Origin: Fragilariopsis cylindrus CCMP1102 | Lineage: Eukaryota; Bacillariophyta; Bacillariophyceae; Bacillariales; Bacillariaceae | Reading direction: 5' to 3' | Assembly: GCA_900095095.1 (NCBI GenBank) | Contig: FMBT01000290.1 | Coordinates: 496,001-560,000 of the forward strand | DNA length: 64,000 bases | In this document: positions 1 through 64,000 of the stretch, piece by piece | How the letters are laid out: the number at the start of each line of letters is the position of its first letter | How positions within the stretch are numbered: the first letter of the stretch is position 1 | Position numbers and translations under genes: made by a program | Notes under the pieces: generated by a model | Database searches by the model: none | Seen by the model: the letters and a program-made list of their open reading frames with translations, nothing else | Told to the model about the DNA's origin: nothing

Positions 1-182
1 AGGGAAATGTAAATTGGCAAGTAGATTACTACATAGCTGGATAGATTTGGAGATGTTCCTATTTTATCATGACATTCTAATATAGATTAATAATAGGCAG
101 TTCAACTGTTGTCTCACTAGCCTTTCTATGGCAGGAAGAATCAGCGCGGCAGTTAATTATTTATATAGATACCATCAGTTAC
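1..182. other. Left flank of the LINE, no gene
   Basis: AT-rich sequence before the left target-site repeat. I see no open frame, RNA gene or long repeat in it. Confidence 0.5.
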
Positions 183-199
183 TACAGGTAGGTAGGACA
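183..199 (+). repeat. Left target-site duplication of the LINE (17 bp)
   Basis: TACAGGTAGGTAGGACA is found here and again, identically, at 10848-10864. The two copies bracket the two-ORF retroelement with a 5' leader of about 370 bp and a 3' tail of about 100 bp, as expected for a target-primed insertion. Part of the motif is a short GGTA repeat, so a chance match is not fully excluded. Confidence 0.75.
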
Positions 200-200
200 C

Positions 201-216
201 AATTCCAGACGGAATT
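201..216. repeat. Short perfect inverted repeat at the LINE 5' end
   Basis: AATTCC-AGAC-GGAATT begins two bases after the left target-site repeat. A 6-bp stem with a 4-nt loop at the very 5' end of the transcript could be a small hairpin, but its significance is unknown. Confidence 0.5.
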
Positions 217-570
217 AATTGAAAACGCGCACCTCAAGTTAACTCACTTAAATACCCCCAGTACTGAAACTACGTAGAATCCTACGTGAATCTCTGAACC
301 AACCCTCTAATAAGAGACTGTTGACGATGATAACGAAGCCATTATTAATCCATCATGGAAGGAGCCACACCAATGGAGAAGACATGTATGACACCGTATC
401 AATAGGAAGCACGAAGAGGGGACAAATTTGACCAAAAATCGTTGAAATTGAAGGAAAACAGCGAAAATGGAATTATAGGCACTAGCGACAATGGCAAAGC
501 GACTGACACAGATGACCAAGGATGGACAAAAATCAAGGCAAATGGAAGACGCAAACCCAAAACAACAACC

Positions 571-3363
571 ATGGAAAGGCCAATCATCGACTCGATTATA
601 ACAACCATCAATGTAGAAACAAAGACAGTGAAGAATGGAGCAATGGAAGTAAAAATTGAATCACCGGTACGTACCAACAGATGTATCATACCAGATGACG
701 CATCAGCACATGAAATGACAAAGCAACTAATGAAGCAAGTGCCAACAGCAGAAGAAGAAGAAGAAGATGAAGAAAAAGAAGAGGAAGAAGAAGAAGAAGA
801 TGAAGCGAAGAAACGGATGGGCGTAAACAGGAATAATGACAACAAAAAGATTGAAAACAACAGATATATCATCACGGATGGAATTGAATTTGATCTTAAC
901 AGTAGAAACCGAAGCGAACAACGCCTATTACCACCAGGAACAATTGAAGATAAAGACAACAATGAAGGAAAAGATGAAGAAGAAGAAGTAAAAGATGAAC
1001 AGGAACTGAAGAAAGAAAATAATGAAAATAACAAAAACAAAAACAAAAACAATGAAGATAATATTGAATTAAATAACAAAACAGTAGAAGAACAATACAA
1101 ACTTAGCAAAGAAAGCATGGTGACAATGGCCAATGAACAAGCAGGAGATAATGAAAACAGAAGATTAGCAACCGAACGTGCGACAGATGAACAAATGCAG
1201 GAAGATGGAAATGATACAGAAAATACCACCGGAAGTGAAGGAAATAATGGAAATAATCCAAGTGAAAATAGTGGAAATAATGGAAACAACGACAATGGCA
1301 ACAACAATGGAGATAACAGCAATAATAATAACAACAACAGAAAGAGAGGAGGACGCCCAAAAGTATCCATAGTAGAACCAACAGACATGGCAACATATAC
1401 TTTTACAATTGCATGGAGACCAGGAAACAAAGCAGGTAAAGATGGAAAAATTATTATAAAGAATGTAATGAGAGAAATGCAGCACAGAGAACCTACAATT
1501 ATATTCCACCCAACAAACTCAGCTACATCGCCAGTACCAAGAGACATCCGCAACATAAACAATGACTTCCCCAAAACACCAGCAACATTTGATGATTTCT
1601 TTGATCAAAACAGAAATAGAGACAATACAAATCAACAAACATTCATGAAAGTATCAATGCCACAAAATGAAAAAGAGCTACAAACCAAAATTCATAACTA
1701 TTTATACCATAACCAGCTATACATGAACAGTCCGTTCATCAATGACAATACACTGGAACATGTAGGATTTGTTGAAAAAGGACATAGCAGATTAGTATTC
1801 AGACCAGCAATGGAAAAGAAAATACAAAATGGAATCAAAGACATTATGAATGGAGATCAACTCACACCACAACAAGTAGCACAAATAAAGAACCTGTCAA
1901 GTGATGTTAGAGTGGAATGCCACCGAGGAACAGTACGAGGAGGAGCATATACCAACCAATCTGTTTGCGAAGGAATAGTACTAAAGACGACAAAAACACA
2001 AGCAAAACTGGTGATGGAACTACTGGCAATGCTACCGGATAATCTCCTCGGAGAGCACTATAGAATCTGCCCCAAAAGTGTAAATCAACACCTTGGATTC
2101 GAATTATATGGACAAATAGTAGCTGATACAGCCAACTTCCAACACAAACTCCAACCGATCACTATACTCAACTGTCATCCCAGCGTACTAGACGATATGT
2201 ATGGCAATGTTAAGGTACTAAATTCTAAGCAGGTGACAGTACAACAATTTATATTAGGTAACTGTGGAGCTATATCAATTGAAGAGACAAATGAAACATC
2301 AACTAAAGGAAAATATATCGTAATTGTACCAGCAAATAATTTAGATTCAGCAAGAACAGCAATTGGAAAAATGTTTCAGGAGTTTCAAGATAGTAGCAAC
2401 AGACCAGCAGCATTGGAATGCATCAAAGCATATGACAACTATCCATTAGTTAATGATAATGTAACAATCAGCGGACATGCAGAAAACCTAGCCAAAAAGA
2501 TCAGAGAAAGATACAAAAATAAACCCAAAACACCAATTCGAAATAAGCAGAGTTCACAGTACTCATACCATGGAAGCGTCTCAATGGAAGAACAAAACGC
2601 ATCGCATGCAGCAGCAGTACCTAGGAGTATCATTAAGAAAGGAAGACATAACATCAATCTAGCACCACCACTACAACAATGGGCTTCTCCACCAGCAGTA
2701 CACCAAGCAGCAACAACAAATCAAGCAGAAATAGGAACAGTTATGTCCAATTTATCACCAGATGATTCAGCAAAAACAATGATGACAAATGTATCAAAGA
2801 TGGTAGAATCATTAGGGACTGTAGTAACTACAATGGCAAAGGAAACAGCAAACACAAACGAAACGATGAAACAAATGATGATACAACAAGCAACAACAAT
2901 GAACAACCTTATGATGATAATGACAAGGAATGAAGACAGACGACAGGGAACTCCAATAAGTATAAGTGAAATACAACCAGTAATAAATTTACAACAAGGA
3001 TCTACCCCAGCGAGCACGTTAACAAACAGCCAATACAGTCTATCGCAAGAACAATCAACAAGCTCCAACAAACGCCCAAAACATGGATTAGATGATGACG
3101 AAACAACAGCATTATCAACAGTAGAAAATGGTACAGCAGATGAGCTAGAAGAACAAGAAGACATGATAGAAGAACAAATGGAAGCAACTATGAATGAACA
3201 ACCAAATGATGTAACAATGGAAGATAATGAACAAACAACAGCTAAAACAACAAACACAGCAAACGTCCCAGGAGATTTCAGCCAATTTAATAATAATAAT
3301 AAAAATAAACAAGCAACAACAAATACACCTGCAAAGACAGGTATAAATCCATTAAATGAATAG
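571..3363 (+). CDS. LINE ORF1 protein
   Basis: ORF1 would be the RNA-binding partner of the retrotransposon, packaging its transcript before target-primed reverse transcription; that role is inferred from position. The frame is open from about 406, but the first in-frame ATG is at 571 in a good context (CAACCATGG), giving 930 aa. A nearer start would need a non-ATG codon such as TTG at 442. The N-terminal third is low complexity: acidic Glu/Asp runs, then Asn/Gly-rich sequence and a basic RKRGGRP patch like an AT-hook. The middle (about residues 270-670) looks globular and matches no ORF1 type I can name. The C-terminus is Gln/Thr/Asn-rich. I see no CCHC zinc knuckle. The stop overlaps the ORF2 start by 8 nt. 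Confidence 0.85.
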   Translation: MERPIIDSIITTINVETKTVKNGAMEVKIESPVRTNRCIIPDDASAHEMTKQLMKQVPTAEEEEEDEEKEEEEEEEDEAKKRMGVNRNNDNKKIENNRYIITDGIEFDLNSRNRSEQRLLPPGTIEDKDNNEGKDEEEEVKDEQELKKENNENNKNKNKNNEDNIELNNKTVEEQYKLSKESMVTMANEQAGDNENRRLATERATDEQMQEDGNDTENTTGSEGNNGNNPSENSGNNGNNDNGNNNGDNSNNNNNNRKRGGRPKVSIVEPTDMATYTFTIAWRPGNKAGKDGKIIIKNVMREMQHREPTIIFHPTNSATSPVPRDIRNINNDFPKTPATFDDFFDQNRNRDNTNQQTFMKVSMPQNEKELQTKIHNYLYHNQLYMNSPFINDNTLEHVGFVEKGHSRLVFRPAMEKKIQNGIKDIMNGDQLTPQQVAQIKNLSSDVRVECHRGTVRGGAYTNQSVCEGIVLKTTKTQAKLVMELLAMLPDNLLGEHYRICPKSVNQHLGFELYGQIVADTANFQHKLQPITILNCHPSVLDDMYGNVKVLNSKQVTVQQFILGNCGAISIEETNETSTKGKYIVIVPANNLDSARTAIGKMFQEFQDSSNRPAALECIKAYDNYPLVNDNVTISGHAENLAKKIRERYKNKPKTPIRNKQSSQYSYHGSVSMEEQNASHAAAVPRSIIKKGRHNINLAPPLQQWASPPAVHQAATTNQAEIGTVMSNLSPDDSAKTMMTNVSKMVESLGTVVTTMAKETANTNETMKQMMIQQATTMNNLMMIMTRNEDRRQGTPISISEIQPVINLQQGSTPASTLTNSQYSLSQEQSTSSNKRPKHGLDDDETTALSTVENGTADELEEQEDMIEEQMEATMNEQPNDVTMEDNEQTTAKTTNTANVPGDFSQFNNNNKNKQATTNTPAKTGINPLNE
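3356..3363 (+). promoter_or_regulatory. ORF1 stop / ORF2 start overlap ATGAATAG
   Basis: The ORF2 ATG (3356-3358) lies just before the ORF1 TAG (3361-3363) in the +1 frame. Such overlaps suit termination-reinitiation, a mechanism known for some LINEs with overlapping ORFs. No Shine-Dalgarno-like or IRES element was identified. Confidence 0.7.
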
Positions 3364-4169
3364 AGGCGACGATGATAATGAGAACAATGAGGAGAACAAA
3401 ATATTAGCATCAAGAAAACAATTTAAAGAACACAACAATAATGAATCAAATATACCAGAGTTAATTAGTAGATATGGTGCTGTAGAATCATCAGATGAGG
3501 ACAGTGAAGAAGACGCTCCACGACGACAAAAGCAGCTACCGATCGAAACAAGACTAGAAAAACTAAAAGAAGCAATAGAAAGAATAAGTAGTGTACAGAG
3601 AGGAAACAGAATGCCAGGACTGCAGGAAAGGAATAGAGAAGACAGTGATAGTGAGAGTGACAATGAAGAGGATGATGAGAACAACGACATACCAAGACTA
3701 CAAGAAAGAGACAGAGAAGACAGTGATAGTGAAGATGACGAGGAAGACGGTAAGGACGACGATGAAAACGATCAACAACAGCAAAATATTAGGTCTACAA
3801 TCAACATAAATGAAGCCAATAATGGAATAAAAACTAAATTAGTGCGAAATAGAGAAAATCCAAGTCAATTAAGGACTAAATTATCGCGAATTGCAGAAAT
3901 AAAAACTAAATTAGTGCGAAACAGTGGTCCAAATAGTGAATTAAGGACTAAATTATCGCGAATTGAAAAAATTATACTCAACGATGAGGTTGAAACCACT
4001 GTATCACTGGAAACAACAACAACAAGAGCAATAGGAGATAGCAGTGACTACGGAACCGAAATCAACAGTGAAGAAGACCTATTCTTTGAGCCAAGTGACG
4101 ACGAAGGCGAAGAAGAAGCTAGTATACAAAATAATAATAATTATAACAGCGAAAATGAAGCATTGACAA

Positions 4170-4200
<31 letters not shown>

Positions 4201-7200
4201 CACAACAACATCAACATCAACAACACCGAAGACAATGAAGATAACACAGGAAAATCTACCATTTGGACATATCTGTGATGATGTAGCAATAGGCAATGAT
4301 ACACCATATGTGCGAGTATACTGTCAAAATGTATGTGGAATATATGATAGAGATGGTATAGGATTAGATTCGGCATTTAATGAAATGAAAAAGGCAGGAG
4401 CTGATATATTTACATTCAATGAGACTCATGGTGATGAATCAAATGCATTGGCACGACGGGCTACAAAAATGTCAAAACAAAGAATGTGGAGAGATAACAA
4501 TGAAGATTGCAAAATAGTACACTCATCGTCAACAGCACCTGTCCTAAGCTTCACAAAACCTGGAGGAAATATGGTAGGAATAACTGGATCATTAGTGGGT
4601 AGAATAAGAGAAACAATTACAGATCCGTATGGCAGATGGTGTGGTTACACACTGATAGGAAAAGATAACAAAGAGATAATGGTGCTAACAGCTTACAATG
4701 TCTCACAACACAAAAATGCAAAAGTAGGAGATGATACACTGTACAATCAACAAACAGCATTATATAAATTGAAAGACATAAGAGATCCAGATCCAAAGAA
4801 ATTATTTATAGAAGACTTAACAGCACTAGTAAAGAAGGCAAGGACGGAAGACAAAGATATCATTTTAACAGGCGACTTTAATGAATTAGTAGGAGATGAT
4901 CCAAATGGAATGGTGAAAGTTATATCCGCAGGAGGACTTACAGATGCGCACAGTCATCAACATGGCATAGTAGACATAACAACGTATACAAGAGGAGTTA
5001 AAAGATTAGATTATGTATTTGTAACACCAAGACTAGTAGATCATATATTAAGAAGTGGGTATGAATCGTTCCATTCAAGAATAGCATCAGATCACAGAGG
5101 CTACTTCGTTGACTTTGCACTAGCAGGCTTCCTTGACAGGCAGCTACCATCAATATTCTCTGCATCATCAAGAGCAATTAGAGGAACACACCCAAAGAAC
5201 ATCACAAAATATGTGGAACACCTCCATAAAGTTTTCAAGATGCGAGATATCTACAGGAGAGTAAAATTACAAAAGAACTGGTATGAAAAGAAGAAATTAG
5301 AAGCACTAGACAGAGAAATAACTGCAGTAATGCTAGAAGCTGAAGAACAATGCAGAATACATCATAGAGAACCATGGTCAGAGGAAGTGAATGAAGTGAT
5401 GACAACAGCGAATATACTGAGAATCCACTTGTCAAGCCTGAAAAACAATATTGATTGCAGCAACCAAATACAGCAAAAGCAGCTATTGCTGAAGAACCAA
5501 ATCCAACTCCCAGAAGACATTGCAGAGGCCTCCAAGGCGCTGAGTATAGCGCAAAAGAAAAGAAGAAAATTAATAAGAGATAACAGAACAAAGACGACTA
5601 GCATAGGAGAGGAACAAGAAGCAGCATATGTAGCAATGAATCCGGAAATGGATGCAAAAAGAGCAGCCCAGATTTTCCAGAGAGCAAGAGATACCAAACA
5701 GATGATGTCGGAGCTACCGTCAAAGATGAACGGTCCAAGGGGTCTATCAGCTGTACTGGTACCACTACCAAAAGAAGGCATCGAACTTGAGTACTTAGCA
5801 ATAACAGATGGACCAACAATTGAAAGAATAATACTGGAGAAGAATATTAGGCACTTCAGGCAAGCAGAATTTACTCCATTGGCATCATCAGAAGTAATAC
5901 GCAAGATAGGTTTTGGTGCAGATACGGAAACAGCAGAACAGCTACTTGATGGAACTGGCGATCCAACTGATATAACGGATGACGAATGGGCAAGATTCCT
6001 ACTAACATCAATGAAAAGAAACTCAGAAGAACTAAAAATAGAGATAACAGCAGAGAAAATGATGGAGAAGTATACGAGGTGGAACGAACGGACTAGTACA
6101 TCACCATCAGGCAGGCACTTGGGACATTTCCATGCATTATTTAGACCACTAAAGGCAAAGAACAAGAAACACCGGGAGCAACTGGATGATATCAGAGACG
6201 ATATAATTGATTTACATGCAACAATGCTGCAGACAGCGTATGACAACGAGCATGTCTACAAACGATGGGAGTACATCCTCACCTGTATGCTGGCTAAGGA
6301 ATCTGGAATACCAAGAATACACAGACTACGAGTGATACACCTATACGAATGTGACCTGAATCTACTATTTTCATTAGTCTTCAGAGAACTGGACCAACAC
6401 TGTGAAGATAACTTCCTACTCAACAAGGGAGTGTATGGATGTCGACCGAATAGACGAGCAATGGATCCAGTATTTGTAGATGTAACCCAAAATGAAATGG
6501 CAATGGTAACACGAAAGGCTCTGGTGAAATTCAACAACGATGCAACAGCTTGCTTTGACAGAATATTAGTACACTTACTCAGTCTGTGCTTACAATCTTT
6601 TGGATGTCCCAAGAAACTAACAAAAATATTAGGAGAACTACTGCGAGTAGCAAGATATGCAATAAAAACCGGAATAGGAATATCAAAAGAAACCTACCAA
6701 CACTCAGATGAATCACCTGCATTTGGATCTGGACAAGGTAGTGCTGCATCAGCACAAGGATGGACGAAATTAGTATCAATGCTGTTTGATATTCATGACA
6801 AGTATGGACACGGATGTAAATATGAAGACCCATGGAGACTATATAGTGAAATAATTGGCATGCTAGGATTTGTGGATGATAATAATATTACAAACAATGG
6901 TGAAGACTGGGAAACAGTAAATGATATCATTATAAGAACACAACATGATGCACAACTATGGAATGATTTACTGCGAGCAACAGGAGGAGCACTAAATCTT
7001 GACAAGTGCTTTGCACAAGTATTAGCATTTCAATTTGGACTAAATGGGGCACCAGTTATTGCACCAGCAGATCCAACCAACATAATAATAATAAAAGATA
7101 GGCAGAACAACAAAGACGTAATAATCAAACCAATATCACCATATACTACGTATCGGTTCCTAGGTACGGAACAAGGAACAAGCAAGAATCAAAAGTCGCA

Positions 7201-10200
7201 ACAAGGGAAATTAGTGAAAACATCATCAACACACAACAGAAAGCTAGCTTGCTCAGCAATGTCACCAAGATGCGCATGGGTCCATTATACGGCAGTATTC
7301 CTCAGTAGCGTAGGATATCCACTCAGCATGTGCCACCTCAGTCAACATCAACTGCATGATCTACAGAAGAAATATATCCCAACACTACTAAACAAAATCA
7401 GCATAGCAAGAACACATGCTCATGCATTAGTATTCGGACCAAGAGCGTACGGAGGAGTAGGTTGTAATGACCTACGAATAGAACAAGGTCTAGATGCAGT
7501 ACAAAATCTAATCAGGCAACTAAGAACTCCAGGCTACGGCAAACAACTAGCTACAATCTTCCTGAGAACGTTCCAACATGCATCTGGACTATCAAAACCA
7601 CTTCTAGAGTACCCCAGAATCAGAGCGCCCCATCTTGAAGGCCACTATTATGTACACATACGACGTTTCCTCGCAAAGCACAGAGCTAGTCTAGAAATAG
7701 AATGCATACCAATATCAATCGACGAAAGAATAGGAGATACATACATCATGGATGTAGTATGTGCACCGGAATCAGCACAGACATTGGATAGAACACAACT
7801 GAAACACTACACTGATGCAGAAATCAACCAAATTCACTACTGCAAGAGCTACCTACAGGTAAAAAGAATATCAGATTTATGCACGGCGGATGGAGCTTTC
7901 ATCATACCATCCATAGCAAAAGGTGAAAGAAGCATAAGACAATGTACATCCAAACTGAATGAAATAATACAAGAAAGACCTGGAGATCAATCGTGGACAG
8001 TGTGGAGAAAATTCCTGAAGACAATATGCAAACCCAGTTCGAACCAAGGTTCAAACCCGGAATCAACTGAATCTAGCTTATTTGCGCCAAGAATCGAACC
8101 ACGACCAACTGAACCAGGATCCGAACCCGGACCCAGCTCACGACTCAACCTATCCACCGAGCCAAGAACCGAACCAACCCCAATGGAAAATAGGGATGCC
8201 CTCATAGAAAATGAGGGACTGCAGCAGAGAAAAGAAGTGATAGACAAGGTTAGCATTGGAACGTTTCTCCTCAAATACTGGGTCGGAGTACCTTTCAGGG
8301 GCATTGTAATGAACAATACAGGCAAATACTACAAGATACTATATGAGGACGGCGATGAAGAGGAACTTAATCATACAGAAGTAGTAAAGTATGAGAAGAA
8401 GTACAGAGAAGAGGGAAGAATGACAGGTGAGATAGGACAACGGATGAGAATGACGAAGCCACTAGGTGACTGGCTAGTGCAAGCCAATGATTCAGAACGG
8501 CTGTGGCCATTCTATTATTCAGAAGAAACCGACACTCTCTACAGGAGCTTTAGAAAGGAATGGCACACCAATGGAGAATACTACTATGACTGCCACATGA
8601 TAGCAGACAATGATACATACAACTATGTATCAGAAGGCAATGTGGAAAGACTACCGAATGATGCATCACCAACAGATGTAATGGACACTGAAGATGGATG
8701 GAGAATATCAGAACACCACCCAATAAGAAACCAAGACGAAGAACACGAGGAGAGCCAAACAATAATGCAGTATATACAGTCACAAGAAGAACATGTATCA
8801 CAGTACTATGCAGAAATAAACTTCTTCACCACACCATATGAAGTGTATGAACTAATAAAATCACCAAGAAAATACAATATAGCGACCGATGGGGGGGCAA
8901 TACCACTCAAAGGATCTCTGGGATTTGTGGTTGCCAATGAAGATGGAACAATACTATTATCTTGCTACGGACAACCATCAGGAAATGATCCACTGTCATT
9001 CAGATCAGAAATATGTGCACTACTAGCAGCAGCAAAGCTATTACAATTGATAACAGAATACTATGATAATCAAATACAATGTGAAGAACCAGCAAGAGGT
9101 AAAATACAGGTGTACACTGACAGTCTAAGTATGATAAAGAAATTAGAAGCATATGATGAATACCCAACAGCGCATTTGAAGACAGTACTAAATTCAGAGT
9201 GGGACGTACTTTCAGCACTGAGCAGAACATTGAAGAAATTCAGAACATATCCAAAATTAAGCTGGGTAAAGAGTCACCAAGATGATTTGGTTTTTGATGA
9301 GAAAGCAATGCCACTGGAGGCTTATCTGAACTCAGAAGCAGATGAATTGGCAACGATAGGCCTGAAGAGACTACAAGAAAAACCTACTGTACCAATGGAT
9401 CCAAACACATGCATACAGTTCCACATCGAAGGAAGAACAATTACAAGAAACTTCAAGAACACAGTAAGAGAAATAATACTACTAAAACCACTACAAAAAT
9501 TCTACTGTGAAAGATTCAAGTGGAGTGACAATATTTTTGACTTGATAGATTGGGACGTATTTCGACCAGTCTACAAGAAACACCTAACAACAAAAGGAAT
9601 AGCATGGATGCATAAATTTTGCATAAAGAAACTTCCAACAGGAGAAAGAGTACACAAAAGAGACCACTTCCATGACAGGAGATGCGCATCATGTTTGGAA
9701 GATGAAGATGATGACCACATCCTCCAGTGTGATAACAGAAGAAGCGTAAGAAAGAAGGTTGTCAATCAAATAAATGTACTACGCAAAACAGTGGACAAGA
9801 ACTTGTGTGACATACTACAGGAAGGTTTAATGGCTTACTTCAAAAGGGACTGCATGTCCAACACCATGTTCAGAATAAGAGGAGGGAAAGGCATGGAAAG
9901 GTACAAAAACTTAATAGATGAACAAACAGTAATAGGATGGGACAATCTGTTAAGAGGAAAATTTTCAAAGGAGTGGAGAATACAACAGAAAGCATATAAG
10001 ACCAGACTACGCCTAGTAGATCCAATTGAGTATGATAGGATAAAAAGACAGAGAAAAAGACAACAAGAGCAACACAACGATGCAAACACCAACAACAAAA
10101 CAACAAAAAGCAAAAATAAAACAGAAGAATTTCATGGTTTCTTTCAGTCAATAGTACCAATAATATTTGAAATGTGGACAGATAGGTGCATTGACAGAAA

Positions 10201-10747
10201 TACACCAGTATTAGGGGGCAGAATCGTGGCAGAATATGAATCTCTATGCAAGAAAGTAACTCATCTGTATACACTGAGAGAAATGGTACTGCCAGAAGAT
10301 GAAATTAAGATATATGATGAAACACTACTATCAAAACTTGCAGACACAAACCAACAATTGAAAAAGTGGATCTGCAGATGGAGACCAGTAATAGATCATA
10401 GCATGAAAAGAGTGAAGGAACTAGCACAAGAAAACAGCAAACCGATATGGCAACACTTCACTGCAAACAAACCAGCAAAGACCAAGGTATCAAGGAAAAC
10501 AACAAAGCAATCGAAACCAAAGAAATATTCCAATAATCCATTGACAAATGTGTACACCAGATTAAAGAAGAAGCGATCATCAAGTCGAGTACTTCCAGTA
10601 ATAAAGAAAATCAAACATAAGGTTAATCATTTGATATCAACATTGTACAACAAATTGGGAAAGAAGAGATCAACTAGCAGAGAGCACACAGCATTGGAGG
10701 TAGGAAAGCAGATAATTGATGACAGATTTGGAGATGAACCTAAGTAA
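3356..10747 (+). CDS. LINE ORF2: endonuclease, reverse transcriptase, Tudor-like and RNase H polyprotein
   Basis: A 2463-aa replicase, long for a LINE ORF2. An acidic N-terminus (to about 300) holds two copies of an RLQERDREDSDSE-like unit and two TKLVRN/TKLSRI units. The APE-like endonuclease spans about 317-590, with YCQN, NETHG, TGDFNE, RLDYVF and SDHRGYF. The reverse transcriptase spans about 915-1260, with SPSGRHLGH, motif A DATACFD, motif B GQGSAASAQG and motif C FVDD. A Pro/Glu-rich linker (about 1560-1615) leads to a Tudor-like segment (about 1638-1690) ending in YEDGDEEEL. RNase H (about 1838-2005) shows D/E/D/D in TDGGA, SEICAL, YTDS and NSEADELA. CASCLED..HILQC near 2110 resembles the terminal Cys/His motif of many LINEs. 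The C-terminus is very basic. All key residues look intact. It probably acts in the nucleus at target DNA. Confidence 0.92.
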
Positions 10748-10864
10748 TAAATAAATGTAGAATAAATTTGGCGGGTAGATTGTTGACTTTCTGTCTTTCT
10801 AAGACCTTAAGGAGCAAAGCTGCAGCTATTAAATAATAAGTTATATATACAGGTAGGTAGGACA
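10748..10864 (+). other. LINE 3' UTR and right target-site duplication
   Basis: About 100 bp follow the ORF2 stop and end ...AATAAGTTATATA directly before the second copy of the 17-bp direct repeat (10848-10864). There is no poly(A) run; the end is A/T-rich only. Confidence 0.65.
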
Positions 10865-12116
10865 ACAAGTTAGGAAAATGCAACCTCTCCTCCAAAGAAA
10901 GACACAGCATAGCTCAGCATGCGGTATCAACTAAACATTCTGAGAGTGTAATAATTGTAAATGTGCCTAGCTACCTACGTTCACTAGACTGGAGACTTCT
11001 ATGGTATCAATATATGTAAATAGTGTTTATTAGAAGTGTGAGCTTAGTTGCTCATCAGTGGTGATATATATGTTCTGTCCTTGGTCAGTCCTGTACAAGT
11101 CCACTGTTGTTCTAGTGTTCATCTACTAGTGACTCATGTCTTATCCTACAATAGAATACATATACATGATGGTAGGCTAAAAACATAAAAAGGAATGTTT
11201 ATCTTGTCTACTACTTGTTCTAGGGAGAATACATACCAAGTCACTGCATATGTACTGAATAGTAATAATGTGATGTTCTGTACTTCATGCGCAAATAATT
11301 GATTAATTTCTCCTCACATTGCAGTTTATGCCATCATATAGATTTAGCGCAGTAATACATGAGGCAATTAGAGGTAAAATTTGGTAATGATCTAGAGAGT
11401 AATAACTAGAATTTCTTAAACAAATATAAGATCAGTTGCAATGAAGGTTAACTTTAGAACTTAGTGTGCAAATCCTGGTTTAAATGCATGCATTTTCGAT
11501 ATATTGTTGAGAATAATGAGGACAAATAATTATCTCGTTGATCCTACCATAGATTAGTATTACATGTAGTTATGTAGACTTGGCCTTCACTTCAACCCAA
11601 GAAGATAAAATGATACAGGCAAATACTCAGGGGAAGCTCCTGTAGCAATTCTTCATTTTTCATTCCTCTAACCTTCAGCACACTTCTTTTTCTTGGTTGG
11701 ATGAATAACTACACTACTAGTAGATCTACTATTATTCAAGCCCCCCAATTATATTATGGTAACTCAAGGGATAAAGCCATTTTAAGATCTACTATTATTC
11801 AAGCCCCCCAATTATATTATGGTAACTCAAGGGATAAAGCCATTTTAAGTGCTGGTCATGATCTCATTACTATCAGCCATTATCATTTCCATAGTATGGC
11901 AATTTGTGATGAGAATAATGACATGGATAATTTATGAACAACTACAGGACAATTTATGAACAACTACACCTGACCAGTATTATAGTTTGTAAACATTTAT
12001 TGAACACCACAACAATACTAGCGCCTACATTTGATTTTGTTGAAGCAATGATTATTACTAATTATCCATAGGAAGGATGTCGACCCTTGAACTTGACAAG
12101 CTATTTAAATATATAT
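10865..12116. other. Intergenic region with a tandem duplication
   Basis: About 1.25 kb with no convincing gene. Only the 63-bp tandem repeat near 11.75 kb stands out. The short frame at 11701-11937 is mostly that repeat and is not supported as a gene. Confidence 0.5.
11722..11847 (+). repeat. Perfect 63-bp tandem duplication
   Basis: Two identical 63-bp units (11722-11784 and 11785-11847) begin AGATCTACTATTATTCAAG. The length is a multiple of three, so the overlapping frame repeats a 21-residue unit exactly. A 14-bp palindrome TAGTAGATCTACTA (11718-11731) lies at the left boundary. The identity points to a recent duplication. Confidence 0.95.
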
Positions 12117-15100
12117 CTAAAAAGTTAAACTTTCATCAGATGATTCAGAGTTATAGCCATCGCCGACATTTGTGTGACTGATATCAGTGTGCTCTCTTTT
12201 TCTCTCTTGTTCCCCCCCCTGCTTCCGAGTAGACGGAGCAACATGAACTAAGTTTCCCTTCTTCTTCCCCTTGACATCATCAAAGCCTCTATTCGAAACT
12301 TCGGCCCTCTTCTTCTTTTTCTTTGGAGATTCTTTCTTTTTGAGATTCAGTTTTCGTTTTGCTTTCTTATCTTCTGCCACTTCTGGTATACTTGATGGCT
12401 TTCTTTCGGCTTTGGGCTTGCTTTTATCTAGTTCTATAGTAAGGTCTTTTTCCGTGAGAAGAGCGTCATGGAAGTAGTGTTTAGAAACAATTAAGGCGGG
12501 ATTTTTTGTCGACGAAACTGTTAGAATATTTTTCAACAGTTCATCTCGTTCGACTAACTTCTCCGTTTCAGCTTTAGACATTCTGTTTGCAGCGGTGCTG
12601 ATAATAAGACCAGGAGACGTGATGGTTTCTGATTTCTCGTTAGGTTTCCTAAAGTGCTGACTATACCATATCGCATCTTTTTCGGGAAAGCAGCATTCCA
12701 ATTCCATTCTTTTATCATGATCGTCCATCATTTCACAGTGCCAATCATCAGAGATGTTTGCCATATCCATAGTGTGTTCTGGGGGTCTGTTTTTTGTTTG
12801 TAATTGGAATGTTTTGTTTTGTATGCTAGATTAGTTTAGTTCATTTAATAGATATGCAATAGCCAAACAAACAAAACTCGAATATATACTCAATTGAACT
12901 TACAGCATTCTCCACTGCTGGCATCGTACACATTCTACCCAATCGTCTACAGTTGCTAATGAGTTTATTTCATCCTGTTTGAAGCATCGACGTAGCTCTT
13001 TTCCATCGATGACACGATTTCCGAGACCCGTCTTGTTCACAGCTCGAGAGTATACTTTCTCTTCCATAGATCCTTGTGTCAGTAATCTGTACGCAAATAC
13101 ATTTCTTGTTTGACCGTAGCGGTAGCAACGGTAGATAGCTTGCAGATCGATGGTTGGATTAAAATGACTATCCATCAGGACAACTCGGTTCGCTGAAACA
13201 AGATTAGTCCCAATCCCCCCTGCCACCGAGCTGATCAGAAATAGCTTCAACTTTTTGTTGTTCGAAAAGTCTTTAAGAAGCTCTCCTCTCTCATTGGAGC
13301 TTGTTTGCCCATCGATTCGGAGAAAGTCGACGTTTTTAGTCCAACCTCCCATTGAAATACCCGGGAAAGATTCTTGAAGAGATGGGCACGACAGTTGCCA
13401 GTCTTTTGACGATAAAACTTCCGTAAGGAAATCAAGAGTCTAAAATTTAGCACAATTAGATTCAACAATAGAATCGTTACAATGTGTAAGAAAACTAGAC
13501 TTTTAAAGATAAACTTTGTTTGTTTTGGTGTTACCATTGTCGTTATTGTCTTACCTTCAAAGACTGGCTAAAGACAACAGTTTTCTCCCCCAGTATCGAA
13601 GCGTGCGCCAAAATGTGAAAAAGTGCAATACACTTATTCCCACTGCAGTTTTATTTCAGCGAAACGAATGAAACAAGATGAATTTATTTGTAAGGTATTA
13701 GATTTTGACAGCTAGATCATGCATATGGTCGGATTCATACGCACCTTTCTACACTTTTCATCGCATCGACACCGAATTTCTTTTCAACTTTCGCCCACCA
13801 CTTTTGTGTATCTCCACATTCGGACTCATCTTCTCCTTCATCCTCGGTACTAGACATCAAATCAATGATAGAATCTGGGGATTCTCGGCCAGATTTCTTC
13901 TCGTGGTTGCTTCCTGTGATCCTTTCGTCGTCGCTAGTCGAAGATTTGAGGGTAGAAGTTTTGGGAATCTTCCGATCCAAGGAATTATCTATTGTATGTC
14001 TTCTATTCTTGTCAACGTTGGAAGGCTGTTTTCGCGCTTCATCTCCCTTAGATTTTGAAGTCTTGGACTCAAAGAAAAGAGTTCCAGGATGATTATTGAC
14101 AGTACGTAACGAAGCAAATTGTTTCAGAAAATTGTTCTGATTTGTTGCAATTTTGTGTATATTATATTCCCGATAAAGAATACGTTGTAATGTGGTGGGC
14201 CTCAAATGCAGACAGACTTGCTGTAGCGAAGGAAGATCGGCAAGAAGAATCGATGCATCTCGTCGATGAACGTATGGCTGGGTGTACAACAAGAGTTCCA
14301 TTTTGTGTTCATTTATTTTGGGTTAGTAAGTTGGCATTAGTTGACATCAAGTGATATCTCATCTAACTAAATGTTATAGTTCGAAATAAATATGTAAGGC
14401 CTACCTTCAAAGTTTCGAAAAGTTCAGTCAAACGTTCGTCGGCACTGATTTTCACGCTATGTTCAGCGTCACTTGCCATCCCAGCTTCGATGGGATTAAT
14501 ATATTCGTTTTGGAAGAATTTTTCTGAGTCTCCCAATTTGCCAGGCCGAATGTAAGACACCATGCGATAATATTCAAGTAGATTATTTACAAATGGGGTT
14601 CCCGAAAGACAAATTCGTCTGTTTGTTTTTATTTTCATTAATGCCTTGTAGACTTGGTTATCTTTATTCTTTAGCATTGTGTGACTGTTCATAAATGATA
14701 AAGAGAAGCAATAATTTACTGTAAGATAAACTAGAAAAAAAGGGAAGGGTTATGTCTGTTTAGGAAGACGGCAGAAAACACAATATTTTTACATACCTTT
14801 CATCCAAAACGATGGCATCAGTAGACGAGAGATGTTTTTCCGTCTCTTCATGCTTTACCATATTTCGGAACAAAGCATCAGATGAAAGAAGTATACCACC
14901 CATATTTGACCATGATTTGACCTGTCGCTTTCTGGAATACTTATCTCCGCTCGATATATTAGTAATATTAATTTTTTTGTTCATCCCTTTCGTCCATTTC
15001 TCAAATTCATTTTCCCAATTTGATAAGGTGTTGACCGGAACTACCAACAAAACTTTATGGATACTTCCACGGTTCGTATTCGTATCCACTAGCGAAGGTT

Positions 15101-16469
15101 GTAGCATAATTGCGTGTAGAAGAGATACGCATGCAAGGGATTTTCCTAGACCCATTGAATGAGCGAGGATGCACCCCCCAATATCATTTGAAACATCCGT
15201 TCTATCACCCCCCAGATCTGCAAAAGAATTATTATACATGAATTTTATGCCCTCCTTTTGATGCGGTTTGAGATGTCTCGCAAAGTGATCGGCTATAGAA
15301 ATATAAGGATTTTCTGATAAGACAAGAGATGAATCTTTAAACGATTTGGAATCCAACTGTTGGAGTTCGTTGTTGGACGGTGCCGGAGATGCTTTGATCG
15401 TAATCTGTTTCACTCCCTCCTCGTTTTTGATGTTAATATTGTTGTTGTTCAATTCTCTGCCCCGTCTTTGAAAAGCTGATGACGACATGCGCTGCAAAGC
15501 ATCCGTTGGTACCTCTATAATCAATGGCCTAGAAGAAGAGACTGTTGCCGTCGATACGGATACAGTTCTGACCTGTGACGGTTGTGGCTTCTCGGAAGAC
15601 GACGATGATAATGTTCTTACGTTGTTTTTGTTGGCCATTTCCTTCAGTCCGGCGGCCCAGTCCTCTTTATCTGCAGATCTACTCCGTACGGTCAATCGTA
15701 CTTTATTTTCTTCAACTCGACGCTGGTCCTCGGCATCACATGCTAATTCAATATCTTCTTGTCGAGCCCTGGAGAATGAACTTCGCCAGTCATTTCTGAA
15801 TGCATCTTTATCGTCATCATCATCATCGTCCTTGTCGGAACCACTTTCGTCGTCGTTGTTGTTACTACTACAGCTACTCCCAAGGTCTTCAACATCTTCT
15901 GTTATTTCTAAACGATACCGTGGATGGTTGAGGTCGTCGTTTTGTTTTCTACGATTCTTCTCATTCTTCTCCTCAGACGAGCGTTTTTTCTCTTTTCGTC
16001 TCATTTGTAATCGTTCTTCTTCTACTTTTTTAGCAAGAGCTTTGTCCGCAGATATTTTCCAGTGTGGTTCTTCCTCTTCCTCCTCTTTCTTTGCTATACC
16101 ATTGTGATTGTGATTGTGATTGCTTTCGTCGTCGTTGTTATTTTTGTTTTCGTCATCGATATAGCGGTATGCAGCCAAGGCTTCCACTCCTTGTTCCGAC
16201 TTAATGATATCTTCGAGGATACTAATCCTATCAAATAGACGTGTCTGGTGTTTTATCCATTCCTCGTAAGTCTTCTGAACAACTTGATCGATCAGTCCAC
16301 CATCTTCAAAATCGTTTTCGTTATAATTTCCTTCTTCCAGAATGTCTTGCTGTATCTCTTGACGAAGAACTATCTGATTATCCAATTTTTCGTCACATTG
16401 TCGTTTTTTTGTCTCTACGATATCCAATTCGTGCAGTAATTCTTCGATCGTTTGTTTCTGATGTCTTCG

Positions 16470-16507
<38 letters not shown>

Positions 16508-17813
16508 CATTGTTATTCGTTGAGAAGAGTTTTGCGGTAGCAGTACGTAGCTTTCGAAGTAACCGCGGAACGTTTTCTTTGCCAATATTTTCATCATCAT
16601 GACAACAACAAAAACATCTCCATTTTTCATCCTCCGATTGAGATAATAGTCGATCGGTAATCGATTCTGATTGTGTTTGTTTTTTCGATCTACCATGAGC
16701 CTGTTCTAAACATTTTTGACAGACAATTCTCGGACAATAGTCACAGAAAAATAATTTTTCATCATCAAAATCATCTTCGGTTCTCCCACATCCACTACAT
16801 GCCAAAGTGTTTTGCTGCTGCTGCTGATTTTGTTGCTCGTCGTCGTCTTCGTCGTCGTAATTATTATTATCATTACTTTTATCATTAGATAACGATGATA
16901 GTCTTTGTCGTCGTTCGACCGATTCGATATTTTCAGCACAAACGACACACACTGGAACTTCCAATACGGGATGTAGATGAAGAGCGTAGCAACATATTTC
17001 TTGTTCTTTCGATCTAGTATCATCATCGTCAGTACTGGTGCTTGTACTTGTCTCGCAATCACCACTCATAATAGCAGAACCAGGATGATGTATCCATTGA
17101 TGACATTCCCAGCAATGATTTTTCAAAAAATTCAGTGATCGTGGAGGAGTATTACTATTACTATTACTATTATTATTATTATTATTATTATCAGCTTCAT
17201 CATCATCATTATTATCATCATCATCGTCGTCAGTTGAAGCGGCATCGGAATTGACAGTAGTGGCACCTGCGGTAGCGGTAGCGGTGATATTAGGAGTAGT
17301 TGAAGTAGAGGTTGAACACATAACAGCCGCAGTCTCCTCGATAGATAAAATACTATCTGGTCGTTGCTGTTGATTTTGCTGTTGTTGTTGTTGACAATCG
17401 TTCTCGTCGCCATTATCATTATCATTGTCATCATCATCATCATCACTGGTATCTCCAAGTAATTCGATTACGTCGTCACCTCCACCCCCCGATACTGATC
17501 GTGCTATAGCTACAGCACCTCCTCCTCCTTCGACGGAGGAGGTTGGTTCTTCTTCTTCCACCGCGGCGGCGGCGGCCGCACCCATCAAAATTGCACGATG
17601 TTGTTCAATAATTTCTTTACTATTATTACATTCTTCCAATGTTTCCTGATTATTTTGATCTGGTGGAACAGTTTCCGATTTTGATTCCAATCTCTCTTGG
17701 TGCTCTTCCTCTACCTGGTAGTCGTTCTCATTCTCGTTCTCGTTCTCGTTCTCATTTTCCTCATCCTCGGAAGACGACGAATCAAGCAATTCGATAGTAT
17801 TATTATTATTCAT
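12117..17813 (-). CDS. ATRX: ATRX-like SNF2 chromatin remodeller with ADD and CW zinc fingers
   Basis: A nuclear DNA-translocating ATPase of the ATRX group, which in animals acts with DAXX in histone H3.3 deposition at heterochromatin. Six exons: 17813-14797, 14684-14405, 14277-13745, 13642-13555, 13439-12904 and 12786-12117. They sum to 5124 nt and 1707 aa; all introns are GT-AG and 102-127 bp, and the frame is kept. Residues about 229-401 form a cysteine-rich ADD-like module (CWEC, CVVC, CSGC, CDYC, CQKC, CFCC). The first helicase lobe has MGLGKS and, across the first junction, LDESH. The second exon gives LSGTPFVNN. The second lobe has VFSQS, SVAGGIGTNL and YRCYRYGQ. Near 1472-1530 a CW finger (WVECVRCQQWR...WHC) spans the last junction. 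The N-terminus is rich in Asp/Glu/Asn and Ser repeats. DESH differs from the usual DEGH. It is divergent with the TRAPPC8-like gene. Confidence 0.92.
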
Positions 17814-18594
17814 CTTGAATTAATATTTGTATGTATGTGTGTGTGTGTGTGTGTGTCGGTGGAACGAGGTATTTGACAAAACATAATTGAAGATGAAACA
17901 ATATAATTAGCAAGAAAAAGTACTTCCCCATTATGAATTAAGAGCAACAGCAACACACCGAATACTCTAATCGTCGAACAATAATATAGAATTTACTTAC
18001 CTCCTTTTTTTTCTCTCTCTCCACGTTGCAATTTTTTGAAGGGGAAGAGAACAATGAAAGAAAAACTCCGTGCTATATTAATAACGATAGAGACCCTCTT
18101 TGTCTAAGTTAGTTAATAGGATTGCTGTCAGTAATTTCCGAGACTGCAAATGCTAGTTAGAAACTAAGAAGCTAACTAACTACTTGTTACGACAGATTAA
18201 TGATTGATTTGACGACCGAGAAAAAAATGCGAAGTGATAATGAATAATGAGTTCTTCTTTTGAAAATCAAAAAGTGCAGCCATTTATTTTTGTTCGTGCT
18301 CCCCGATGACACAGTGGAAGCATTTTTAGTATGATGAATAAGGACTAAGTTATTCAATAGTCCTGCCCTATTTTTTTGTGCATTTTTATGTCTTCAAAAA
18401 AAATTCAAATAACATCGACGATGACATCGACGATGACATTTTGTGCTTAGCATCGGCGTCATCCTACAAAGCTTTCAACAGCAGCAACCCTACATCTATA
18501 AGAATTTCTCCAAAGACTATAGAAAAAAAGTAAACGAAAGACAAAAAGGAGGAACTAGTTGCGTCTCGTGGAAGTGGAAAATAAAAAATAAATC
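17814..18594. promoter_or_regulatory. Shared head-to-head promoter region
   Basis: This 781-bp interval separates two divergent genes and must hold both promoters. It contains a GT run of about 21 bp at 17836-17856, near the ATRX-like start, and a 12-bp unit CATCGACGATGA repeated twice at 18413-18436. No clear TATA box was assigned. Confidence 0.5.
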
Positions 18595-21500
18595 ATGTCG
18601 TCGTCTCGACAAAACCAGCTATTGAACGACAGTGGCAGTGGATTTGGCGATGAGCAGCAGCAGCAGCAGCAGCATCAGCAACAACAACAACAACAGCAAC
18701 CGATGAATACTAACCATTCGTCACCTCAACGCAATAACGACAGTAATCCTGTACCTGTTCACGAAACTACGGAGTTGATCCCTGAACTCGCCAGTGCTCC
18801 TCCATCGGGGAACAGTACCGCTGCGGTTATTGTTTCGGGAGGAAGAGATCCGCTATCGTCGTCGTCTTTTTTCTTGCCGCCACCACCTCCACCACCACCG
18901 TCATCATCATCATCGCGTTCTGGAGGTAGTATTGGCGTGGCACCAAGTTCGGGAAACGCAATGCCTTCGTCTTCTCGATCCTTTCTTCCCCCTCCTCCAC
19001 GAGTAACAAGACCACCAGCATCAGCATCATCATCGACTAGGACGACGACGGGATTATCACCGACTTCAGCTACTACGCTGTCACCCCCACCGTCATCTTC
19101 TAGTGGTGTTACGGTAATTACTGCTGGAATTCCTTATGTTCCACCGCCTCCACCGCCGCCTCCTCCACCACCACCACCACCTCCTCCTGCTCAATCTTCC
19201 CAACAAACACCGATAATTGACACATTACCTACATATACTACTACTTATACTACATCCAATGTTGCAGCACCATCTCCTCCTCCCTTTTTGCCTGTTACCA
19301 CGTTCATACCACCAATATCATCGTCTAAGGAACAATCAATTTTAGCTCGTCGACAAACGCATGTTCCTGTTTTAATTATCGCTACGGAAGAAGCAAATAA
19401 ATTAGCTTGGAAGAATGGAATGCAACTTTCCGATTTATTTCAGGGTGTTATCGAAGAAATCAAACCTTCTCTTCCAAATATGACACCATTTCGGAGCGTA
19501 AATCGTAGTTTGTTCCTCAAAGATGTTAGAGTAAGATTTGTCACATCGACTCAACTAGATCCATTATCTTGTAGTGATGCACAAGAAATGTTGGACAACA
19601 ACGCCGCCTTGCGTGATGAAGACGGTGACGTAGATCAAGACCTAACATTGTTGGAGGACCGTGTTGACGAATTATTGCAGGAACGGGAGAAAAATAGAGA
19701 AGAGAACCTTGAGGATGTAGCAAACGATGCATTCCGGTTAACAAGTCCCTTAGATTCCATGCCCTGGTTGATTCGGTATCGACACGCATTAGATCGTTCG
19801 ACTGATGGATTACCTCATGATTTAATCTGTTGTCCACCGTTAGTACTCTTAGTTTGTACCGCTACCAAAGAAATTGAAAGGCCGGAAACGATTTTACAAG
19901 AACTGTACGAATCGAACCATGTGCTGCCTGATGCGTATAAAAAAGGTATATATGATCCATCCACGATGAGACAAGAAGTTTTGGTCTTGCACGATAATAA
20001 CGATGATGGGCACGACAATAATTCGTTAGATGAAGTTGGTCTGAGACAACTCCTCCGATCACGATTTGGTTCAAATGCAGCCGTTCTGCGCATAAATAGT
20101 GTTTCGTATGAAACATCGGCGGCTTTGGCCATCCAAGAAACATCTGATCTGTGGGGTGGGAAGGGCAAACTAGGAACATTCTTGAGTGACAATGATCGGA
20201 TCTTGCTACGACGTTACTTCCGATCCTTGTTGACTACGTCACTCTTACCTTCAATGGAAAGACGGATAGCCGATTTAAACTTGATCGTAAACGAGCGTAA
20301 AAAGGGTATGAGAAATCTTGTGAAATCCTTTTGGAGAAAACCCAAGGATGATACTACCACCGGGAGCAGCCCCGGTGGCGCAACCAATAACGTCTACAAC
20401 AACTCATCGATTGGTAGCAAGAGCGGAGGAGGCGCGAGTGGAGATGTCGGCGAAGATGCCATAAAGTATCGATACGATTCCATCGAATCTCAAACACTAC
20501 TGTTGGCCGATACGCTATTCTTGCTGGAAGATTATGAGAACGCATTGTCCAATTATCGATTGATCCGGGACGATTACAAGTCCGACAAGGCTTTGGTACA
20601 ACATGGTAACGTTCTAGAAATGATGGGTCTTTGTATGTATCAATTAGATCCCTACATGCGAGCTAGAGAAATTTTCAATCTATTCGAAACAGCGCTATTA
20701 AATTACACACGCGCTGCGGAAGAAGAACGGATCCGATTTGAGGCATTAGCTAGATCGTCGGGGGAACTATTTACCGCACGACAAAGATCAACTCCCCACG
20801 TTACACGACTGGCGGCTCGTTTGAGTCTAGTCTTGGCAACCGTGGCGGATACATTAGCAAGAAATCGCAATCTGGAATGTGCCGATTTGTTGGCCAGTGT
20901 GAGCTCGTACGAATCTAGCTTAGGTGGTGCAGTCTTGATGGAACAATCAAGTGTGTTTTACTTCAAAGCCGGTATGTTTCGCAAATACGCTTTTCATATG
21001 CTAATGAGCGGGCATTTGTTCCAGAAGGCGGGACAAGACCATCACGCATTTCGTTGTTTTGCCAGCGCACTGTACATCTATCGCAATGGGATGTGGGACA
21101 AACTATACAACCATTTGAAGAGCGCATTAGCGGCACAATTATACACGATGAGACGCATGTCTGTTGCTTTGATCCTGTACGCGAAATTGGTAGGAACAAC
21201 TGGTGGAGGGAAAGTTTCGATCCAATCACAGCAAAAGTTCGTTCAACATTTGATCGAAATCTGTGTGGATCATACGAAGGCTGCATTGGCGGGAGCTGAT
21301 CGAATAGTGCCCCGAAGTATTCCAAGAAACCGGCGAGATATTTATCGGAATGAACGACTTGAACGAGTTGTGAATATTATAAGATATACGATAGGTGCAT
21401 CCCGCGTTTTGGAACTACCATACGTTGATTTACCAAACATAGCTGATTCAAGTGTTCGGATATGGACGAAATCTGATTCGACAGGAGACGAGAAGGGAGA

Positions 21501-24022
21501 GTCCTCAATGGGAGTCGAAGAACACTTCGGAAAACTTGCTAATGGCGAAACTAAAATTTGGGAAGAACTAGAACTCATGACTGTAGCGGAAATCAATAAT
21601 GCGGCGTTGCTAGTATCTAACAGCAATAATGACAGCAGTAACCAACTGCAAGAAACGATTACAGCAGCTTTAGCCAAGATTGCAGATCCCCGACATCGAC
21701 GATTAATATCCGAAATAGACAAGGAAAAACAAAACAGAACCTTGGCTGAACGAAGTAAACGAAGCAGTACTAAAAAATCACTTCCTGTCGTCCGTGCTAA
21801 AGGCGAACCCATGTTTTGCGATTTTCAAATGAAAAATCCTTTGGGTATAGAAGTTCAAATCACAGAAATACAAGTGGTGGCTCAAATGGTAGATTCAAGA
21901 AAGAGGAAGTGTACGAATGAATTTGCTATCGAGCTGAAGGATGAAACCATCGCCGATTTCCAAAAAAGCGAATGGACCTTCACGAGTAGTGACCATTTGC
22001 AATTTCAAGTTCCAAATTTTTGTAGAATATCCGAACCCAATGTTAAATCTTGTACATCTGCTCAATCAGATCCTTTCTTTGTTGTTACCAATCAATCCAT
22101 TGAATTGCCTCCGGGTGGAGAGATGGTAATTTCTGCCGGTATTACACCGCTTGTTCAGGGAGACCTTGAGATATTGGGTGTACGATGCAAGCTTCAAGAT
22201 AAAGTTTGGCTGTATCATGCTTTTGACATTCCCGGGCCTTTGTTGAAGGACACAAGAGCTAATATCATGAATCGCGCACGAGGGGAGTCTATGTATCTCA
22301 AAGCGAAGGTTGAGACTGACATGCCGTGTCTCACGGCCGAGCTTATTAAACGATTCCCGACCGAATCACCGACCGTTACAATGGATGATGGTCCACTCCT
22401 CGAAGGACAAATAAGTATGTGGACGATCCGGCTGCGGAATGTCGGAACAGCACCGGCATCGGCAGTGACTCTAAAAACAAATTTGCCTTGGATCGATATT
22501 GTGGGTAATGATGATTCAAGCCTCACTATCGAAGAGAAAGAATCCAAAGCCACCTCACGCTGCATAGGTCCATCTGGAACATTGATGACTTTACCCATTG
22601 AAGGAATGCAAACCCAAACTTCCGCTTCTTCTGTTGTTGAACCCGGCGAAAGCATAGATATTCCAGTTAGAGTCCGTACGTCAGGTGACAAAAAGCAAGA
22701 TTTCTATATGTTGTATCGATATGAACTCCCTGGACTGACGGGAGATTCGAAGCGTCGCAGTCGTTGCTTAAGAAAAATGTATGAAGTACCAGTGTATCCT
22801 TCCCTGTCTTTCAGCGCGAAGCCTTTGGCGACTGCTTGGAAAGGTAAAGACATATTAATGTCAGTGGAATTGACGAATAATCGATTGGACCGTCCTACAG
22901 ACTTGTATATAACTCTTGATCGTCTAAGCTTGACGAGTCGAAGCTATCGCCTGCAAGCATTACCTGATCAATTCACCAAAAATGAAGAATTCGGTGATGT
23001 ACTGCAAATAGGATGGCAAGAGCGAGTTACTGTACATTATCGAGTTATTTCGCTTAAAAATGAGAACGAAGACGAAAACTGTATTTTGAGTGAATGTCCA
23101 TTCTCAGAATCGGGAGTCTCTTCTACCAAGGCATGTGCTGCTTCTGGGAAGACCGATCATCTTTGTTTAGAAGACGCTTCTAAATCGTTCACGGTAAGTA
23201 TAACAAAATATGAAAATTCTCCCTGGGAAATATAATTATATACTTGAGATTCTATAACAACTCATTTTACTGTTTGCTGTTCTCGTTTCCTTCAATTAGT
23301 CTTCATGGGAAGCCCATCAATTAGAGTTGATTCGGATAGAAAATACACCAGATGGCGAAAAGGAACACCCTCGATCCATTGCATCGATTCGTCGTGCAAA
23401 TATTCCAGACATCCGCGACAACGAAGGCTCAAAAAGAAGAGAAAATCACCCTACCTCGATAGCGAATCTATGTCCGCTGTCGTTAAGTGCTTCAAAGGTT
23501 AATCTAATATGTTCATGGCGTGCCATATTAGGACAGGAAGTAGTTCACGGCGATCATTATCTTCGAGGGATCTCGATTCGCCCTTTGACGTTCTTTAGGG
23601 GATGTCCGATTACTGCCATAGTAGACCATGCGGTCTCTCCTATTTCTCATGACTTCTCTTTAGGCCCGGCCCTCGTCCCCATGAAGGTCACTCTAAAAAA
23701 TTGCATGCTCGAATCTTCCGTAAAATTCTCCGTAAGTTGGGAAGCAACCTCGACATTTGAAGTGATCGGAACAACCGAACAAAGCCTGGAATTAGATGCC
23801 AACGAAGAAGTCACGATTCCCTTCGAAGCGCTTGTCCCGAAAGCTGGAGTTCATAACTTGCAGATGTTTCGATTTGTTGTTCAGCAGCATGAACAACAAC
23901 AACAACAACAAGAGGATGCAACAACGTATCATCTCTCACAGCAGTGGCTTATACATATCGTGGATTCTTCCTTAAGATGTAGATTCCAACGACTTCAACA
24001 AGAACTGACCTTCGGCTTATAA
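18595..24022 (+). CDS. TRAPPC8: TRAPPC8/Trs85-like subunit of the TRAPP vesicle tethering complex
   Basis: Trs85/TRAPPC8 defines TRAPPIII, a Rab1/Ypt1 exchange factor acting in ER-Golgi traffic and autophagy. Two exons, 18595-23193 and 23300-24022, joined in phase 0 across GTAAGT...TTAG, give 1773 aa. The first about 250 residues are disordered: Gln, Ser and a run of 16 Pro. The conserved part begins near 252. Recognisable TRAPPC8 blocks are LLPSMERRIADLN followed by a basic stretch (about 550) and FRKYAFHMLMSGHLFQKAGQ (about 795), close to the animal protein. The C-terminal half is beta-rich, as expected of the Ig-like/ASPIC region. It starts at the first ATG of the long frame (AAATCATGT). 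The family call is firm; complex membership is inferred. Confidence 0.88.
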
Positions 24023-24301
24023 TCAATGAATTTGAAGCACCTGGTACTTAAGTTAGAAAAACTGTTTTCGTGCCAATCGTCTCCACAGCTCGTTGCCACC
24101 GATTCTTCGTTAAGATTTTTCTTTTAAGTTGACTAATGTAGCTATTATTAAATAGTATAGGAGCTTTTGTTACTGTCATTAAAAAGTTCCTTGTAGGAGA
24201 TTTATCCATTATTACCTGTAGTCAATAAGGTACGACAACGGAAAAGTTATCTCGTATTCAAATTAAAAAAACTACGTCGATGATATAGTATTGAACACCA
24301 A

Positions 24302-24436
24302 TTAGGTCAAAACCTTCTTATCAATACCGACCCCACTATTATAATCTCCCAACTGACCAAGAGCATTGAATGGTTCCCGTTGAAGAAAGTCAGCAAGCTC
24401 TTCAATATCACCGCGGGTATCTACAGCAAGCAATGC
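24302..24436 (-). pseudogene. Possible C-terminal exon or remnant of a YCII-like protein
   Basis: After an acceptor-like GAATAG, 44 codons read ALLAVDTRGDIEELADFLQR..EPFNALGQLG and end in TAA. The pattern (acidic helix, then EPFNALG) resembles the C-terminal half of YciI/YCII-related proteins, small alpha/beta dimers. No matching N-terminal half was found just upstream, so this is either the last exon of an unseen gene or a remnant. Family assignment is tentative. Confidence 0.3.
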
Positions 24437-25112
24437 CTATTCAGGCTTTGACGCTTTTGATACCTTTCAATCTTGTTACCTATTCCAAATCTATATGGGC
24501 AAGAAGTGTTGCTATCATAGTGTTAAAAACCATTACCAAGCACCTATACTGCACAAAATTGCACATCATATTATGTCACATCAGTAAATACCATACCAAA
24601 CAATGCTCAAATCAATTGGACCAATTCATAGCTCATGGACTTGAAATAAATAAGATATGTCATAATAATTAATGTTAGTTAGTTAGAGTGGAAAAAGACA
24701 GCTAGTTGCTTTTTGATTGCACAAAGTAAATACACAAGAAGATTATTCCAAATGGTATCTAATATATCATAGCAGCTCTTATTTGACTGACTATTTGATT
24801 CAATTCATCAATCTTCTTGACTTTCTTCTCTGCCTGAGCGACATTCTAAAATTAAATCATTCACAGAACCTTTCCTCTTTTGTCTTGTGTTTTTAGCGCT
24901 GTACACCAATCTCTTCTGCACTAGTATATTCAGTCAAACCAGTCAGTATCAGTTAGTAATTACTAATTACAACAATAGAGATGATGCATCTATTATTGAT
25001 GAAGTAGGTAGTTAGTTTTTATCTCCCATACAAATGGAAAAACAATCAGAATTACCTCCACACACAAAAAAATGGCACACAAATCATTGTTTACCATATT
25101 ATATGGTCTGGA

Positions 25113-25353
25113 TTAGAAAAATTAGAAAGATTTAGAAGAAATTAGAAAGAATTAGAAAAGCGTCTTCTAAAAAAGGAAAAAATTAGAAACATCTATGCCA
25201 AAATTAGAAACGTACTTAGGGGCATACAGTCAATTCAAAATGAGATATCAATAAATATTAGAAAGTGAAAACAAGTATTTAGAAGAATTTAGAAGGTTTT
25301 AGAAGAATTAGAAGTTTTTAGAAAAGTTTAGAAGTTTTTAGAAAAGTTTAGAA
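25113..25353 (+). repeat. Degenerate TTAGAA array (16 copies in 241 bp)
   Basis: The hexamer TTAGAA, mostly as TTAGAAA or TTAGAAG, occurs 16 times in one orientation with irregular spacing. Spacing tightens to about 10-15 bp at the right end. The other strand reads TTCTAA. No ORF explains it. It lies about 150 bp left of the inverted-repeat element. Confidence 0.85.
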
Positions 25354-25500
25354 AAAAATCTAAGGAGCCGCCTCGATAGTTTTCCATATCCCCCCAAGAC
25401 TAAAAAAGACGTTAAAATAACGGCCAGAAACCAAATGATTAATCCATGGTCGCGCGTGTTTCAACGTTTTTCCACGATTAAATTTTTTGGATCGGGTGCT

Positions 25501-26142
25501 CCAGTACACCCTCTACTACACCTCTAATCCATATTTAATATCTTTAGATCGTAGTACTTCAAAATAAAATCAGTCCCACAAGTGCGTGACGAAACAGCGC
25601 GTTAAAAACTGTTAATGTTCATGCACAATCACTATTTTGTGCGCATTTTGAGCTTTAGTGAAAATATATTGCGTTAAAATACCATATTTCTTATTCTTTA
25701 AAACTCAAAAATTCCTTTTTTTAGCGTCATATATTTTCAAGTGTGCGGTAGTACTGTACATTGATATATGTTGCTTCATTTCATGCAAATTCAAAACTCA
25801 AACAAACACATCATAGACACATCATTTCAAACGATCTATCTTGTCGAAGCGACTCTTCGACAATGAAGATAAAGAACACATTTACGGTGTCGCTACCGTG
25901 CAATATGCGATCACCATGGCCGCCATTGCACCGAGACAAATCCAACTCTTGTGACAGCTGGTTCTGCTGGTATGCGTACAAGTTTGAAATTAATAACGTA
26001 ACACTGCCTACGCATTTTGGTTGAATCTCTTGACTTATAACACAAAAGGAATATATCATACGACAATGAGAATAACATGTATCGGAGTGGTCGATCTAAA
26101 GATATTAAATGTGGATTAGAGTGTAGTAGAGGGTGATACTGG
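25501..26142. mobile_element. 642-bp element with 51-bp terminal inverted repeats (MITE-like)
   Basis: Arms 25501-25551 and 26092-26142 are inverted copies about 51 bp long, differing by one substitution and two single-base indels. The outer ends read CCAGTA...TACTGG and the inner ends include AATATCTTTAGATCG. The 540-bp interior holds no transposase; a short frame (25761-26024) has no recognisable family. This suits a non-autonomous DNA transposon, or possibly a large hairpin-forming locus. No clear target-site duplication was found, so the exact ends are uncertain. Confidence 0.65.
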
Positions 26143-26376
26143 ATCTTCGACTTTTGAAAAAAAACGTGTTTTTGTAATTCTTAAACCTATCCGTTTTTCT
26201 TATTTCTGATCCGTTTCTATCGCTAATGCTCTCAACATGTAGAAATGGAGTAAAATCTACAGAATTGTTGCAATTCGACAACAAAAGTAACAGTTTTATC
26301 CCATAAAAAGCTACTCGACAAAAGATAAAACCAAAGCAAATAATATAAACTTCTTTCTTTAAAATTGAATTCGATA

Positions 26377-28314
26377 ATGAACGACCAATCTTCTTCCAAC
26401 AATCCAATTTCTTCACTGACTCCATCAAAACGCCCGGGACGTCCATCATTAGGATTGTCAAGAGAAGGAATGCTCAAGAGGCAAAGTGAACAAGCAAAAG
26501 CAAGACGAGATACGGAGCGTGGGTCACCAACGCATAAAAAACGAGGACGCAAGAGAAAATATTCGAATGATGACGAACAGAAGGATGCTCGTCGTCGGCA
26601 ACAAGATACCAGTCGTTTGAACATTGCCAAGAAGAAGAAAGAGGCAGGAGTAATAGCGGAATCTACTATCTCTACAGCAATCTCGAACCAAGGAGCCGCG
26701 CTAGAAGTGGCAAGCAAAGGTTCAGATGTTGCCCTAGAAGGAGTAAAATCCATCAATAGCTCAGCGACTGTTGTGACTGATCCTTTGGTTGCAGATGGCA
26801 TCAAGAAAGCATATCTCGAAACGGTGGGAGTGACATTACAAGGATCATTTGCCCTTGCTAACAAATCAATTGACGTCGCATCTGAATCAAATAAGGTCAA
26901 TAATCAATTGAAAGAAATGGCACCGACTCTGACAAAACGTATAGTCAATACAACTTCCCCTTCTGGATTGGCGTCAACACCGACTTCAAATTCCCCATCA
27001 TCAGCGACTGTTATTCAAGAACCAACCCAGACATTCCCTGATGGATCTTCGTTAAAGTCAGCTTCTTTTTCGGCACCTGAAACAACGACCAAAAACCTTG
27101 GACCTGATGTAGAAGTCGCTGTATGCCGACCTGTAAGTGCGTTGCGGGGGGAACATCATGTCGCACATGATGAGGTAGACGCTACTTCTGGGTCCTCAAC
27201 TTCCGATCATGACGCTGAATCGATGGCTGCCCCAAGCCCTTCTGTCAATACGTTAGATGATGAAGGTATTGAATTCGACTATGATACCGAAGGGGAAATA
27301 GAAGAGGAACCACACGAGGAATACAAGACGACATCCAATGATTGCGAGGTCAAATTTGGAGCATCGGTATCTTCTCAATCTGGCATGGACCGACCTTTGA
27401 ATGCTTCCAGGGATCAAAATAATTACGATGAGGTAGACGCAGAGGTAGACGTAGACGTATACAGAAACACGTATGTTCCTGTTAATTCTGAAAAGTCTGA
27501 ACATGCTTGTGTACGTTCTGCAACTAGAATCGTTCTTGATAGTCAAATGGAATCTACTTTAAGGAATGGTCATGATATCGGAAATGGTCCTGATCATAAA
27601 AACACAACTCGTGTTCAGCACAAGGGGGAAGGAGTGACATTGGTTGTTGACGTGCCCTCATACGCTCGGCTCAACGATGGCGACAAAGACGCAAAGGTTA
27701 CTGTTGTTTCTTGTTGGAGGGACGATGGGAATTTTAAACTTCCTGTAGAGCCTGATCCTAAGCTTAAGCTTGGCGAAAACGCCGATGACGCTAAGCATCG
27801 GTACGAACAGGAGTGCAACGACCTAGAATCTTTTAAAAGTGATTTGAAGAAGACTGATATCTACATCACTAAAGTTGATAAAAAAATCACTAGAGTTGAA
27901 AAAGAAAACAAACAATTGAAGGCCGCCTTGGAAGATCTTTCTAGACGGCACACAAGCAATAGTGATAATGGCGGCTACGATCGTAACGGTGACCGCGGCT
28001 TCACTCCGGTGAGCCACGGAAATCGTCACACTAATGGTGGCGGCTTCGATTCTCCCTCTCCTGGGAGAGGTAGACATCGTAACGGTGAGCGCAACTTCAC
28101 TCCGGTGAGCCACGGAAATCGTCACACTAATGGTGGCGGCTTCGATTCTCCCTCTCCTGGGAGAGGTAGATATCGTGATGGTGGCCGCAACTTCACTCCG
28201 GTGAGCCACGGAAATCGTAGCACTAATGGTGGCGGCTTCGATTCTCCCTCTCCGGGGAGAGGTAGATATCGTAATGGTGGCCGCAACTCCTCCGGAGGGC
28301 CACGGATATCGTAA
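26377..28314 (+). CDS. Basic AT-hook-like protein with coiled coil and 32-residue C-terminal repeats
   Basis: A 645-aa protein of unknown function. The start is the ATG at 26377; an earlier TTG at 26365 adds four residues and is less likely. The N-terminus is basic with AT-hook-like cores (KRPGRPS, KKRGRKRK), suggesting nuclear DNA or RNA binding. The middle is Ser/Thr/Asp-rich with an acidic patch near 295-315. A lysine-rich coiled coil (about 465-530) precedes three near-identical 32-residue repeats rich in Gly, Arg, Ser and Pro (FTPVSHGNR...SPSPGRGR). A fourth copy at the end has shifted frame and supplies the stop. It lies 235 bp right of the inverted-repeat element. Possible roles, inferred only, are chromatin or RNA granule binding. 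Confidence 0.72.
   Translation: MNDQSSSNNPISSLTPSKRPGRPSLGLSREGMLKRQSEQAKARRDTERGSPTHKKRGRKRKYSNDDEQKDARRRQQDTSRLNIAKKKKEAGVIAESTISTAISNQGAALEVASKGSDVALEGVKSINSSATVVTDPLVADGIKKAYLETVGVTLQGSFALANKSIDVASESNKVNNQLKEMAPTLTKRIVNTTSPSGLASTPTSNSPSSATVIQEPTQTFPDGSSLKSASFSAPETTTKNLGPDVEVAVCRPVSALRGEHHVAHDEVDATSGSSTSDHDAESMAAPSPSVNTLDDEGIEFDYDTEGEIEEEPHEEYKTTSNDCEVKFGASVSSQSGMDRPLNASRDQNNYDEVDAEVDVDVYRNTYVPVNSEKSEHACVRSATRIVLDSQMESTLRNGHDIGNGPDHKNTTRVQHKGEGVTLVVDVPSYARLNDGDKDAKVTVVSCWRDDGNFKLPVEPDPKLKLGENADDAKHRYEQECNDLESFKSDLKKTDIYITKVDKKITRVEKENKQLKAALEDLSRRHTSNSDNGGYDRNGDRGFTPVSHGNRHTNGGGFDSPSPGRGRHRNGERNFTPVSHGNRHTNGGGFDSPSPGRGRYRDGGRNFTPVSHGNRSTNGGGFDSPSPGRGRYRNGGRNSSGGPRIS
28000..28310 (+). repeat. 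96-bp tandem repeats coding 32-aa units
   Basis: Near-identical units begin at 28000, 28096 and 28192, with a diverged partial fourth unit to about 28310. The phase (multiple of three) keeps the first three in frame. A small indel in the fourth changes frame and brings in the gene's stop codon. Confidence 0.92.
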
Positions 28315-29268
28315 CACTTCCCGCTGTTACGAAAGTCCCACAAATGGGTAAGACTTCTAAGGCAATCAACCTCATACCCACAATAGAAGTTAGAAGCACA
28401 AGTTATTTATTTGGAGATTCTCCTGTATGTTACCTTTACAGTTCGACGAAATCTATAGGTCTGTGTCATATATATATCATATTTTGCGGGAAATTCTAAC
28501 GAGAAACAACAACTTTTATCGCCAGTGATGACAGATCATGTTTCAATGGTGCCTACCTTGACGGTTCGCGATCCATATAAAGTTCAACTGTACTATCCGT
28601 ACTTCACATAACGAGAAAGAAAAGAAAGAAAAAAGTCCTAGCTTTCTAGATAAAACTACAGCAATTGCCAAGAAGATGGATTAAATTTTAAATGAACTTA
28701 AATAAATATAATAGTGCAAAAATTGACATGAACATTCTTGATTGCCATGCCATGCCTAGTGTAATACTAAATCTATAAATCATCTCATTTAAGCTACTGT
28801 ACTGTACTGTACTGTACAATGATCACAGCAGCTTAATTTTTGTTGCGGCCCACCCCCAAATGAGATGTCAGCCCTTTTCCTTCATCCCCCTCCTTACAAA
28901 AAGATATTCTTTTTTGTTGGACACAGAAAGAACTTTAACATCACGTTACTATTAGTAAAATGATAAACTAAAAAAAAGTCAATTTTTAAGATACTATTCA
29001 CGTACATCATCCTCATGTAGCACAAATTGTACACGAAGAGTACAAATCACTTTTCTGTTATTGTTGATTGTTGATTTGTATTGTTTCTATCTTCGTCTGA
29101 TATATCATCTATCATCAAATGAATATATAGATATACACCTTAGCATCAAAAGTATAAACGTGTTCCTTCCCCGATTCTTTCAACACGTTTCTTTTTCAAT
29201 CTAGAATTCGGGAGTATTTATAATCAAATAATTTTCAAATTCTTGACAAAATTTCATAGAAATATCCC
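28315..29268. other. Intergenic region and Kelch gene promoter
   Basis: 954 bp with no gene. A pentanucleotide repeat, (ACTGT)4, lies at 28796-28815. An A/T-rich stretch with GAATATATAGATATA near 29120 is a weak TATA-like candidate about 145 bp before the Kelch ATG. Confidence 0.45.
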
Positions 29269-30957
29269 ATGATGACTTCTTTCACTTCGTTCTTAACTAC
29301 TACTACTCTTCTCGCTCTTGCTTTTGGCGGCATTGCTACTAGTGTTGCTGCCGCTACTGCTGAGGAGACAAGCAATACTAATTGGGAAGTACTTGATGTA
29401 AACTTACCAACACCACTTTCGGACAATACAGCAACCTATATTAAAAGTACCGATATGATTTATATTGCAGGTGGTTGCAATTCACCAAAGGGTAATACAT
29501 ATGTTGACGTCGATGGATTAGAACTTGATTTTTTTCTATGTGAATCTGACTCACAACGTTTGTATAGCTTTGATGGTACAACCTTCACAAGAATGGCTGA
29601 TATGCCCCAACCACGATATAGACATGCTGCAGTTGTTGCACAAAATAAACTTTGGTTAATTGGTGGACGAACAATTCCAGAAGATACCGTTATTGCTGAA
29701 GTTGATGTACGTTATTTATTTTTCGAATGAGTTTGACTTATATCTAACATAGGAACCATTTTTGGAACATGCCGACCGTTTCCTCACATTTTTTTCCAAT
29801 CTACTATCTACAATATCGATTTTGTTTTTGTTATTGTTATTATATTATATCATATAACTAATGATTAGATGTACGATCCATTGACGAATGAATGGACGAC
29901 CGTTGGTAAAATTCCAGAAGAATATTCAACAAGTGACAATGGTGCATTTACGAATGCTGGTGAAACAAAAGTTTATGTTGTCGGTGGATACTCACCAACA
30001 TATTATAATCCTGATGCATTAGCTATCACATTTTCATTCGATGTTGAAGCAGCAGTAGCAGTAGCAGAAGCAGAAGCAGTAGTAGTAGATTTATCAGAAA
30101 AAGGTAGTGATGGCGACTTGGTGATTACACGTCATGCAGACTTGAATACTCAACGTGGTGATATTCATGCTGTTACGTCAACAGATGGTAAAAAAGCATA
30201 CGTTGCTGGTGGTGCTTCATCTTATCCTTGTGAACCATTATCGGTACGTACAAAGTATATGCTGTTATTGTGTTTGTAGAAAAAAATTACCTTGAAAGTG
30301 TGCTTGTTGTACAGTATTATGGAATGTAAGAAGAAATTGCTGTAACTAACTAAACAACTTCTTCCACTTCACTTTACTATAAATTATTACCAGTCATCAG
30401 AAGTATATGATATTGATGCAGATGAATGGACTAAAACAGATGGGGATTTATTATTAGCACGATTCGATCATGGATTAGTTTATGCAAAGGATGGTGTATA
30501 TGCTATTGGTGGTGAAGTTTCTCATCCACAACAATGTGCAGCACCTGAATTGGTACCACCATTATCAGCACAATCTTTAGCGGTCCAAGATGTTGAATTA
30601 TTACTTTCTTCATCATCCGATGCAGAACAACAACAAACATGGGAAGCAATTATTGATATACCAGAATTTCGTTTTCGTTTTAGTGCTGAATATTATCCAT
30701 CAACAGAAACTATATATGCATTTGGTGGACAAACTTCCTTCAATGACGAATGTAAATGTTTCCCAACTTCTGATGAAGTTACAGCACTTTCATTGTCTAC
30801 TAGTAGTAGTCCTACTACTTCTACTACTACTACTACTACTACTACTACCAATACAACTAATGGAGAAGAACCCATTGACCAAGAAGTAGTTTCCACTGCA
30901 TCGTCTGTGCTATTTTCGTCTATGATTTGGATTATGATTGTATTCGCACTAATTTAG
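29269..30957 (+). CDS. Secreted Kelch-repeat protein, probably membrane or GPI anchored
   Basis: Three exons, 29269-29706, 29869-30243 and 30394-30957, all joined in phase 0, give 458 aa. An N-terminal signal peptide (LTTTTLLALAFGGIATSVAA) is followed by Kelch repeats. Hallmarks are IYIAGGC, RYRHAAVVAQNKLWLIGGR, VYVVGGY, AYVAGGASS, GVYAIGGE and IYAFGGQ, paired with YDPLTNEW and YDIDADEW. These would fold as a beta-propeller, probably binding protein or glycan outside the cell or in the endomembrane system. A Ser/Thr stalk and a terminal hydrophobic segment (VLFSSMIWIMIVFALI) fit a GPI signal or a tail anchor. Two adjacent ATGs could start it; the first is used. No enzyme motif is seen. Confidence 0.88.
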
Positions 30958-33232
30958 TCTCTGTCAACGATGTGATGTTTTTTATAGTAGTACTTGCATT
31001 GTTGACGTTCCAATTCCATGGCGTCGATCTGGAGCTTTGAAGTACAAATCTTACATGTAAAGTTAATGACCAAAAAACATCATCCTCAGATTAAAACTAT
31101 GTTAAATTCTAAGGTTAAAAAGGGATTTTTTTTAAATGTTGAACGAAACGACAAGTTGGCTTTTCATTTTTAAACTCGTTTGCTACCAAGTGCTTACAAT
31201 TATTCGCTTCAATTTTTGAACTCGTCGATTTCGTCGTTCATTTATGATACCACTTGCAACCTAAATTCTTTCGCGTCCATATCATTATCTCTCTGAAGGA
31301 TTTTGATACCATATTTAGTACTTGTATAACTATTTTTTTCTAATTCTTCTGAATCTTGAAGTTTGTATTGTCTGCAATTTTTACAGTGTCAGATGAAGAT
31401 ACCTATTAAAATCCTTGTGATGACGCATTTCAATTACCAGGAAAGAAAAATATTTCGGAGACGCTCAATATCACAGACCAAAATTATACTAGTTAAGTCT
31501 AAATATGCTACGGGAGACAGGTGTGAAAATCTTCTAAAAAGGTTTCGGAAAAATAAATTAAACTGTTATTCTCTATTTATCTGGTTCTACTAAATTCTTG
31601 AAAGAGAACCGCCAAATCAATGTCGTATTGAATAGGTCCTATCTTATCCAGTCGTTTTGTTTCTTAAAATTATAGCACCATTTGTCATAATTTCATCTTT
31701 AAGAAATATTGTATTACATATCATTAATACATCTTTAACGTAAAATTATAACAGGTTGCTATATATTATTGTCGTATCTATCCAATGATACTCAAAAAAT
31801 ACTGTTCTGAAGCAGATAGAAGTGACTTCTTTGATTTATACTACGAAATACGATTCATAATGAATGAGCACTATTGCTTTTTTCAGAAGATATTGATCAA
31901 ATAAATAATCTTCGTGAGACAAAAACTTACAGTCTTTGTTTGTCGTAGAAAGTTATTTATCTGTCTCTATCTCTTCTATTTGTTTCTTTTCTCTTTATTT
32001 ACCTAATATCTCTTGCCAATCGTTCTGTATACTGAATAATTAACTGTTGGTAAGCGAGAAGCGAGAACGCAGTTTTTCGTCAACAGACGAGTGTGGGATC
32101 GTCGTTACTTTTTTAGATTACATTTCTTTCCTTTCATCTTAAAGTTTGGTTGATTCGTAATTATGCATGTATAGACATCACAGACGATTGCGTCATGTTC
32201 AATGTGTTCTTCATTTTGACTGCTCTAGCAATAATTCAGAAAAGTAAGATTTTTTTTTCTGTCGAATCCAGTCGAAAAATTAATTTACAGTAGGCACCGT
32301 TCTCCTTTCGTTTTTTTGCTCATTTTCGACGATGACAAATACATCTAACAGTTAGAACACGAACTCCACCGATGTCAACGACGAAAACGACGACGAAAAT
32401 GACGTCGGATTGACCGACTGTTCAAAAGTATACTACCATCGTAACTCTCGGATCTTTATTTCAAAGAAGAAAAAATAAATATAGTTCCTGCATACCGTCT
32501 TCGTCTTGATTGCTACCACTTACCAACACATACATCGATCATCACCTTGTCGTTTTCAGATTCTCGATACTTCTTTAGCTTTAGAAAGAGCTACCTGTTG
32601 TTGAACCCATGTGGCCATCGATCGGCATAAAGATCTTTCTCGTTTGGTGTGTAGTACGTATTTTGATGATTTTTATAATTTAAAATAAATCTGTCGATCA
32701 ATGATCGAATGAGCAGATGAATTGATTTTAGATTTAAGCTGAAATAACGTATATTTAACGGACAAAAAGAGGTGTCATCACAACGCACTACAAGGATTCG
32801 TTTGAAGATTCGCTGACTGTGAATGAAAAATGAGCTTAAAGAACGTACCGTAGAGTTGTACGTAAAGTTACTTAAGATTTTTGAAATTTGTTGATTTGTG
32901 ATTTGTGATTGGGTTTTGTGACGTGGGAATAAAGGTGTCAAGAGTTGACACTTGTGTTGCAGATGAAGAGACTTCTGTTAAAAATCTAAAAAGATGAAGA
33001 TTGTGCTCGCCGATTTTGAAATAAACGGCAAATAATGAGCAACGGTAACGAGAAAGTAGCGAGAAAAGAATGTCGATGCTTTGTTTCTCGATTGGATCTT
33101 AGCAATTGCAGAGTTCACGTCTTTTTTTGTCGTTTATGATCGATTACTCTCTACCACATAATTCAAACTTTTGCAACTGCCAAAACCAAAATTCTACCTT
33201 TACCTCCCCTTCAATAAACCCCAAATACAAAC
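30958..33232. other. Long intergenic region, nothing recognised
   Basis: About 2.3 kb, AT-rich. Short frames such as 32591-32941 (minus) show no family, signal or splice support. Nothing else was seen. Confidence 0.5.
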
Positions 33233-34311
33233 ATGAAATTCTCACTCATCGCAGTTGCCGCCCTTGTCACTTCGGCCGAAGCTATTAGCAGACCTTCCCT
33301 TACGGTAAGTTTCCATGCATACCGGTCTTGTCGACCATTGTTGTCGTCGATTGTCGATGTCGTCTTTTCCTCTCATCAAATATAGTAATATATACATTCG
33401 ACTAACTCTGAGTTTCCTCTCTTCCTTTGTTTTGTTTTCGAATTCCTTTATCATCACCATCCAAGATTTCTGTCACCGACGGAAACTTCGACGGCGTCGA
33501 TGGATTAGATCCTACCCTAACATGGAACGGTAGTTCAAATGCTGGTGATATTGATCTCGACTACGGAATCGAATCAGCCGTTCGACCAACAACGGATATT
33601 GCATCCTTACCTCGTAAGGTATTTGGTACCCTCAAGACCAATGTTGCTGGATGGGGTATCACTGCTGGAGCTGATAGAGATATGGCAAGTGGAGCCACCG
33701 ATATTGAAGTCAATGCTGATAACGCAGATGCTGATCTATCCGTGAAGGTAATTGCCTCCGCTGATGGTGGTGTTGATAGCGTCTCTGCTACCAAGGGTTT
33801 TGATGTTGACGGTAACCGCGTAACAATCACGCCACGATACAGTCTATCAGACGAAGATGCTGATGTTGTTGTTACCTACGACGGCGGTGATACCAATGTC
33901 GAACTAACAGCATCCGTTGATAGTCAAGAGGTTGTTGTCACACACGATATGGGAGACACAAACATCCAATTGACAGCATCAAAGGACAGTCAAGAAGTCG
34001 TCGTTGATCATACCATGGACAACACTAACATCAAATTGACAGCATCTGCTGACAATCAAGAAGTAACAGTCTCCCAACAAGTCGATGACAATAATAAAAT
34101 CTCTCCTACCATCAACCGTAACGGTGATATCTCCGTTCAATGGGAACGTGATCTTGGTGACGATAACTCTTTAACTGCCACCCTCAAGCCAAATGAAGGT
34201 ATTGATATTGAATGGAATGATGATGCATGGACTGCTGAACTCAAAGCAGGACTAGATGGAACCGACATCAACGGTATCTCGATCAGCACATCCCGAAAGG
34301 TCGAATTCTAA
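33233..34311 (+). CDS. Secreted beta-rich protein, paralog A
   Basis: A 305-aa protein of unknown function. Exon 1 (33233-33304) encodes the signal peptide MKFSLIAVAALVTSAEA and a few residues; exon 2 (33466-34311) the rest, joined in phase 0. The body is rich in Asp, Val and Thr with alternating polar/hydrophobic residues. It has three in-frame 22-residue repeats (V.V..D.GDTN..LTAS.DSQE), suggesting stacked or barrel beta strands. The C-terminus (TLKPNEGIDIEWND.AWTAEL) matches the second paralog at 43097-44789 (TWKPDDSISIRWNDGGWDATI). The two share the intron just after the signal region. No phenylalanine follows the predicted signal cleavage, so plastid import is not favoured; the secretory route is more likely. 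Confidence 0.85.
33865..34062 (+). repeat. Three 66-bp in-frame repeats in paralog A
   Basis: Units begin at 33865, 33931 and 33997, each coding 22 residues that include GDTN..LTAS or DNTN..LTAS. A weaker fourth starts at 34063. The other paralog has no such tandem block, so expansion followed duplication, or it was lost there. Confidence 0.85.
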
Positions 34312-34946
34312 ATCATAAACCATTAATAATCAAAATGTATACTGTATACATCCCCGCATAGCACATCATACATCCACACATACCATCCATTCGTCTATCC
34401 TCAGCCTCTCTCTGTCTTTATATAGCCGGGAAAGATAGTTAGGCTATTTGTCGATTAGAGCAATTTTCTAATATCTAAATAATGCTCCATATATATATTA
34501 GCACACATACATTTATACCGTCAAAACACACATATTTTATCTTTTACTATACTTATTCTATAGTAGTAGGATAGGCTGACCTTCTTAGTATAATTGTATT
34601 CGCTAGGTCAAACTGATGAAGATGTCAAAAGTGCAGACTCTGTACTACGTACTTAGCACAGTAAAACGCATCCAACAAATAGAAGAAAACAGCATCTACG
34701 ATTATCTCCACTTCTGTTAATACGAAATCAATACTACGAAAAGATATAGATGACATATAGATGGCAGTTAGATGCAATCATTGGCTACTAGTAGCTAGCT
34801 AGCTAGACAGAAATCATTTGGGAACATATTTATTTATTGTTATGGCAGTAACAACCAAAGCGTCTACGTGTAGTTGAAGTAGTTAGCACAGTGCATCCCT
34901 TTTGTGTGCGTCCGAACAAATGAAAACCTTTCTGCCGTCAACTATC
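34312..34946. other. Convergent 3' intergenic region
   Basis: 635 bp between two facing 3' ends. It is A/T-rich with a short AGCT-type repeat (GTAGCTAGCTAGCTAG near 34792). No gene is seen. Confidence 0.5.
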
Positions 34947-36392
34947 TTATAATGATGATAGTCGTTGAAAGGTTGTTACAAGACCAAATTCGTTACCAAC
35001 ATTACCAGGGAATATAACAACAGGCATATCAGGATACCGTGTATGATCGCGTGGGCATTTAATGACGGAACACCCTGGAAGAATTTGTCCTAGCACTCGT
35101 GACATTTTTAATTCAAGACCATTACTTAGCACATCATTACTCGTAATTCCACCCTTACTAATAAGGAAACCAAGAGTCAACGGTAAATTCTTTACTATTT
35201 CCATAAGAAAATTCGATACTTGTTCACCAAATTGTAGTCGTTCCTTATGAGTTACAAAGCTTGTTAATTCGGTCCGACTGGTATATATAACAGGATGTTT
35301 TCCTTCATCGTGTATTTTCTTTATTCGTGCAACTAATTCTTGAAGCATTGCATCAGATTCTTCCTTGCGTTGGATCCGTTTTACGTCAACTTCCAATCCA
35401 ACAATATTATTAACTTTTAATAGTTCATTCAATTGAAGCGTGGTCTTTTTCACGTGTGAACCCACTAAGATCACGCCCGGTCGACGATCCTTAACGTATT
35501 GGCCCATATGTTCTGCTGGAATAGGTTGGGGAGGTAACATAGCTAATGATGTTAATATTGATGCTCCACTTCGAAATAAAAACTTTTTTGGTCGAAGAGG
35601 AGTAGCGACCAAAGCTTCGTTTAGTTGTTTGGCAAATTGATCTAAGTCTGATTGTTCTTCGCAATCTACGATGCAACAAACATTGTCTTTCAAGGACAAT
35701 AATCGGTCGGTACAATTACCTTGAACCTCATTCAATCGAAAATGTTCAACTTGATCAGGGGTGATACCACCACGAGTTTTTTCGGTGACATAATCTGGAA
35801 GGTATGCTGTAGAATATCCAAAGACAGAATCCTTTGCGAATTCTGTTTCGTGACATGGAATTAATTTCTTTTCTTCTTCTTCTTCTTCTTCTTTATTCTT
35901 TGAAACAACAACACAATAATGTGTCCCGTTACGAGTAATTCGAAACGGAAAGAATGCTGGTATTAAAAAATGAGCATCAAATGGACCAAGTTCTTCTGCT
36001 ATTATATCAGTTTCAACAGGATAATGTCCGCGTAACGTCGAATCGGATCGACTAACCAGTATAGGATTGATATTAATATTGATTTTATTAGTATCGTCGT
36101 CGTCGTCGTTCAATGCTGCTGCTGCTAACGATGATAATGCCGACTTTACATTAACACATACTTCTCTTGTTACGTTGGCAGCTTTTTCTCGTGAAAATCC
36201 TCTTGTATTCGTTAATACGAAGAATAGTGGTGAAGAATCATCTGTGAGTGCAATTTTCAATGTTTCAACGTCCCATCGTGTCAAGAGTAAACACGAATGG
36301 ACTGTTTGTGATCCTGTCGGATCATCATCAAGGACTATAATTTTCGTCTTCGTCTTTGTCTTCATCGTTGTTGATGTTGTTGTTTTGTTCAT
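34947..36392 (-). CDS. Four-carbon acid sugar kinase-like protein (DUF1537 family)
   Basis: A single-exon, 481-aa protein of the OtnK/YgbK family. Bacterial members phosphorylate four-carbon acid sugars such as erythronate or threonate with ATP. Family signatures are in order: LDDDPTGSQT near residue 22, the substrate loop SRSDSTLRGHYP near 115, VGSHVKKTT near 318, and the nucleotide-domain loops SKGGITSND and FPGNVGNE near the C-terminus. Length is typical, so it looks complete. A Thr/Lys-rich start is short and gives no clear targeting signal; cytosolic location is inferred. In bacteria these genes sit with sugar dehydrogenases, but no such partner is here. The family is mainly bacterial, so old transfer is possible. 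The true substrate in this host is unknown. Confidence 0.88.
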   Translation of the reverse strand: MNKTTTSTTMKTKTKTKIIVLDDDPTGSQTVHSCLLLTRWDVETLKIALTDDSSPLFFVLTNTRGFSREKAANVTREVCVNVKSALSSLAAAALNDDDDDTNKINININPILVSRSDSTLRGHYPVETDIIAEELGPFDAHFLIPAFFPFRITRNGTHYCVVVSKNKEEEEEEEKKLIPCHETEFAKDSVFGYSTAYLPDYVTEKTRGGITPDQVEHFRLNEVQGNCTDRLLSLKDNVCCIVDCEEQSDLDQFAKQLNEALVATPLRPKKFLFRSGASILTSLAMLPPQPIPAEHMGQYVKDRRPGVILVGSHVKKTTLQLNELLKVNNIVGLEVDVKRIQRKEESDAMLQELVARIKKIHDEGKHPVIYTSRTELTSFVTHKERLQFGEQVSNFLMEIVKNLPLTLGFLISKGGITSNDVLSNGLELKMSRVLGQILPGCSVIKCPRDHTRYPDMPVVIFPGNVGNEFGLVTTFQRLSSL

Positions 36393-36802
36393 TATCTATA
36401 GATAACGACTCACTCGACTGACTCTTGCTTGTGTCTTTTGAAGCGCTACTTCTCTCAGCGAATTCTAACCACTACTCAAACGGCAATAAACTAAAGTATC
36501 TGCGTTATCGTGTTCATCTTTCATCGTTCATCATCTTCTATCTCTCATTTCTGCTCATTTCTGTTTGTTTCTTGGATCCAGCCTCAGCAGGCAGAGGAGG
36601 GGGTGTAGCAGGGGTCTTTAAAAAGAGGGGTGCGACACGGCGTCTGTCCGTCGTCCGTGCGCGCGATACAATCATGTCAAAATTGAATTTTTTTTTCTTT
36701 CAAAACCCATGTTTTGTCAAAAACTTAAAACAACAACTACAAAACTCGCCACTGTAATACTTGTACCATCAATAGTATCGTCAATACTTAGTTAGTAGGA
36801 AG
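36393..36802. promoter_or_regulatory. Divergent promoter region
   Basis: 410 bp between the sugar kinase-like gene (minus) and the thylakoid protein (plus), so both promoters lie here. It includes a GC-rich patch around 36590-36665. A frame through 36425-36757 shows no recognisable family and is not called. Confidence 0.45.
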
Positions 36803-37061
36803 ATGAAATCCCTCACGTATAATGTCATAGTGTCAATAGCAGTGATCCTGTCGCTCACTCGTACGTGTAGGGCGTTAGCACCTCCGATGTCCACAACTGC
36901 ACGTGCTTGCACCCCCGCTAATAGAGAGTCCTTTGGTAGCAGCTGTAGTGGCGGCGTCGTAACACGCCGAGCAGCAGCATTATCATTGATAGGTTCGGTA
37001 CTTGCTACTGGTATTATTACTCCGGGTCTAGTTTTTGCCGCAACGGTTGATAACGATGCTG

Positions 37062-37098
<37 letters not shown>

Positions 37099-37288
37099 TA
37101 CTAAAGAACGGATGAGACAACGGATTGCAGATTCAAAGAAAAATTATCGTAAATCAACAGATCTTGTACAGCAACGAAAAGATACAACTGATTATTCCTG
37201 TGTTGCTGAGACTGGTTCACCATGTCCCGAAGGTTTAGTACCAAGAGCTGTCCAGCGTGAGATTATTGGAGCCTTAGAAAAGAAATAA
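36803..37288 (+). CDS. Small predicted thylakoid-lumen protein
   Basis: A 161-aa protein with three-part targeting: an ER signal peptide ending near RTCRA, then LAPPMSTTARA (an ASAFAP-like plastid motif with Leu instead of Phe), a transit region, and a twin-arginine-type signal TRRAAALSLIGS..GLVFAA for the lumen. The mature part is short: an alanine run (about 12, coded by a GCA repeat), a basic helix (RMRQRIADSKKNYRKS) and a conserved-looking end with two Cys (YSCVAETGSPCPEG). I do not recognise the family. An extrinsic or assembly factor of a photosystem is possible but unproven. The start is the first ATG of the frame. Confidence 0.72.
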
Positions 37289-37346
37289 AACAATAATTTA
37301 ACAAAACTTAATAATATGCAGTAGAGGAAATCTTAGAATGGGATAC

Positions 37347-37367
<21 letters not shown>
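37347..37367. repeat. TA microsatellite
   Basis: A 21-bp TA run followed by two shorter TA/GTA blocks, in the convergent 3' region between the lumen protein and the ABC transporter. Confidence 0.9.
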
Positions 37368-37377
<10 letters not shown>

Positions 37378-37563
37378 GTATAACTGCTATTTAGCTTTTC
37401 CCGACACCGATATATAGAGTCTGCTAGTTTACATATGGAGTTGCGGTGGGGGATTGCAACACAATATACTAAACGATCGATTTGTTCAGTGACAACATAC
37501 GTATATTATTTTAGAAGAATAATCTACATTGAACGAAAAATACTTTTTTGCCTCTCGAGCTAT

Positions 37564-40354
37564 CTATTGTCTATCAGTATAGACAAATATACGCTTGTTC
37601 CTCCACCACTTTAAATGTAGGTAAATACATGTGATTACGTGGACAGCCAATGCCCAACAAATAAGCACAATCATGTCATCAGTTCGACTGATATCTGCCA
37701 TTTCGTATCGTTGTAGAATTGCGTCTCCGTCTGAAAAGTTCATAGTGGGACATTTGTTCATGATGGTATCTTCGAATTTATCCATCTCCTCTCCGGTTAG
37801 TTCCGATGTCGCGTTTTCGTAAAACGTACACTCTGAAATCGGGGATACATCAAATTCCTGTCCCGAAAACTCATTAACCATGAGCGCTCGGAAACTGTAT
37901 GTTGTACACGGAACATAATAAGTCCATTTGATGAACCCGGGAAAATGGGAGGGTTTAATAAGAAAACCCATCAGCAAAGACATAATACCAAATAATCCGC
38001 TTGATATTGCAAGAGCTGAAATAAATTCAGGAGCTATATGAGAAACAAGCTGAGCTAATGCATCTGCACAGAGCAAGAGTAGAAATATATTGAACCCAAA
38101 AAAGTACATTCCGTGCATTTTTGTCATAGGCATGAGAATGACTGTACTTATAACAGCGAGTATAAAGCATGATGGAATACTAGCAAGCGCTTGAGCAGCG
38201 TGAAAGAACACCGGATGATACCGATGATTCCTGACTTCCTTATTCATAATGTTTCTTTCAACAATAGCGAATGGTACGGAAGCAACTGCCATAGATGTAA
38301 AGAATGCTACAATGAAGTAGAGTAGACCTGACCGTGATTGGGCCACAGCAAACATATCTTGCTTGTCCTCTATTCGGAAGAATAGAACTCCAAGAACTAA
38401 AGAAAATCCAGCATAAATAATTATTCGAAGGCCCAGGATGCCCGGATTTTTTGCTAGATTCGTAAAGTAGCGACAAGTCAATTCGGCAAAAATCGTCATA
38501 GACATGCAGCTTCTCCTTCGAACTGTATCGACATACGCTGCTTTTGCAATACCTACTGATGGATCACGACGTATAACTATCGACGTTCTACTTGCATTGC
38601 CAACATACGATAATCTACTGGGCCAGAAGGACTCACGATCTGCGGTAACGACAGCCGCTTCTTTGAATTCTGTAGTATCAGCAGCAGCAGCAGCAGCAGC
38701 AGCAGGTTTGGTAGTGGCTAACGACATCAATCTCTTTTCACTCCACTTTTTGAATCTATCGCTCCATAATTCGTGCACCGAAGACGAGCATGGATTTTGG
38801 ATTTGGATTTCATCTTCCTGATTTGCATCTAATGTTGCTGGATCCGTGAAAATTGCACGAACATAATGATCAGCTGGATTGTAATTCATTGGTGTTGGAT
38901 GTCCGGCTGCAGCAAAGAATGCCTCCATCTTTGCACGTCGGCCTTGATACATAAGACGTCCTTCGGCTAGTAAGATAACATTATCGACTAATTCCCAAAT
39001 GAATGACGAAGGTTGGTGTATCGTTAAAATCACTCTCCTCTTAAGACCCGTCTTGGGACATGGGCTTCTAGCATAATCTCGTAGATATTCCATAGTGCCA
39101 AGAGCTGATTCGGAGTCTTCGATTGAAGAAGGAGAAGGAGGGAGAATAAAACGGAATAGAGGTTGCCGATGAGTATCATATAATTGTAAATATTAGATGG
39201 CATGAGCTATTGATTATGAAACGTACCAAGACCGGACTTATATTTACGATGGACAAGAACATGAGAATGAATCGAACAAAAATTACGGTAAAAGAAGAAA
39301 GGTGAGGCGACACCAATGAAAAGAAGTAGAAAGATAATTTCACAGACATATTATTACTATTAGTACAGTACAGTACAGTGCAGTACAATACAGTAAATAC
39401 GTACCGTTGGTTCATCAAGAAAAAGATTTAGTGGATTCGATAGTGCTTCTAGGGAAACACTGAGTCGACGTTTCTGTCCTCCAGATAATCCACGTTGGAA
39501 CACACCACCCACAATTGTATCTTTCTCTTTTGTCAACCCGACACCAGCAAGGACAGCTGAGATGTGCTTATCAATGTCAAACTCAATATTCGTGCCATCA
39601 TCGTTTGCGACTTCTTCGTCTGTACTGGTACCTTGTCCTGCCGAAGATTCAGATGATGCCTTATTATTGAAGAATGAGAATGACCTAGAGCAAAGTGACT
39701 TCTCTCCCGAAAGGCGTGCATAATGTTCCATATAATCCTGACAGGTGTAGAAGGTATGAAGCCGATCATCCTGCGGAACATATGCATCATTATCTGGAAG
39801 AGATACCTCCCCTCTGGCAAGGACAGATCTACCAAGAGTTCCGAGGAGAAAGTCTAGCAGCGTTGTTTCTGTGCCATATCGTTAGGTTGAAAATGACGAT
39901 AAACAAATTGTAATAACAAAAATTAGAAACTTGCATTCATTTTTGTGTGCAATAATATTTGATAAATTAGGTATCACCCAAAAAGTGACAAAGTTGTAGA
40001 AAATGTTAAACTAGAGAACTACTTACTTCCAGCGCCACTCGGTCCCATGATAATCGAAACGCATCCCTCTGGAAAGTCTACATGGAATGGATGAAGTATC
40101 GTTTTGCTTTCACCTTTCTTATAACAATGTAATATACTTCTGGATGGAATTGTCTTCACAAACTCTACCTCAGCGAATCCACCATCTCGTATTTCATCAG
40201 AAGAATTCAACCCCAGTTGCATAATCATTGTCAGTTGATTCTGTAATTTTGATATCTGGTTGTGGATCGCGGATACTTCCGAACCTTGATTAACATCAGC
40301 GTTACCTCCCGACAATGCTTCTGCTGTCGTCGCATCATTTTGTGATTCCGACAT
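37564..40354 (-). CDS. ABCG-type half ABC transporter
   Basis: A 784-aa ABC half-transporter of the White/ABCG type, nucleotide-binding domain first, then six membrane helices; these export lipids, sterols or other hydrophobic compounds as dimers. Exons are 40354-40027, 39868-39405, 39236-39227 (only 10 nt) and 39116-37564, totalling 2355 nt in frame. Motifs: Walker A GPSGAG|KTT split by intron 1, Q-loop YVPQDD, signature LSGGQKRRLS, Walker B LFLDEPT, and the D-loop SGLDSESAL, which is restored only with the microexon. The H-loop is TIHQPSS. The membrane part has about six hydrophobic segments, with a Cys-containing loop before the last. The N-terminus is Ser/Asn-rich with a short coiled coil. 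All catalytic residues are intact. Substrate and membrane are unknown. Confidence 0.9.
39227..39236 (-). other. Ten-nucleotide microexon of the ABCG gene
   Basis: TCCGGTCTTG lies between an acceptor (ATATAAG) and a donor (GTACGT). Spliced to the neighbours it completes EPT-SGLD-SES, the invariant ABC D-loop. Without it the frame fails. The flanking introns are 168 and 110 nt. Confidence 0.85.
39363..39394. repeat. Imperfect GTACA pentanucleotide repeat
   Basis: About six imperfect GTACA units inside intron 2 of the ABCG gene. The same pentamer, read on the other strand as ACTGT, is repeated at 28796-28815. Confidence 0.8.
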
Positions 40355-41350
40355 GCTTATAGTAGAAAAGAACGTTCCGTAAACTTTATTTGGCCTGAGA
40401 CTAAAAATGGCGACGACAACAACTGGGAAGCCTGACAGGAATGGATGATATCAAGAACGACAGGCAAAACGGAGTTTACTACAATTACTAGTTTTTGTCT
40501 TGATGTAATGGTAATAAGGTATTTGAATTGTGTTACTGGGCCTGCGAGTATTCTGTGAGATGTTGAGATTCTGAGCGAAACAACTTTTCTTTCAACACGA
40601 AATCTTACGAAGAAAAGATCCAAAACTCATGCTGTAACATGTAACAGACTACTACGACGAGTACAACCACGTACGTATTCCAAAAAAATATGCTGATTTC
40701 GCGTGAAAGCGTAGCTTTCGCGAAAGTTACTGTCATGTTTGATCGTGCGAAAAAAAATCGCACGAATGATTGATCGTGCGAAAAAAAAATCGCACAAACG
40801 AAAGTTTCGGTGACCTGAAAATGGCAACGGGGATTGACGACCCAACAACCATGAGGACCTGCAGAAAGACGACGGGAGGACAGGCATAAATAACGTGGAC
40901 CTGCATGGACGTGAACACATGCTACTCTGGAAAGTTTTTGAACAACATATGAGTATAAAGCGTGGAGACTAGTCACTATAAGCATATTATATCATACTAT
41001 TATAGATTATATAATATAATATAACATAATATAATAAGATTAACATATTTAAATTTATGACCTACATAATAAAATTATTATCATTCATGTAAAAATATTA
41101 CCCACGTAATAATAAGTTACCAAAGCACGATAGAGAGAGAGAATTATTTCTAATGATGGATAAATAATACTATATCAGTTCGAACAGTTTTATTTTATAT
41201 AAAGTGAGAAGCAAGTATTTTCCGAACTTCGTTGTTGCCTCTTCCACTCAAAAGACAAAGAAAATCCAGTAGTGAGTGATTAATCCAAGAGTGAATTAAT
41301 TCGATGACGTAACGTAGCTAATAATTTTTAGAATAATGATATCAGACGCA
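40355..41350. other. Intergenic region upstream of the ABCG gene
   Basis: About 1 kb without a gene. It holds a cluster of hairpins (40701-40795) and a very A/T-rich stretch (about 40979-41060). Overlapping minus-strand frames at 40605-40985 show no family. Confidence 0.5.
40701..40795. repeat. Cluster of stem-loops with A-run loops
   Basis: Three structures lie in about 95 bp: a perfect palindrome CTTTCGCGAAAG (40715-40726); TCGTGCGA-A7-TCGCACGA (40743-40765); and GTGCGA-A8-TCGCAC (40776-40795). The last two sit in a roughly 31-bp imperfect tandem repeat. They lie 350-440 bp before the ABCG start. Confidence 0.85.
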
Positions 41351-41651
41351 ATATGTGATATTATCTCCTCTCTCTATCTTTCTGATAGAGAAAATATCTG
41401 AAAAACGAAGGGACAGCCCACTAACGGTCGTTATTAATTATACCAATGCCCTGAGTACTTCAGCGACGCAACTAAGTTGATCCTCTTCTGGAACGACTGC
41501 TATCAAAAGTAATATGTTATATTGTCTCCTCTCTCTATCTTTCTCACCAAAAAAAAGGGATAACAGCCCACTAGCGGTCGCTGCTAATATTATATCAATG
41601 CCTGCAGTAACCCCGCGACGTAACTTAGTTGTTCCTCCTCTGGAACGACTG
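41351..41651 (-). repeat. Tandem duplication of the 3' end of the pyroglutamyl peptidase gene
   Basis: Blocks 41351-41499 and 41511-41651 are diverged copies about 145 bp long. Both contain a CTCCTCTCTCTATCTTTCT tract, CAGCCCACTA.CGGTCG and the codons for VVPEE.QLS.VA..L.AL. The block nearer the gene forms the real C-terminus and stop; the other is a leftover copy in the 3' flank. Confidence 0.85.
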
Positions 41652-42465
41652 AGAAAGATGGGACATGAAGAAATAGACTGCAAATTACATCATCGTCATC
41701 GTCATGATTCGTAGTATTATTAGTAGTGCTTTCGTTGTTCTCGTGATTTTCCATCGTCTTGTTGCTGTTGTTGTTAATATCTACTGACTTTATTTCCGAT
41801 TTCGATTTCGATTTCGATTTCGAAGAAGCTGATGACGATAATAAGGCTATTTGTAAACTAGTACAATATACATAATTACATACATACCGACCAGGATTAG
41901 TTGATATTTCTGTACAGATCTTTGGACCAAATCTATTTGTAAGTTTTGTGCATAAGCTCGTAAGATCTAATGTTGTTTTATAACATTTTTCTAATACATC
42001 TTCTCTAATTATAAGTTCCTGTTTCGGCTGATACCCACATATGTCAGGAATACGGAATGTTGCTTCATTATATGCACATGATTCAAGTCGGAATGATGTT
42101 GTCCTTGCAACACCTAAATGTAATAATATAATACGTTGGCGTTGTCGTTTATTCTTTTTATTGTCGTCTTCTTCGTCCTGTTTTTGTTTTTGTTTTAATT
42201 TTAATATAGTAGTATCCCTCAATCGATTCATTGTTTTAGATACATCTTGAGCGGATGTTTCCAATATGATATATTCATAAACGAGATTTGCTATTTCATC
42301 ACCACATTCAACAACAGAAGAACGTAAATACGTATCAAGACGACGGATGATCACTGTAGTCGGATTCTCTTCAACAGTTCCGAATGGACCGAAACCAGTA
42401 ATTATAAAGGTTGTTTTTGTTGGTGCTGTCATCATGCTTGTTTTAGTGTGATTCGTCGTTGTCAT
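41590..42465 (-). CDS. Pyroglutamyl-peptidase I-like cysteine peptidase (family C15)
   Basis: A 291-aa, single-exon cytosolic-type peptidase that removes N-terminal pyroglutamate from peptides. Family features: FGPFGTVEENPT near residue 25; HLGV near 116; the catalytic Glu in LESCAYNEATFRIPD near 127; the Cys in NPGRYVCNYVYCTSL near 195; the His in LFLHVPSF near 266. The Glu-Cys-His triad is therefore complete. Compared with bacterial enzymes of about 215 aa it carries two low-complexity insertions: Lys/Asp/Arg-rich near 92-112 and Ser/Lys/Asn/Asp-rich near 208-255. These probably form surface loops. The last about 20 codons are duplicated downstream. No targeting signal is seen. Confidence 0.88.
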   Translation of the reverse strand: MTTTNHTKTSMMTAPTKTTFIITGFGPFGTVEENPTTVIIRRLDTYLRSSVVECGDEIANLVYEYIILETSAQDVSKTMNRLRDTTILKLKQKQKQDEEDDNKKNKRQRQRIILLHLGVARTTSFRLESCAYNEATFRIPDICGYQPKQELIIREDVLEKCYKTTLDLTSLCTKLTNRFGPKICTEISTNPGRYVCNYVYCTSLQIALLSSSASSKSKSKSKSEIKSVDINNNSNKTMENHENNESTTNNTTNHDDDDDVICSLFLHVPSFSVVPEEEQLSYVAGLLQALI

Positions 42466-43096
42466 CGTCGTCGTCGTCTTGGTTTATGCTCCCGTCAATC
42501 CGGGGGCCTGTCGTTTCCTTACTTCCCAGTAGGCAATATCTAATATCTTATGTGTAAAAGGGATCTTGTGACGATGTTTGCTCTTTGTTGCTTAGTTCTT
42601 GTTTGACCTTTCTTCCTTGTACTTGAATCGTATGGGCTATCGTATATATATGGTGACTCGAACTTTGGTATGCATGCATGCATTTTGCTTCCTCTGACGG
42701 TATCTTATGTTGTAACGTTACTAGTACACCATACCATAGACACAAATAAATAATATATTGGTTTGGTAACGTTAACGTTACTATGGATGGTGTACAGTAT
42801 GGATACAAAAATGAAGAAGAAGCATCAGAGATTGTTGTTGGATCTTTCAGTCTTAGTATGCATTCAGTCACGCTGATGACGTCATATTTATTTTTGGGGG
42901 ACGAAGTACAATATTATTATTACTGTTTACTGTACATGATGTACTAGTATATGTTCGACATCAGAAGACAGAGTCAGACAGTAACGTTAGAGGAGGATAC
43001 AATTTCCCCATTAGCTTTGCTTCCCTTTGGTTGATTGCATTGTATCACTGCTTAACATATAAATTGCCAAAAGAAACAAGCACAACGACAATTAGT
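42466..43096. promoter_or_regulatory. Divergent promoter region with palindromes and a CRE-like site
   Basis: 631 bp between two divergent genes. It contains GTAACGTTAC (42712-42721), the 16-bp palindrome GTAACGTTAACGTTAC (42766-42781), an ATGCATGCATGCAT run near 42671, and TGACGTCA at 42877-42884. bZIP factors bind TGACGTCA in many eukaryotes, and CRE-type sites drive CO2/cAMP control in a diatom promoter. The site is 213 bp before the ATG of paralog B. Confidence 0.55.
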
Positions 43097-44789
43097 ATGA
43101 AGGATTTGCTGCTTATCTTATCAATAGTACTGCTCGGGAGATGCTCGGCGGTTATTGATGCTAGACAATTTCCCAAGCCTGAAATCTCGGTACGTGAAAA
43201 TGCAAGCCAATCACAATGATGCGTAAGATACATGATGTACTGGAATGTGAGCACTTTGGTTTTGTTTGTTGGTCGCCTTGTTGCATCTTTTTGGCATTTA
43301 GTAGGACGATGTTTCGAATTTTTTGTCTTTCGTTTTTTGATATTGCTGTTGCTATGTGCTGTCGTAATTTATCTACCTATTTGTTGATGACGATGCCATA
43401 TACTGTATCCTCTTCGAAACTGCTTCTACATAATTCTTATCTTATCATATTTCTCTCTCTCTCTCCCTATTATCTCATATCAGATTGGTTTCAATATTGA
43501 TCATGATACAACGTCTGGAAGTCTTGGTGGTGCTGTGCCTCGTGTAAGATGGCAAACCGATGATATATCAATTGGTGGATTATTTGATGTACAGGTGCGT
43601 ATAGTAGATATTGGGTGTTTCTGATGTTGATGATAATAATGATGATTAAAGAAAGCTGCATTCATCGAAAGTAGTTCTTCTTTGTTATCATCAATCCATA
43701 GTTGTAATTACTTACTCACCAACCAACTAACTAACTAACTTTATTATTTCTTACACCTTACATGAAATCTTAAAAAAAATCTAACAAACAAACAAAAACA
43801 ACATCAACCAGGGTGGAATCGATATGACTGTTACCGACGTTCAAACACCACCCGAAACACATGTTTGGGGGGAAATGAAACGTTTCTTTCGTACGAATAG
43901 TAATGGAAATACTGAAGCAGTTACAACAAGTGAAAGTGCTATTTCAATTCGTGGTGATATGGATGCTAATGAACGAGAAATTATTGATTTAGATCTTCGT
44001 ATAAATGGATTTAATAACATTGCTGGTATTCGAGTTCTAGGATCAGCCGGTATGTACTTCTATTACAACACATTCATATAATAATATTACCTCCAATAAC
44101 AATTAAGTATACCACGTGCGACGCAGGGTGATTGATTCGATTCAGTGATGCGTTTTTATTGAACATTATTGTTTTCATCGAGAAGCTACTAGACTTTAAT
44201 CTCACGACCGTATCACGTATTTTCATTCCTTTTTCTTCTTTACGGCAACGACGATGACGACGATGACGACGGCATTTACTGAAATAAAATAAAATATATA
44301 TATTCAGATCTAAAATCGAATACTATTGGTGTCGATCAAATTTTGGCCAGTACGAGTGTAGATGCACCCTACATTGGTGGAAAATTGAAAATTAATCCAA
44401 GATACGATCTAAGAAGTAACGTACCAGATGCAACAGTTGGATATTCATTTCGTGATACATCATTTAAGGTTGATGGCCAAAGTAAGAAATTAACAATGTC
44501 ACATATATTTGCAAAAAATAATAAAATTATTCCATCCTTAACGATGTCTAAGCCTGGACCTGGAGGATTAGGAAAAGGAATACTTCCCCAAGATTTTAGT
44601 TTGTCATATTGTCGTGACTTGCAGACGGGTGGTCAAGTTACAACAACATGGAAACCCGACGATTCTATTTCTATTCGATGGAATGATGGTGGTTGGGATG
44701 CTACAATCCGTGCACCTATAGAGGGATACTACAAAAGCAATGGTGGTATCAGAGTAAGTATGAAACAAAACGTCGATGTATCGCTCTGA
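43097..44789 (+). CDS. Secreted beta-rich protein, paralog B
   Basis: A 307-aa protein of unknown function and the second member of the family found at 33233-34311. Four exons: 43097-43189, 43484-43594, 43812-44049 and 44308-44789, in frame with GT-AG introns of 294, 217 and 258 bp. Exon 1 encodes a signal peptide (MKDLLLILSIVLLGRCSA) and ends at the same place as exon 1 of paralog A (PKPEIS|IGF versus RPSLT|ISV). The body is beta-rich. The C-terminal block has YDLRSNVPDATVGYSF, TTTWKPDDSISIRWNDGGW and GGIRVSMKQ, aligning with the end of paralog A. It lacks A's 22-residue repeats and has two extra introns. A CRE-like TGACGTCA lies upstream. Confidence 0.84.
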
Positions 44790-45881
44790 ATATATGAAAA
44801 TAAAAATAGATAGTTGTAGTCATAATATAAACTTTTGAATTTAGACACGCTTGTACGGTAACAATAATAATGTTATTTACGACCCTTATTACGGTAATTT
44901 TGCAGAGTTAATCACGCATCACGACAGGAAAAACGATAACTATGTACGGTGCAAGTAGGTAGGAGCATATTATACCTACTGTATTAATGCAATAGAATAT
45001 AGCTACACAAATTTTAGTACTGTTGTTACATTCTACTGCACTGATACGATGGAGCTTGCTTTGTGACAGATGATGCTGATCATACAAGTCACAAATAAAT
45101 CGATGACGACGACAACAACAACCAAGGATTCTTCTTTATCATCTGCTGGATTTTTGTTTTGTTCGTGTCCTTTGTTCGCATCTGGTCTACAGATGGTTAC
45201 AAAAGTGGTGCACACAAGAACATGCATGTTTCAGTGAGTGGAGAAGATGAATAAGACGAAGCAGGGTTCTCCTCGTAGAAGAAAAAGTGCCGAACTGTCT
45301 TCTGCGTTGCCGCTTCAGGAGTTTTGCGACGATACGACGCGTTGTTCTTTTGGAAAGTCAATGCTTCTTTCACCAGAGAGGATCATACAAGCCCAAAGAA
45401 CATAAGCTAGGGTAGCTTTTAAAGTGTTCTCTCTTTTGTAACTTCTTATCGACGACGGCGGATATCTATTTCCATCTGCTTGATTTTTGTTTGGTTAGTG
45501 TCTTTTGGGTGTTCTCATCTCAACATCTGCCGGCACAATGCTTTGCGATTTCCGGAAGAGATTGATGGAAAACATCAAAAAAAGGATCCTTCCGACAATA
45601 GAATAACGTGTAAAAATCACTAAATAAATAAAAATCACATAACCGCGCAAAAAGTTTCGGAAGAGAGAGAATCAAAGAAATTAATACTACCCCATAAAAA
45701 AAATCCGCCCTCCTTTTTGTTCACTTCACAAAAAAATATTTTTCCACGTCGACAGTGCGTGTACAGTGCGTACTCAAAGTTCAATATCACTCTACTCACG
45801 CTCTTTCACAACGTTAAACTGACGACTTACCGTACTGTATCTTCTTCTTTTTCAACTTTCAACAATTAACACACACACACA
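44790..45881. other. Intergenic region, faint internal duplication
   Basis: About 1.1 kb with no gene. Two stretches (near 45140-45185 and 45474-45520) share ATCTGCT.GATTTTTGTTT followed by similar sequence, suggesting an old duplication of about 45 bp. A CA run precedes the next ATG. Confidence 0.45.
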
Positions 45882-47639
45882 ATGAAGTCAATTACATTCT
45901 TGAAAACTGCAGCAACAACAACGACAATCATGTTTTCTATTGCAACACGAAGAGCTGCTGGTTTTGTTAACCGAAATGTTGTTTCTAAGACAGCAACACG
46001 ATCCTTTGGTGGAAATTCTATTAGACTGGCCAAGGAGGGACAAGCGGAAGTGATCCTAGTTGGTTGTGGTGCTCCTAATCGTGGTATGGGTTGGTATCAT
46101 GCAATTCAAATGCTTGAGGAAAAGTAAGTTTCTGATTCGTTCGTCTTTTCTTGTTCTTATTACAAAATGCAATTCGTTCGTACATCGTTGTGTAGCTCGT
46201 CGTTTGCTTTCGCTTTCGTTGTCGTGAAACCCAACGCAATACAGTAAAAGAAAATTAACTTCAAGGTTTCTAGTTGAGATTTTGCACGCTTTTCATTGCA
46301 TTGAAAGATATTATGCATAATATCTAGAGCTAAATTAGTTTCCAAGCATATATATTGCATTTTACATGTTATTATATCATCACGGTTGTAATAACTAACG
46401 ACAACTAAATTAAAAAAATCGACACATTATTTAATTTAATGTTATTTTATCAAATTAAATGTCTTGTCGTTGCATATTGATCTCTTTATCATCATATTTG
46501 ATTTTCAAATGGGGACAATCTTCCGCTACTCGTGTTCACATTCCCGTGTGCGACGCTTTTCGCTTTTTGTCTTGCATATCTCTGTCTTTAAATAACAAAA
46601 TCTAATCTGCTTTTTCCATTGTTTACTAATTAATTTTTTACACAGGTGTCCAAGTGCTTCTTTAGATTATGTCATCGAACCTTGGTTCTTAGGAGGTGGT
46701 GCCGATTCAGAGGCCGGAATTGAATTCGGAGAATGGAAAGATGAAGCTGAAGCGAAATACGGAACTACATTTACTAACTCCCTCGATGATCTACCACCAG
46801 CAGCAGCACCTCGTTTGGCATTAATTTCTGGACGTACTGCTGACAATCCACGTCTATTGAGTGAATCGATCAAAGCCGGTTCCAACTGTATCTATTTGGA
46901 AAAACCAGGTGCACCAACTGTTATCGAACTAGAGGCGATGAAAGCTGAAGCCGATGCTGCTAATGTTGAAGTTTTGATGGGATACAATAAGAATGTATGC
47001 AAGTACGTACGTAAGACACGTGAATTTGCCGAAACTGTTCCTGGATCACACGTAACATTCGTTTCAAACAACGCCTACGAGAACACACCTGAATCTCTCG
47101 GAGAATGCTTCGAACGTAACGCAGAGGGTATGTTAAAGAATATGGCAATCCATGAACTTGCATTGTTGGTTAGTTTTTATGATGTTTCCGTTGACAACAT
47201 CGCTTCAGTTACCGCCGATAAGGAATTTTCTTCTTTGCAAACACTTAAGGGACCAAGCGGTACTGACTTTACTGACTTTGATAAGATCAAATTCACCATC
47301 AAGACCAAGACCGGTAGTGAGGTTTCCGTTTCTGCCGATCGATGCGGTGGGTCCGATTCTTACGCAACTGTTGCAGATACAAGCGGAGAGGAAGTTTTCC
47401 GTTATTACATGCCTGATGAGGAAGACAAGGTCCACGTTAAGGAATTAGAGGCACAATACCCAACTGCAATGCCATATTTCTTTACTCAAGATCCTGATTA
47501 TATCACCGTTAAGGAACGAGTTGCGAAACATACTGTTGATGGAAAACCAGCAGAAGGAATTGCTGATATCCAAATTGCCATTGATACATTGAAGGTTGCC
47601 GAATACTTGACCCCCCTTCTTCGAGAACAACTTGAATAA
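45882..47639 (+). CDS. Gfo/Idh/MocA-type NAD(P)-dependent oxidoreductase, probably plastid
   Basis: Two exons, 45882-46123 and 46646-47639, joined inside a Lys codon (AA|G) across a 522-bp intron, give 411 aa. The N-terminal Rossmann fold starts AEVILVGCGAPNRGMGWYHA near residue 54. The family signature is YLEKPGAPT, followed by VLMGYNKNV; the Lys of EKPG is the usual catalytic lysine. The C-terminal alpha/beta domain completes the fold and length. These enzymes reduce or oxidise sugars, inositols or related compounds; the substrate cannot be read here. The first about 45 residues look like a targeting peptide with RRAAGF, close to the plastid ASAF motif, so plastid location is inferred. Confidence 0.85.
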
Positions 47640-47951
47640 ATAATATGTTACTAATAGCATAATCAAGAAATCATAATAATAATGTATTAGTTTGAAACAA
47701 CAAATTTAATGTTACAGTAATTATAGTAGAAAAATTAGATGTAATGCATTCGCGGCTCCCCCGTATTATAGAAAAGACGGAATAAGGGATTCAAAGGAGT
47801 TTATGTATGCGTCGTCCGATAAATACTCTCATCATCCACAACATGAGCCATTTTTTTCTCTGAAAACCTATATTCGATTCTCATTATTACTAGACATACA
47901 TTTTACCTGACAAAGAGGACAACATCACATTTATTTGATGTGATGTAATTT
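47640..47951. other. 3' intergenic region
   Basis: 312 bp between the oxidoreductase stop and the pseudogene. No feature was seen. Confidence 0.5.
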
Positions 47952-48536
47952 TTAGTCTCGAAACAATTTTATGGACGTTTCCGTTTCAACACGTCTCTTT
48001 CTTCTTTTCTTTTGATGACTGTAAATGAGCAAAATTCGACTGAAAAAAGCTATCGAGGCTGTTTTGTTATGATAACTCAGGTTGTTGTGAGGACTAGGAT
48101 CTTTGTCTCCCAATTCAGCATGACCAAATAGTACCGGTCCCTCGCGTAATAGAGACCTGTGGAATTCTTCTCCTTCTCTCACATAATATCGTTTATCGTA
48201 TATACGAATATTAGATTTATCGTACGCCCTGCCCTTTCCAAGATTCGAGGCCATAACGATAGGGGAATTAATTTATCGCCAAAGGTAACATTGCGTCCGG
48301 CATGATTGAATCTCAATGCACACTCTACGTTTGCAGGATAATCATCTTTTCTTGCGGCCACCAAGATTACAAATGCTACTGCGAGTTTTAAGAAGACTTT
48401 AACACAGCTTCACGTTCTTTCGGATCTTCCTTCATCCTTTCCATTACAGGAGTATCGTCGAGATTCAAAACTTGAAGTACCTTGGAGGGATACAATTCAT
48501 TGAGGGCTTGTATCTCTTTGAGAATAATCCATACTT
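47952..48536 (-). pseudogene. Decayed protein-coding gene fragment
   Basis: Three coding-looking stretches follow one another on the minus strand but in different frames: WIILKEIQALNELYPSKVLQ.. (about 48536-48400), ARKDDYPANVECALRFNHAGR..SLWPRILERAG (about 48364-48230), and AYDKSNIRIYDKRYYVREGE..LLREGPVLFGH (about 48220-48120). No splice sites convincingly join them. Phrases of the type NHAGR...LWPRILER occur in diatom predicted proteins of unknown function, to my recollection. I take this as a decayed copy of such a gene; an unrecognised multi-exon gene is possible. Confidence 0.45.
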
Positions 48537-48983
48537 TCTTCGGGTGGTAAAGTATATTGATGCGTAGCTTTTTCTTTTCTTTTCCTTCAATTCAAACTTG
48601 AGAAAATTAAAGTATAATACCGTACACAGAATTTTAAAAAGTATGGAATCATCGTGCTACAGTATGTACCGAATACTTTTTGTGACCAGCATCAAACATT
48701 CTGTGTGGGTTAGTAGATGATTTGTTGTTGAATCGCCACGATGATCTGTGATGTAATTCGGAGATTACACGGCCGTTCCAAGAACGAGATGAGCACACTC
48801 GATAGAGAAATTCACGAGTCACTAGTGAATGAACACCTAGGTTACGCTTGCACCAGCACTAATAGATCACTATGGGACGGTCTTTGATCCTAGTAGAATA
48901 TCTCTGTTGCTAGTCCTTGATTACAAACCTGAGCTATATAATAGAAAGATAAGATTCAATACTTGTTCTTCTATATTTTGTTC
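48537..48983. other. Intergenic region, nothing recognised
   Basis: 447 bp without a supported frame, RNA gene or repeat. Confidence 0.5.
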
Positions 48984-49991
48984 CTACCATAGTATTTCTA
49001 AATCAGGTTTGATGGATATATGAAGCATTTGTTGTGATTTTGTAGGTGGATCACTTTGTGGATCATCACTTTGATTTGGAGTTGGACTATTATTATATTG
49101 ATCAATCACATGTTGTGGTATATAATATAATAGTTCACTTTCTTCACCATGAGGATTGCCTACTCCACGTTGACATTGTCGATTACTATAGGAAACTTCT
49201 GCTTCCGTTAATAAATGATGGATACGAATTGTTGTGGATCCTCCCGTACTTGTACTTGTACTTGTAATACTATCCGAAGTAAATTGTTTTTGTTGTAATG
49301 AAAATCGATCCTCTTCATCCACTAAGAATTCAAGTGATTCACCAAATACCGGTTCAGTTGACCATACTGATAATGGACTTATTATACCATCCTCTTGCAT
49401 TGCACCAAAGTATAATCTATTACTATCATTATTATTATTACTACTACTACTACTACTACTACTATCATCGTCGTTGTTATGATTATTTTCGACAAGGGAG
49501 TAAATTACAACGTCCATATCAATAAGATCATCAATCTTCACGTCGTCGTCGTTATTATTGAAAGAGAGTTCCGTCTTCACCGTCAAATTTTCTTCTTCTC
49601 CCGATTTTTCTCCATATAGCAGCCACGTAGTAGTGGATTTATGGTGCCGACGTCTTCGTCCTTGTCGTCTTGTTGGTATACTACTACTTGAACGAAGATT
49701 TGTATTTGTATTGCAATAATAATCATTTCGAATGGTAGTAGCACGACGTTGATAACAAGAAGCGGCGGTGTGGTTGTCTTTGTAAGAAGTAGGACTTATG
49801 CTGATCGTTGTTGTCAAAAATGCGTCACATTGATTGAATAATAAGAATGTTGTGGAAAAGAATATTCCCATCTTTATGTATGTGAGCATTTGTATTTGTA
49901 TTTGTATTTGTATTATTAACTTCATCATCGTGTCCAGCATATTGTTGGAATTTTCTAGTCCTCGTCCTCGTTCTCGTAATGTCATTCTCAT
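48984..49991 (-). CDS. Plastid-targeted hypothetical protein
   Basis: A protein of up to 335 aa with no family I recognise. The first ATG is at 49991, but the true start may be one of several downstream Mets, because a signal-peptide-like segment (MGIFFSTTFLLFNQC) lies near residues 41-55. It ends in DAF-LTTT, resembling the plastid ASAF motif. After a Ser/Asn/Arg-rich linker, the likely globular part (from about 160) reads DVVIYSLVE, a Ser/Asn insert, then LYFGAMQEDGIISPLSVWST and LEFLVDEEDRFSL. It ends with an acidic, Pro/Ser-rich tail. The Ser and Asn runs come from trinucleotide repeats. Confidence 0.65.
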   Translation of the reverse strand: MRMTLRERGRGLENSNNMLDTMMKLIIQIQIQIQMLTYIKMGIFFSTTFLLFNQCDAFLTTTISISPTSYKDNHTAASCYQRRATTIRNDYYCNTNTNLRSSSSIPTRRQGRRRRHHKSTTTWLLYGEKSGEEENLTVKTELSFNNNDDDVKIDDLIDMDVVIYSLVENNHNNDDDSSSSSSSSNNNNDSNRLYFGAMQEDGIISPLSVWSTEPVFGESLEFLVDEEDRFSLQQKQFTSDSITSTSTSTGGSTTIRIHHLLTEAEVSYSNRQCQRGVGNPHGEESELLYYIPQHVIDQYNNSPTPNQSDDPQSDPPTKSQQMLHISIKPDLEILW

Positions 49992-50550
49992 CAATTTGAA
50001 TTTGTCCTACTATTGATGTTGTTTCCTCTATTATCTTCTACTTAGGTGTTCGGTAGCTGGGAACTCTCTTCTTTATAGCTTTTTCCTATTTTGAAAATCG
50101 TCTAGATCTCTTCGAATTTTCAATTTACTAGTACTTTTTTTGAACCGGGAATTAATGAAAATTTCTCAGTCGTGTATTAAACCATGTGAACGCAACATCT
50201 GGCGTTGATCGTGTGTGACATGTCGACTAGTTCGATTCATGATGCTGAGCACGCACACGCAACGTAAGCGAATACCTACGCAAGCTGCACAAAGATTTTT
50301 GTCAAATACGAGGACGGACAGCTGAGGCGACACGAGGAACAGAAATGCGTTGCTTACATTGATTGATTGTTTAACGAAGAGCAATCGACTGAGTAAGACT
50401 AGTCTCGTGTGCTGGCAACTATTACATCACTTAGTTACATTAATACTATCAATCAAGGTACAAGTAGACGGTAGCCACCAACCAACCCTCTCTGGTATAC
50501 AGTTTATAAAAAAAGATCCTTTACCCAAATCATCAAATTAAATTTTCACA
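49992..50550. promoter_or_regulatory. Divergent promoter region
   Basis: 559 bp between two head-to-head genes for predicted plastid proteins. No specific element was assigned; short frames near 50166-50541 lack support. Confidence 0.4.
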
Positions 50551-51428
50551 ATGAAGACAACTACTACAGCTACTACAATTCTATTGACGACGACGACAAC
50601 TGCAGTAGTGTCTGGCTTCTCTGTTCTTCCATCCTCTCCATCACAAATATCACAGATAAAAAATACAAGATACAATACTGAATTAAATGGACTATTTGAT
50701 GGAGTGAAAGATGCATTTTCACAACCACCCCAAACGATAGATGCAGAAAGACAAACACCCATTGATCGATGGATGGGATGGAGTGTGGTTACTGAAAATG
50801 AAATTCAAACCCCAATTGCACAACCCTCAGGTACGTGAAATGAAGAGATGTGTCACAAAAACAAGTGTTCAAAGTACTTGCCCTATCTTCCGATGAAATC
50901 ATAATTTGTATGACGACTCTGACTTTTATATATGTAATATTTTGCTCGCAATTCTACTTTCTCTAACTTCTTTATTTTATTTGAATCTAATTCTATTCTT
51001 AATTTTTGATCTTTTTTTGTCGACACACTAACAATACGAAATAAATACACACACCATCGATCATAGATTATGTGGATTCCATGGATGAAAAAAATTACGT
51101 GGGTGTGTCTTTATCCAAACCAATGGGGATTGTCTTTGAAGAAAATGATTCGGAATTTGGTGGAATTTTCGTACAATCCTTAACGGATGGTGGTATTGCT
51201 GCTACGAATGGATCAATCCAAGATGGTGATCAACTGGTAACCGTCGGAAATAAGAATGTGCATGGATTAGATTTCGATGATGCATTAGCGGCAATTATTG
51301 ATTCGGATGGTGAGAAAACTAATTTAACATTATTTCGTGGCACGGCCAAACAATTTTATGGTCCCACCGGTCCAAGTAAAGATTGGTTAACTACATTTGC
51401 TGAAAAGGGTGGCAAAACAGCTGACTGA
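50551..51428 (+). CDS. Plastid-targeted single PDZ-domain protein
   Basis: Two exons, 50551-50830 and 51067-51428, joined in phase 1 (G|AT gives Asp), make 213 aa. A signal peptide rich in Thr (LLTTTTTAVVSG) is followed by FSVLPSS, a good ASAF-like plastid entry motif. Residues about 100-185 form a PDZ domain: YVGVSLSKPMGIVFEEND, GGIFVQSLTDGGIAATNGSI, QDGDQLVTVGNKNVHGLDFDDALAAI. The helix usually seen in lumenal or protease PDZ domains is present, but no protease domain is. PDZ domains bind C-terminal peptides, so a scaffold or assembly role in the plastid is likely (inferred). The C-terminus is short and basic. Confidence 0.85.
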
Positions 51429-51860
51429 GTAGTAAGCTATAAAATAAAGTTTGATGTTCATGTACCGAAGCGGCGTCATCAGCATATTCTTAGAACAACG
51501 ATACTATAAAATAATTCTATAAACAAAGATAATTCTACTACCACGTAGGACTATGTAGGACTTAATACTTTTACCACTGTACACGCTAGTTACTATTTAT
51601 GTGCCAACTCTTTTTTAACGTTAAAATTGTATACTATATTGAGGTTGATATTGTCCAATTGGTTGATCTTAAAATATATGTAGAGAAAACCACTATATCT
51701 CTTCGATAAGAAACTCAAGCAGATTATTATGGATCCATATATCAAAAGTTTCTTGCTAACTTAACTTGACCTGGCTTGACTTGAACATATCATTAGCATC
51801 AGCAGTTTATGTAGATATCAATCGATATACAATCTGATGAACCTACTGTACAACTGCGTA
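51429..51860. other. Convergent 3' intergenic region
   Basis: 432 bp between two facing 3' ends. No gene was seen. Confidence 0.5.
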
Positions 51861-53756
51861 TTAGGTACCACTACCGTTGGTACATTGTAGTTTGGATGGT
51901 GCTGACATCCTACGTTTTGAGGATGACATCATCGTCATCGACGTTCCCAAATCACTACCGCCACTACCGCCTTCACCGAAACAGGGACAAACACCAAAAT
52001 ACTTCGAAATTTTCTTTATATGATGCTTTATGGTTGTTTTTCTTGTTATTCGACGGTTATTATGGCTATCCATATTGTGGTGGTCGTTTTCGTTTTCTCC
52101 ATTTGACAGATTTTTTATTGTGCTTAGTCGATTATTAGTTTTTGTTGTAGTTTTTGTTTCTGTAATAGCGTTGTTGATGTTGTAATTGAAGTTGTCTTGA
52201 TGATCTATAACGTAACCATCACTGATATGAAATAAAATCACACCAATCGCAATCGTTGTTATATCCCACGATAACAATGATGATGATGATGATGATGATG
52301 ATGATAAGTTTAGTATTGATTTATCAGCATTCGTATTTCTATCACTATTATTCTTTTGTTGTTGCAAAGAATCTGTATAATTTCGTAAATCAGATCCTAT
52401 TATAGGATGATTTAAATAGCATAAATAATTTTTATGCATCATCATCCCATGAAGTGATAATAAAGGAAAAGACGAAAAAGGACAAGTTGTAGTGGAGTTA
52501 GTACCAGCAGCAGCGGCTTGTTGCTGTTGTAGATTCGAAACAATTCTGTTGTTGTTGTTGTTGTTATCACCAGTATTTGTATCATCTCCAGGAATAATCA
52601 AAGCATTCGGTATTTCTCTCCATACACGCAATCGACCTTTCAACTTTGTACCGTTAATAGGAATATCAGTATTATGGTTGTTGTTGATGTTGTTGTTATT
52701 ATTACTCAAGTTGTTGTTGTTGTTGTAGTAGTGATCTCCATCAATCCATAGAATGCTTTCGGATGGGACGTCTAATCGATTTAGACCATCCCAAAGAGAT
52801 GTAGTTGGAATGACATTGACAACATCCTTTTCATTCCAATATTGAATCCGTTTTGCATATTTATTTCGTTTTGCGGCATTTTGAAGAAATAATGTTGTTG
52901 TTGTTGTTGTGCTATTATTTTTATCAACATCGTGTAGAATCTTATTGTCGTTGACACCAACATCAACCCTTTCTTCTCGTAGAATTAAATTTACTCGTTC
53001 AACAGAAGGAAACGCTAAAAACGTCATAACACGAACAACTAGTTGACGCCAATAATCATCCCTGCTACTAGTATTAGTACTATTAGAACCGCTGCGTGCT
53101 GTTCTTCTTGATGAATACACGACAACTGTATATGAAGAAGACTGACAGGAAGGATTAGATGGTGGTGCTGTACAATACGATCCTATTGATGATGACCTAT
53201 TTTGCTCTTTTTGAACATATGATCGTACGGAGTTCGGAAAACCAAAGGGAACGAGGTTTCTTCGCGTTGTATTGGTGTTTTCATCCTCGTCTTCATCATT
53301 ATCATCGTCGTCGTTGTCATTTCTGTTGTCGTCGATAGTTGTGATATTATTTCTGCTGTTCACGTGATATTCGCCACAGATGAATTGATTATTATTATTA
53401 TTGTTATTTGTTTTTGATTTTTTCTTTCTCAGACCATAATTATTATCATTTTTCTCCTCCTCCTCCTGATCAATCATTAATAACATCCGATGCCAAAGTC
53501 GGCTTTCTGTTATAAATCGATGAGAAGTCAAAGTCGAAGCGGAAGAATAGGAAGAAATAGGAGGTCCACCATTCTCAAAAAAGGAAGACGACGACGTTGT
53601 TGCAAATGAAATATGTCGTTCAATTGTTACAAATGCAATTAGTAAATTGATGATAAAAATGACAATGATCAACAGAAACCAAAATCTCGGTTGTTTCCAT
53701 AATTGACGACGTTTATATGCTTGTTGTTGATGATGATGATGATGTTGACGATGCAT
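51861..53756 (-). CDS. Type II membrane protein, exostosin/GT64-like glycosyltransferase
   Basis: A 631-aa single-exon protein. A His/Gln-rich cytosolic tail precedes one hydrophobic segment (FWFLLIIVIFIINLLIAF, about 26-43), giving a Golgi-type II topology. The lumenal part carries blocks resembling the C-terminal domain of exostosins (GT64), which add N-acetylhexosamine to glycans: ILWIDGDHY (in place of the usual DxD), RVWREIPNALIIPGDD, LLSLHGMMMHKNYLCYLNH, and WDITTIAIGVILFHISDG, where the family has an ED(I/M)AMN-like motif. Long Asn, Ser, Thr and Asp runs interrupt it. The standard DDD is replaced by DGDH, so activity is uncertain. Other GT families cannot be excluded. Confidence 0.68.
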   Translation of the reverse strand: MHRQHHHHHQQQAYKRRQLWKQPRFWFLLIIVIFIINLLIAFVTIERHISFATTSSSSFFENGGPPISSYSSASTLTSHRFITESRLWHRMLLMIDQEEEEKNDNNYGLRKKKSKTNNNNNNNQFICGEYHVNSRNNITTIDDNRNDNDDDDNDEDEDENTNTTRRNLVPFGFPNSVRSYVQKEQNRSSSIGSYCTAPPSNPSCQSSSYTVVVYSSRRTARSGSNSTNTSSRDDYWRQLVVRVMTFLAFPSVERVNLILREERVDVGVNDNKILHDVDKNNSTTTTTTLFLQNAAKRNKYAKRIQYWNEKDVVNVIPTTSLWDGLNRLDVPSESILWIDGDHYYNNNNNLSNNNNNINNNHNTDIPINGTKLKGRLRVWREIPNALIIPGDDTNTGDNNNNNNRIVSNLQQQQAAAAGTNSTTTCPFSSFPLLSLHGMMMHKNYLCYLNHPIIGSDLRNYTDSLQQQKNNSDRNTNADKSILNLSSSSSSSSSLLSWDITTIAIGVILFHISDGYVIDHQDNFNYNINNAITETKTTTKTNNRLSTIKNLSNGENENDHHNMDSHNNRRITRKTTIKHHIKKISKYFGVCPCFGEGGSGGSDLGTSMTMMSSSKRRMSAPSKLQCTNGSGT

Positions 53757-54571
53757 TGAATCTTTTAATATACACTGTATACAGTAACCCTTAACTTGTC
53801 ACATCATCGTCGCTTTTACGCTTTGTTATCATTTTATTATTTATATTCTTATTTTTAAATTTTTCTTCTTCTAAAAATATTACAGGACCCTCCTCAACGA
53901 AAATAAAAATTGAGCAAAATATCCCTTTTCTCTACTCCCCCGACGATGATCCTTGCTTGAAGTCAGATTATCAGCATACACACAACACAACACACACACA
54001 CACACAAAATTGGGCCATGTTGGCTGGTAATGAGATGACGATGAGATGGGACAGTACTGCTCAACGATCACATGCGATGATAACACACTATGTCACCAGG
54101 ACCATTATGTAAAATAATTTAGAAGAAGTTTCATCAGCATGAGAGATACGTGGTGTTTATAATATTTTAATACCTAGGGCCTACATTAAGTTTGTATTGT
54201 ATATATATATATATCCTTTTTTACTATCATATGAAGTTTTTAATAGCTTGTCGCTATGTCTATTTTAGCTAAGTTTCTTTAACCTTCAAGACAAAATTGG
54301 TAAAATGTAAAGAGGAATATTTAGCGTATATTTAATATTATTATTGTATAGAATGCATCGGAGCTCTTGTTTTAAGACGCAACAGGTTCGGTAGAAGAAC
54401 ATGGAGAGAATAACAAACACACGGCATCACATCATAAGATGAAAGCCAAGCAATAGGCATTTATTATTATTATCGTTATTATTATTATTACTACTGTTCG
54501 TCGTCGTCATCGTCGTCGTTATTATTATTGAAGTACTATGCATTTTTACGACTTTAGTACTATTATAGTTA
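53757..54571. other. Intergenic region with microsatellites
   Basis: 815 bp with no supported gene. It includes a CA-rich run near 53977-54006, a TA run near 54201 and ATT/CGT trinucleotide runs near 54460-54530. Confidence 0.5.
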
Positions 54572-55641
54572 TTATTTGTGTGAAGAAACGTATGCAGCAA
54601 GTTTATCATCTTTGACACCACTTTCTTCAATGAATTTTACAATAAGAGTTTGTGCCTTTTGTACTCTTTTAATAGCTTCGGCAGAAACAGTTTTTTCATT
54701 CATCAATGCATCACCACCTTCTAATAAATTTTCTAATGAACTAATCAATGTCGATGCCTTTTTTGAAGGCACGGCATAATTAAGGTGACGTTTTTTTTAA
54801 TTATTTGATCGTATGATTTATTGTGTTGTATTGTATTGTATTTGCATTTGTAAAATTGTTGGATAGCAATAACAATCGTGATCGTTTAACACAATGATAT
54901 AAGTACGTGTACAGGAAAATTTAGATAATAATAAAATATGTATTGATTATTCAAGGCACAAAACACAAAAACACAATCGAAATACATTTATATATATATA
55001 TATAAACTGACCTGTTTGATGTATCCAACTCTTGGATCGGCATCGGAATTATTCCTGACCGATTTCTTCACAAAATTCCTTGCGTATGTACTGTAAAAAT
55101 TAGGATCCTTATTAAATTGTTTTGCACCATCGAGGGCAAGTCCTACTGTATCTGGATTTTCTAACTTTGTAATCAATTTATCCAACGATGCTCCCAGGAC
55201 TTTTTCCATTATTTATTGGTATCAATAATAGTATATCATTTATATATAGACACAACAAGGGAGAAATAGATGTGAGTGTGATAAAATAAATGAATCGAAA
55301 TCTTCCATATTTATGATCGATCGTTGGCGAGAAGGATAGGGGGGGGGGGGGGGGAGGTTGAAGTTTTAGAAAAAACTTTTAACTTAAATTAACAACTTAC
55401 TAGCTATTTGTTGCATATCCATTAATTTTGGTTCATATTCACCCGCGAATGCAGGCAAAGCACCACCCATCATTACAGAAGTAGCCACAACAGTGTTAAG
55501 AACCTGACGACGATCCATGATGGCATCAAGTTGTGTCGCCGACGTCGACGTTGATGTTGTCGTACAGACTCGGGAAAACCCCTCACAAACATTACTACTT
55601 CCAAGGGCAATAGCAGCGATAACAACGTTAGAAAGCTTCAT
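54572..55641 (-). CDS. Thylakoid-lumen helical-bundle protein (PsbQ/Psb31-like candidate)
   Basis: Three exons, 55641-55401, 55199-55012 and 54757-54572, in frame, give 204 aa. Targeting is three-part: signal peptide (IAAIALGSSNVCEG), a plastid entry Phe (FSRV), and a twin-arginine signal DRRQVLNTVVATSVMMGG..AFAGE for the lumen. The mature part of about 135 aa is almost all helical: ASLDKLITKLENPD, NFYSTYARNFVKKSVRN, ASTLISSLENLLEGGDALM, VQKAQTLIVKFIEESG. Four helices in the lumen recall the PsbQ/Psb31 extrinsic proteins of photosystem II. The family match is by shape, not by a decisive motif. The exon 2 acceptor (GGAAAAAG) is weak; a second AG 9 nt further in is an alternative. Intron 1 contains a C16 run on the sense strand. 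Confidence 0.75.
55339..55354. repeat. G16 homopolymer
   Basis: Sixteen consecutive G (16 C on the sense strand of the host gene) inside intron 1 of the lumen-protein gene. Length may be affected by sequencing error. Confidence 0.85.
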
Positions 55642-56169
55642 GGTTGTTGAGTATTATTTCAAATGTCGTAGAGATATCCTTCTTTGTGGCTGCTTGTGTA
55701 TGCAGTGCAGGCTACGGCACTTGATACTTTGATGTCGAAAATTTCGAGTTGAAGATACGCATCGGCACAATTTGAATTCTCGTCATTAACAGATGTGCTG
55801 AAAGATTTCTACATAAGAATTGTTTTGAAGATGATAGTTTGAGTGCACTTTGACCCATAACCTGAATATAACCCTAACTATATATGTCGATATGTTATAA
55901 ATGATCCACGTCTGCGAAATGTATATATTCTGGTAGAAATATTATTTTTTGACACCACAAAACAAAAACATCACATCATCCCGGCAATGCTGCCGTACAA
56001 GCAGCCGTGCACCACAACAATAGATCAACAACAACACACAACAGATATGATTCGACGGAACAAAGATGTCGAAGAAAAGTACAAAGGAGGAGGAGGAAGA
56101 GGAAGAGGCAACCTAAATGCTCCAAGTATTGGCAATATAGAAGTTGATGTTCGTTGACAAGCGGCGACG
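55642..56169. other. Upstream region of the lumen-protein gene
   Basis: 528 bp between the lumen-protein gene (minus) and the ankyrin pseudogene (plus). No supported feature is seen in it. Confidence 0.45.
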
Positions 56170-58360
56170 ATGACGACGAATCTTCGAGCATCGCAGCTCG
56201 TTGCCGAGGCAAAGGGATGGGAAATTCCTAATCCGCCCGATACTGACTTGGTGGTGTTGTCTTCCAGTCAGGCAATTCTTCTGGATAAATTCGTTCCAGT
56301 ACTAATAGAAAAGAATGCCATGACTTTATTGGACGAGGCTATTCTGACGCGAAGGTTAAAAAAGAAATTTTGTTTTGTTAATCCCGAACTTGAGTGGTTC
56401 AGTATTCCAATGATTAATACCGTGTTGAATAGAAATCTTAACAAAGAAAGATCTACGCTTGGATAAATCTCTTATCCAATTATAATATTGTTTAGTCAAT
56501 GGAAACTGCTACATCGTCAATTTGGTTATATGGGTGGTGACTAGATGGTCGAGATAGCTCTCAGGATGGGTGCGGATCCTAACTCCCAACTCCCGAACAA
56601 AGTTAATTCCATTTTTTTGGCTGTTAAGTATGGTACCGCGAAGACAGTTGAACTATTGTTGGACGCCGGTTGTGAACATCCATGCAAAATAGAGCTTTGG
56701 GCGTACGTGTCTCTATAATGGAACTGAGCCGTCCAGTCCATCTATTGTCAGTAAAATACTTGATCACTTGCCATCCACCGAAACTTTCTCTTATGATATA
56801 ATGAAAAGAGGAACCACATTATTTACTGCACCAGATCGTATACTGAACAGTTACGACTCGGGCAATGTCACATTTGACCCTACAACGTCACGAGTGGTAG
56901 TTGGATTACCCATAAGCTGGAAGATTCTTGGCAAACCAGACGTAGCAGACTTATGCCACACTCTTATTTTGCTAGAGCATAAAAGGGCGCTGCATTTTCT
57001 CCCAACAGTTCGGAGTCAAATACTTCTGCTTCCGAAAAAGATAGTATGAGGACCATCGTCCGATCAATAATGGGCCTATGCCTACCTCCTACCATCCAAC
57101 AATTTTGACATTGCAAACTAATAACAACCTGTACATTTCTGAGAATAAAGAAGAAGGCAAAATATACGAATGCCCTATTCGCTTGAAGAACGTCAATGAT
57201 GAAAAGAGAAAAAAGGCGGTAACATTGTACTGTGGATATATGTTTTCTTGGAAGTGCATTAATGATTACGGGCACCCCGATAACATCAGCAGTAGCCCTA
57301 AGCTGTGCCCGCTGCGTCGAACATTATCATGCTGCGAGGTCTGTTCACGGGCAAAATCTGAAGTAGGCGATCTAAAGTACGGGAATAATCGAGAACATCA
57401 GCATAAATAAAGATCAAAACTTCTCACGGACGAACAGGTCAAGATCGAATGTGCTGCAAGGAAAATCTTACCCCTTGATTTAAATACTGACATATTACGA
57501 GATAATTTAAATCTTTTTGATGTGGAAACCCAGCACATTTCATTGAACTTGGGCGCGTCTAAATCGATCACGACAAATACAAGTGGTTTTACAGCCCCTA
57601 AACACGGTAGGATGGCAATACCGATTACCTCCAAGGGAATACCGATTCCCGCCTATGTTTCCCCCAAGTCTCCTTTCATAGTTGCTTCCAAAGTTTAAGT
57701 TGAAACGTTCGGTAAAAAGCAAAGATATCACCACCCTCGATGGATTTGAGCTTTTTGCATGGGGCATGTGTATTAACATCAACAATGCGATTGGAATATC
57801 GTCTTCCTATGACTTTATGGGACTGCAATTGAGGTGTGATTTCTTCTATTCATTGGCATATTGGTAGGTTGAAGCTTATAGAAGTATGAGGGAGATACTT
57901 AGAGGGCATGTGATACGTTTGTTATTTCCATAGCTAAGCTCGATCCTGCACAAATTCTTGTCTAGATTCAGCAAAAATACGTTTGATGCTGAAAGAGATG
58001 CGGAAGGAAACGATACCGTTTTTATGCGATCAGATGTCCTTGGTGGTGCATTGATTGTTGAGCCGCCAGAAAAGGAGGTAATTCGTCTTTACGGAAGAAA
58101 CATGCTCAGTGCCTCTACTTCACGTCAATCCTGACACACCAGGCACAATTCATGACACTACTGTCAATTTAAGCAGAAGCAGAACTTTGTTGAATGCTAT
58201 TGGTGTTGTCGAATACTTCCAGAAGATAGGCTTACGCGCTCAGATTGTAGCTACAAGGATCCAGCTTACTGCTGTGATCAAGACTGTCAGGAGAAGGCGT
58301 TTTTCGTTCATCGACGGTTTTGTCCCAAATCGTGGATTCACTTATATAGATAGCTGCTGA
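56170..58360 (+). pseudogene. Decayed ankyrin-repeat / RING-like gene
   Basis: A run of same-strand coding fragments in shifting frames without convincing splice sites. In order: an N-terminal piece (56170-56466) with an acidic/hydrophobic start; an ankyrin repeat (about 56544-56705: ALRMGADPNSQ..AVKYG.AKTVELLLDAG); a helical piece (56768-57049); and a RING-like block (about 57165-57330: ECPIRL..AVTLYCGYMFSWKCI..CPLRR) in which some metal ligands appear lost. Further pieces include DGFELFAWGMCININN (57682-57867) and 58109-58360. It looks like one decayed host gene of about 2.2 kb, possibly once an ankyrin-RING ubiquitin ligase. Several stops and frame changes separate the parts. Confidence 0.6.
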
Positions 58361-58743
58361 GTGTTCGATCATGAAAATACCTATATATGCAATTTAATAC
58401 AGTTTAATTATAGATTCAACGATGCTACAAAGGGTACTTGTCTGACGAATCTTTACTGTTTCTATTTTACCTGTATTAAGGAGTAAATTATGTTTAAGTA
58501 AAAACTCATTGAACATACTACGTTACTGTGTTTCTTTCTCAGTAAAACTTGTTTTTATATCTAGCTAGAGTTGTAGATCTGAAATCTCCCTCGGTATTTC
58601 ATTACCTGATCGAGAAAGTAAAAGATGGCGTGAGGGCTTCGACAGTGATCATGTTTTTGATCATTTGATGTTTCCCACTCATAGTGTGGACACTTAAAAG
58701 AAGCGTAGAATTATTTTCGATACACGTAGATACGCTACTTCGT
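58361..58743. other. Intergenic region, nothing recognised
   Basis: 383 bp, A/T-rich. No gene or repeat was seen. Confidence 0.5.
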
Positions 58744-59664
58744 TTAAGGCTTTTTCATACGAAGTCTAGGCATTGAAAGAAAACAGGAGTAACCTGGATA
58801 CTTTTCTGGATTCTTTGCAAGAGTCATATGGATTTCTTTCATGAAATCTTCGGAAGGTACGGGATAATCGATATAGCCTTCGGCACAAATGCCACACACT
58901 GGGCAAGTGACAGTACGCGAACGAGAGGCACAGTGTGCATCGTGACGAGTGTCCCTGATGGAAGTATCAGTCGCAGAGTCATAGTCCTTGTATCGACGAT
59001 GACGAGGATAAGTTTCGCGACTACGACGAGTATCCTCGATGCTTGAGTCAGACGTCGAATCATAACTATTGTATCCTCGAAAGTGATGATAGACTTCTTT
59101 GGCACGACGAGCGTCGTCACTCTCTCCCTCACTGGCTACTTTACTGGTGGATGCCATCGGACTGGAGTCTATACGACGATTATAGGGTCCATTACCCGAA
59201 TCATAGTTGTTCTCGTACTGTCGACTAGCGTTAGTTGTAAAAAAGAAAGGATCCGATTCGTAGTCCTTGTATACATCAAATTCCAAAATGCAAGATTTTC
59301 CGGTATACTTTTCGGGGTCTTGTTGATTGATCTTGTTGTGGAAGTCCATGATTTCTTTTGGTTTGGGGACAAAGCACTTTGGAACGTTGCTAGCGGACAT
59401 GTTACAGACAGTGCAAATGACACTGCATGGTTCAAGATCTTCTAACGTTTTATTAAATAGACTGACGTGTACGCCTTTCATAATCTCAAATGAGCATATG
59501 GATGAGGCGGGAAAGACGCAAGTCACAGAGCAGTGAGGACAAATAACTGTAGATATGTCACAGGTTTTGGTTTTAGCGGTGATCTTCGGTTTGCTCAGGC
59601 AGTGAACGCAAAGAGCTCCTTTTGGATCGGCGAGGATTTCAGCGCGATTATTGGTAATAGACAT
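58744..59664 (-). CDS. Cysteine-rich protein with paired CxxC motifs, function unknown
   Basis: A 306-aa, single-exon protein. The N-terminal third has CVHC, CPHC and CTVC pairs plus other Cys, and the C-terminal part has CPVCGIC; these probably bind zinc in ribbon-like folds. The two ends look like a duplicated unit: IMDFHNKINQQDPEKYTGKSC and FMKEIHMTLAKNPEKYPGYSC each follow a CxxC-bearing segment and a PKP/PVP element. The middle (about 150-235) is Ser/Arg/Asp-rich with SYDSTSDSSIEDTRR and DYDSATDTSIRDTRH repeats. I recognise no named family. No signal peptide is present. An RNA- or protein-binding adaptor is possible (inference only). Confidence 0.68.
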   Translation of the reverse strand: MSITNNRAEILADPKGALCVHCLSKPKITAKTKTCDISTVICPHCSVTCVFPASSICSFEIMKGVHVSLFNKTLEDLEPCSVICTVCNMSASNVPKCFVPKPKEIMDFHNKINQQDPEKYTGKSCILEFDVYKDYESDPFFFTTNASRQYENNYDSGNGPYNRRIDSSPMASTSKVASEGESDDARRAKEVYHHFRGYNSYDSTSDSSIEDTRRSRETYPRHRRYKDYDSATDTSIRDTRHDAHCASRSRTVTCPVCGICAEGYIDYPVPSEDFMKEIHMTLAKNPEKYPGYSCFLSMPRLRMKKP

Positions 59665-60146
59665 GATGATTGTAGTAACTTGTCTATTGTCGTTCGTTTA
59701 TGTCGTTTATGTCGTTGTAAGCGCTTTCAAACTTCTGCGCTGGAGCTTTTGGAGCTACGATAGACTGGCATTAATGGAATTATGTGTCTCACAATGAATG
59801 CCCTCTGATGCTTGACATCGTTGTTACATCAATTCAAACGGTTTTCTTTTTACATTTTTGAGTTTTGATATTGAATATTTTTCCAGTCCCGCAAGACTCA
59901 ATAAGAAGTTCTCTAAATAATTGCGTTTTTTTTGAGATGAATTATTTTGAAGCATCATTACAAGAAGCAAACAGTGAGTGTTTGAAACAAAACATATCAT
60001 ACTTATCAATAGACCATTACTTGTATACTACTAGGACTACTACTGTTCTCTATATAGGACTATAACTAGATTTAGTAGGCGTTAATTAATAAGCTGGATT
60101 AATTAATTGAAGTGAACTGTATAAATCTCTCATCGTTTGACTACAA
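59665..60146. other. Intergenic region
   Basis: 482 bp between the Cys-rich gene (5' end) and the UTP15 gene (3' end). No supported feature was seen. Confidence 0.5.
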
Positions 60147-62129
60147 CTACAACGATGGCGTAACAGTAGCAGAACCAGTCATAGATGCTTCAATTTGTCC
60201 AACAAGTAACATAAGACTTTTCTGTGCCATACATTCTAATTTGATCTGGTGTTTCAATTTTCTAAATAATCCATCAACTTCATCCGATTCCCCTGCGACG
60301 TCACCATAAATATCAATAAGGATATGCGCCACTCCAACCAAGATACTAGTATAATCTGGTTTTTTAATATATCGTGAAACGAATCGCAGAATCGGTTCTA
60401 ATGTTTCCTCATCACGATTAGACAATGCATGTGTCAGTCCACGTCGCTTACCAAGTTCTTCTAATACACCAGCAATATTCTTAGGATTTCTTGTTGAAAT
60501 GACCTCATCTAATGCTTCTGCGTACCGGAATTTTTTCAATGCAAAATTGTACTTGTTTAATTTGCGTTGTTTCTTTGTTTTAGTCGTTACAGTGTAATCA
60601 CCTGAATTCGGATCAGCATTCATACCACGTTGAAAGAAGCTGTATGTACCAGCCTTGGGGACCTTAGTGCTTTTTTTATCAGTAACACTAGGACCTTTCA
60701 TTTTAAATAATACATGTCCAGACACTGTACCGAATGCAAATCGATCACCAGTCGTATCGGTAGCAACACTGGTAATAGAATCGGTTAATTTAGTACTATA
60801 CAAATGTCTCATTGCACCAGTTTTGGGATCCCATGAATGGATTTGAATTACACCGTCTAAACTAGCTGATAATATACGTTGCGAAATTGTTTTCATCTTT
60901 GTTGAGTCATCTTCATAATTAGTTCGTAAAACTGGTAGTAGACTTGTTATAGTTTTACGATGATGAGTAGTAACTGTTGCAATACATTGTCCACTTAATG
61001 GATTCCATACTTTGATAGTCGTACCACCCGCTGACAACAACCACATTGGTACGTCAGGATTGTTTTCCGATTTAAGAAAACAAAGTGCTTCTACTGGTGC
61101 TCCATGATTAAGTACGGCAAGACAGCGGCTTTGTTCGTCCTCTTTTTCTGCCTCCTTCTTCCCACTACCATCGTCGTCCACATCCATCATCATCATCATT
61201 GACATATTATTTTGTTTTGGTTTTTGTTGTTCTACTCCTACATTGTGGACATTCCAAACTCGAATCGTATGATCGTAACTTCCAGTTACAGCCAATTCTG
61301 TCCATTGCTGCTGTTGTGTAGACGTTGCGGTAGCTGTTTTCTTCTTCTTTTCTTGCTGCCAAAGAGCTGTACATCGGATCACATCACCATGACCCTTCAA
61401 TTGAATCATTGGTTTAGTTTTTTGTGTTGAGCTAAGATTCCATATTCGAGCAATACCATCATCACCACCCGTTAATATATATTGTCCATTCCTAAACCAT
61501 TCAATTGATCGGATTGGCATTGTATTTGAACTAAATGTTGCTATTGTTGATCTCATAGTGACATCACAAATCCGTGCCTCACCAGCATCGGTACCAACCG
61601 CCAATAATCGACCATCATTCCTAAATGATGCACCCAATGCAAGATTACCACCCGTCTGTACAGATCGGTCTGGTTCTAATTCATTAATAACAAGAGGATT
61701 GTTTTCGTTACTACTACTATTAGTCTTAGTATTACCACTCTGATATAAAGCACGAACAAAAGATGAACCCGTTGTGGATGTACCATACAAATTAACACGT
61801 GGACCACAAACAACCGCAAAGGGTGGATGTTTGGATGTAAGTAACGGTCCAAATAAAACTTGCTGTGCAATAGCTTCTCGATTTGGTGGTATATAAAGTG
61901 ATCTTGAATGTGCATACTTTTTTGCATTTTTGGATGTATCATATTTTTTAGAGGATCCAATACCAAGTTTTTGTGTCCAATATCGTGCCTCATTCGTATC
62001 AGCAAATCCATCCTGTCCTAACGTAACCGATGCAACCGTATGTCGTTTCGATTGTAGTGTCGATGTTGTTTTGTAGTTCCGTGTTGACGGTGTTCCCATA
62101 ACGACCGTATTGCTCGTATTCGTAGCCAT
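60147..62129 (-). CDS. UTP15: UTP15-like WD40 subunit of the small-subunit processome
   Basis: UTP15 is part of the t-UTP/UtpA complex, which binds nascent pre-rRNA in the nucleolus and starts 18S processing. This is a 660-aa single-exon gene. A basic N-terminal region (about 1-95) precedes WD40 repeats (about 95-480): LAVGTDAGEARICDV, ILTGGDDGIARIWNL, LAVTGSYDHTIRVWNV, LLSAGGTTIKVWNP. The C-terminal UTP15 domain follows, with KYNFALKKFRYAEALDEVI, VLEELGKRRGLTHALSNRDE and LEPILRFVSRYIKKPDYTSIL, a close match to the family signature. An Asp/Lys-rich low-complexity insert lies inside the propeller. Domain order and length match fungal and animal UTP15, so it looks complete. Confidence 0.95.
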   Translation of the reverse strand: MATNTSNTVVMGTPSTRNYKTTSTLQSKRHTVASVTLGQDGFADTNEARYWTQKLGIGSSKKYDTSKNAKKYAHSRSLYIPPNREAIAQQVLFGPLLTSKHPPFAVVCGPRVNLYGTSTTGSSFVRALYQSGNTKTNSSSNENNPLVINELEPDRSVQTGGNLALGASFRNDGRLLAVGTDAGEARICDVTMRSTIATFSSNTMPIRSIEWFRNGQYILTGGDDGIARIWNLSSTQKTKPMIQLKGHGDVIRCTALWQQEKKKKTATATSTQQQQWTELAVTGSYDHTIRVWNVHNVGVEQQKPKQNNMSMMMMMDVDDDGSGKKEAEKEDEQSRCLAVLNHGAPVEALCFLKSENNPDVPMWLLSAGGTTIKVWNPLSGQCIATVTTHHRKTITSLLPVLRTNYEDDSTKMKTISQRILSASLDGVIQIHSWDPKTGAMRHLYSTKLTDSITSVATDTTGDRFAFGTVSGHVLFKMKGPSVTDKKSTKVPKAGTYSFFQRGMNADPNSGDYTVTTKTKKQRKLNKYNFALKKFRYAEALDEVISTRNPKNIAGVLEELGKRRGLTHALSNRDEETLEPILRFVSRYIKKPDYTSILVGVAHILIDIYGDVAGESDEVDGLFRKLKHQIKLECMAQKSLMLLVGQIEASMTGSATVTPSL

Positions 62130-63052
62130 GATTTCTCTCTGTCGATATATTTGTCTTTCTTTCTTTTGTTCTCCAGAAGTCAGCTATTAGTTATCTTATC
62201 GGATACTCTTCTTAATAATAAGAAGTCGAGATGAGTTCGTCTTTGGGAGTCGAGTCGTCGTCCTTGTTGTTGATTTTTGTTAGTGAATTTTTTTTTTCTC
62301 CTGTGAGAAAAAACAAAAATACTATTGAAAAATCAAAGCATTCACTATAATTTCAAATTAAAAAAATCAATTCGAATGGCTCTCGCGCGAGAAAAATGTC
62401 TCGCGTCTGTCCTTCCTCCTTTAGCAAAAATATAACCTTTCGAAAGATTTAAGATCTTCCATCTTCGATCTTCGATCTTTCACTAAGTTATCGAAAGAAT
62501 CATTGTGGTGATCCAAGACTAATTCTTGTGTTGCTGTACTAATATTGGGCCACAAGACTGCTACTTCAGTGCCCGCTTCAAAGTTGCTGAGTTGATGGAG
62601 GAATACTTGTAGAGGAAGCTGAGCACGACCATAGATCGTCTTCCTGTGCAATACCTCGACGAAACTCAACTGAAAAACTTGACCTTGAAGCGTCACTTGA
62701 TTATGAAGATCAAATATATCCTAACCGGACGGAAGAAGCACCCGCTAGAAAATATGGATCGTCCTTTTTTGAAGCTGTCCAGCGAAAATAGTTCTACAAC
62801 CTTGGCACTGAGAAACTTATCGAAGATCATACAGCGCAAGAATTCTTTACTACCTATATGCCACAGTTGTTGGGTCAAAAACGATTTTAATTAAAAGATA
62901 GATTGATAGATTCGTTTCGCTCATTGGATCATAATGAATAATAATGATAATGGAATATAATATGACATCATAGGGATGACTTTTTTCTTTCTTTTTGGTC
63001 TGACTAGATACTAAAAAAAGTTACAATAGAACTTTTGGTGCTAGATTGATAT
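62130..63052. other. UTP15 upstream region, with a possible decayed fragment
   Basis: 923 bp without an intact gene. A 12-bp palindrome TCTCGCGCGAGA lies at 62381-62392, about 250 bp before the UTP15 ATG. A minus-strand frame (62421-62696) reads protein-like (LPLQVFLHQLSNFEAGTEVA) but is isolated; it could be a decayed exon. Confidence 0.4.
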
Positions 63053-63789
63053 CTACGGCAGGAATATTTGTATTGTGCTGGTCTTCTGTCTCTTTCTCGC
63101 ATCGTCACTGTCATATTGTTGTATTCTCGTGGCAGCAGTATTATTTGTAGCTTCATCTTCATCGATCGATTTTGAATCTTTCTTTCGTGCGGCTGATGAA
63201 TTTCGTGCCTTAACATTTCTTGAAAAATCTCGAAAGTATGTAGGTATTTTATAACGGATCTCGGATCTATCTTCAAATTCGGTCCACCAACCCCGTTTAT
63301 CCCATTTAAGAAACCGTCCTTTTTTCATTTCGACTTGTTCTACAATCCACCAGGCGATAGCAGCCTTCTCCTTTCTACTTGATGAAAAGTGTTCATCAAG
63401 TTTCGCTTCGATTAATGATCGGAACATAACATTCCCCGGATGGCACATATAGGATTTCCCTGTACGAAATATAACGTCATTTAAATTTGGACATTCAATT
63501 GCCGATAAAGCATCAATGGGATCATTATCGGTGATATCGTCACTAATACCATAATCTTTTAGCTGTTGTTGCTGCGATTCTATCATTCCTCGTAACCGTA
63601 TCCAATGAAGAAGACTTGTCCTTTTAATATTTCCAGTTTGTGAGATTGGTAGTAAGTCTATGGGGATACCATACCCCATTAGCTGGTAAAGCAGTTCAGT
63701 TGTTGTCCCTGAGAGGATAATATTCATATCGCACAAACGAGAAAATGTTGTAAGCCACAATAGAACAAGTGTAAACTATGGCTATAGTG

Positions 63790-63821
<32 letters not shown>

Positions 63822-64000
63822 AATTTTATAAGCAATACATACACACCCGTGATTGTGATTGTGCAACGTACCAGTATGTGTTTTCAACCGAAGTTTAGCA
63901 GAAGACTGGAATGATAATACCATAATAGATCGAAATAAACGAAAAAAGAGCGTATCTGGTAGGCAAAGATGAACAGCACAAATCCGTATCGGTATGGCAA
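63053..64000 (-). CDS. Partial CRAL-TRIO plus HPGN (DUF6824-like) protein
   Basis: The 5' end lies beyond the window. Two exons are visible, 64000-63872 (partial) and 63708-63053, joined in phase 1 across GTACGT...CTCAG. The first continues the frame to the window edge and reads like the C-terminal lobe of a CRAL-TRIO (Sec14) lipid-binding domain: RICAVHLCLPD, LSFQSSAKLRLKTHTG|TTTELLYQLMGYGIPIDLLP. The second carries the HPGN domain: NDVIFRTGKSYMCHPGNVMFRSLIEAKL, then GRFLKWDK..GWWTEF and EIRYKIPTYFRDF. Diatoms have many proteins with this domain pair, to my recollection. A basic, Lys/Ser/Asp-rich tail ends it. Function is unknown; phospholipid-linked signalling or DNA binding are only guesses. 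Confidence 0.82.
63790..63816. repeat. TA microsatellite in an intron
   Basis: A 27-bp TA run within the 163-bp intron of the partial CRAL-TRIO/HPGN gene. Confidence 0.9.

Follow-up and report, generated by a model that had tools for sequence, protein, structure and literature searches.

A divergent Tudor domain between the reverse transcriptase and RNase H of a LINE lineage in the diatom Fragilariopsis cylindrus

The second open reading frame (ORF2) of a LINE from Fragilariopsis cylindrus carries, between its reverse transcriptase (RT) and RNase H, a module that by profile comparison is a divergent Tudor domain of the PF21743 (PTM/DIR17-like) type. The module is present in the close copies of the element and absent from sister copies in the same genome, is under strong purifying selection and has retained the residues of a putative ligand pocket; Tudors of the same family also occur in Copia elements of this genome. 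The pattern of presence and absence indicates that the module was probably captured by this LINE lineage. The explanation that we favor, and consider likely though far from certain, is that one lineage gained an insert of about 340 nt consisting of a tether and the Tudor domain, and that the Tudor reads methylated lysine and thereby holds the ORF2 complex at marked chromatin.

Overall organization of the LINE

The window, i.e. the whole stretch of 64,000 nt that was analyzed, belongs to contig C91 of a 67.9-Mb assembly, and 104 matches to light-harvesting proteins show that the source is a photosynthetic eukaryote. It contains a complete LINE copy located between two 16-nt target-site duplications, the sequence of which occurs only twice within the window. 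At the 3' border (10846-10849), similarity to 11 other loci ends. The following features were assigned (positions in the window):

184-199, no strand: target-site duplication, 5' copy, 16 nt, ACAGGTAGGTAGGACA, exactly repeated at 10849-10864
200-10848, + strand: full-length LINE insertion, bounded by both duplications; similarity to other loci ends at 10846-10849
442-3363, + strand: ORF1, 973 aa counted from TTG, true start uncertain
3356-10747, + strand: ORF2, 2463 aa, uninterrupted, with endonuclease (EN), RT, Tudor, RNase H and zinc-binding tail
3815-3984, + strand: tandem basic repeat IKTKLVRN..SQLRTKLSRIAE at the N-terminus of ORF2, sharing DNA homology with the stretch that immediately precedes the Tudor of group-A Copia elements
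4373-5095, + strand: APE-type endonuclease domain, ORF2 residues 340-580 (Pfam Exo_endo_phos, 25.2 bits, E 1.6e-5, cut-off 24.5)
6323-7018, + strand: RT core, ORF2 residues 990-1221 (Pfam RVT_1, 26.1 bits, E 8.3e-6, below the cut-off of 29.6)
8042-8245, + strand, borders approximate: Pro/Glu/Ser-rich tether that evolves fast and opens the probably acquired insert (dN/dS 0.58; missing in the sister lineage)
8246-8410, + strand: Tudor domain, ORF2 residues 1631-1685, with putative pocket W1642, F1647, Y1663, D1665 and D1667 (Pfam and LINE-free profile; dN/dS 0.09)
8411-8650, + strand: ancestral conserved block PLGDWL..LWPFYY..LYRSF (dN/dS 0.14; the Tudor-less LINEs L067 and, with weaker alignment, L066 contain it as well)
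8870-9361, + strand: RNase H (Pfam RNase_H, 22.1 bits, cut-off 25.8, E 1.8e-4, segment 8786-9500 scanned)
9560-9730, + strand: zinc-binding domain after RNase H, ORF2 residues 2069-2125 (Pfam zf-RVT, 18.2 bits, E 0.004, below the cut-off of 27.5)
10849-10864, no strand: target-site duplication, 3' copy, the same 16 nt as 184-199 (ACAGGTAGGTAGGACA)

The end of ORF1 (3363) slightly overlaps the start of ORF2 (3356), and ORF1 gave no Pfam match up to E 1. The element has the hallmarks of a LINE: endonuclease and RT are both detected by Pfam within ORF2, a target-site duplication of 16 nt is present and LTRs are absent, with no LTR-sized terminal direct repeat in positions 1-12000 of the window. 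The RT is followed by an RNase H, as in some LINE clades (Pfam match below the cut-off). Using the RT as query, no relatives were found among viral contigs. The conserved block at 8411-8650 has no Pfam match and may represent an unrecognised small domain.

The neighbors of this LINE copy are ordinary genes (SNF2-type, TRAPP, UTP15), a single case which provides no evidence of a preference. An ORF for an SNF2-type remodeller (SNF2-rel_dom) adjoins the LINE on the minus strand (14760-17813 and 12117-14301), with further exon-like ORFs downstream on the same strand.

Identification of the Tudor domain

A sequence-only reading of the window had proposed a Tudor/agenet-type module between RT and RNase H. 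The peptide in question indeed lies within the single uninterrupted ORF2, and its position is borne out by the Pfam matches on either side (RT, residues 990-1221; RNase H, segment 8786-9500, E 1.8e-4, below the cut-off). In the Pfam scan of the entire ORF2, PF21743 matches residues 1644-1676 with 22.1 bits (E 1.3e-4), below the family cut-off of 27.2. When positions 8240-8410 were scanned alone, the score rose to 29.0 bits and exceeded this cut-off; the genome search gave 28.5 bits. In order to avoid circularity, a profile was built from 14 Tudors of Copia elements and other ORFs, excluding all LINE rows. This LINE-free profile matches residues 1631-1685 of ORF2 with 32.6 bits, compared to 7.8 bits for the best of 2000 shuffled ORF2s, while two Tudor-less LINE proteins (L066 and L067) score -0.3 and -0.5 bits. 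The proposed Tudor is thus supported by both PF21743 and the LINE-free profile. Chromodomain, PWWP and Agenet families were not among the Pfam matches, neither with ORF2 (limit E 1) nor with the isolated segment (limit E 10), given that HMMER filters remove most matches above about E 0.1.

Comparison with solved structures was carried out at three levels. A joint profile of 13 rows (A3), comprising LINE, Copia and other Tudors, matched the lamin-B receptor (2dig, E 3.1e-8; 2l8d, E 3.3e-6), 7de9 (E 1.4e-5), JMJD2C (E 0.0014) and JMJD2A (E 0.012); PHF1 (E 0.53) and 53BP1 (E 1.5) were not significant. Neither the LINE-only profile A2 (two non-Tudor matches, E 1.5 and 4.4) nor the single sequence (two non-Tudor matches, E 0.13 and 0.8) retrieved a Tudor from the solved structures. 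Since the LINE-only profile finds no solved Tudor, the LINE module has to be regarded as divergent, and the structural matches of the joint profile lean on the other rows. Aligned directly by hhalign, the LINE Tudors match those of Copia elements (97.6%, E 3.2e-12) and of other ORFs (97.4%, E 9.3e-12), and the LINE module has two residues fewer than these relatives between strands 2 and 3. The module most likely folds as a Tudor barrel.

Distribution of the module among LINE copies

By inspection, the RT matches in the genome comprise a close family, a second family with 28-33% identity and a third with 26-30%. Within the close family, each of the 18 full-length RT matches with more than 80% identity also has a match to the Tudor region; the motif noticed in the window is accordingly found in closely related copies, while copies on C59 (75%) and C674 (71%) lack it. 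For the second and third RT families, no adjacent PF21743 match was detected in the genome search, in which 150 of 169 candidates were scored.

In the sister copy on C59 (L067), the Tudor-less junction can be read directly: WGTWRKFLKSIC is followed by a short linker and by RLSTPLGNW. The copy on C674 matches the same stretch of 130 residues over exactly 390 nt, hence without an insert. Two further copies, one on C83 (RT fragment 66% identical), covered in two overlapping pieces, and a weaker, stop-bearing one on C303 (42%), are likewise contiguous over the junction. In the family-2 copy L066, the RT runs to the RNase H without the module, which is also missing from all nine family-2 copies whose matches extend almost completely across the junction, about 200 residues being encoded there in 582-633 nt. 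The proposal that the module is an extra element where LINEs usually have a plain linker therefore agrees with the related LINEs, which have no insert at this place. The flanks of the Tudor-less query map to positions 7976-8041 (a weak piece, E 0.41) and 8429-8707 of the window, corresponding to a net insert of about 340 nt, in agreement with the alignment. In a tree built without the insert, the two Tudor-less rows, one of them on a very long branch, are placed apart from all 16 Tudor-bearing rows with a local support of 0.893.

Presence in close copies in combination with absence from sister copies argues for a gain or, less simply, for losses, and against a chance motif. A single gain would be the simplest reading, since the alternative requires losses in both the sister lineage and family 2.

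On C674, at about 60-68 kb, a Tudor-bearing Copia element appears to interrupt the RT of a Tudor-less sister LINE.

Selection and the putative binding pocket

Starting from 35 LINE loci, 34 of which have an ORF match, 19 open copies were covered sufficiently for alignment. These are not independent, as they comprise 18 distinct peptides over residues 1625-1770, several of them near-identical or allelic. For the calculation of dN/dS (pooled pairwise NG86; pairs not independent) 11 of the 19 copies were chosen, the remaining eight being mostly near-identical. The value for the Tudor is 0.09 (95% bootstrap 0.04-0.16), similar to the RT end and the RNase H (0.11 each), and stands against 0.58 (0.41-0.80) for the tether directly before it. 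The block after the Tudor gives 0.14 and the later linker 0.24. Such strong selection suggests that the LINE uses the Tudor to hold particular chromatin.

Within the Tudor, Trp1642, Tyr1663, Asp1665, Asp1667 and Glu1669 are invariant in all 19 open copies. Position 1647 is occupied by Phe in five and by Tyr in 14 copies, and residue 1666 between the two fixed aspartates, Gly in the window copy, is Gly, Asp, His or Asn. In the Tudor of Arabidopsis RDM15 (PMC8184781), Trp616, Tyr623, Tyr641, Asp643 and Asp645 hold H3K4me1, and Glu647 and Gln654 hold H3R2. By motif position rather than by structure, the LINE counterparts are Trp1642, Phe/Tyr1647, Tyr1663, Asp1665 and Asp1667, together with Glu1669 for Glu647; the same motif comparison yields no evident counterpart of Gln654. 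The spacing from the tryptophan to the following aromatic residue is 5 in the LINE module versus 7 in RDM15, the loop after the tryptophan being two residues shorter. The RDM15-like pocket positions suggest that the putative pocket may prefer low methylation states of a lysine such as H3K4.

An aromatic residue in strand 2, two residues before a fixed glycine, is kept in all six non-Copia rows of alignment A5 but in none of the eight Copia rows of alignment A4, both alignments being read by eye. A complete pocket is thus not universal among these retroelement Tudors.

Related Tudor domains in Copia elements and other ORFs

The genome search with PF21743, in which 150 of 169 candidates were scored, revealed 139 matches: 29 in this LINE family, about 78 in Copia elements and 32 elsewhere. 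A match was labeled Copia if a Copia RT match followed within 2.5 kb or less downstream on the same strand. The number of 78 is approximate, since the match lists are partly subsets and the searches behind it scored 150 of 169, 150 of 264, 131 of 186 and 131 of 214 candidates. Contig pairs with identical scores (C200/C697, C568/C809 and C279/C580) look allelic and inflate the counts, while scoring only part of the candidates lowers them, so that all numbers are rough. With this reservation, retrotransposons account for 107 of the 139 matches, which suggests that the majority of the copies detected for this Tudor family in the genome reside in retroelements.

In Copia-type polyproteins (e.g. 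L015, L019, L021, L022 and L024) the Tudor is located before the RT. Three of these polyproteins analyzed with Pfam display a Tudor of 43.5-48.5 bits, preceded by weak rve or retroviral-SH3 matches and followed by RVT_2 (below the cut-off). No PF21743 match was found upstream of 23 of the 102 Copia RT places compared; Copia elements without a Tudor, or decayed copies, therefore exist.

Among the other carriers, L031 combines a PF21743 Tudor with DUF6824 and a DNA-binding domain of the HSF type (E 1.7e-11), and in L020 the Tudor is accompanied by a weak DNA-methylase match (E 0.0074, below the cut-off).

In a tree of the Tudor domains, the LINE rows form one clade (94/98) and the Copia rows two groups, with 10 of the 14 inner branches open. 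A further connection between LINE and Copia is provided by the tandem repeat at 3815-3984. Smith-Waterman scores of this repeat are 63-82 in five of five group-A Copia loci, compared to a maximum of 32 in 300 shuffles, and DNA homology was found in neither of the two group-B loci tested. In L017, L018 and L025 the repeat (RTKLSRIAE) is 92-97% identical in DNA over 31-39 nt, and in L015, L019, L021 and L025 longer stretches show 74-77%. A protein search with the repeat returned 29 rows: 16 are in LINE copies, two lie elsewhere, and 11, all of them weak (E 0.003-0.07), precede a Copia-associated Tudor by no more than about 150 nt.

The common repeat indicates that coding sequence has probably passed between LINE and Copia elements of this genome, in one direction or the other. 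More tentatively, and with considerable doubt on our part, a chromatin-targeting cassette might have moved between these unrelated retrotransposon classes. If so, LINEs and Copia elements may have a common docking route to the same chromatin, its parts being swapped by template switching and still rearranging. However, the best match of the ORF2 Tudor among 30 ORFs compared is L009 (E 1.0e-6), in which Pfam detects no retroelement domain, ahead of the best Copia row (E 2.2e-5), and the LINE module has its strand-2 aromatic in common with the six non-Copia rows but with none of the eight Copia rows. Despite the N-terminal repeat common to both, Copia as donor of the LINE Tudor is therefore not established.

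Proposed function and alternative explanations

In the mechanism that we favor, about 340 nt would have entered ORF2 at one site between RT and RNase H, comprising a flexible tether and the Tudor. The Tudor barrel would bind methylated lysine in a pocket resembling that of the H3K4me1 reader RDM15, and the tether would give it reach to the nucleosome beside the site nicked by the endonuclease. The RNP would then dwell on chromatin with the given methyl-lysine, where the endonuclease would nick and the RT would prime. In general, little is understood of how LINEs select their target sites, apart from the endonuclease motif. A reader domain in one lineage, together with Tudor-less sisters in the same genome, constitutes a natural experiment on one chromatin map.

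The methyl-lysine reading has to be weighed against a real Tudor with a non-histone partner, either a methyl-arginine protein of a small-RNA pathway or RNP, or the element's own ORF1 protein, in which case the domain would contribute to assembly or import of the RNP or to evasion of silencing, rather than to target choice. Binding of methyl-arginine proteins is established for some Tudor domains, and the selection on the module fits any binding role. Against such a partner stand the pocket residues, which by motif position match a methyl-lysine reader of histone H3 (PMC8184781), and the occurrence of Tudors of the same family in ORFs with an HSF-type domain (E 1.7e-11) or a weak DNA-methylase match (E 0.0074), companions which suggest that this Tudor family works at chromatin. 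We consider a non-histone partner unlikely, although it deserves attention.

Quite improbable in our view is a barrel that is derived from a Tudor but has lost ligand binding and now has a structural role, spacing RT from RNase H. The shortened loop and the LINE-only profile without a solved Tudor match would be in line with a spacer. However, all 19 open copies retain the Trp, Phe/Tyr, Tyr, Asp and Asp despite variation at the residue that separates the two aspartates, and in related LINEs the RT-RNase H frame is open but contains no such spacer at that place. The same LINE-only profile, along with a whole-ORF2 Pfam score under the family cut-off, could also point to an acidic, aromatic linker that resembles a Tudor motif by chance. 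This is contradicted by the score of 32.6 bits versus 7.8 for the best of 2000 shuffles, and further by a dN/dS of 0.09 and by the same family at about 78 Copia and 32 further places, making a chance likeness hardly credible.

Comparison with known systems

Another study reportedly concerns a possible chromatin-reader domain in a LINE; its fold is another one than Tudor, and its place is reported to be in ORF1. Regarding the domain itself, PF21743 is the best Pfam family, from which the LINE module diverges, lacking two residues between strands 2 and 3. In the RDM15 Tudor (PDB 7DE9; PMC8184781), all five pocket positions have putative LINE counterparts by motif position; RDM15, in contrast, is a host silencing factor with loops two residues longer.

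Captured chromatin-reader modules in retroelement polyproteins, proposed to guide integration, are known from chromoviruses, the oomycete element Chronos and the diatom CoDi-A Copia elements, which carry a chromodomain at the integrase C-terminus (PMC5348765, PMC2774666). All of these are LTR elements, whereas the present ORF2 has no chromodomain match. For CoDi-A, the chromodomain after the integrase was reported as putative (PMC2774666), and the Copia Tudors found here are possibly related to this so-called chromodomain.

In the literature searched, with partial coverage and few subscription papers, no LINE with a Tudor domain was found, and the sole Tudor-bearing transposon was Gypsy-10_Ec32 of the brown alga Ectocarpus (PMC12477816). 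Like the LINE described here, it is a stramenopile retrotransposon with a Tudor. It belongs, however, to the LTR/Gypsy class and carries the Tudor at the C-terminus, whereas in the LINE the domain is located between RT and RNase H, and in the Copia elements of F. cylindrus before the RT.
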